This document shows, in pieces, positions 1 to 37,964 of a stretch of DNA of 37,964 nucleotides (the first letter of the stretch is position 1; every line of letters starts with the position of its first letter). The notes under the pieces were generated by a model. That model was not told the origin of the DNA. It worked only from the letters and a program-made list of their open reading frames with translations, and searched no databases. The translations under genes were made by a program, and so were the position numbers. This DNA is from Cellulosimicrobium sp. (GTDB taxonomy: Bacteria; Actinomycetota; Actinomycetes; Actinomycetales; Cellulomonadaceae), in contig JAQSXO010000002.1 in NCBI GenBank assembly GCA_029256625.1, positions 1 through 37,964 on the forward strand, given 5' to 3'.

Positions 1-2721
1 GATCACCTGGTCGAGCTGGTGCTCGTTCATCTTGCCGTGCGCGACGCCCACGCGGGCCTCGGGGACGAGCTCGCGCAGCCGCGACGCGGTGCGCTCGATT
101 GTCTCGACCTTGTTGTGCACGTAGAACACCTGGCCCTCGCGCAGGAGCTCGCGGCGTAGCGCCGCGGCGATCTGCTTCTCCTCGTACGCCCCGACGTACG
201 TGAGGACGGGGTGCCGCTCCTCCGGCGGGGTCGCGAGCGTCGACATCTCGCGGATGCCCGTGACGGCCATCTCGAGCGTGCGCGGGATCGGGGTCGCGGA
301 CATGGCGAGCACGTCCACGTTGGTGCGCAGCTGCTTGAGCGTCTCCTTGTGCTCGACGCCGAACCGCTGCTCCTCGTCGATGATCCTTGAACCGCACGCT
401 CCCCGTGATGAGCCGGTGCGTGCCGATGACGACGTCGACCGTGCCCTTGCGCAGCCCGTCCACGACCTCCTCCGACTCCTTGGCCGACTGGAAGCGCGAG
501 AGCGCCTTGACGGTCACGGGGAAGCCCGCGTACCGCTCGGAGAACGTCTCGAGGTGCTGCTGGACGAGGAGCGTCGTCGGCACGAGCACCGCGACCTGCT
601 TGCCGTCCTGGACGGCCTTGAACGCCGCTCGGATCGCGATCTCGGTCTTGCCGTAGCCGACGTCGCCGCACACCAGACGGTCCATGGGGACCGTCTTCTC
701 CATGTCCGCCTTGACCTCGTCGATCGTCGCGAGCTGGTCGGGCGTCTCGACGTACGCGAACGCGTCCTCGAGCTCGCGCTGCCACGGCGTGTCGGCGCCG
801 AACGCGTGGCCCTGCGTCGCCATGCGGGCGCTGTAGAGCCGGATGAGCTCGCCCGCGATCTCCTTGACGTGCTTGCGCGCGCGGGACTTCGTCTTGGCCC
901 AGTCCGCGCCGCCCATCTTGTTGAGGCTCGGCGACTCGCCTACTCGCGCGTCGCGGCGTTGCCGCCCGTGCCGAGCGTGCGCTGCACGAGCTCGACGAAC
1001 CGCCCCACGCCGTGCTGCTCGTGCACGACGAAGTCGCCCGCCTTGAGCTGGAGCGGGTCGACGACGTTGCGACGCCGGCTGGGCATCTTGCGCATGTCGC
1101 GCGTGCTCGTGCCGGCGCGGCCCGTGAGGTCGGCCTCGGAGAAGACGGCGAGCCGCAGCTCGGGCGCGACGAAGCCCTTGCCGACCATCGCCGGCGTGAC
1201 GAGGACGATGCCGCCCTCGGGCTCGTCGTCGAGGCGCGGCACGAGGCGCGCGGGCGTGTCGACCGCACCGAGCTGCTCGACCATGCGCTTGGCCGGGCCG
1301 TGGCCCTCAGTCGTGAGAACGAGCCGCCAGCCCGCGTGCTGCAGCCCGCGCACATCGTCCAGGGCGCGCGACACGTCGCCACGGTAGGACTCGACGTCGC
1401 GCGCGCCGATCGTGAAGGTCGGGACGCCGTCCGCGCTCTCGCCCACGTGCGCGGCCGTCGTGCCCGGCGCCGCCGTCCCGCCGCCGGCGACCGGCGCGCC
1501 GTCCTCGGGCGCGACGTCCAGGTCCGGGTTGTCGAGCGCGAACGAGGAGAGCGTCCACCAGCCCAGGCCGCGGCGCTGCGCGACCGCACGCACCTCCGAG
1601 AACGTCTCGAACGACGCCGCCGACAGGTCGACGGGCGCCTTGCCGCCCGCGACGGCGCCGGTCCACGCCGCGGCGAGGAACTCCTCCGTCGTCGCGACGA
1701 GGTCGTGGGCGCGGCGGCGCACGCGCTCGGCGTCGTCCACGACGAGCAGCGCGTCGTCGGGCACGAGCTCGAGCACCGGCACCATGCGGTCCACGAGGAC
1801 CGGCGCGAGCGACTCCATGCCCTCCACCGCGACGCCCGCGGCCAGCTTGTCCAGCATCTCCGTCGCGCCCGGCAGGTCCTCGACGAGCGCCGCGGCCCGC
1901 GCCCGCACCGACTCGGTGAGCAGGACCTCGCGGCACGGCGGCGCCCACAGCCCGTGCTCCGCGATCTCGAGGCTGCGCTGGTCCGCGACCGCGAACCAGC
2001 GGATCTCCGAGACCTCGTCGCCCCAGAACTCGACGCGCAGCGGGTGGTCCTCGGTCGGCGGGAACACGTCGAGGATGCCGCCGCGCACGGCGAACTCGCC
2101 GCGCCGCTCGACCATGTCCACGCGCGTGTAGGCCGCCGCGACCAGCCGCTCCGCGACGTCGGTGAGGTCGGCCGTCGACCCGGCGTGCAGCTCGACCGGG
2201 GCGAGCTCGCCCAGCCCGTCCACGACCGGCTGCAGGAGCGCGCGCACCGGCATGACGAGCACGCGGACGGGCCCCGACGGCCCGACCTCGGGGTCCGGGT
2301 GGGCGAGCCGGCGGAACACGGCGATGCGCCGGGCGACCGTGTCCGCCCGCGGGCTCAGCCGCTCGTGCGGCAGCGTCTCCCAGCTCGGCAGCACCGCGAC
2401 GACGTCGGCCAGCTCGTCCGGGAGGTAGGCGCGCACGCTCGCCGCGAGCTCGTCCGCGTCGCGCCCGGTCGCGGTGACCACGACGAGCGGGCGCGATCCC
2501 GCCGCCCACCCCGCGCCCGACGGCGCCCGGTCGCCCGCGGCGTCGACCGTCGGCTCGTCGACGGGACCCGTGGCCCGTGCCCCCGCCATCGCGGCGAGCA
2601 GCGGCGGGCGCGCGCCCGCCGGGCCGACCACGTCGGCCTCGCCGCGGGCGCGCACGTGCTCGACCGCCGCCGTCGCGGCGGGGTCGGCGAGCAGCGCGGG
2701 CAGGATGCCGGTGAGGTTCAT
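1..2721 (-). pseudogene. mfd: Transcription-repair coupling factor Mfd, N-terminal and central part, runs off the left edge; reading frame broken twice (near 941 and near 386)
   Basis: Start ATG at 2721 (MNLTGILPALLADPAATAAVEHVRARGEADVV). First segment to about 943 has UvrB-like and RID-like motifs ([45 protein letters not shown]) and stops at TAG 940-942. Second segment, another frame, about 940-387: [32 protein letters not shown]...[21 protein letters not shown]...[14 protein letters not shown]. Third segment, third frame, about 386-1: [65 protein letters not shown]...[12 protein letters not shown]. The identity is certain; whether it is a true pseudogene or a sequence error is not. Confidence 0.85.
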
Positions 2722-3059
2722 GCGGTGAGGTCCCTCCGAGGACGGTGGTCGGGAGCGTCGGCGGTCACGCACGGGGCGGGCCCGGGTCGAGGACGGTGCC
2801 GGACGGGCTGAGGACACGACGGGGCAGCACGAACGGCCCGGACCGAGGCTCTCCGAGGCGGTGAGCGGGTCCGGGCTGGGGTCGTGCTGGACGACGCAGT
2901 TCAGCGTACGCCTCGACACCCACACCCGGCGGGCGCGGGTGAATTCCGCACGCGAGGCGGACGTCTCGGACGCCGACCCTGGTGCCGTCCGCCGCCCGGC
3001 AGGCACACTCGTTCTCGACGGTCGTCCGGCCGCCCACGCCCGCACGGGGAGGCGAGCCG

Positions 3060-4253
3060 ATGAAGCCACCACCCGCCGGCCGGTTCCTGCCGATCGACGC
3101 GATGCGCGGGGCCGCGTCCGTCTCGGTCCTCCTCTTCCACCTGTTCCGCAGCCCGCCCCAGGCCGACGTCCTCGCCGCGACGTTCCCCGCCTTCTGGGTC
3201 ACCGTGTCGGACCTGGCACGCAGTGGTGTCGCCGTGTTCTTCGTCATCTCCGGGTTCGTCATCGCGTACACGACGCGCGACCTCGGGACCCGGGCCCGCG
3301 ACGGCGCACGGTTCGCCCTCCGCCGGCAGGTGCGGCTCGATCCCCCGTACTACGTGATGATCGCCGCCGTCGTCGTGCTGTCGGGCCTGGAGCGGCTCGT
3401 CCCCGGGCTCGAGGCGCGGTCGTTCTCGGCGGGGGACGTCCTGCTCAACATGGTCTACCTCCAGGAGATCGTCGGTGCCGAGCCCGTCCTCGCCGTCGCC
3501 TGGACGCTCTGCCTGGAGGTCCAGTTCTACCTCGTCGTCGTCCTCCTCGTCTGGCTCGCCGGTCGCGCCCTGCGCGGGCCCGCGCGCGCGCCGGCGCGCG
3601 GACGTGCGGTCAGCGCCGCGGCGATCGTCCTGGGGGTCGTGTCCCTCGCCCTCCCCTTCCTGGGGACCGACGGTGGGCCCTGGTTCATCGGGACGTGGTG
3701 GATGTTCTGCTACGGCGCCGTGGTCGCGTGGTTCATGGTCGGCCGGCTACCGCTCCGCGTCGTGGTCGCCGCGTCCGTGGTCGTCGGCGTCTGGTGCGTC
3801 GCGGTGACGCTCTGGGCCCCGGTCGCAGACCCCTGGGGGAGCCACTGGTTCGCGTGGCTCACGGGGGTGGCGATCCTCGCGATCCTCGCCACCCGCACGA
3901 TGTCGTGGCGGCCACCGCGAGTCGTGCTCTACCTCGGCACGCTCTCCTACTCGCTCTACCTCGTGCACCTCCCGGTCATCGACACCGTGATGGCAGGGGC
4001 CTACAAGATCACGGGCGAGTCCGCGGCCGGGGCGCTCGTCGCGTACCTCGCCGCGGGTGCCGCCGCGTTCGGGGCCGCGGCACTCCTCCACCACTGGGTG
4101 GAGACCCCGGCGATGCGCTGGTCGGCCCGGCTCAAGGACGTGGACCGGCACACCCTCCGGGCGGCGGTCGCACGGGCGAGGCGGCACGAGCCCGCGGCCT
4201 CTCCGGCTCCGGCTCCGGCACCCGCGGTGGTGAGGGACGACGACGGTGCATGA
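3060..4253 (+). CDS. Acyltransferase family 3 (OafA/YrhL-like) membrane protein
   Basis: MKPPPAGRFLPIDAMRGAASVSVLLFHLF...VAVFFVISGFVIAYTTRD...LYLGTLSYSLYLVHLPVID; RBS-like ggggaggcgagccg before the ATG at 3060; multiple TM segments. Confidence 0.88.
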   Translation: MKPPPAGRFLPIDAMRGAASVSVLLFHLFRSPPQADVLAATFPAFWVTVSDLARSGVAVFFVISGFVIAYTTRDLGTRARDGARFALRRQVRLDPPYYVMIAAVVVLSGLERLVPGLEARSFSAGDVLLNMVYLQEIVGAEPVLAVAWTLCLEVQFYLVVVLLVWLAGRALRGPARAPARGRAVSAAAIVLGVVSLALPFLGTDGGPWFIGTWWMFCYGAVVAWFMVGRLPLRVVVAASVVVGVWCVAVTLWAPVADPWGSHWFAWLTGVAILAILATRTMSWRPPRVVLYLGTLSYSLYLVHLPVIDTVMAGAYKITGESAAGALVAYLAAGAAAFGAAALLHHWVETPAMRWSARLKDVDRHTLRAAVARARRHEPAASPAPAPAPAVVRDDDGA

Positions 4254-4857
4254 CCGTCCCCGGGCCGCGGCCACCCTGCTCGTCCTGCTCGTCCTGGCCT
4301 TCGTCGCGCTCTGGGCGGCGTCGCACCTCACCGTCGCGGGCCAGCAGGCCGACGCGGGCGCGTTCCGGACCGTCGCCCCGCTCCACGACGTCGGCCGCGA
4401 CGTCGCCGGCGCGCTGCGACGTGGTCTGCCGGTCGTCTGTGCCGTGGTCGCGAGCGTCCTCGGCGTGGTCGCGATCGTGCGACGGGACTGGCGGGACCTG
4501 CTCGCCGCGGTGCTCGTCTCGGTCGGCACCGTCGCCGTCGCGCTCGGACTGCGCGAGGTTCTCGTGCGACCCGACCTCGGCAGCTACGGCTACCCGTACC
4601 AGACGTTCCCGAGCGGTCACGTCGCGGTGGTCGGTGGCCTCTGCGTCGCGATCTGGATCCTCTGGCCGTGGCCGGCGTCGCGTGCGGCGGCGGGTGTGAC
4701 GGGCCTCGTCGTCACGGGCGTCTCCGCCCTCGCGTCGGTGGTGACGTTCGCGCACCGCCCCAGCGACGTCGTCGGCTCGCTCCTCGTCGCGACGGCGGCG
4801 GCGGTGGCGGTCGCCTGGGCCCTCGACGTGCCCGCACGCAGACGGGACGGTGTCTGA
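4246..4857 (+). CDS. PAP2-superfamily (phosphatidic acid phosphatase-like) membrane phosphatase
   Basis: LREVLVRPDLGSYGYPYQTFPSGHVAVVGG...AHRPSDVVGSL matches the PAP2 RP / PSGH / HxxxD motif series; overlaps upstream gene by 8 nt. Confidence 0.85.
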   Translation: MHDRPRAAATLLVLLVLAFVALWAASHLTVAGQQADAGAFRTVAPLHDVGRDVAGALRRGLPVVCAVVASVLGVVAIVRRDWRDLLAAVLVSVGTVAVALGLREVLVRPDLGSYGYPYQTFPSGHVAVVGGLCVAIWILWPWPASRAAAGVTGLVVTGVSALASVVTFAHRPSDVVGSLLVATAAAVAVAWALDVPARRRDGV

Positions 4858-4926
4858 CCGGCCGGTCGACAGCCCGGTGCCCGTGTGCGACGCTGCCCAC
4901 GGCACCGGGACGTGAGGAGGTCGGGC

Positions 4927-6132
4927 ATGGCGAGGATCGTCGTCGTCGGGGCGGGCATCATCGGGTTGGCCACCGCCGCGCGGCTCGCGACCCGGGGGGA
5001 CGACGTCGTCGTCCTCGAGAAGGAGACCGAGGTCGCCGAGCACCAGACCGGCCGCAACTCGGGCGTGATCCACTCGGGGCTGTACTACGTCCCGGGCAGC
5101 CTCAAGGCCCGCCTCGGGACGGCCGGCGCCGCGTCCATGACGGCCTTCGCGCACGAGCACGGCGTCGCCGTCGAGACCTGCGGCAAGCTCGTCGTCGCCG
5201 TCGACGACGACGAGGTCGCGCGGCTCGACGTGCTCGCCGAGCGCGGGCGCGCGAACGGCGTCCCGGTCCACCGGATCGGCCCCGACGAGGCGCGCGAGCA
5301 CGAGCCCCACGTCGCGTGCGTCGCCGCCCTGCGCGTCGAGAGCACCGGCATCGTCGACTACCGCGGCGTGTGCCGGGTCCTCGCGGCCCAGGTCACCGAC
5401 GCCGGCGGGGAGATCCGGCTCGGCACGACGTTCGTCGGTGCACGGACCGACGGGGACGGCGTGCGCGTCCGGCTCCTCGACCCCTCGGGCGACGGGACGG
5501 AGCTGCGCGCCGACGCCCTCGTCGTGTGCGCCGGTCTGTACGCCGACCGGGCGGCGCGGACGTGCGGGATCCAGCCGGCAGCGCGGATCGTCCCCTTCCG
5601 CGGCGAGTACTTCGAGCTCGCTCCTCACGCGGCCCGACTGGTCCGAGGGCTGATCTACCCCGTCCCCGACCCGCGCTTCCCGTTCCTCGGGGTGCACCTG
5701 ACCAAGATGGTCGGTGGCGGCGTCCACGCCGGCCCGAACGCCGTGCTCGCCCTCGCGCGCGAGGGCTACCGCTGGCGCGACGTCTCCCCCGCCGACGTGG
5801 CCGACGCGCTCACCTGGCCCGGGCTCTGGCGGCTGGGGGCGCGCAACTGGGCGCCAGGCGCGCGCGAGGTCGCCCGGTCGCTCTCGACCTCGCTCTTCGC
5901 CGCCTCGCTCGCCCGGCTCGTCCCCGGCATCGGGAAGGCGGACATCGTGCCCGCGCCCGCGGGCGTGCGCGCGCAGGCGCTCCAGCGCGACGGGTCGATG
6001 GTCGACGACTTCCTCGTCCAGACCGTCGGGCGGCAGGTGCACGTCCTCAACGCGCCCTCCCCCGCCGCGACCGCCTCGCTCGAGATCGCCAAGCACCTCG
6101 AGCGCGAGCTCGACGGGGCGCTCGCGGCGTAG
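4927..6132 (+). CDS. lhgO: L-2-hydroxyglutarate oxidase/dehydrogenase-like FAD-dependent oxidoreductase
   Basis: MARIVVVGAGIIGLATAARLATRGDDVVVLEKETEVAEHQTGRNSGVIHSGLYYVPGSLKARL, highly LhgO-like; RBS gaggaggtcggg. Confidence 0.85.
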   Translation: MARIVVVGAGIIGLATAARLATRGDDVVVLEKETEVAEHQTGRNSGVIHSGLYYVPGSLKARLGTAGAASMTAFAHEHGVAVETCGKLVVAVDDDEVARLDVLAERGRANGVPVHRIGPDEAREHEPHVACVAALRVESTGIVDYRGVCRVLAAQVTDAGGEIRLGTTFVGARTDGDGVRVRLLDPSGDGTELRADALVVCAGLYADRAARTCGIQPAARIVPFRGEYFELAPHAARLVRGLIYPVPDPRFPFLGVHLTKMVGGGVHAGPNAVLALAREGYRWRDVSPADVADALTWPGLWRLGARNWAPGAREVARSLSTSLFAASLARLVPGIGKADIVPAPAGVRAQALQRDGSMVDDFLVQTVGRQVHVLNAPSPAATASLEIAKHLERELDGALAA

Positions 6133-6141
6133 CCACCGCTC

Positions 6142-7278
6142 TCACGGGTGCCGGGCCGTCCCCCGGTAGACGTCCCGGTACTCGTCGGCCACGCGCGCCC
6201 AGCCGTAGTCCGCGGCCCGCACGCGGCCCGCCGCGCCGAGACGACGCGCGAACCCCTCGTCGAGGACCGCCCGGCGCAGGGCCGCCGCGAGCGCCGGCAC
6301 GTCCGTGGGGTCGACCAGGAGCCCGTCGACGCCGTCGGAGACGAACTCGGGAGGTCCGCCGCGGTTCGTCGCGACCACCGGGACCCCCGCACGCCAGCCC
6401 TCGAGCACGGCGATCCCGAACGCCTCGGCCCGGCTCGGCACCACGAGCGCGGCGGCCCGGGACATCGTGGCGACGACCTCGGGTCGGTCGAGCCGCCCGG
6501 TGAACACCACCCGGTCGGCGATGCCGAGCTCCTGGGCCGCGGCCTCGAGGTCGCCGCGGACGGGCCCGTCGCCGGCGACGACGACGTGGACGTCCTCGGG
6601 CAGGGCCGCGGTCGTGAACGCCTCGAGCAGGAGGTCCATCCCCTTGTTGCCCACGAGCCGTCCGATCCCGAGGACGTAGCGCTCCGGGAGCCCGGCGGGC
6701 GGTGCGCCCTCCGGCTCGTGCACGTCGATCCCGTTCGGCACGACCCGCACGTCCTCCACCTCGGCACCGAAGCGTGCGAGGTCGTCGGCCGCGTACCTCG
6801 AGCAGGCCGTGACGGCCGCGGCGCTCCGGAGCGAGGACCGGAGCGAGGAACGCAGGAGCGCGGAGGTCTCGAACACGCCGTCCGCGTCGCCGAACGTCTC
6901 GCCGTGGGTCGTGACGACGAGGGGACGTCGGGCGAGTCGCGCCAGCGCGGACGCCCAGACCCCGTTGGGGCCGTAGCAGTGCACGTGCACGACCCGTGGC
7001 CGGTCGGCGCGCAGAGCCCGCCGCCACGCGAGCGCCGCCCCCGGGGCCCGCAGGACGAAGGAGGCCGCGGACCGCACGGACCGCGCAGGAAGAGGGGTCG
7101 GCAGGTAGCGCACCGGGATCCCGTCGACCTCGGACGGGACGTCGTCGCCGCGGTCGACGGACCACACGACCACGTCCGTCCCGGCGTCACGCAGTCTCCG
7201 GGCGACGTTGAGCACGTGCTCCTCGACCCCGCCGAAGCGGGGGAGGAAGGAGCTCGTCACCAGGACGACGTCGCTCAT
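6142..7278 (-). CDS. Glycosyltransferase family 4
   Basis: MSDVVLVTSSFLPRFGGVEEHVLNVARRLRDAGTDVVVW...YVLGIGRLVGNKGMDLLLEAF...VVPSRAEAFGIAVLEGWRAGVPVVATNRGGPPEFV. Confidence 0.87.
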   Translation of the reverse strand: MSDVVLVTSSFLPRFGGVEEHVLNVARRLRDAGTDVVVWSVDRGDDVPSEVDGIPVRYLPTPLPARSVRSAASFVLRAPGAALAWRRALRADRPRVVHVHCYGPNGVWASALARLARRPLVVTTHGETFGDADGVFETSALLRSSLRSSLRSAAAVTACSRYAADDLARFGAEVEDVRVVPNGIDVHEPEGAPPAGLPERYVLGIGRLVGNKGMDLLLEAFTTAALPEDVHVVVAGDGPVRGDLEAAAQELGIADRVVFTGRLDRPEVVATMSRAAALVVPSRAEAFGIAVLEGWRAGVPVVATNRGGPPEFVSDGVDGLLVDPTDVPALAAALRRAVLDEGFARRLGAAGRVRAADYGWARVADEYRDVYRGTARHP

Positions 7279-7471
7279 GCCCGGCGTCCTCCGCCTCAGG
7301 TCCGTCCGGGCCCCGCACCGCTCGCGGGCAGCCCACCAGTGCCAGGAGCATACGTCCCCGAGCACCGGGCGCGGCACGGTCTCGACGTTTTCACCCGACC
7401 GGGTGCTGGGCGGGTGCGGAAGAATGCGAGCAGCCCGGCCGCACCGGCGCGGGCGGGACTCGAGGAGCACC

Positions 7472-8521
7472 GTGGCCTACCGCCTGACCATCGCGACCCT
7501 CGCGTCCGCAGCGCCCATGGGCGCCCAGGTCTACGAGGAGGAGATCGCCCGACGCGCTCCGGCCGTGCTCCCGGAGGCCGAGGTGCGCCGGACGGTCGTG
7601 CGGAGCCTGCGGTCGGACCTTCCGGGCACCGTGCGGCTCCCGGCCCGCGTGCTCGGCGACGCACCGGCCGCCGTGCGCCGGGCGACCGGTCGGCTCATCT
7701 ACCCGCGCGGCCTCGTGCACCGCATGGGTCTCTCCCTCCCCCCGGCGCCGGGCCCCGAGGTCATCACGATCCACGACACGGTCGCCTGGCGGTTCCCGGA
7801 CGAGGGACGACCGGAGCCGCACGCCGCGCGCGAGGCCCGGCGCGCGGCCGCCGTCGTCTCCGTGTCGCGCTTCTCGGCCGACGACGTCGCGGAGCGTCTG
7901 GGCCTCGACCACGTGGACGCGGTGCACAACGGGGTCGACGCACGGTTCGTCAACGCGGAGCCGCTCCCCGTGGCCGAGCGCCGTGCGCTCGGCATCGAGC
8001 GACCGTACGTCCTGCACGCGGGCGGCTCCTCGCTCCGCAAGAACCTGGACGGCCTCGCCGAGGCGTGGGCGCTCGTGCACGACGCCGTGGGGGACGTCGA
8101 CCTCGTGCTCTCGGGACCGCCGTCGGCGCGGCGCGACGCGCTCTTCGGGCCGCTGCCCCGCACCGTCCGGGTCGGTCGGGTGCCGTCGGCGCAGGTCCCG
8201 GGGCTCGTCGCCGGCGCGCGCGCGGTCGTCGTGCCGTCGCTCTACGAGGGCTTCGGCCTTCCGGCGCTCGAGGCCATGGCGTGCGGGGTACCCGTCGTCG
8301 CGGCCGACCGCTCGTCGCTGCCGGAGGTCTGCGGCGACGCGGCCCTGCTGGTCGAGCCCGACGCGGACGGCCTCGGGGCAGGTCTCGTCGCGGTCCTGCG
8401 GGACGAGGCGCCCGTCGCGGCGATGGTGCGCAGGGGCCGGGAACGAGCCGCGCGGTTCACCTGGGAGGCGAGCGCGGACGCGCACGCCCGGATCTGGCGC
8501 CGTGTCCTCGCCACCGGGTGA
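7472..8521 (+). CDS. Glycosyltransferase family 4
   Basis: GTG start preceded by cgaggag; VAYRLTIATLASAAPMGAQVYEEEIARR...YVLHAGGSSLRKNLDGLAEAW...VVPSLYEGFGLPALEAMACGVPVVAADRSSLPEV. Confidence 0.86.
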   Translation: MAYRLTIATLASAAPMGAQVYEEEIARRAPAVLPEAEVRRTVVRSLRSDLPGTVRLPARVLGDAPAAVRRATGRLIYPRGLVHRMGLSLPPAPGPEVITIHDTVAWRFPDEGRPEPHAAREARRAAAVVSVSRFSADDVAERLGLDHVDAVHNGVDARFVNAEPLPVAERRALGIERPYVLHAGGSSLRKNLDGLAEAWALVHDAVGDVDLVLSGPPSARRDALFGPLPRTVRVGRVPSAQVPGLVAGARAVVVPSLYEGFGLPALEAMACGVPVVAADRSSLPEVCGDAALLVEPDADGLGAGLVAVLRDEAPVAAMVRRGRERAARFTWEASADAHARIWRRVLATG

Positions 8522-8581
8522 TCTCGCAATTCACCCCGTCCGCCCGGTGACGAGGGCTCTGGGCTGACTATCGTTCCCTGT

Positions 8582-9796
8582 GTGCCCCCATCGACACCGG
8601 CCGTCCGCGTCAGCGGCCTCGGCAAGACGTACCGCATCGGCCTGTCGGGAGACCGCCCGACGACCGCGGTCGAGGCCGCGCTGCGCTGGGCGCGCAACCC
8701 GGTACGGCGCGGGTCGCACGAGCTGTTCGACGCACTCGACGACCTGACCTTCGAGATCCCCTGGGGCCAGGCCACCGGCATCATCGGACGCAACGGTGCG
8801 GGCAAGTCGACGCTGCTCAAGGTCCTCACGCGGATCACGGCCCCGACCCGTGGCCGCATCGAGCTCAACGGCCGGATCGGGTCCCTGCTCGAGGTCGGCA
8901 CCGGATTCCACCCGGAGCTCACGGGCCGGGAGAACATCTTCCTCAACGGCGCCCTGCTCGGGATGACGCGCAAGGAGATCCAGCGGCACTTCGAGGAGAT
9001 CGTGGACTTCGCGGGCGTGACGCAGTTCCTCGACACCCCCGTCAAGCGCTACTCCTCCGGCATGTACGTGCGGCTCGCGTTCTCGGTCGCCGCGCACCTC
9101 GAGACCGAGATCCTGGCCATCGACGAGGTCCTCGCGGTCGGTGACGCCGAGTTCCAGGCGAAGTCGCTCGCCAAGATGCGGGACGTCGCCAAGGACGGGC
9201 GCACGGTGCTCTTCGTCAGCCACCAGGTCCAGACGGTCACCGCGCTGTGCACGTCGGCCATCTACCTGGACCGTGGCAGGCTGCTGTACCAGGGCGAGGT
9301 CCCCGGCGCTCTCGACCTGTACCGCCGCAGCTTCGAGAAGTTCGCGCTCGAGCAGAAGGACCCCCGGTCGCGCCCGGGGAGCGGGGAGCTGCGCGCGCAG
9401 GCCGTCGAGATGGGCGACGACCAGTTCGAGCCCGACAGCGCGAAGACCGTCCTGATCCACATGGGCAAGAACCCGGACCTCGTGGGCCAGTACTTCGTCT
9501 CGTGCCACATCAACGACCTCAACGGGAGCGTCCTCGTCCAGTGCGACTCGCGGGTCGTCGGCGGCTGGTACGACGCGTCGTCGGAGCACACCGTCAAGCT
9601 GACCGTCCGCCACCCCTGGCTCAAGCCCGGCCGTTACACCGTCGACGTCTTCGTGTGCAAGACGGGCGTCATGGACGCGTGGGAGGGAGCCGCAGGGTTC
9701 GAGGTGCTGCCCCACAACCCGTATCCCGAGCTGGCGGGCGACGAGGCCCTGTCCCGCGGGCTCGTGCTGGCGGACTTCGACTACGAGAAGAGCTGA
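8582..9796 (+). CDS. wzt: Polysaccharide ABC transporter ATP-binding protein Wzt with C-terminal substrate-recognition-type domain
   Basis: Walker A GIIGRNGAGKSTLLKVL, signature YSSGMYVRLAFSVA, EILAIDEVLAVGD; about 150 aa C-terminal extension (FEPDSAKTVLIHMGKNPDLVGQYFVSCHINDLNGSVLVQCDSRVV...) typical of Wzt_C. Confidence 0.92.
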   Translation: MPPSTPAVRVSGLGKTYRIGLSGDRPTTAVEAALRWARNPVRRGSHELFDALDDLTFEIPWGQATGIIGRNGAGKSTLLKVLTRITAPTRGRIELNGRIGSLLEVGTGFHPELTGRENIFLNGALLGMTRKEIQRHFEEIVDFAGVTQFLDTPVKRYSSGMYVRLAFSVAAHLETEILAIDEVLAVGDAEFQAKSLAKMRDVAKDGRTVLFVSHQVQTVTALCTSAIYLDRGRLLYQGEVPGALDLYRRSFEKFALEQKDPRSRPGSGELRAQAVEMGDDQFEPDSAKTVLIHMGKNPDLVGQYFVSCHINDLNGSVLVQCDSRVVGGWYDASSEHTVKLTVRHPWLKPGRYTVDVFVCKTGVMDAWEGAAGFEVLPHNPYPELAGDEALSRGLVLADFDYEKS

Positions 9797-9799
9797 GCG

Positions 9800-10618
9800 G
9801 TGACCCAGACGATCATCACCCCCCCGGGGCGCTTCTCGGCACCGAACCTGCGCGAGATGTGGCAGGCGCGCGAGGTGCTCGTCCGCTTCGGCATGCGCGA
9901 CGTCGTGCTGCGCTACCGGCAGACCGCGGTGGGCGTCGTGTGGGTGCTCATCCAGCCGCTGGTCTCCGCGGGCATCTTCTCGATCGTCTTCGGGCAGGTC
10001 GCGGGCCTCTCGAGCGACGGCAAGCCGTACTTCATCTTCAGCTACGTCGGCATGCTCGCGTGGACGCTCTTCTCCGGGGTGCTCAACCGCTCGGCGGGCT
10101 CGATGGTCGGCAGCCAGGCGCTCATCTCCAAGGTCTACTTCCCGCGCATCCTCGTCCCGCTCTCCGGCATCCTGTCGGTCTTCCTCGACTTCGTGATCGC
10201 GCTCGCGCTCGGGATCGTCCTGCTCTTCGTCTACGGCATCAACCCGGGCTGGCCGGCGCTGCTGCTGCCCGTCTGGGCCGTGCTCATCGCGTTCCTGGGT
10301 GCCGGGCTCGGTCTGGCCGCGTCGGCCATCATGGTCCGCTACCGGGACGTGGCGTACGTCCTGCCGTGGATCGTCCAGACGCTGCTCTACGCGTCGCCGG
10401 TCGCGTACTCGGTCTCGGCCGTCCCGGCGAACCTGCAGGCCCTCTTCAACGCGAACCCCCTCGCCTGGTTCCTCGACCTCTTCCGGTGGTCGCTCCTGGG
10501 GACCCCCGCGCCCGCGGGATGGAAGATCGCGGGTGCCGTCGTGGTCTCCCTGCTCGTGCTCACGTGGGGCATGTTCGTCTTCCAGAAGTTCGAGCGCGAG
10601 TTCGCGGACGTGATCTAG
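9800..10618 (+). CDS. wzm: Polysaccharide ABC transporter permease Wzm (ABC-2 family)
   Basis: FGMRDVVLRYRQTAVGVVWVLIQPLVSAGIFSIVFGQVAGLSSDGKPYFIFSYVGMLAWTLFSGVL...MVRYRDVAYVLPWIVQTLLYASPVAY. Confidence 0.92.
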   Translation: MTQTIITPPGRFSAPNLREMWQAREVLVRFGMRDVVLRYRQTAVGVVWVLIQPLVSAGIFSIVFGQVAGLSSDGKPYFIFSYVGMLAWTLFSGVLNRSAGSMVGSQALISKVYFPRILVPLSGILSVFLDFVIALALGIVLLFVYGINPGWPALLLPVWAVLIAFLGAGLGLAASAIMVRYRDVAYVLPWIVQTLLYASPVAYSVSAVPANLQALFNANPLAWFLDLFRWSLLGTPAPAGWKIAGAVVVSLLVLTWGMFVFQKFEREFADVI

Positions 10619-11460
10619 TGCGTCTGCACGCGTACGTCCTCGCCGCCGACCCGGCCTTCCTGGCGCACAGCGTGCGCTCGTACTACGACGCCGTGGAGCG
10701 CATCGTCGTCTCCTACGACGAGGACGCGCTGTCGTGGACCGGGACGCCCCTGCCCGTGGAGCACTGCCTCGAGGTGCTCGACGAGCTCGACGTCGCGGGC
10801 AAGTGCGTGCTCGTCCCGGGCCGTTACGCGCGGCTCGACCACGCCCCGCTCGACAACGACACCTTCCAGCGCCAGGAGGCGCTCGAGGCCGCGAGCGACG
10901 GCGCCGACTGGGTGCTCCAGCTCGACACCGACGAGGTGCTCCCCTCCCCCGGACGCCTAATCGCGAGCGTCGACCGCGCGCAGGACACGGGCTGCGAGGC
11001 CGTCGACTACCCCGCGCGCTGGCTCTACGCCCGGGCCGGGTCGGGGCGGTTCCTCGAGGCGAGCACCCGCTTCGGCCGACCCGCGGCGAGCTTCCCCGGG
11101 CCGCTCGCCGTCCGTGCCGGGACGGCGCTCGTGCACTGCCGGCAGGTCGCGGCACCGACCTACCGGGTCGACCTGCGCCCGTGGAACACCGACCCGTTCC
11201 GCTCGCGGGACGCCGTCGTGCACGAGGTGGTGCCGCGGGAGGACGCCGTCCTGCACTACTCGTGGGTCCGCACCGACGAGACGATGCGCCGCAAGTTCGG
11301 CTGGTCCGGGCACACGGCCGTGTACTCGCGGCCCGCCGTGTACGAGCGGTGGGTGCGCCGGGCGCACCGGCCCGTCCTTACCGCGGTCACGTCCCCGCTG
11401 CGCCGCCAGGACTGGTACCGCCTGGCGCACGCGCCGGAGCTGGCGGGGGGCGAGTGGTGA
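10618..11460 (+). CDS. Putative GT-A fold glycosyltransferase (family 2-like)
   Basis: GTG start overlapping wzm stop by 1 nt; VRLHAYVLAADPAFLAHSVRSYYDAVERIVVSYDE...DGADWVLQLDTDEVLPSPGRLIASV (DxD-like LDTDE); conserved position in glycan cluster. Confidence 0.65.
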   Translation: MRLHAYVLAADPAFLAHSVRSYYDAVERIVVSYDEDALSWTGTPLPVEHCLEVLDELDVAGKCVLVPGRYARLDHAPLDNDTFQRQEALEAASDGADWVLQLDTDEVLPSPGRLIASVDRAQDTGCEAVDYPARWLYARAGSGRFLEASTRFGRPAASFPGPLAVRAGTALVHCRQVAAPTYRVDLRPWNTDPFRSRDAVVHEVVPREDAVLHYSWVRTDETMRRKFGWSGHTAVYSRPAVYERWVRRAHRPVLTAVTSPLRRQDWYRLAHAPELAGGEW

Positions 11461-12449
11461 GCGCCCCCTCCGCGTCCGTGGTCGTCATCACCTACGCGCG
11501 GCCCCAGTACGTCGCCGAGTGCCTGCGCAGGCTCGGGCAGCTCACGCGAGCACCTCACGAGGTGATCGTGGTCGACGCCTCCCCCGACCCCCGCACGCGC
11601 GACCTCGTCCGTGACGGCTTCCCCGACGTCGTCTACCTGCGCAACGACCTCGGCCCCGGGACCATGCCCGAGTCGCGACAGATCGGCCTGCAGCACGCGA
11701 GCGGCGACGTCGTCGCGTTCATCGACGACGACGCGTACGTCGACCCGAGCTGGCTCGACGAGCTCCTCGCACCGTACGACGACCCGCGCGTGGCCGCCGT
11801 CGGAGGACGAGCCGTGAACGGGATCCCCGGCGAGGAGAGCACCGGCCTCGACCTCGTCGGCCGGTTCCTCCCGGACGGGCGCCTCACGGGGTACTTCGGG
11901 GCCGACCCGGGCCGCGTCGTCGCCGTCGACCACCTGCTCGGGGCGAACATGTCGTTCCGTCGGTCGACGCTGCTCGACCTCGGCGGGATCCGAGGCAACT
12001 ACCCGGGGACGTGCCTGTGCGAGGAGTCGGACATCTCCCTCCGCGTCCGCGCGACGGGCGCACGTCTCGTCTTCGCACCCCGAGCGGTGGTGCGGCACGT
12101 CGCGGCGCCCTACCAGACCGGTGGTCAGAGGTTCGACCGCAGGTACCTCTACTACGCGCGCCGCAACCACGTCGTGCTGCTCGCCCGGGTCTTCGGCCTC
12201 GCCTCGCCGTACGTGCGGCGCTACGCGTGGAGCACGGTCCGCGAGCAGCGCGCGTACGTGCGGACCACGTACCGGCTCCTGCTCGGCCGACCGGACGAGG
12301 GAGGGCAGCACCCGACGACGCGGCGCCGGCTGACGTCGCCCGTCGTGCTCACGCGTGCGGTCGTCGAGCTCTCCGGCCTCGTCGCGGGGCTTCCCGCCGC
12401 CGTGGTGGCGCGACGGCGCGACCGCGACGCCGGGGTCGGCACCCCGTGA
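11457..12449 (+). CDS. Glycosyltransferase family 2
   Basis: VSAPSASVVVITYARPQYVAECLRRLGQLTRAPHEVIVVDASPD...GDVVAFIDDDAYVDPSWLDELL...LLGANMSFRRSTLLDLGGIRGNY; GTGA overlap with upstream gene. Confidence 0.88.
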   Translation: MSAPSASVVVITYARPQYVAECLRRLGQLTRAPHEVIVVDASPDPRTRDLVRDGFPDVVYLRNDLGPGTMPESRQIGLQHASGDVVAFIDDDAYVDPSWLDELLAPYDDPRVAAVGGRAVNGIPGEESTGLDLVGRFLPDGRLTGYFGADPGRVVAVDHLLGANMSFRRSTLLDLGGIRGNYPGTCLCEESDISLRVRATGARLVFAPRAVVRHVAAPYQTGGQRFDRRYLYYARRNHVVLLARVFGLASPYVRRYAWSTVREQRAYVRTTYRLLLGRPDEGGQHPTTRRRLTSPVVLTRAVVELSGLVAGLPAAVVARRRDRDAGVGTP

Positions 12450-13597
12450 CCTCACCGGCGCACGGTCACACGCACCTGCTCACGCCCGGCGACCACTACT
12501 CGCCCCGGACGGGCAGCGCCGTGCCGACCGTCGTCCACGGCCTCGCCTCCGCCACCCCCGAGGGAGAACCGTCGCCGCGGGTGCTCATCGCCGCGGGGAC
12601 CTACCCGGAGCGCTACGAGGACGCCGAGTGCGTCGAGTACCCGCTACGTCCTGGCCGGCGCACCGACCGCTACGTCGACGCCGCGACGGCACTCCTCGCG
12701 TCCCGACGGCCCGCGGCGCAGGCGACGCTCCGCCCCGCGCTCGTGACGCAAGCCTCCTGGGCGCCCTCCGTCGTGCTCGCGCACAACCTCCCGCAGGCGG
12801 TCCCGCTCGTCGACGCGGCGCGGCACGTGCCCGTGCTCTACGCGCACAACCAGCTCTTCCGGACGTACTCGGCCCGTGAGGCGCGCCGGGCCCTCGGACC
12901 GGTGCGCGCGGTCGTCGCGGTCAGCGACCACCTGGCGGGCGCGCTGTCGGACCGGCTGCCCCCGGAGCTGCGCTCGCGGGTCGTCGTCGTGCGCAACGGC
13001 GTCGACACGAGCGCCTTCGAGGCCCGCGAACGTCCGGACGACGGGGTGCTGGACGTCGTCTTCGTCGGACGGGTCATCCCGGACAAGGGCGCCGACGTGC
13101 TCGTCGACGCGGTCGTCCGCCTGGGGCGCCCCGACGTGCGCCTGCTCGTCGTCGGCAGCGCCGGGTTCGCCCCCACCTCACCGCTCACGCCCTACGAGCG
13201 GTCCTTGCGCGAGCGCGCCGCCGGCGCCGGGGACCGCATCCGGTTCCGCCGGTTCGTCCCTCGCGAGCAGGTGGCGGAGGTGCTCGAGTCCGCGGACGTC
13301 GCCGTCGTCCCGTCGCGCTGGCCCGACCCGTGCCCGCTCACCGTGCTCGAGGGCATGGCGGCGGGCGCGGCCGTCGTCGCCAGTAGGATCGGGGGCATCC
13401 CCGAGATGGTCGGCGACGGCGGCCTCCTGGTCGCCCCGGGCGACGTGACCGACCTCGCGGAAGCGCTCGACGGCCTGGCAGGAGACGATGGGCTGCGACG
13501 GCGTATCACGTCGGCGTCGACGCGACGGGGGCGAGAACGGCCGTGGACCGTGGTCGCGCGGGAGCTGCGCGACACCTTGAGAGGAGCCGAGTCGTGA
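12446..13597 (+). CDS. Glycosyltransferase family 4
   Basis: ...VVAVSDHLAGALSDRLPPELRSRVVVVRNGVDTSAFEARERPDDGVLDVVFVGRVIPDKGADVLVDAV...VVPSRWPDPCPLTVLEGMAAGAAVVASRIGGIPEMVG; GTGA overlap. Confidence 0.88.
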   Translation: MTSPAHGHTHLLTPGDHYSPRTGSAVPTVVHGLASATPEGEPSPRVLIAAGTYPERYEDAECVEYPLRPGRRTDRYVDAATALLASRRPAAQATLRPALVTQASWAPSVVLAHNLPQAVPLVDAARHVPVLYAHNQLFRTYSAREARRALGPVRAVVAVSDHLAGALSDRLPPELRSRVVVVRNGVDTSAFEARERPDDGVLDVVFVGRVIPDKGADVLVDAVVRLGRPDVRLLVVGSAGFAPTSPLTPYERSLRERAAGAGDRIRFRRFVPREQVAEVLESADVAVVPSRWPDPCPLTVLEGMAAGAAVVASRIGGIPEMVGDGGLLVAPGDVTDLAEALDGLAGDDGLRRRITSASTRRGRERPWTVVARELRDTLRGAES

Positions 13598-15060
13598 CGA
13601 GCCTCGACATCGAACCCCTGCGGGGCCAGTTCGTCGTCAGCCCGGAACCCGTCCACGACGACGACCTCACGCAGACGGCGACGTTCCAGGGGCTGAACGT
13701 CGCGGCCCACCCGTCCCTGGACCTGACGTACCGCACGGACGGCGAGAACACGATCCTCGCGATCGGGACGCTCCTGCATCCCGACCACCCCGACTGGACG
13801 GACGGTCTCGTCACGGACTGGCTCGTGCGCCACCTCGCGGACGGGTCCTTCGAGGCGGCGCTCGACAGCATCGGCGGACGGTTCGTCCTGCTCGTGGCGC
13901 AGGGCGAGAGCCTGCACGTCTACGGCGACGCGTGCGGGACGCGCTCGGTGTTCCACAGCGACGCCGGCGGCACGTGGCTCGCGAGCCAGCCGGGCCTCCT
14001 CGCCCGGCACGCCGGACTGCACCCGGACCCGAGGCTCGCGGAGCTCCTCGACCGGACGCCGACCGCGGACAGCTGGCCCGCCGACCTCACCCCGACCCCG
14101 TCGGTCCGGATGCTGCTCCCCAACCATCGCAAGTGCCTGCGCACCGGACGCGTCAGCCGGTTCTGGCCGCGCCACCACGTCCGCAGCCTCTCGCTCGACG
14201 ACGCCGCCGGCGTCATGGCCTCCACCCTGCGCGGCCTCGTCGACGCCGCGTTGAACCGAGGCAGGGTCACCGTCCCGACGACGGGCGGCTACGACAGCCG
14301 CATGCTCCTCGCCGCCGCGTGGCCCCGCCGCAAGGAGATCAAGACCTTCACGGTCGTGGACGCCGCGACGCCGAGCCACGACGTCTCCCTCCCCCTGCGC
14401 CTCGCGGTCGCCGGGCGCCTCCGGCACCGCGTGCGCCACGCACGGCCGCTGCCCACGTCGACGCACGAGGCGATCCGCTCGATCACGGGCGACGTCTGGC
14501 GGGACCCCCACGAGCACCGCGTGCTGCCCTTCCGGCACACGAAGGGCTCACGGGTGCTCCTCGGACACGGCTCCGAGATCTCCCGGTGCGCGTCGTACGA
14601 GCACGGCTTCGCACCCGAGGTCGTGACGCCGGCGGACCTCGCCGGCCTCACGGGCTGGGCCGACGAGCCTCGGGCCGTCGCGGCGCTGACCCGCTGGCTC
14701 GACGGCGTCCCGGACTGCGGCATCCACCCGTACGACCTCTCGTACTGGGAGTGCCGCGTCGGTGTGTGGGCCGCGCTCGACAGCCTCGTCTTCGAGTCGT
14801 TCGCCGACCCGCTGTCGCCGTTCGCCTGCCGCCGGATCCACGTGGCCGGGCTCGGGGTCGAGGCCACCCATCGTGCGTACCCGTGGCACCTGCAGCGCAA
14901 GGTGGTCGAACTGCTCGAGCCGCGCCTGAGCCGGTTCCCGTACAACGCGACGAGCCTGACCTGGCTGAAGACCCGGATCCCGGCACCGGTGCGGCGCGTC
15001 GTCTACGTCACCCGACGTCGGATCTCCGGCGGCAGCCGCGGGTACACCGTGCTCGACTAG
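13594..15060 (+). CDS. Asparagine-synthase-like protein (PP-loop/AsnB C-terminal-like domain; N-terminal amidotransferase-like domain without a Cys nucleophile)
   Basis: N-terminus VTSLDIEPLRGQFVVS (no MCG); SIGGRFVLLVAQGESLHVYGDACGTRSVFHS resembles Ntn domain; RVTVPTTGGYDSRMLLAAAWPRRKEIKTFTV is a PP-loop-like SGGxDS variant. Confidence 0.7.
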   Translation: MTSLDIEPLRGQFVVSPEPVHDDDLTQTATFQGLNVAAHPSLDLTYRTDGENTILAIGTLLHPDHPDWTDGLVTDWLVRHLADGSFEAALDSIGGRFVLLVAQGESLHVYGDACGTRSVFHSDAGGTWLASQPGLLARHAGLHPDPRLAELLDRTPTADSWPADLTPTPSVRMLLPNHRKCLRTGRVSRFWPRHHVRSLSLDDAAGVMASTLRGLVDAALNRGRVTVPTTGGYDSRMLLAAAWPRRKEIKTFTVVDAATPSHDVSLPLRLAVAGRLRHRVRHARPLPTSTHEAIRSITGDVWRDPHEHRVLPFRHTKGSRVLLGHGSEISRCASYEHGFAPEVVTPADLAGLTGWADEPRAVAALTRWLDGVPDCGIHPYDLSYWECRVGVWAALDSLVFESFADPLSPFACRRIHVAGLGVEATHRAYPWHLQRKVVELLEPRLSRFPYNATSLTWLKTRIPAPVRRVVYVTRRRISGGSRGYTVLD

Positions 15061-15096
15061 GCGCGGGGACGAGGGGGCGTCCGGGCGCGTGCGCGC

Positions 15097-16050
15097 TCAC
15101 TCGCCGTGGTACGCCCCGCGGTACTCGCCGCGCACGAGGCGGACCACGTTGCGCTTCACGTCGAAGGGGAGGAAGCGCCAGTTCGGGACGGTCCAGTACC
15201 GCAGGACCTCACCCACCGCCCGCAGCCGCTGCGCGCGCGGGCCCGGCGCCCGCCACGCGTGCCGCACGAGCTGCGCGTTCAGGTACCACTGCGGGAAGGC
15301 GACAGGTCGGCGGAAGCCGGGGTCGTAGGTGCGGACCTGCCGGATGACGTCCCCGCCCTGCACCTTGTTGGTCTGCGCGTCGTGCCGGCGGGACCGGAAG
15401 AGGTCCTCGGGGACCTGCACCCAGGGAGCACGCATGGCCATCCCGACCGCGAGCGCGATGTCTCCCCCGTAGTAGGGCGGGAGCCCGCCCCTGGACCGTA
15501 GGACGTCCGTCCGGTGGACGCCGCCGAAGCCGATGACCTGGTAGACGTGGCGACGCAGGAAGAGCGCCACGCGGTCGGCCGGTCCCGGCGAGAGGAAGTC
15601 GAGGTCGAGGTCGTCCATGTGCCCGACGATCGCGTCGTCGGGATCGATCAGCTGCACGCGGGAGAAGGCGATCGTCGCCTCGGGGTGCTCGCGCAGCGCG
15701 TCGCGGCACGCGGTCAGGTGCCGCGGGAGCACGACGTCGTCGGCACCGTTCCACATGAACAAGGGTGCCCGCGCCTCGCGCAGCACCCGGTTCCAGTTCC
15801 AGGGGACTCCGCGGTTGCGGTCGCTGCGGAGGACGCGGAACCTGTCGTCGACCGCGGCGAAGCGCTCGGCGATGGCGAGCGTACCGTCCGTCGACGCGTT
15901 GTCGGCGACGATCACCTCGACGTCCCGGAGGTCCTGCGTGCGGAGCGCCTCGAGCGTCCGCTCCAGGTACTCCGCACCGTTGAAGACGGGGACCCCGACC
16001 GTCACCTGCGGGACGGCGTCCGCGACCGGACTGCGTTCGAGACCGCTCAT
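15097..16050 (-). CDS. Glycosyltransferase family 2
   Basis: MSGLERSPVADAVPQVTVGVPVFNGAEYLERTLEALRTQDLRDVEVIVADNASTDGTLAIAERFAAVDDRFRVL...PLFMWNGADDVVLPRHL; RBS aggagcagg. Confidence 0.88.
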   Translation of the reverse strand: MSGLERSPVADAVPQVTVGVPVFNGAEYLERTLEALRTQDLRDVEVIVADNASTDGTLAIAERFAAVDDRFRVLRSDRNRGVPWNWNRVLREARAPLFMWNGADDVVLPRHLTACRDALREHPEATIAFSRVQLIDPDDAIVGHMDDLDLDFLSPGPADRVALFLRRHVYQVIGFGGVHRTDVLRSRGGLPPYYGGDIALAVGMAMRAPWVQVPEDLFRSRRHDAQTNKVQGGDVIRQVRTYDPGFRRPVAFPQWYLNAQLVRHAWRAPGPRAQRLRAVGEVLRYWTVPNWRFLPFDVKRNVVRLVRGEYRGAYHGE

Positions 16051-16144
16051 CCTGCTCCTTCCGGCCGCCCCGACCGCGCACCGGGCGCCCGGATCAGCGT
16101 AGCCAGCCGGGGTCCGCAGGGCACGGGACGGCACGGGTGAAAGC

Positions 16145-17614
16145 TCACCCGGCGGCCGCGCTCAGGACGAGGAGCCAGTCGCCGTCGCCCGGTGGCTCGA
16201 GGTCGTCCGGGTCCGCCTCCGCCGGCGTGCCCGTCGCTGCCTCGTACCACGTGGCGGCAGCGTTCTCCGGGACCACGGAGGGGTCGAGCTCGATCCGCCG
16301 GGCGGTCGGCAGGTAGACGACGGTGAGCGTGCGGTCGTCGGACGACGCCACCGTCGCGACGTCGGACTCCAGGACGTCCGCCCCTCCGTCGTCCGACGAA
16401 CCCGTCACCACGTCGTCGAGCAGGCCGGAGACGACCGCCCGTGCGCCGTCGACGGGCCGGAGGGTCCACCACTCGACGGAGCGCAGCACGTCGTGCATCG
16501 CGGCGCGCTCCGTGAGCTCCGGGTAGTCGTCCAGACGGTCGGACCAGCCGTCGGGGAACCACCAGTCCTGTGTCCCGAGGATGTCCCCCGCGGCACCGCT
16601 CGTGAGCGTCCACCCGGACTGCCTCCGGAGCGTCTCGGCCGTGGTCGCGTCGCCACCGTTGTTGTTCTCGCCCACGTACGCGCCCTCGCCGAAGAGGACC
16701 GGGCCGGCGTCCTGCGCGACGGCGCGGCGGACCGCCGCGTAGGGCGGCTGGTAGGTGTACACGAACTGCAGGTCCACGATGCTCGCGAGAGCCCGGTTGT
16801 CGACCGAGGTGCTCCCCCGGAACCCCTCGTCGTCGGGGTCGGTCGACGTGGACGGCGAGAGGTGGGCGGTCCACAGGTGATCGTCCCCGCTCTGGACGAC
16901 GCCCCGGTGGACGCCCTCGTACACGGGGCTGAGCTCGTCCCAGACCTCGCGCGGGAAGTCGCCGCCCATCGCCCAGACCACGTTGGGGGCGTCCCGGAAC
17001 CGGTCACCGAGGAACGCGCCGTAGCGTTCCCACGTGCTCGACGGCTGACGCCCGAGCACACCGGCCGCCCCGCTCCCGTCCGAGGCGTACGCGGGGACGA
17101 GCATCACGGTGATGCCGTGCTCCGCCGCGATCCGGACGAACTCGTCGACGCGGTCCCAGTAGTCGGACGACGGCGTGGTCCAGTCGTCGAGGTCCTCGAA
17201 CGGGACGAGCCCGTCGTCGGTCGCCCCGTCCGGATTGCCGCGCCCGCCGTCGGGCAGCACGACCAGGTCGAGGATCGCGAGGTTGTACCCCAGCCGTCCG
17301 CGGCTCTCGCAGTACGCCGACCACTCGGCGACGCTGGCGCGAGCGAGCGCCGACCACGGCGAGTCACCCTGGACCAGCACGGGCGCACCCGCCTGGTCGA
17401 GCAGGTACCGACCGTCCTCGGACACGTCGGTCACGTACGCCGGAGCCTCCTCGGGACTCGGGACGGCATCGGCCCTCGCCGTGGCGCTCTCCCCCGGCGT
17501 ACCAGAGCTGGCGCGCACGGGGGCGGGGTCCGGGACCGGACCGCACCCGACGGACGCGGTGACGACCACGGCCACGAGGGCGCACACGGGGGCTCCCCAC
17601 CTCTGCCGTCTCAC
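16145..17614 (-). CDS. DUF4038 (apiosidase-like) glycoside hydrolase-like lipoprotein
   Basis: Signal peptide with lipobox VRRQRWGAPVCALVAVVVTASVGCG; GRYLLDQAGAPVLVQGDSPWSAL, YWDRVDEFVRIAAEHGITVMLVPAY, NVVWAMGGDF, PVLFGEGAYVGENNNGGD are DUF4038-type blocks. Confidence 0.75.
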   Translation of the reverse strand: MRRQRWGAPVCALVAVVVTASVGCGPVPDPAPVRASSGTPGESATARADAVPSPEEAPAYVTDVSEDGRYLLDQAGAPVLVQGDSPWSALARASVAEWSAYCESRGRLGYNLAILDLVVLPDGGRGNPDGATDDGLVPFEDLDDWTTPSSDYWDRVDEFVRIAAEHGITVMLVPAYASDGSGAAGVLGRQPSSTWERYGAFLGDRFRDAPNVVWAMGGDFPREVWDELSPVYEGVHRGVVQSGDDHLWTAHLSPSTSTDPDDEGFRGSTSVDNRALASIVDLQFVYTYQPPYAAVRRAVAQDAGPVLFGEGAYVGENNNGGDATTAETLRRQSGWTLTSGAAGDILGTQDWWFPDGWSDRLDDYPELTERAAMHDVLRSVEWWTLRPVDGARAVVSGLLDDVVTGSSDDGGADVLESDVATVASSDDRTLTVVYLPTARRIELDPSVVPENAAATWYEAATGTPAEADPDDLEPPGDGDWLLVLSAAAG

Positions 17615-17718
17615 GACGCACCGTCCAACGGGCGAAATCCCGGGAGAGACGGGGCGCCGGGTCCGCGGCTCCGGCACAATCGGGGGAACCAGACCACGCC
17701 TGTCACCGAGGAGCCGCC

Positions 17719-18666
17719 GTGCCTGAGGTCCAGCCCCGCCACGACGACCGCACTCTCGTCTCGGTCGTCGTCGCGACCGACCGGGGCGGGCCGTTCCTCG
17801 CGGACGCCCTGCGCTCCGCCGAACGCCAGTCCTACGAGGACCTGGAGATCGTCCTCGTCGACGACGGAGCGAAGGACAGGGCGTCGCTCGCCCGGATCAC
17901 CGACCAGTTCCCGCGCGTCCGGGTTCTCCACCAGGCCAACGCCGGGGTCTCCGTCGCCCGGAACTTCGGTGTGTCGAGGACGGCAGGCGACCTGCTCGTG
18001 TTCCTCGACGACGACGACGTCTGGCACCCCGACCGCATCGCGCGACAGGTCGAGTCCCTGGCGGCGGCCCCGGACGCCGTCGTGTCCTACTGCGGCATGC
18101 GCACGGTCGATGCCGACGGCGAGGAGCTGTACCCCGCCGACCAGCGAGCGGTCCGCGACGTCCACGACGTCCTGCGCCGGAGGACGGGGATCATCCTCCC
18201 GAACGTCATGATCCGGAGGCAGACCTTCCTGCGCGTCGGCGGCTTCCACCCGGCCTTCCGGCGTGCCCAGGACCTGGACCTCGTCCTCAAGGCTGCGCTC
18301 GAGGGCGACTTCGTCTTCGTGCCCGAGACCCTGGTCGACTACCGCTTCCACGCCGGGAACAACACGCGGCGTCACCGCGAGCTCTGCCGGAGCATCGACC
18401 ACGTGGTCCGGCTGCACCTGTGGAACGCGCGGGAGCGGGGGCGGGAGGACCTCGTCGCCGACCATCGCGACAGCCTCGCGGCCAACGCACGGTTCGCCGC
18501 GTGGAGCTCTGCCCGCGCAGCACGGCAGATGGCGAGGGAGGGCCGGCCCGTGCCGGCGCTCGCCGAGCTCGCGTGGGCGGCGCGCTTCGCCCCGACCGCA
18601 CCCGTGGAGTGGCTCCGCAAGCGAGCTCATCGCGCGACCGCGTCGTCGGGCGCCGGCACGCGCTGA
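17719..18666 (+). CDS. Glycosyltransferase family 2
   Basis: TLVSVVVATDRGGPFLADALRSAERQSYEDLEIVLVDDGAKD...NAGVSVARNFGVSRTAGDLLVFLDDDDVWHPDRI; GTG start with RBS cgaggag. Confidence 0.88.
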   Translation: MPEVQPRHDDRTLVSVVVATDRGGPFLADALRSAERQSYEDLEIVLVDDGAKDRASLARITDQFPRVRVLHQANAGVSVARNFGVSRTAGDLLVFLDDDDVWHPDRIARQVESLAAAPDAVVSYCGMRTVDADGEELYPADQRAVRDVHDVLRRRTGIILPNVMIRRQTFLRVGGFHPAFRRAQDLDLVLKAALEGDFVFVPETLVDYRFHAGNNTRRHRELCRSIDHVVRLHLWNARERGREDLVADHRDSLAANARFAAWSSARAARQMAREGRPVPALAELAWAARFAPTAPVEWLRKRAHRATASSGAGTR

Positions 18667-19889
18667 GAGAGCACGACGGCGAGCTCGGCGAACTGCTCCC
18701 GGGCCGCGACGCTCATCCTCGACGTGGCCTCGCGGATCTCCGCGCGGGCCACGTCCCCTGACTCGTCGAGGAGCCGCGCCACGAGCGCCTCGAGCGCCTC
18801 GGCGTCGGCCTCGCGCGCCTCCACGACGAAGGCGCTCTGCCCCGCGCTCTCCATGATCGTGCGGGTCTTGACGCGGTCCGCGAGCGCCACCACGGGACGC
18901 CCGAGACGGAACGCCGTGATGACGTTGTGGTAGCGGGAGCAGACCACGACCCCGCAGCGTCGGACGGCGCCGTCGAGCGCACCCGGCACGGAGACGTCCA
19001 CCAGCTCCACCACCCCGCCCGGGCCCGGCCCTCCCTCCTGGCCGACGCGCCGGACGACCTCCGCCGCCCACGGGGTGTCGGCGTCGTCGCCGCCGAAGAC
19101 GAGGACGTCGACGCCGCGGGACCGCATCGTGAGCGCGAGGTCGACGCACGCCTGGACGTACGGGGAGGTGGCGTGATCACGGGCGTCCGCCGTGCGGGGG
19201 ACGCCGAGCCAGCCATGGGCCATGACGCCGAGGCCCACGCACGTGCCCGGGGCGGGCGGGTCGGCGGCGTCCGCGGCGAAGACCACGTCGGCGTGGACGG
19301 GGTCGTCCGCGCGCGCGCCTCCGTCCTGCACCATCGCGCCGCGGCTGCGGGCGTCACGGAACGAGCGGTACGTGGCGAGCCGCATCAGGCGCTCCACCAG
19401 GCGGCCCGCGGCGCCGCCCTCCCACGGTGTCGCGCCGACCGCGACGATGCCGAACGGCCGCCGGCAGGCGCGCGTGGCGAGCGCCGATCCCAGGAGGTTG
19501 AGGAACCCACCGAGGCTCGACGACGAAGCGGTCGCGTCGTTCTCGAAGAGCCCTCCGCCGGCGACGAGGAGCACGTCGACCGAGCGCGCCACCCGCACAT
19601 GGCGCCCGAGGTCGCCCGCCGCGCCGACGAGGCGGTGCACGACGCGCGCGACCGGGGAGCCCGACCCTGGCCTCGACGCGCCGAGCCACACCACGGGAGC
19701 GGTCCCTGCCGGGCGCTCGTCCGGAGGCGTGCCGTAGCTGACGAGCACGGGAACGGCCTCGGGCATCGTCCGGCTCAGCTGGTCGACGAAGGTGCGCGCC
19801 GTCTCGTCGTTCCCCCAGTTGCCGGTGCCCCACCCGCCGTAGAGCCCGATCCGCAGGGGTGCGGGTACGGCGCTCGGCCGTCGTGCCAT
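18627..19889 (-). CDS. Polysaccharide pyruvyl transferase family protein
   Basis: LRIGLYGGWGTGNWGNDETARTFVDQL...VDVLLVAGGGLFEND...VVVCSRYHNVITAFRLGRPVVALADRVKTRTIM. Confidence 0.8.
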   Translation of the reverse strand: MARRPSAVPAPLRIGLYGGWGTGNWGNDETARTFVDQLSRTMPEAVPVLVSYGTPPDERPAGTAPVVWLGASRPGSGSPVARVVHRLVGAAGDLGRHVRVARSVDVLLVAGGGLFENDATASSSSLGGFLNLLGSALATRACRRPFGIVAVGATPWEGGAAGRLVERLMRLATYRSFRDARSRGAMVQDGGARADDPVHADVVFAADAADPPAPGTCVGLGVMAHGWLGVPRTADARDHATSPYVQACVDLALTMRSRGVDVLVFGGDDADTPWAAEVVRRVGQEGGPGPGGVVELVDVSVPGALDGAVRRCGVVVCSRYHNVITAFRLGRPVVALADRVKTRTIMESAGQSAFVVEAREADAEALEALVARLLDESGDVARAEIREATSRMSVAAREQFAELAVVLSQRVPAPDDAVAR

Positions 19890-19893
19890 CGCA

Positions 19894-20532
19894 TCACTCT
19901 CCGAGGGTGAGGACTGCCTTCCGGATGACGAAGCCTTCTGCGTAGCGCGCCCGGCACTCCACGCCCCGCAGGCGCATGAGGCCGAGGAACATCTCGTCGT
20001 CCCACCAGTCGCGGTCCACCTGCGAGGGGTACGACGCGGTGAGCAGGTCGACCTTGCGGCGCGCGTTCTCCGCGCTCACGGGAACGTAGTGCGTCACCGG
20101 GCCGAGGTCGCCGTCCCACTTGGGGATCTCGTACTCGAGCACGAGCGCGTCGCGCCACGCCGTGGGCACGAGCTCCGCGACGAGGCGGTGGTCCTGGTGG
20201 GAGTCGTCCCGGCTGGGACAGAGGATCAGGTCGGGGCGCAGCTCCTGTGCGAGCTCCTCGAGCGCCGCCTTCACGGCGCCCCAGTGCTCGGGCAGGCGCC
20301 CGTCGGGAAGGTCGAGCTGCCGGAGCGTGGCACCTGGGACGAACGCCTCGGCCGCGCCTCGCGCCTCCTCGTGCCGTTCCGGCGTGCCCGTCATGGTCGC
20401 GAAGGTCGCTCGCAGCTCACGCCGTGCGGCGAGCTCGAGCAGGGTGCCGCCACAGGCGATCTCGATGTCGTCGGGGTGGGCACCGAGGCACAGGACGTCG
20501 AGCGGTCCCGACGGCACGGCGAGGCCGATCAT
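19894..20532 (-). CDS. PIG-L/LmbE family deacetylase
   Basis: DVLCLGAHPDDIEIACGGTLLELA (AHPDDxE) and CPSRDDSHQDHRLVAELV. Confidence 0.88.
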   Translation of the reverse strand: MIGLAVPSGPLDVLCLGAHPDDIEIACGGTLLELAARRELRATFATMTGTPERHEEARGAAEAFVPGATLRQLDLPDGRLPEHWGAVKAALEELAQELRPDLILCPSRDDSHQDHRLVAELVPTAWRDALVLEYEIPKWDGDLGPVTHYVPVSAENARRKVDLLTASYPSQVDRDWWDDEMFLGLMRLRGVECRARYAEGFVIRKAVLTLGE

Positions 20533-20542
20533 GCGCCGCCCC

Positions 20543-21397
20543 TCATCGCGGGATCACCGTGGGCAGGCTCGACAGGTCCGGGACCTCGACCACCGGCACC
20601 CGACGGCCGGCGTTCCGACGGCGCCGGTCCCACACCGCCCACGGGCTCTGCCCGGTGCGGTGCAGCTCCTCGAGCTGCGACCGCTCCTTGAGCGTGTCCA
20701 TGGGCGCCCAGAAGCCGTCGTAGCGCACGGCGCGGAACCGCCCGTCCTTCGCGGCCCGGACGCACCCGTCCATGACGAGGTCGTCGCCCTCCTCGAGGTA
20801 GTCGAAGATCCCCTGGCGGAGCACGAAGTACCCGCCGTTGATCCGCATCTCCATGTCCGCGACCGGCTCGATGCCCTGGAGGTTGCCGTCCGGGTCGATC
20901 TTCACGACGTGGAACGAGTCCTGCGGGTCCACCGCCAGGAGCGTGCCGACGGCGTCCGTCTGGAGGAACTCGTCGACGATCGTGTCCATGGGGGCGTCGG
21001 TGAGCACGTCGCCGTAGTTGGCGAGGAACACCTCGTCGTCGTCCAGGTACGGGCGCACGCGCCGCAGACGCTCCCCGATGGCCGTGTCCATGCCCGTGTC
21101 GACGAACGTGATGCGCCAGTCGCTGATGTCGCTCGAGAGGAGCTCGATCTCCCGGCCGCCCTTGGAGAGCACGAAGTCGTTGGAGTGCGTCTCCTGGTAA
21201 TGGAGGAAGTAGTCCTTCACCGCGGTCGCCCCGTAGCCGAGGCAGAGCACGAACTCCGTGTGCCCGAAGTGGGCGTAGTACCGCATGATGTGCCACAGCA
21301 CGGGCCGGGACCCGATGGGCATCATGGGCTTGGGCAGCGAGTCGGTCCCCGACCGCATCCGCATGCCGAGTCCTCCGCAGAACAGCACGACCTTCAT
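20543..21397 (-). CDS. Glucose-1-phosphate cytidylyltransferase-like sugar nucleotidyltransferase
   Basis: MKVVLFCGGLGMRMRSGTDSLPKPMMPIGSRPVLWHIMRYYAHFGHTEFVLCLGYGATAVKDYF...WRITFVDTGMDTAIGERLRRV...INGGYFVLRQGIFDYL...FWAPMDTLKERSQLEELHRTGQSPWAVWD resembles RfbF; RBS ggaggggtgacg. Confidence 0.82.
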   Translation of the reverse strand: MKVVLFCGGLGMRMRSGTDSLPKPMMPIGSRPVLWHIMRYYAHFGHTEFVLCLGYGATAVKDYFLHYQETHSNDFVLSKGGREIELLSSDISDWRITFVDTGMDTAIGERLRRVRPYLDDDEVFLANYGDVLTDAPMDTIVDEFLQTDAVGTLLAVDPQDSFHVVKIDPDGNLQGIEPVADMEMRINGGYFVLRQGIFDYLEEGDDLVMDGCVRAAKDGRFRAVRYDGFWAPMDTLKERSQLEELHRTGQSPWAVWDRRRRNAGRRVPVVEVPDLSSLPTVIPR

Positions 21398-21399
21398 CG

Positions 21400-22812
21400 T
21401 CACCCCTCCTCGGGCGGGTCCGGGAGCCGCCGCGGCGCGGCGTGCTCGCGCATCGCCGGAGCGACGGGCCGGCCGCGCAGCAGCCCGTCGGTCGTGCCGG
21501 CGTCGATCGCACGGCGGTACACGGCGAGCGCGCCTCGTGCCGCGTCGACCGTCGCCTCGACGTCGGCGTCCGTGTGGGCCGCGGAGATGACCAGCGACTG
21601 CCCGAGGACGCCACGCTCGAGCATCTCCTGGATGAACAGGGTGCGGAACGCCTGCGAGGGGTTGCCCTCGTGGTCGCGGGTGCCGAACACGAGGCACGAC
21701 GAGCGCCCCATGATCGTCACGTGCTCGGCGAGCCCTGCCTCCGCGGCCGCCGCCTCGAGCCCGGCACGGAGCTTGTCGCCCTGCGCCTCCATGACCCCGA
21801 CCACGTCGCGCTCCGCGTACGCGTCGCTCACGGCGAGGTACGCGGCGAGCCCCGTGGTCTCGGCCCCGTGGGTCGTCGAGAGGAGGAACACGCGCGAGGC
21901 GTCCGTGTTGAGGCCGCCCTGGTCCATGAGGTCGCGACGGCCCGCGAGCGCCGAGACGGAGAAGCCGTTGCCGAGCGCCTTGCCCCAGGTGGAGAGGTCG
22001 GGCGTCACCCCGTAGACGGACTGGGCGCCACCCGCCGCCCATCGCATGCCGGTGATCATCTCGTCGAAGATCAGGACGAACCCGTCGGCGTCGGCCAGCT
22101 CGCGCAGCCCCTCCAGGAACCCGGGAGCCGGCTCGGCCGTCGCCGTGGCCTGCTCCAGGACGAGGGCGGCGATCCGCCCCGGCTGCTGGTCCAGCAGCGT
22201 GCGCACCGAGTCCAGGTCGTTGTAGCGGAACCCGACGGTGAGGTCGCGCTGCGCCGCGGGGATGCCCGCCGTCATCTGGGTGGTCCCGATGAACCAGTCG
22301 TCCGTCGAGAAGAACGGCTGCGTCGAGCAGACGGCGACGAGGTCGCGCCCCGTGGCCGACCGGGCGAGCTTGACCGCCGCGGTCGTGACGTCGGAGCCGT
22401 TCTTGGCGAACTTCACCATGTCCGCGCCGGGGACCTGCTCCAGGAACCGCTCCGCGGCCCGCAGCTCCCACACGGACGGGCGCGAGAAGTTGACGCCGTC
22501 CCGGGCGGCACGCGCGACGGCGTCGACCACCGGCGCGTAGCCGTGCCCGAGGGTGACGGCGCGCAGCCCCATCCCGTACTCGACGAACCAGTTGCCGTCG
22601 AGGTCGAGGACGCGGGCGCCCTCCCCGCGGACGAGCACCGGTGCCATGTTCTCCGGGTACTGGTCGGAGCCGCGTGCGTACGTGTGCGCTCCGCCCGGCA
22701 CGAGCTCGTGCAGGCGTCGCTGCGCCGCGGCGGAACGCCGGAAGCCGCGGGTGGTGCCACCCGGTGCCGGCACTCCGTCCGTGGTGTCGGACCGGACGGC
22801 GGGTTCTGTCAT
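21400..22812 (-). CDS. Class III aminotransferase, glutamate-1-semialdehyde aminomutase-like
   Basis: RRLHELVPGGAHTYARGSDQYPENMAPVLVRGEGARVLDLDGNWFVEYGMGLRAVTLGH...FDEMITGMRWAAGGAQSVYGVTPDLSTWGKALGNGFSVSALAGRRDLM (PLP Lys in WGKALGNG). Confidence 0.85.
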   Translation of the reverse strand: MTEPAVRSDTTDGVPAPGGTTRGFRRSAAAQRRLHELVPGGAHTYARGSDQYPENMAPVLVRGEGARVLDLDGNWFVEYGMGLRAVTLGHGYAPVVDAVARAARDGVNFSRPSVWELRAAERFLEQVPGADMVKFAKNGSDVTTAAVKLARSATGRDLVAVCSTQPFFSTDDWFIGTTQMTAGIPAAQRDLTVGFRYNDLDSVRTLLDQQPGRIAALVLEQATATAEPAPGFLEGLRELADADGFVLIFDEMITGMRWAAGGAQSVYGVTPDLSTWGKALGNGFSVSALAGRRDLMDQGGLNTDASRVFLLSTTHGAETTGLAAYLAVSDAYAERDVVGVMEAQGDKLRAGLEAAAAEAGLAEHVTIMGRSSCLVFGTRDHEGNPSQAFRTLFIQEMLERGVLGQSLVISAAHTDADVEATVDAARGALAVYRRAIDAGTTDGLLRGRPVAPAMREHAAPRRLPDPPEEG

Positions 22813-22993
22813 GGTGCTGGGCCTCGATCTGCTGGTCGGACGGACGTCCACGGGGTACGGGAGGAGAGAGGGACCGGTGCGGTCGCTGATGCTCCACAGT
22901 CTCGTCACGTGCGCGACGGTTGGGAAGCACGTGGGGCATTCTTCATCCGCTCCGACCGTCCGGTCCGGGTCGTGGCAGCCCTACTGTGGCTGC

Positions 22994-23542
22994 ATGGAGA
23001 TCATCAAGACGTCCATCCCCGACCTCGTCGTGCTCCAGCCGACGCCGCACCGCGACGAGCGCGGGTACTTCTCCCGGACCTTCGACGTCGACGTCGTGAG
23101 GGACGCCGGGATCGACCCGGCAGGCTTCAAGCAGGAGAACCAGTCGCGGTCCTACCAGGGCGTGGTCCGCGGCCTGCACGGACGGTCCAACAAGGGCGAG
23201 GCCAAGCTCGTGCGCTGCGCGCACGGGGCCGTCCTCGACGTCGCGATCGACGCCCGGCCCGACTCGCCGACGTTCGGGCAGATGGAGACGTTCCTCCTCG
23301 ACGACCAGCTGTGCCGCCAGGTGTACATCCCGCGCGGGTTCCTGCACGGCTACCAGGCGCTGACGTCGGTCACGGACTTCGTGTACCGCATGGACGACTT
23401 CTACGGCCCGGACGAGGACGTGACCGTGAGCTTCGACGACCCCGACCTCGCGGTGCCGTGGCCGGCCCCGATCACGATCGTGAGCGAGCGCGACCGCCAC
23501 GGCCTGTCGTGGGCGGAGTACCGGGCGAGCCTCGGCCGCTGA
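22994..23542 (+). CDS. dTDP-4-dehydrorhamnose 3,5-epimerase (RmlC)-like protein
   Basis: MEIIKTSIPDLVVLQPTPHRDERGYFSRTFDVDVV...QENQSRSYQGVVRGLHGRSNKGEAKLVRCAHGAVLDVAIDARPDSPTFGQ...VYIPRGFLHGYQAL. Confidence 0.88.
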   Translation: MEIIKTSIPDLVVLQPTPHRDERGYFSRTFDVDVVRDAGIDPAGFKQENQSRSYQGVVRGLHGRSNKGEAKLVRCAHGAVLDVAIDARPDSPTFGQMETFLLDDQLCRQVYIPRGFLHGYQALTSVTDFVYRMDDFYGPDEDVTVSFDDPDLAVPWPAPITIVSERDRHGLSWAEYRASLGR

Positions 23543-23553
23543 GACCGAGACGC

Positions 23554-23586
23554 GAGGGCGCCCGCTGCAGGATCGCGGGCGCCCTC
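23554..23586. terminator. Strong hairpin between convergent genes; candidate bidirectional terminator
   Basis: GAGGGCGCCCGC (23554-23565) and GCGGGCGCCCTC (23575-23586), 12-bp perfect inverted repeat with 9-nt loop, between stop codons at 23542 (+) and 23595 (-). Confidence 0.75.
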
Positions 23587-23594
23587 TCTCGACG

Positions 23595-24770
23595 TCAGGC
23601 GACGGGCTCGACCTCGCGCGGCATGGGGTCCAGGACGACCCACCGCCCGCCGTTCGACTCGATCTCGGGCAGCGCGCGCCGCACCTCGTCGAGCAGGTCG
23701 GGCACGAACAGCAGCACGCGGTCGGGGCGCAGCGCGACCAGGTCGGCGGGCGACACGATGGGGATCCGGTTGCCCGGCATGGTCCGGCCGTGCTTCGCGG
23801 TGGACGCGTCCGCGACGGCCGCGACCTGCTCGCGCGTGATGCCCGCGGAGCGCAGCAGCGCCGACGTGCGCGACGCCGCGCCGTACCCGCCGACGGTCAG
23901 ACCCTGCGCGGTCGTCCCGCGGAGGTACTCCCCGATGGCGGACACGGACTCCTCCAGGGCGTCACCCAGGCGGGCGACGTAGGCGGGGTCCGTGATGCCC
24001 TCGGCGAGCTCGCGCTCGACGATCGCGGTGACGTCGGGCGACTGCTCGTCGCCGAACGGGGAGCCCTGCTTCGCGAAGGCGAGCAGGATCGTGCCGCCGT
24101 AGAGCGGGTACTCCCAGGCTCCGACCGCGACCAGACCCAGCTCGGCGCCCATCGCGACGAGGGCCGGCGTCGAGTAGTACGCGAAGTGCCCGTGCCGCAG
24201 CGCGTTCCAGATCCCCGAGCGGACGATCGCCGCCACCGTGTGGTACTGCAGCAGCAGGACGCCGTCGTCGGCGAGCTTGTCCACGCGCTCCTGCAGCGCC
24301 GCGCGCTGGTCGGCGTCGTGCATCATCCCGAAGACGTCGACGATGAGCTCGGCCGGCCCCTCGTCCACCTCGACCATGTCGCGGCGCGCGAGCTGCTCGA
24401 CCCACGACCCCCCGTGCGGGCTGGGGTACTCCAGCACCCGGGTACCCCGGCGGACGAACCCGGCGGCCTCCGCCTGGTCGACGGCGGACTCTGCCTGGGC
24501 GACGAGCGCTGCCGGCTCGACGCCGCGCGGCTCCTCGGGGGTGGTCGGGTCGCTCTCGAGCTGGACCAGCCCGCTCGCGGTGCTCATGACCATCCGCAGC
24601 GGGTGCTCGGGGTCGGGGCCCGGGTCGGTCGGGAGCGGGAAGAGGTCCGCCGGGGGCTGGTCGCCGAGGTCGAGGACGACGTAGCCGCCCTCGGCGCCGG
24701 ACCAGCGGTCGCGCCAGGACGGGTCCGCGGCGGGCAGGTCGGGGGCCGGTGTGGTGGCGGGCTGCGTCAT
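23595..24770 (-). CDS. C-methyltransferase-like protein (TylC3/NovU-like architecture, degenerate zinc and SAM motifs)
   Basis: YVVLDLGDQPPADLFP...SGLVQLESDPTTPEEPRGVEPAALV...LLLQYHTVAAIVRSGIWNALRHGHFAYYSTPALVAMGAELGL...VGGYGAASRTSALLRSAGIT...VADASTAKHGRTMPGNRIPIVSPADL (C-terminal domain typical of sugar C-methyltransferases). Confidence 0.7.
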   Translation of the reverse strand: MTQPATTPAPDLPAADPSWRDRWSGAEGGYVVLDLGDQPPADLFPLPTDPGPDPEHPLRMVMSTASGLVQLESDPTTPEEPRGVEPAALVAQAESAVDQAEAAGFVRRGTRVLEYPSPHGGSWVEQLARRDMVEVDEGPAELIVDVFGMMHDADQRAALQERVDKLADDGVLLLQYHTVAAIVRSGIWNALRHGHFAYYSTPALVAMGAELGLVAVGAWEYPLYGGTILLAFAKQGSPFGDEQSPDVTAIVERELAEGITDPAYVARLGDALEESVSAIGEYLRGTTAQGLTVGGYGAASRTSALLRSAGITREQVAAVADASTAKHGRTMPGNRIPIVSPADLVALRPDRVLLFVPDLLDEVRRALPEIESNGGRWVVLDPMPREVEPVA

Positions 24771-24813
24771 GGGATGTCCTCCGGTCGATGGGTGCGGGCG
24801 GCTGGCCGCCCGG

Positions 24814-25836
24814 TCACTGCAGTCGCAAGGTCGCGAGGTCGAGCCGGCCCGAGCGCGCGAGCTCCTGGATGCGCTGGAGCCGGACGAACCGGGCCCCCTC
24901 GAAGTCCTCCGCGGTCAGGCCCCGCTCGCGGGCGTCGTTCCAGATCTCCTCGATCCCGTCGCGGATCGTCCAGCGCGGCGCGAGGTCGGGGAGCTGCGTG
25001 CGGATCTTGGTGAAGTCGACCTGGTAGTTGCGCGCGTCCGGCCCGGCGCCGTCGGCGAACGAGACCGGTGCTCCCGTGATCTCGCTGACCTGCTCGGCGA
25101 TCGTGCGGATCTGGACGACGTCCTCGTCCCGCCCGACGTTGAAGGCCTGGTCGTGCACGACGTCGCGCGGTGCCTCGAGCACCGCGAGGAACGCGCGGGA
25201 GATGTCCTCCACGTGCACGAGCGGTCGCCACGGAGAGCCGTCCGACTGCAGGCGCACCTCGCCGCGCGTGAACGCCGTGCCGGTGAGGTTGTTGACCACG
25301 ATGTCCGCGCGCAGGCGCGGCGACGAGCCGTACGCGGTCGCGTTGCGCAGGTAGCTCGGCGAGAACGAGTCGTCGGCGAGCGGGGAGATGCCCTGCTCGG
25401 CGATGACCTTGCTCTCGCCGTAGGGCGTGACGGGGTGGAACTCCCCGTCCTCCGCGACGGGCGCGTCGCCACCAGCGCCGTAGAGCGAGCAGGAGGAGGA
25501 GAAGAGGAACCGCTCGACGCCCGCCTCCTTGGCGGTGCGCGCGACGTGGACGGCACCGTGCGCGTTGACCCCGTACGTCGCGTCGGGGTTGAGGTGGCCG
25601 ATCGGGTCGTTCGAGATCGCGGCGAGGTGCACGACGGCGTCGAACCCCTCGAGGTCGGCCGGGGTCAGGTCCCGGATGTCGCCGGTGCGCTGCTCGTACC
25701 CGCCGGGCTGGGGACCGAAGTCGCAGCCGTCGTACCACCCCACGTCGAGGCCCACGACCTCGTGGCCCGCCGCCTGGAAGATCGGGACCAGGACCGCGCC
25801 GATGTAGCCGCGGTCGCCGTCGACGAGAACACGCAT
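24814..25836 (-). CDS. NAD-dependent epimerase/dehydratase (extended SDR)
   Basis: MRVLVDGDRGYIGAVLVPIFQAAGHEVVGLDVGWYDGCDF...VVHLAAISNDPIG...LFSSSCSLYGA...VTPYGESKVIAEQ (YxxxK). Confidence 0.87.
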   Translation of the reverse strand: MRVLVDGDRGYIGAVLVPIFQAAGHEVVGLDVGWYDGCDFGPQPGGYEQRTGDIRDLTPADLEGFDAVVHLAAISNDPIGHLNPDATYGVNAHGAVHVARTAKEAGVERFLFSSSCSLYGAGGDAPVAEDGEFHPVTPYGESKVIAEQGISPLADDSFSPSYLRNATAYGSSPRLRADIVVNNLTGTAFTRGEVRLQSDGSPWRPLVHVEDISRAFLAVLEAPRDVVHDQAFNVGRDEDVVQIRTIAEQVSEITGAPVSFADGAGPDARNYQVDFTKIRTQLPDLAPRWTIRDGIEEIWNDARERGLTAEDFEGARFVRLQRIQELARSGRLDLATLRLQ

Positions 25837-26001
25837 GGGGGGATCCGTTCGGTCGGAGCAAAGTGGTGATCGGCTCCGAAGATACTCGTCCGGGTCGCTG
25901 TTCGGGCCGTCGGGAGCGGGTGGAAAACGGGCGCGGGTGATCTTCGGGTGAATCCGCCGGGATCTGCTCGATCGGGCGCCTGGTGCGGGAGAATCGGCCG
26001 C

Positions 26002-28038
26002 ATGAGGGTCCTCCGCGTCTCGCACAGCGCCGTGGTCGCCGCGTGGCGCGAGCGCGAGCGCCTGCTGCGCGCGGCGGGCGTCGACGTCCACCTCGTCTCG
26101 GCCCGGGAGTGGGACGAGGGCGGCAGCCGGGTCGCGCTGCGGCCCGGCCCGGACGAGCCGGTGCGCGGGGTCCGCACGTTCGGCTCTCACCCGGCGCTGT
26201 TCGTCTACGACCCGGTCGCGCTCTGGCGGGTCCTCGGCGCGGAGTGGGACGTGGTCGACCTCCACGAGGAGCCGTTCGCCCTCGCGACCGCCGAGGTCCT
26301 CGCGCTGCGCTCCCTGCGCGCCGCCGTCGACCGGCTCCGGGGGCGCGCGGCCTCCCGCACGGCCGGCGCACCGTACGTCCTGTACTCCGCCCAGAACCTC
26401 GAGAAGCGCTACCCCTTCCCGTTCCGCACGTTCGAGGCCCGTGCCCTGCGCGGCGCGGCCGCGGTCTCGGTCTGCAACGACGAGGCCGGACGGATCGTGC
26501 GCGCGAAGGGCGCGCGCGGCCTCGTCGAGACGATCCCGCTCGGCGTCGACCTCGACGTGTTCTCGCCCGCCGGCACGGGACCGCGAGAACGGGTCGGCGA
26601 CGCCACGACCGTGGGATACGTCGGCCGGCTCGCCGAGCACAAGGGCGTCGGCACCCTGCTCCGAGCCGTCGCCGACGACCCGCACCTGCACCTCCTCGTC
26701 GCCGGCGCCGGCCCGAGCGAGCGCGCGCTTCGGGAGCAGGCGCGCCCGTTCGGCGACCGGGTCCGGTTCGTCGGTCCCCTCGCCGACCACGAGCTGCCGG
26801 ACTTCTACCGCGGGCTGGACGTGCTCGCCGTCCCGTCGCGCGAGACGCCCGGCTGGGTCGAGCAGTTCGGGCGCGTGGCGGTCGAGGCGATGGCGTGCGG
26901 CGTCCCGGTCGTCGCGAGCGACAGCGGCGCGCTGCCCGACGTCGTCGGGGGCGCCGGCCTGCTCGTGCCGCCCGACGACCCGGCGGCGCTGCGCGACGCG
27001 CTCCTGCACGTCACCACGGAGCCCGGCCTGGCGACCCGGCTGCGAGCCGCCGGGATCGACCGGGCGCGGTCGTGCTCCTGGGGGGAGGTCGCGCGCCGCT
27101 ACCGCGCGGTCTACGAGGCGGTCACCTCCCGAGGAGAGGACCCCGGGTCGCGCGGCGCGGCCGCGCAGACGGCGCCGCTCGACCTGCCCGAGGTCGTCCT
27201 CGTCGCGTACGGGTCGCCCGACCTCGTCCGCTCCGCCCTCGCGCCGCTCGTGGGCAGGCTGCCCCTCACCGTCGTCGACAACTCGTCGCTCGCGGAGATC
27301 CGCGAGGTCGCGGAGCTGGCCGGGGCCCGCTACCTCGACCCCGGTCGCAACGGCGGATTCGCGGCCGGCGTGAACCACGGGCTCGCCCACCGTCAGGCCC
27401 CGGGACGTGACGTGCTGCTGCTCAACCCCGACGCCGTGGTCTCCCTCGAGGACGTCGCGGCGCTCCAGCGTGCGCTCCGTGCCCACGCACGCATCGCGAG
27501 CGTCGGGCCCGCGCAGGTCGACGGCGACGGGACCCCGGCACGCGTCGTCTGGCCCTACCCGTCGCCCGCCGCGACGTGGGCGGAGGCGGTCGGGCTCGGG
27601 CGGTTCCGCCCGACCCCGCCCGACCGCAGCTTCGTCATCGGGTCCGTGCTCCTCCTGCGGGCCGAGGCGATCGCCGACGTCGGCGTCCTCGACGAGCGCT
27701 TCTTCCTGTACGCGGAGGAGACCGACTGGGCGTACCGCGCCAACCTCCGCGGCTGGCGGCACGTCGCGGTCCCGGACGTCCGCGCGACGCACCTGGGCGG
27801 CGCGACGAGCTCCGACCCCACCCGGCGCGAGACCCACTTCCACGCGTCCCAGGAGCGCTACCTGCGCAAGCACCACGGGGCCACGGGCTGGCACGCCGCG
27901 CGCGCCGGCGCCGTCGCCGGGGCCGCGGTCCGCTCCGTCGCGCTGCGCGGCCCCGACCGCGACCTCGCGAGGCGACGCCTGCGGCTGTACCTGCGCGGCC
28001 CTGTCCGGGCAGAGGCGCTGCTGGGACGGTCGGGGTGA
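26002..28038 (+). CDS. Two-domain glycosyltransferase: N-terminal GT4, C-terminal GT2
   Basis: N-part: TVGYVGRLAEHKGVGTLLRAV...AVPSRETPGWVEQFGRVAVEAMACGVPVVASDSGALPDVVG. C-part: LPEVVLVAYGSPDLVRSALAPLVGRLPLTVVDNSS...GARYLDPGRNGGFAAGVNHGLAH...LLLNPDAVVS...FLYAEETDWAYRANLRGW. Confidence 0.85.
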   Translation: MRVLRVSHSAVVAAWRERERLLRAAGVDVHLVSAREWDEGGSRVALRPGPDEPVRGVRTFGSHPALFVYDPVALWRVLGAEWDVVDLHEEPFALATAEVLALRSLRAAVDRLRGRAASRTAGAPYVLYSAQNLEKRYPFPFRTFEARALRGAAAVSVCNDEAGRIVRAKGARGLVETIPLGVDLDVFSPAGTGPRERVGDATTVGYVGRLAEHKGVGTLLRAVADDPHLHLLVAGAGPSERALREQARPFGDRVRFVGPLADHELPDFYRGLDVLAVPSRETPGWVEQFGRVAVEAMACGVPVVASDSGALPDVVGGAGLLVPPDDPAALRDALLHVTTEPGLATRLRAAGIDRARSCSWGEVARRYRAVYEAVTSRGEDPGSRGAAAQTAPLDLPEVVLVAYGSPDLVRSALAPLVGRLPLTVVDNSSLAEIREVAELAGARYLDPGRNGGFAAGVNHGLAHRQAPGRDVLLLNPDAVVSLEDVAALQRALRAHARIASVGPAQVDGDGTPARVVWPYPSPAATWAEAVGLGRFRPTPPDRSFVIGSVLLLRAEAIADVGVLDERFFLYAEETDWAYRANLRGWRHVAVPDVRATHLGGATSSDPTRRETHFHASQERYLRKHHGATGWHAARAGAVAGAAVRSVALRGPDRDLARRRLRLYLRGPVRAEALLGRSG

Positions 28039-29366
28039 TCCGGCGGTCCGCGACATGGGCGGCCGGCGCCGTGCTCGTCGCCGCGGTGCTGGTGGGCATC
28101 GGGGTCCTCGTCCCGGACTACACGCTCTTCGCGCTCGCGGCCGCGGTCGTCGTCCTCGCGCTCGGCCTCACGGCGTACGACCCCGTGGCCATCCCCGTCC
28201 TGACCATGCCCGCGCTGGTGGTCGTCCAGCGCGTGGGTGGCGAGGGGGTGAACCTCTCCCTGAGCGACTTCGTGCTCTTCGCCGGGTTCTGGTTCGCCGC
28301 GTTCTTCGCACCCCGACCGTTCTCGCGCCCGTTCCGGACGATGCTCTGGCTGTCCGTCGTCTACCAGGCGGCGACCCTCTTCACGGTCCTCGTCAACCCC
28401 TACGTCCAGAACACCGTCGAGTGGTTCCACGCCTGGCTCTCCGTCGCCGGAGCGCTCCTGGTCGGGTGGGCGGTCGGCCGCGCAGGGCGCGCGCGCATCG
28501 GGCTGACGCTCTTCCTCGTGCCGTCCCTGGCCATCGCGGCGCTGACGTGCGTCGTCGCGGTCCAGCAGCTCGCGTCCGGCAACACCGGCCCCGTCTACCT
28601 CGAGTGGCCGTACGGGATGCACAAGAACTTCATCGGCTGCGTGCTCGCGTTCTCGGCGCTCGTCGCCTACGCACGGCCCTGGTGGGTGGGGTGGCCCCGC
28701 TGGTTCTCGCTCCTGTCCTTCTGGCTCTGCTCGCTCGCGGTCGTCGCGTCCCAGGCACGCCAGGCGATCGTCGGGCTGGCGATCGGGATCATCCTCGTCA
28801 CGCTCCGCGCCGACCCCGACCGCAAGCGGTCCCGGCTCATCCTGCTGGCCGTGATCCCCGGCGCCTACTTCGTGTGGAACGAGGTGCGCGAGCAGCTCGC
28901 GTCGGGGGACCAGTTCAACTCGGCGTACCAGCGCCTCACCTGGTACGAGCAGGCGCTGGAGGTGTGGCGCGAGAACCCCTGGGTGGGGGTCGGTCTGCGG
29001 TGGTGGGTCGCAGGGCGCACGGAGTACGGCTTCCAGCCTCCTAACGCGGAGCTCGAGGTGCTGTCCTCGGCGGGCCTCGTCGGCCTGACCGGATTCCTCG
29101 TCCTGTTCGTCGGGTCGCTCGTCGTGCTGTGGCGGCTCAACCCCCGGTTCGGGACCCTCGCGTTCAGCGTCGTCCTCATGCGACTCATCCAAGGTCAGTT
29201 CGACCTGTTCTGGGCCTCCGTCGTGGTCTCCGTCCCGTTCGCTATCGCGGGCGTCTGCCTCGGCGCGGAGGCGTACGCCCGCTCGCGGCACGACGTCCGG
29301 GCCGGGGTCCTGCCGCCGACGCGAGACCGGCACCTGCGCTCGCTCCAGGAGATGGCGGAGGCATGA
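28035..29366 (+). CDS. O-antigen ligase/polymerase (Wzy/WaaL-like) integral membrane protein
   Basis: Many TM segments; WYEQALEVWRENPWVGVGLRWWVAGRTEYGFQPPNAELEVLSSAGLVGLTGFLVLF typical of O-antigen ligase family; GTGA overlap. Confidence 0.83.
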   Translation: MIRRSATWAAGAVLVAAVLVGIGVLVPDYTLFALAAAVVVLALGLTAYDPVAIPVLTMPALVVVQRVGGEGVNLSLSDFVLFAGFWFAAFFAPRPFSRPFRTMLWLSVVYQAATLFTVLVNPYVQNTVEWFHAWLSVAGALLVGWAVGRAGRARIGLTLFLVPSLAIAALTCVVAVQQLASGNTGPVYLEWPYGMHKNFIGCVLAFSALVAYARPWWVGWPRWFSLLSFWLCSLAVVASQARQAIVGLAIGIILVTLRADPDRKRSRLILLAVIPGAYFVWNEVREQLASGDQFNSAYQRLTWYEQALEVWRENPWVGVGLRWWVAGRTEYGFQPPNAELEVLSSAGLVGLTGFLVLFVGSLVVLWRLNPRFGTLAFSVVLMRLIQGQFDLFWASVVVSVPFAIAGVCLGAEAYARSRHDVRAGVLPPTRDRHLRSLQEMAEA

Positions 29367-30481
29367 GGATCCTGCAGATCGTCCCGACGATCGGGCCCGG
29401 GACGGGCGTGGGCGCCGTCGCGCACCACCTCGAGGAGGAGTGGCTGCGGCGCGGCGCGACCGTCGAGCGGTTCACCCTCGAGGACGCGCGCGGCGGCTGG
29501 CTGCCCGAGCCGGGTCCGGGGCTGCGGGGCAAGCTCGTCCTCGTCGCCCGCGTCGTGTGGTTCTCGACCGTCGGCACGGTCCTCGCGCGTCGTGCGGCCC
29601 GGCGCCCGGACACCGTCAGCATCTGCCACAACGACGCCCTGGCGGGCGACGTGTACGTCAACCACGGGATCCTCCAGGCCGCGATGCGCTCCCGCGGACG
29701 GTACGCCCTGCGCATGCTGCGCAACCCGGTCCACCTCTTCATCGCGGCGCGCGACCGGTGGCGCTACTCGCACCGCACGCACCGCGTCGTCGTCGACCTC
29801 GTGACGGAGGAGGACGCCGCGCTGCGCCGGACCTACCCCCGGCTCGCCGTGCCCACCGTCGTGATCGGCAACGGCGTCGACGTCCGACGGTACCGGCCCC
29901 CGACACCGCGCGAACGCACCGACGCCCGCACCGCGCTCGGTGTCGAGGACGCCCGCACCGTCGTCGTGTTCGTCGGGCACGAGTTCGACCGCAAAGGGCT
30001 CCCCCAGGTCCTGGCCGCGCTCGCCCGGCTCGACGACGGCACGCATCTCGTCGTCGCGGGCGGCACGGCCGACATGGTCGCCGCGGTGCAGCACGAGGCG
30101 GCGGTCCGCGGCATCGCGCAGCGGGTGCACCTGCTCGGGCGCACGCCCGACCCGCGCCAGGCCCTGCACGCCGCCGACGTGCTCGCCCTCCCCAGCGCGT
30201 ACGAGTCCTACGGCCTCGTCGTGCTCGAGGCGCTCGCCTGCGGAGTGCCCGTCGTCGCCACCCCCGTCGGGTGCGTCCCGGACGTGGTCGAGGCGGGCCG
30301 CACGGGGCACGTGACACCTGCCGAGCCCGAGGCGATCGCGGCTGCCGTCCGCGACCTGGCAGGGCGCGACCGGGAGGCGCTCGCCCGTGCCGCCCGCGAG
30401 ACGGCCGAGCAGCACTCCTGGACGGCGGTCGCCGACCGCTACCTCAAGCTCTTCGAACGACTGGAGGGGACGCCCCGGTGA
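29363..30481 (+). CDS. Glycosyltransferase family 4
   Basis: MRILQIVPTIGPGTGVGAVAHHLEEEWLRRGATVERF...VVFVGHEFDRKGLPQVLAAL...ALPSAYESYGLVVLEALACGVPVVATPVGCVPDVV; ATGA overlap. Confidence 0.88.
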   Translation: MRILQIVPTIGPGTGVGAVAHHLEEEWLRRGATVERFTLEDARGGWLPEPGPGLRGKLVLVARVVWFSTVGTVLARRAARRPDTVSICHNDALAGDVYVNHGILQAAMRSRGRYALRMLRNPVHLFIAARDRWRYSHRTHRVVVDLVTEEDAALRRTYPRLAVPTVVIGNGVDVRRYRPPTPRERTDARTALGVEDARTVVVFVGHEFDRKGLPQVLAALARLDDGTHLVVAGGTADMVAAVQHEAAVRGIAQRVHLLGRTPDPRQALHAADVLALPSAYESYGLVVLEALACGVPVVATPVGCVPDVVEAGRTGHVTPAEPEAIAAAVRDLAGRDREALARAARETAEQHSWTAVADRYLKLFERLEGTPR

Positions 30482-31527
30482 GGATCGTGCACGCCGTCCG
30501 GTCGGACGGCTTCGCCGGCGTCGAGCGCCACGTCGCGCTCCTCGCGCGCGCGCAGGCAGCCGCCGGCCACCAGGTGGCCGTCGTCGGTGGACGGCCCGAC
30601 GCGATGGGGGACGCGCTGGCGGGCGCACCCGTCCGTCAGCGCTCCGCGTCGACGACCCTCGAGGTGGCGCGTGCGCTGCGTCGGCTGTCGTCGGGGTCCG
30701 ACGTCGTGCACGTCCACATGACCGCCGCGGAGGTCGGCGCGACGATCTCCGGCGTCGGGCACGGCCCGGGCCGGCCGGTCGTCGTGACCACGCGGCACTT
30801 CGCGGGTCGCCGCGGCCACGGCCTGCTGGGCCCCCTCGTCTCGGCCGTCGCCCGCCGCGACGTGACCGCGCAGATCGCGATCAGCAGGTTCGTCGCGGAG
30901 CACGTCGACGGCGAGAGCGTCGTCGTGCACCCCGGCGTCGCGCGCCGCGAACCGCTCGCCCCCGCGGCCGACCGCGACCGGGTCGTCCTCCTCGCACAGC
31001 GGCTCGAGCCCGAGAAGCGCACCGACCTGGGCCTGCGCGCCTTCGCGGCGTCGCGGCTCGCGGCTGACGGCTGGAGGCTCGACGTCGTCGGGGACGGCTC
31101 GCTCCGCGCGGAGACGGAACGTCTGGCGACGTCCCTGGGGCTCGACGGAGCGGTCCGGTTCCGCGGGCACCGGGCCGACGTGCACCTCCTCATGGCGCAC
31201 GCCGCGATCCTCCTCGCACCCTGCCCGGTGGAGGGTCTGGGACTCTCGGTGCTCGAGGCGATGGCCGCGGGTCTGCCCGTCGTCGCCGCCGACGCCGGGG
31301 GCCACCGCGAGACGCTCGCCGGGCTGGATCCCGCCGCCCTCTACGCGGCGCTCGACCCGTCGGCCGCAGCAGCCTCCCTGCGTGCGCTGGCCGGCGCGAC
31401 GGGACGGCGGGAGGCGTACGGGCTGGCCGCGGCCCGTGCGCAGCGGGCCCGGTTCACCCCCGACGCGCAGTACCACGCGACCGACGCCGTCTACCGGGCC
31501 GCCCTCGCGGGACGGGACGACGCATGA
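30478..31527 (+). CDS. Glycosyltransferase family 4
   Basis: VRIVHAVRSDGFAGVERHVALLARAQAAAGHQVAVVGG...VVLLAQRLEPEKRTDLGLRAF...LAPCPVEGLGLSVLEAMAAGLPVVAADAGGHRETL; GTGA overlap. Confidence 0.88.
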   Translation: MRIVHAVRSDGFAGVERHVALLARAQAAAGHQVAVVGGRPDAMGDALAGAPVRQRSASTTLEVARALRRLSSGSDVVHVHMTAAEVGATISGVGHGPGRPVVVTTRHFAGRRGHGLLGPLVSAVARRDVTAQIAISRFVAEHVDGESVVVHPGVARREPLAPAADRDRVVLLAQRLEPEKRTDLGLRAFAASRLAADGWRLDVVGDGSLRAETERLATSLGLDGAVRFRGHRADVHLLMAHAAILLAPCPVEGLGLSVLEAMAAGLPVVAADAGGHRETLAGLDPAALYAALDPSAAAASLRALAGATGRREAYGLAAARAQRARFTPDAQYHATDAVYRAALAGRDDA

Positions 31528-32669
31528 CCGATCTCGTCGTGGTGTCTCTCGAGGCGTGGGACCTCGTCTGGCGGCGCAACCAGTACCTGGTCGCCGAGCT
31601 CCTGCGCGCCGACCCCGGACTGCGGGTGCTCTTCGTCGAGCCGGCGGCGGACCCGTTGCACGAGGCACGGCGCGGTTTCCGCCCCCGGCCCGGGCGCGGG
31701 CTCCGCCCCGGCCCGGGCGTCGCGGGCGTGGGGGACGGTCGGCTCTGGCTGTACCAGCCCACGAAGATCCTGCCCCGCAAGCTCGACCCCCGTGTCGACG
31801 ACCGCCTCGCGGCGCTGGTGCGGCGCGCAGCGCGGCGCGCGGGGATGCCGGCGCCGCTGCTGTGGGTCAACGACCCCGCCGCCGCTCGGCTCGCGGACTC
31901 GACCGCGTGGCCCGCGGTGTACGACGTCACGGACGACTGGCTCGCGTCGGACGTGACCCCGGACGAGCACCGTCGCCTCGTCGCCGACGAGGCGCTCCTC
32001 CTCCGCCGGTGCGAGGAGGTGACGGTGTGCTCGCCGCACCTGGTCGCCGCCAAGGGTCGCGACCGGGTCGTCACGCTCCTCACCAACGGCGTCGACGTCG
32101 ACCGGTACCGGACGCCCACGGCGCGTCCCGACGACCTGCCGCCCGGACCGGTCGGGCTCTACCTCGGCACGGTCCACCGCGACCGGTTCGACGTCGACCT
32201 GCTCCACCGGACCGCGCGCCGGCTGGCCGGGACAGCGACGATCGTCGTGGTGGGTCCGGTCCTCGACCTCACGACGGCCGAGTACCGGGCGCTCCAGGAC
32301 GACGGGGTGGTGATGCTCGGGCGGAGATCGTGGCAGGAGGTCCCCGCGTACCTGCAGCACGCCGACGTCCTGCTCGTGCCGCACCTGGTCAACGACTTCA
32401 CCGACAGCCTGGACCCGATCAAGCTCTATGAGTACCGCGCCGTGGATCGACCGGTCGTGGCCACGCCGGTCGCCGGGTTCCGCGACGGTCACGACCCGCG
32501 CGTCGTGGCCGTCGGCGCCTCCGACTTCCCGGACGCCGTCGTGCGGGTGCTGCACGAGCCGCCGGCCGGGCACGTCGACGACGACATCCCCACCTGGAGT
32601 GGTCAGGCCGCGCTCATGGCCGAGGTCCTGGGTAGGGCACGCCGGCGACGCGACGCCACGTCCGTGTGA
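31524..32669 (+). CDS. Glycosyltransferase (GT1/GT4-like, GT-B fold)
   Basis: LVVVSLEAWDLVWRRNQYLVAELLRADPGLRVLFVEPAADP...AVYDVTDDWLASDVTPDEHRRLVADEALLLRRCEEVTVCSPHLVAAKG...NGVDVDRYR...IKLYEYRAVDRPVVATPVAGF; ATGA overlap. Confidence 0.8.
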   Translation: MTDLVVVSLEAWDLVWRRNQYLVAELLRADPGLRVLFVEPAADPLHEARRGFRPRPGRGLRPGPGVAGVGDGRLWLYQPTKILPRKLDPRVDDRLAALVRRAARRAGMPAPLLWVNDPAAARLADSTAWPAVYDVTDDWLASDVTPDEHRRLVADEALLLRRCEEVTVCSPHLVAAKGRDRVVTLLTNGVDVDRYRTPTARPDDLPPGPVGLYLGTVHRDRFDVDLLHRTARRLAGTATIVVVGPVLDLTTAEYRALQDDGVVMLGRRSWQEVPAYLQHADVLLVPHLVNDFTDSLDPIKLYEYRAVDRPVVATPVAGFRDGHDPRVVAVGASDFPDAVVRVLHEPPAGHVDDDIPTWSGQAALMAEVLGRARRRRDATSV

Positions 32670-33801
32670 GGGTCGCCGCAGTCCGCGCGACGGGGAACCG
32701 CTCGCTCGCCGAGGCGAACGCGGCACGGCCGCGCCGTGCGGCTGCCGCGGGGTCGTCGAGGACCTCGATCACGGCAGCGGCCAGCGCGTCGACGTCTCCC
32801 GGCGGGACGAGGAGGCCGAGCGGATCGCCGGTCGGCTCGCCGTCGGGCGCGAGGATCTCCGTCACCCCGCCGGCCCGGGTCGCGACGACCGGGACGCCGC
32901 GCACCATCGCCTCGACGACGACCTGCCCGAACGGTTCCGGGACGGGCGACGCGTGGACGCAGACGGTCATCTCGTCGAGCTCGGCGGCGGTGTCCGCGCG
33001 GAACCCGACCCACTCCACGTGGTCGGAGACGCCGAGCCGCACCGCCTCGGAGTGCAGCAGCTCGGCGTGCTCCTCGGCGCCGAAGGTCGGTGCGCCGACC
33101 ACGCGGACCCGCGCGTCCGGGTGCCGCGCGAGGATCGCGGGCGTCGCCCGCACCAGCTCGAGCTGGCCCTTGGTGGGGCTCAGACGGCCCACGATCCCGA
33201 CGACGGGCGGACCCGCGGGGGCGGCGGCACGTGGTGCGGACGCCTGCCCCGGGGCGTACCCGGGGTAGGCGAGGACGGTCTCGACGGGAAGCGTCGCCGC
33301 GGTCGCCCGGGAGTTCACCACGACGGCCTGCGGCACGCGTGCGGCGCGGCGCACGAGGCGCACCAGGCGAGGCGGGAGGTAGTCGTCGGCGATCCGGTCG
33401 TGGACGTGCCAGACGAGCGGCGTGCGGGTGAGCCGGGCGGGGACGAGCGTCACGAGGTCCGCCTTGAGCGACGTCGTGTGGACGACGTCCGGGCGCAGCC
33501 TGCGCAGCCGTCCCGTCAGGCGCACGCCGTAGGCGGCGACGCGCACCGCGGTGACGACGTGACGGGGCGACAGCCGCCCAGCCCGGCGGCGATCCATGCC
33601 GCCGACGGCGCGGCTGATCGGGAGCACGTCCACGCGGACCCCCGCCTGCTCGAGTCGGCCTCGCAGCGGCCCGTCCTCGAAGAGCAGGACCCGGACGGTG
33701 ACGTGGTCCCCGAGCGCCTCGCACGCCCGGACCAGGGCGAGCTCCGCACCCCCCAGGTCCCCGGTGTGGTCGACGACGAGGACGCGGAGCCGGTCCGTCA
33801 C
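32614..33801 (-). CDS. Glycosyltransferase family 4
   Basis: VTDRLRVLVVDHTGDLGGAELALVRACEALGDHVTVRVLLFEDGPL...VGIVGRLSPTKGQLELVRATPAIL...PEPFGQVVVEAMVRGVPVVATRAGGVTEIL. Confidence 0.87.
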   Translation of the reverse strand: MTDRLRVLVVDHTGDLGGAELALVRACEALGDHVTVRVLLFEDGPLRGRLEQAGVRVDVLPISRAVGGMDRRRAGRLSPRHVVTAVRVAAYGVRLTGRLRRLRPDVVHTTSLKADLVTLVPARLTRTPLVWHVHDRIADDYLPPRLVRLVRRAARVPQAVVVNSRATAATLPVETVLAYPGYAPGQASAPRAAAPAGPPVVGIVGRLSPTKGQLELVRATPAILARHPDARVRVVGAPTFGAEEHAELLHSEAVRLGVSDHVEWVGFRADTAAELDEMTVCVHASPVPEPFGQVVVEAMVRGVPVVATRAGGVTEILAPDGEPTGDPLGLLVPPGDVDALAAAVIEVLDDPAAAARRGRAAFASASERFPVARTAATLTRTWRRVAGVPYPGPRP

Positions 33802-35717
33802 CAGCGGAACGGTCGGCGGCGCTCGGGCTCCGCCTGGGTCGGCACCTCCGCCGGCACGTCGGACGACGGCACCTTGGCCCACGACGGCGCCAGCAGCGGA
33901 GCCCCGGCGCTGCCTCGCCCCGACCCGCTCTCGCTCGCTGCGGCGCGCACGAGGGCGGCCGGCGTGACCGTCCCGGTCTCGTCGCCCGCGGCGAGGGCGT
34001 CCTCGGTCGGAACGTCCTCCGCCGTCTCTGCCGGGCCCGGCTCCTCGGGCGTGTCGGGACGCTGCTCCTCGGCCGTCCGCGCGGCACCGGCGCGGTGCCG
34101 GGACGCGGTGCTCGCCGAGACGTGCTCCGTCGCGGGCGCGACCGGTTCGGGCTGGCGGTCGGCCCCGCTCGCCGCTCCGCCGCCGGACGAGGCGCGACCA
34201 CCGGCCCGGGCCCGGCCAAGAATGCCGGTTCGCGTCGGCTCGGTCTCCGCGCCGTAGGTCGACGCGTAGAGCATCCGGCGGTCGCTCTTCACACCGGCGA
34301 TCGCGACGCCGAGCAGCGGCACGTTGTTCACGCGGAGGCGGTCCGCCGCCTCGGACAGCACGGCACGGTCCGTCTTGCCCGCGGCAGCCACGAGCACGAC
34401 ACCGGTCGCGTACCGCCCGAGGATCGTGGCGTCCGCTGCGGCGAGCACCGGCGGCGCGTCGACGACCACGACCTCGGCGCGGCGGCGCAGCCCCTCGAGC
34501 AGTCCCCGTGCGCGGTCGGTCGCGAGGTAGTCGGCGGGATCCATCCCCTCGTCGGGCAGCGTGAAGACCTCCAGGTTGCTCACCGCGGTCGCCCGGGCGG
34601 CGTCTCCCGCACCGCCGCCGTGCGCCGTCGTGGGGACGGGGAGCAGGGAGTCGAGCTGCGGACGGCGGAGGTCGCCGGACACCGCGACGGTGCGGCGCCC
34701 GCTCAGCGCGAACGACGCCGCGAGGTTGGCGGCGATGAACGACCGCGGCGCGAGCGGGTCGGCGGCGGTCACGACGACGATCGCGTGCTGGGACTGCGAG
34801 AGCGAGACCTCGACCGCCGTGCGCAGCTCGCGGATCGACTCGGTGAAGGGCGTCGCCACCTTGGACGAGACGGGCAGGGTGCGGGTCGCCCGGAAGTCGT
34901 GGTGGGCCGCTCTCGTCCCGTACAGCTCGGCGAGCACGGGGGTCTCCGCGACCTGTCCGGCCTCCGTGGTGGTCCTGATCCGGACGTCGAGGCCCCGCCG
35001 GGCGAACGCGAGGCCGATGCCCGCGAGGAGACCCGCGAGGAGGGCGATCGCGACCACCGTGAGCGACGAGAGGCCCACCGGTCCGGCGCTCGTCGCGGGC
35101 GTGACGATCTCGGCCGGCGTGACGATCGAGCGCAGGGTGTTGATCTGCAGCGTCAGCGCCTGGTACTGGTTCACGATCGTCGTGCGCTCGGCTGCCGCGA
35201 GCGGGTCGTCGGGGTTGGCCGCGAGCTGCGCGTCGACCGTCGCGAGCTGCTCGCGCAGCGCCTGGCGCTGCGCGTCGAGCTGGCTCATCTGGTCCGCCTG
35301 GATCACGGCGACCTGCGCGACGTACGCCTCCGCCACCGCGTTCGCCACGTCCTGGGACTCCTGCGGAGACAGGGTCTCCCCGTGCACGAGGATGATGCGA
35401 CCGTCCTCGGAGCCGTACTCGGCACTCACCTGCTGGCGGAGATCCGCCGGCGTGGTTCCGTCGCCCAGCGTCGCCGCCGCCGCGTCGAGCACCGCGGTCG
35501 AGGTGACGTCGTCGACGTCGGTGGCCACCGTCACCTCGACGGGCTGGTCACCGCCCTGCACGGACTGCGTCGGGACGAGCTGGACGACGGCGGTGGCCCG
35601 GTACTCGGTGTCCTGGCGATCGAGGTACGCGAGGGCCGCGAGGACGACGACGACGACCGCGACGAGGACGTAGTACCTGCCCGCCCAGATCGTGCGGAAG
35701 AACTGTCGGATGGTCAT
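33798..35717 (-). CDS. Wzz/BY-kinase-like polysaccharide chain-length/regulatory protein with degenerate nucleotide-binding motifs
   Basis: N-terminal Wzz-like TM (MTIRQFFRTIWAGRYYVLVAVVVVVLAALAYL) and coiled region, second TM (LTVVAIALLAGLLAGIGLAF), then CpsD-like domain: FTESIRELRTAVEVSLSQSQHAIVVVTAADPLAPRSFIAANLAASFALSGRRTVAVSGDLRRPQL...VVVVDAPPVLAAADATILGRYATGVVLVAAAGKTDRAVLSEAADRL. Confidence 0.83.
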   Translation of the reverse strand: MTIRQFFRTIWAGRYYVLVAVVVVVLAALAYLDRQDTEYRATAVVQLVPTQSVQGGDQPVEVTVATDVDDVTSTAVLDAAAATLGDGTTPADLRQQVSAEYGSEDGRIILVHGETLSPQESQDVANAVAEAYVAQVAVIQADQMSQLDAQRQALREQLATVDAQLAANPDDPLAAAERTTIVNQYQALTLQINTLRSIVTPAEIVTPATSAGPVGLSSLTVVAIALLAGLLAGIGLAFARRGLDVRIRTTTEAGQVAETPVLAELYGTRAAHHDFRATRTLPVSSKVATPFTESIRELRTAVEVSLSQSQHAIVVVTAADPLAPRSFIAANLAASFALSGRRTVAVSGDLRRPQLDSLLPVPTTAHGGGAGDAARATAVSNLEVFTLPDEGMDPADYLATDRARGLLEGLRRRAEVVVVDAPPVLAAADATILGRYATGVVLVAAAGKTDRAVLSEAADRLRVNNVPLLGVAIAGVKSDRRMLYASTYGAETEPTRTGILGRARAGGRASSGGGAASGADRQPEPVAPATEHVSASTASRHRAGAARTAEEQRPDTPEEPGPAETAEDVPTEDALAAGDETGTVTPAALVRAAASESGSGRGSAGAPLLAPSWAKVPSSDVPAEVPTQAEPERRRPFRW

Positions 35718-36877
35718 CGACTGCTCGTCTCCCCCGGTCCGGTCGCGTACGTCGCGACCCCTGGTCGCTGGAGGACGATCCCCCGGATCCGCTCCACGAA
35801 CCGCGCGCGACCGAATCCGGCCACGTGGGCCCTCACCGCCGCATCATCCCACGCGCGCCCGGCCGCGGCCTCGACGGCCCCGGCCACGAGATCGGGGCGC
35901 GGCGCGTCGAAGAACACGCCGTTGACGCCGTCCACGACCGTGTCGAGATACCCCCCGTCGCGCAGGACCACGCTCGGCCGCCCGAACGCGCCGGCCTCCA
36001 GCGGCGACAGCCCGTAGTCCTCGTACGACGCGGCGACGAGCGCCGACGCGTTCCGGTACACCCAGCGCAGCGTCGCGTCGTCGACGCGGCCGAGCAGGTG
36101 CACGCGGCCGCCCCCGCGGGCGGCCCGCGCCTCCAGCCGGGCGCGGTCGGGGCCGTCCCCCACCACGACGAGCTCGCGGCCCGTCGCGAGCGCCGCCTCG
36201 AGGACGACGTCGACGTTCTTGTAGGGCAGCAGGCGTGCCACGCACAGGAGGAAGCCAGGCTCGACGCCGGAGAGGGCGCGCTCCTCCCCGTCAGGGAGCA
36301 TCGCGGGCGGGGGCGCGAGCACCTCGGCCTCGATGCCGTACGCGTCGCGGATCGCGCGCTGCGTCACGGTCGAGTTGGCGAGGTAGACGTCCGCGCGCCG
36401 GGCGGCGGCGTCGTCCCACCGGCGCAGCCCCGGGGACAGGAGGCCGAGCGCGGTGGCCGCGGCGCGCCGTCGGGCGCGGTGCGCGGCGGAGCCGTCCGCC
36501 GGCCCCAGGTACCGGTCCCGCTGGTAGAGCCACCGGGCGGGCGCGTGGCAGTAGACGACGGTGCGCCCCGCACCGCGGTAGCCGTGGGCCCAGCCGGTGG
36601 AGGACGCGAGCAGGACGTCCGCCTCGACGCGCTGTCGGTCGACGGCGGGCGCGAGGAACGGGAGCGCGACCCGGTGGTGCCGCCGCAGGAGACCGGTCCG
36701 GTCGAGCGCCGACGTCCGCAGGTCGAGGGAGCCGAACTCGGGGAACGTACCGGCAGGGTCGAACAGCGTCGTGTACATCGGCGATCCGGGGAACGCGTCG
36801 GCCAGCAGCAGTGCGACCCGCTCCGCGCCGCCACGCTGGGTCGCGTAGTCGTGCGCGAGCGCGACACCGTGGGTCAT
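35714..36877 (-). CDS. Glycosyltransferase family 4
   Basis: MTHGVALAHDYATQRGGAERVALLLADAFPGSPMYTTLFDP...VYCHAPARWLYQRDRYLG...LLCVARLLPYKNVDVVLEAALATGRELVVVGDGPDRARLE. Confidence 0.88.
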   Translation of the reverse strand: MTHGVALAHDYATQRGGAERVALLLADAFPGSPMYTTLFDPAGTFPEFGSLDLRTSALDRTGLLRRHHRVALPFLAPAVDRQRVEADVLLASSTGWAHGYRGAGRTVVYCHAPARWLYQRDRYLGPADGSAAHRARRRAAATALGLLSPGLRRWDDAAARRADVYLANSTVTQRAIRDAYGIEAEVLAPPPAMLPDGEERALSGVEPGFLLCVARLLPYKNVDVVLEAALATGRELVVVGDGPDRARLEARAARGGGRVHLLGRVDDATLRWVYRNASALVAASYEDYGLSPLEAGAFGRPSVVLRDGGYLDTVVDGVNGVFFDAPRPDLVAGAVEAAAGRAWDDAAVRAHVAGFGRARFVERIRGIVLQRPGVATYATGPGETSSR

Positions 36878-36960
36878 CGGTCCTCCCTCGCGAACGCAGG
36901 CAACCAGCCTAGGTCGCGGGGACCGCCCGGGAAGGGGGACGAAGGGACCTCACCCGGGTG

Positions 36961-36980
36961 AAAACGGGCGTCCTGGCCCG
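36961..36980 (-). terminator. Intrinsic terminator downstream of pth (read on minus strand)
   Basis: Minus strand reads CGGGC-caggac-GCCCG-TTTT; 5-bp GC stem, 6-nt loop, followed by T4, 13 nt past the pth stop. Confidence 0.5.
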
Positions 36981-36992
36981 CGACGCTCGGGG

Positions 36993-37595
36993 CTACGCCC
37001 TCGTGTGGAACTTCCCCTGGGCGGCGAGCAGGCCCTCGGTGAGCAGCATCTCGACGGCGTCCGCGGCGTCGTCGAGCAGGAAGGGGAGCTCCTTCGCCTC
37101 AGGGCCCTTGAAGTCCTTGAGCACGAAGTCGGCGGTGTCCTGGCGGCCCGGGGGGCGGCCGACGCCCCCGCGCACGCGGACGTAGTCCTTGGTGCCCAGG
37201 GCCTTGCTGATGTCGCGCAGGCCGTTGTGCCCGCCCTCGCCGCCGCCGATCTTCAGCTTCACGGCGCCGAACGGGATGTCGACCTCGTCGTGGACCACGA
37301 CGACGTGGTCCGGGTCGATCCCGTAGTACTTCGCGAGCCCGGACACCGGGCCGCCCGAGACGTTCATGTACGTCGTGGGCTTGGCCAGGACGACGCGCGG
37401 ACCGGGCCGCCCGCCGGGCAGCATCCCGATGCGGGCCTCGGCGACGGCGGCCTGCGCGCGCGGGTGGCGCGCGAAGCGGGCGGCGGCGCGCCCCGCGAGG
37501 ACGTCGAGGACCATGTGGCCCAGGTTGTGGCGGTTTCCCGCGTACGTCGGCCCGGGGTTGCCGAGCCCGACGACGAGCCACGGCTGGTCGGTCAT
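36993..37595 (-). CDS. pth: Peptidyl-tRNA hydrolase
   Basis: MTDQPWLVVGLGNPGPTYAGNRHNLGHMVLDVLAGR...KPTTYMNVSGGPV...VVVVHDEVDIPFGAVKLKIGGGEGGHNGLRDISKALGTKDYVRVRGGVGRPPGRQDTADFVLKDF. Confidence 0.95.
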   Translation of the reverse strand: MTDQPWLVVGLGNPGPTYAGNRHNLGHMVLDVLAGRAAARFARHPRAQAAVAEARIGMLPGGRPGPRVVLAKPTTYMNVSGGPVSGLAKYYGIDPDHVVVVHDEVDIPFGAVKLKIGGGEGGHNGLRDISKALGTKDYVRVRGGVGRPPGRQDTADFVLKDFKGPEAKELPFLLDDAADAVEMLLTEGLLAAQGKFHTRA

Positions 37596-37661
37596 GTCGT
37601 CTCTCGTCCTTCGTCCGGGTCGTGCGGGGGCGGTTCGAGGCGGTGCGCGGTGCGGGCGCAC

Positions 37662-37694
37662 GGACGCCCGGCACCGTCACGGTACCGGGCGTCC
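37662..37694 (-). terminator. Hairpin between rplY and pth; candidate terminator/attenuator after rplY
   Basis: GGACGCCCGG-C-ACCG-TCA-CGGT-A-CCGGGCGTCC: 10-bp outer and 4-bp inner stem interrupted by one mismatch; no T tract. Confidence 0.55.
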
Positions 37695-37733
37695 GACGCG
37701 GGTCGTCGTGGCGTCAGCCGACGACGGGGAAGA

Positions 37734-37964
37734 TCACTCCGCGGCGGCCTCGGCGGGAGCCTCCTCGGCGGCCTCGGCGGCCTCGTCCTCGGTGGCCTCG
37801 GCCTGCGGCTCGGTGACCGACACGACGAGGAGCTCGGCGTCGGCGGTGAGGGTGGTGCCCTGCGGGAGCTTCACGTCACCGGCGAGGATCTGCGAGCCGG
37901 CCTCGAGGCCCTCGATGGAGACCTCGATCGACTCGGGCAGGTGCGTCGCCTCGGCCTCGACCGC
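37734..37964 (-). CDS. rplY: 50S ribosomal protein L25/general stress protein Ctc, C-terminal part (runs off right edge)
   Basis: Minus strand translation ...AVEAEATHLPESIEVSIEGLEAGSQILAGDVKLPQGTTLTADAELLVVSVTEPQAEATEDEAAEAAEEAPAEAAAE*; adjacent to pth as is usual. Confidence 0.9.
   Translation of the reverse strand, partial: AVEAEATHLPESIEVSIEGLEAGSQILAGDVKLPQGTTLTADAELLVVSVTEPQAEATEDEAAEAAEEAPAEAAAE

Follow-up and report, generated by a model that had tools for sequence, protein, structure and literature searches.

The six adjacent genes at positions 19894–25836 of the Cellulosimicrobium sp. window (by which we mean the whole analysed stretch of 37,964 nucleotides) are one copy of a widespread, biochemically uncharacterised gene set, here called the module, which recurs in varied gene orders at about 110 other loci in Actinomycetota, rhizobia and other Alphaproteobacteria. 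We consider it fairly likely that these genes would supply the polysaccharide of the surrounding locus, probably a surface polysaccharide, with an unusual, 4-keto-derived amino sugar in CDP-activated form; the reactions, their order, the use of CTP, the acceptor and the product are what we infer from the sequences.

All six families recognised in the first-pass annotation are present. Five genes lie on the minus strand: a PIG-L/LmbE-family de-N-acylase (19894–20532; Pfam PIG-L, 70.6 bits), an RfbF-like nucleotidyltransferase (NTase) with an altered acceptor pocket (NT′; 20543–21397; NTP_transferase), a class III PLP aminotransferase of the PRK06209 family, glutamate-1-semialdehyde aminomutase-like (21400–22812; NF004856, 679 bits against a cut-off of 486), MT2, a degenerate C-methyltransferase fold without SAM motif (23595–24770; Methyltransf_14, 110 bits), and an extended SDR, a probable CDP-sugar C4-dehydrogenase (24814–25836). 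The gene for the RmlC-type 3,5-epimerase (22994–23542; TIGR01221, 170 bits against a cut-off of 156) is on the plus strand, pointing away from the aminotransferase gene and towards the MT2 gene, and the six genes are therefore not one operon. RmlC is also on the opposite strand in loci of Oerskovia, Isoptericola, Sanguibacter, Tsukamurella, Shinella and Agrobacterium. Promoter and terminator scans found nothing. As annotated before, neither RfbG nor DegT occurs among the window proteins scanned with Pfam (part of the window's long frames), and whole-genome searches placed the DegT and dTDP-sugar genes of this genome (assembly completeness 75%) on other contigs.

The neighbourhood check proposed with the first-pass annotation shows that the families co-occur across phyla, and we have rejected a chance neighbourhood, since the set recurs at about 110 other loci. 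The cytidylyltransferase-like NTase is found in 110 of the 111 module loci, PIG-L in 107, the SDR in 100, a sugar C-methyltransferase in 96, RmlC in 90, the class III aminotransferase in 78 and DegT in none. The aminotransferase is lacking at 33/111 loci (some of them truncated by a contig end or by the limit set on the flanks) and RmlC at 21/111, so that neither is strictly core; clusters L129–L134 lack both. A sample anchored on the GSA gene, which did not rely on the NTase search, showed the remaining module genes at 9 of 12 loci; of the other three, one is a contig of 9.6 kb. The counts include near-copies (many from Streptomyces, while L027 and L112 are apparently the same contig), and p-values are therefore indicative only.

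The best solved relative of the window NTase is RfbF (1tzf; 221 bits with the family profile). The residues for nucleotidyl transfer (R, K25 and two Asp) are kept in 96–97 of 97 NTases, whereas in the acceptor pocket the EKP lysine of RfbF is lost and the RFG glycine is replaced by histidine in all 95 module NTases (lysine and glycine retained in 0/95 and 0/19 module members versus 19/19 canonical RfbF). The module NTases form a clade split from RfbF (100/100), and NTase identity divides them (≥47%) from canonical RfbF (≤40%) with no overlap. PIG-L, whose zinc-site residues (H, D, D and H, D, H) are kept in 90–91 of 91 module homologues, accompanies the altered-pocket NTase in 18/18 loci and, in the same order, canonical RfbF in 0/18. 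That the two go together suggests an N-acylated sugar-1-phosphate as the putative acceptor of the NTase. In one remote locus (L110), PIG-L stands beside a canonical, EKP-bearing RfbF, so its presence does not strictly depend on the altered pocket. CTP is the presumed nucleotide substrate, judging from the kinship with RfbF and from the RfbG replacement described below.

When the SDR family profile was compared with solved structures, the best match was 6vo6 (149 bits; next, 106), which we take to be Cj1427, consistent with reference 21 of the Campylobacter jejuni Cj1427 paper. The S-Y-K triad is kept, and the Asp/Glu pair of dehydratases is Cys/Ser in 83 of 83 sequences; the enzyme is thus predicted to be, probably, a CDP-sugar C4-dehydrogenase. 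RfbG occurs in three module loci (L035, L041 and L051); these have no SDR, and the RfbG that lies inside the module retains its TDK and YxxxK motifs. On the NTase tree, L035 stands apart from L041/L051 (Fisher p = 0.0007 for the replacement, the loci not being independent). The likeness to Cj1427 and the replacement by RfbG in two lineages suggest that the step of the dehydratase reported missing is probably C4-oxidation by the SDR. Cj1427 oxidises C4 of GDP-heptose with alpha-ketoglutarate, upstream of a C3/C5-epimerase, and in C. jejuni a C4-dehydrogenase and a 4,6-dehydratase are alternatives before one epimerase (PMC10680097). Activity of a 3,5-epimerase on CDP-4-keto-6-deoxyglucose has also been proven (PMC12369002). 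The catalytic H, K, Y and D of RmlC are kept in 82 of 83 module homologues and the PLP lysine of the aminotransferase in 73 of 74; the nearest solved relatives of the latter are glutamate-1-semialdehyde aminomutases.

The C-methyltransferase-like gene does belong to the Methyltransf_14 family and its product has the fold of a C-methyltransferase, but we have rejected it as a working enzyme of that kind: among 30 relatives, the SAM motif has become SxHGGSW and YHEH has become RHGH, the SAM asparagine being His and the catalytic glutamate Gly in 30/30, while true MT1 proteins keep Asn and Glu in 82/82. The AlphaFold model (pLDDT 92) has MtmC as its best fold match (TM 0.86), and its whole three-domain fold is shared with the sugar 3-C-methyltransferases MtmC, TcaB9 and KijD1 (TM 0.77–0.86; plasmid-derived rows excluded), which, unlike MT2, possess a SAM motif and the catalytic Glu. 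In PMC5103430, MtmC is cited as a bifunctional ketoreductase-methyltransferase. MT2 is predicted to be, probably, a ketosugar reductase or isomerase. That it might come from a decaying pseudogene, or be a partner that neither catalyses nor has a step of its own, we regard as unlikely. The lost SAM motif and catalytic Glu would fit, as would the absence of the zinc cysteines from the window clade, but there is conservation of SxHGGSW, RHGH and the Asp and Lys positions among the 30 sequences of a set with identities to the window MT2 down to 34%, MT2 and DUF4910 occur together in none of the 111 loci, with no overlap across several switches between them, and near-complete genomes retain the gene. 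MT1, the true C-methyltransferase of the module, is absent from the window locus and from four relatives with genomes 98–100% complete. Therefore, this strain should make an unbranched version of the product; a C-methyl branch is expected for most other module copies, which do have a true 3-C-methyltransferase. Of the amino or branched sugar envisaged earlier, the amino sugar remains the best reading.

Further genes adjoin the six. A polysaccharide pyruvyl transferase-like gene (18627–19889, minus strand; PF04230, 40.5 bits) lies next to that of PIG-L, and 69 of the 111 module loci have such a PPT gene nearby. The GT2 glycosyltransferase at 15097–16134 (minus strand) is, by homologue counts, the candidate dedicated transferase for the product, with homologues in 76/110 module loci versus 1/18 canonical RfbF loci. 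An apiosidase-like glycosidase (PF13204/DUF4038 by Pfam; 16145–17677, minus strand) is an occasional companion (11/110 module loci, 0/18 controls). The second GT2 glycosyltransferase of the locus (Pfam; 17719–18666, plus strand) has homologues in 11/110 module loci, the best in the nearest relatives.

In the pathway that we propose, the NTase would use CTP to activate a sugar-1-phosphate, probably of an N-acylated amino sugar (e.g., GlcNAc-1-P) rather than Glc-1-P, and the SDR would oxidise C4 with the C6 hydroxyl retained. RmlC would then epimerise C3 and/or C5, the class III aminotransferase would aminate the ketone, and PIG-L would free a second amine. MT2 may reduce or isomerise the ketosugar, a step that DUF4910 may do or replace in other lineages. 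Lastly, the neighbouring GT2 would attach the residue and the pyruvyl transferase would decorate it.

Possible, though doubtful, is an NTase that makes ordinary CDP-glucose, the product being a non-amino CDP-ketohexose derivative and PIG-L and the aminotransferase acting elsewhere, e.g., on a late glycan intermediate. RfbF is the closest solved structure, clusters L129–L134 manage without aminotransferase or RmlC, and in two lineages the place of the SDR is taken by RfbG, whose name marks it as a CDP-glucose enzyme; since CDP-glucose is its normal substrate, the swap would speak for an NTase that has kept this compound as its product. Against it stand the acceptor pocket, changed relative to RfbF in all module NTases and in 0/19 canonical enzymes, and the near-constant presence of PIG-L. 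The non-sugar CDP-linked building block suggested in the first-pass annotation, comparable to the CDP-phosphoglutamine (MeOPN) pathway of C. jejuni, is very improbable: it would suit the loss of the EKP lysine and an aminotransferase close to glutamate-1-semialdehyde aminomutases, but not the intact catalytic residues of RmlC, an SDR nearest to a sugar C4-dehydrogenase, the RfbG swap or the sugar C-methyltransferase of most copies. Speculatively, and with little probability, the class III enzyme could be a CDP-sugar aminomutase: PIG-L would expose an amine beside the SDR-made ketone, the class III enzyme would exchange these vicinal groups, and MT2 would have changed from a methyltransferase into an enzyme that reduces or isomerises the ketosugar.

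The classical CDP-3,6-dideoxyhexose route (RfbF-RfbG-RfbH) shares the RfbF-like NTase, but the module has an altered NTase pocket and lacks RfbG (bar 3/111 loci) and the DegT-type RfbH; RfbG and DegT were found together in control locus L148. This route was rejected for want of RfbG and RfbH, and dTDP-rhamnose since the RmlA-like and RmlB-like matches of the genome are on another contig (C396), which bears out the earlier statement that neither route matches. The C. jejuni heptose pathways (PMC10680097) resemble the module in C4-oxidation followed by an epimerase, with a 4,6-dehydratase as alternative entry, and in the SDR's nearest structure, 6vo6; they differ in using GDP-heptose, where the window has an RfbF-like NTase, a class III aminotransferase, PIG-L and MT2. 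The C. jejuni HS:41 CDP-fucofuranose/CDP-6-deoxy-altrofuranose pathway, as summarised in PMC12369002, likewise has a CTP:glucose-1-phosphate NTase, a CDP-4-ketosugar and a 3,5-epimerase, but it uses a 4,6-dehydratase, a C4-reductase and a mutase, without PIG-L or aminotransferase in that summary. Judged by annotation only, the gene list of the Anabaena heterocyst polysaccharide island (alr2825–alr2841) is partly similar. Literature searches for PIG-L or DUF4910 together with a cytidylyltransferase gave no result, and a further one only a haloarchaeal genome paper.

Genetically, the module is apparently not new. In Streptomyces its order is MT1-NT-PIGL-SDR-DUF4910-hypothetical-GT2-PPT-RmlC-GSA, and PMC3610822 gives SCO0392–0401 as methyltransferase, transferase, hypothetical, epimerase/dehydratase, peptidase, hypothetical, glycosyltransferase, membrane protein, epimerase and GSA aminomutase. 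By gene order and names only, the same set thus appears to lie in the orphan deoxysugar/glycosyltransferase cluster SCO0381–0401 of S. coelicolor; compared with it, the window has MT2 in place of DUF4910, no MT1 and a reversed RmlC. Expression of the S. coelicolor cluster tracks development and antibiotic production, and the parts of the literature found report no product for SCO0392–0401. Our analysis offers a concrete, testable pathway proposal for what appears to be this long-known orphan “deoxysugar” cluster and for similar loci in rhizobia. It also draws attention to an uncharacterised clade of cytidylyltransferases, to C4-oxidation as a probable way into the chemistry of CDP-sugars, and to a methyltransferase fold that seems to have taken on another use.

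The six genes that the first-pass annotation had placed at 19894-25836 (PIG-L, a nucleotidyltransferase (NTase), a class III aminotransferase, RmlC, a methyltransferase-like protein and an SDR) are supported by Pfam and NCBIfam matches in a window that is the complete 37,964-base contig (C83) of a draft genome, 75% complete. RmlC is encoded on the plus strand and the other five on the minus strand. A pyruvyl transferase gene (18627-19889) directly adjoins PIG-L; beyond it are two GT2 genes and one for an apiosidase-like (PF13204/DUF4038) protein (16145-17677), a type found near 11 of 110 module loci versus none of 18 controls. The locus also encodes an ABC exporter pair together with a protein resembling Wzy/O-antigen ligase (8582-10618 and 27576-29366).

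The expectation that the six families co-occur elsewhere was confirmed. A plasmid protein search with the aminotransferase as query recovered this gene set from Tsukamurella, Gordonia, Streptomyces, Shinella and Agrobacterium, among others, and a genome-contig scan with an NTase alignment yielded 80 additional loci. The rest of the module was present at nine of 12 loci sampled by their aminotransferase; searching 396 genomes of the window's order for the NTase returned 18 module loci, some already in the earlier sets, and 18 canonical RfbF controls. The set recurs across the pooled 111 loci, the window and near-copies included: NTase in 110, PIG-L in 107, SDR in 100, the sugar C-methyltransferase MT1 in 96, RmlC in 90, aminotransferase in 78, pyruvyl transferase in 69, DUF4910 in 57 and the window's methyltransferase-like protein, MT2, in 39. 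The distribution is sporadic: in a sample of 296 genomes from the phylum, nine contain the aminotransferase family at the threshold used. On a linear plasmid of Streptomyces sp. KN37, the module (L017, from 11103) adjoins a lanthipeptide cluster of the lanKC/AmfS type.

RfbF (1tzf) is the top match of the NTase family profile (221 bits; next, 63). Module members retain the transfer and metal residues, but lack the EKP Lys and carry His for the RFG Gly (95/95 in a first set and 19/19 in a second, the two sets overlapping by a few loci, versus 0/19 canonical RfbF); in RfbF both positions belong to the acceptor site. The module clade separates from canonical RfbF with split support of 100/100, and PIG-L occurs at 18/18 module loci versus 0/18 canonical controls. 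Because characterised PIG-L enzymes mostly use GlcNAc-containing substrates, we infer that GlcNAc-1-P would be the NTase acceptor.

The SDR keeps the S-Y-K triad, with Cys/Ser at the Asp/Glu sites of 4,6-dehydratases (83/83). Its family profile matches best 6vo6 (149 bits; next, 106), which we take to be the Cj1427 structure, in keeping with the reference list of PMC10680097. Cj1427 is an alpha-ketoglutarate-using C4-dehydrogenase acting upstream of a C3/C5-epimerase, and in its organism a 4,6-dehydratase is a possible alternative entry (PMC10680097). Loci L035 and L041/L051 have no SDR and carry an RfbG whose TDK and YxxxK motifs are intact; it lies immediately 5′ of DUF4910 in L035, the SDR position in related loci, and between RmlC and the aminotransferase gene in L041/L051. 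The two cases fall in separate regions of the NTase tree. In another system, CDP-4-keto-6-deoxyglucose is a proven substrate of a 3,5-epimerase (PMC12369002).

Two module proteins have the C-methyltransferase fold. MT1 keeps the SAM, zinc and YHEH motifs in all sequences (82/82), and its closest matches are MtmC (4rv9) along with further sugar 3-C-methyltransferases; searches of the genome that holds the window (75% complete) and of four relatives (98-100% complete) gave no MT1. The C-methyltransferase identity initially assigned to MT2 did not hold: SxHGGSW replaces the SAM motif and RHGH replaces YHEH, the catalytic Glu being Gly in 30/30 otherwise well-conserved sequences. The top fold match of its AlphaFold model (pLDDT 92) is MtmC (TM 0.86), described as a bifunctional ketoreductase-methyltransferase (cited in PMC5103430), a match that makes a retained reductase or isomerase role plausible. 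DUF4910, an M28-like putative hydrolase with conserved His/Asp/Glu positions, occurs together with MT2 at 0/111 loci, and the NTase tree shows roughly four exchanges between the two; a search of seven related genomes, run without a positive control, gave no DUF4910 match.

Other gene sets occur. At the remote locus L110 (G217), PIG-L stands alongside an EKP-bearing RfbF, with MT1, DUF4910, aminotransferase and RmlC, and an APS-kinase-domain protein follows. L129-L134 are reduced to SDR, PIG-L, the module-type NTase (NT'), MT1 and a further protein resembling SAM methyltransferases; they lack the aminotransferase, RmlC, MT2 and DUF4910. A simpler triad (L136-L153), common in the window's order, combines canonical RfbF, the same SDR subfamily and RmlC without PIG-L, aminotransferase or RfbG, and its product is perhaps a non-deoxy CDP-hexose epimer; canonical RfbF loci have SDR in 16/18 and RmlC in 17/18.

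Streptomyces module loci, compared by gene names and order, follow the annotated order of S. coelicolor SCO0392-SCO0401. Excerpts of the literature report this as a deoxysugar/glycosyltransferase cluster that is affected by bldA, raised in the second mycelium (PMC3610822), partly within the AdpA response and abundant in the proteome; they nowhere name its product. The gene set is odd, as the first-pass annotation had remarked. The six genes are real and belong to a conserved orphan module for a predicted CDP-sugar, all of its reactions likewise being predictions.
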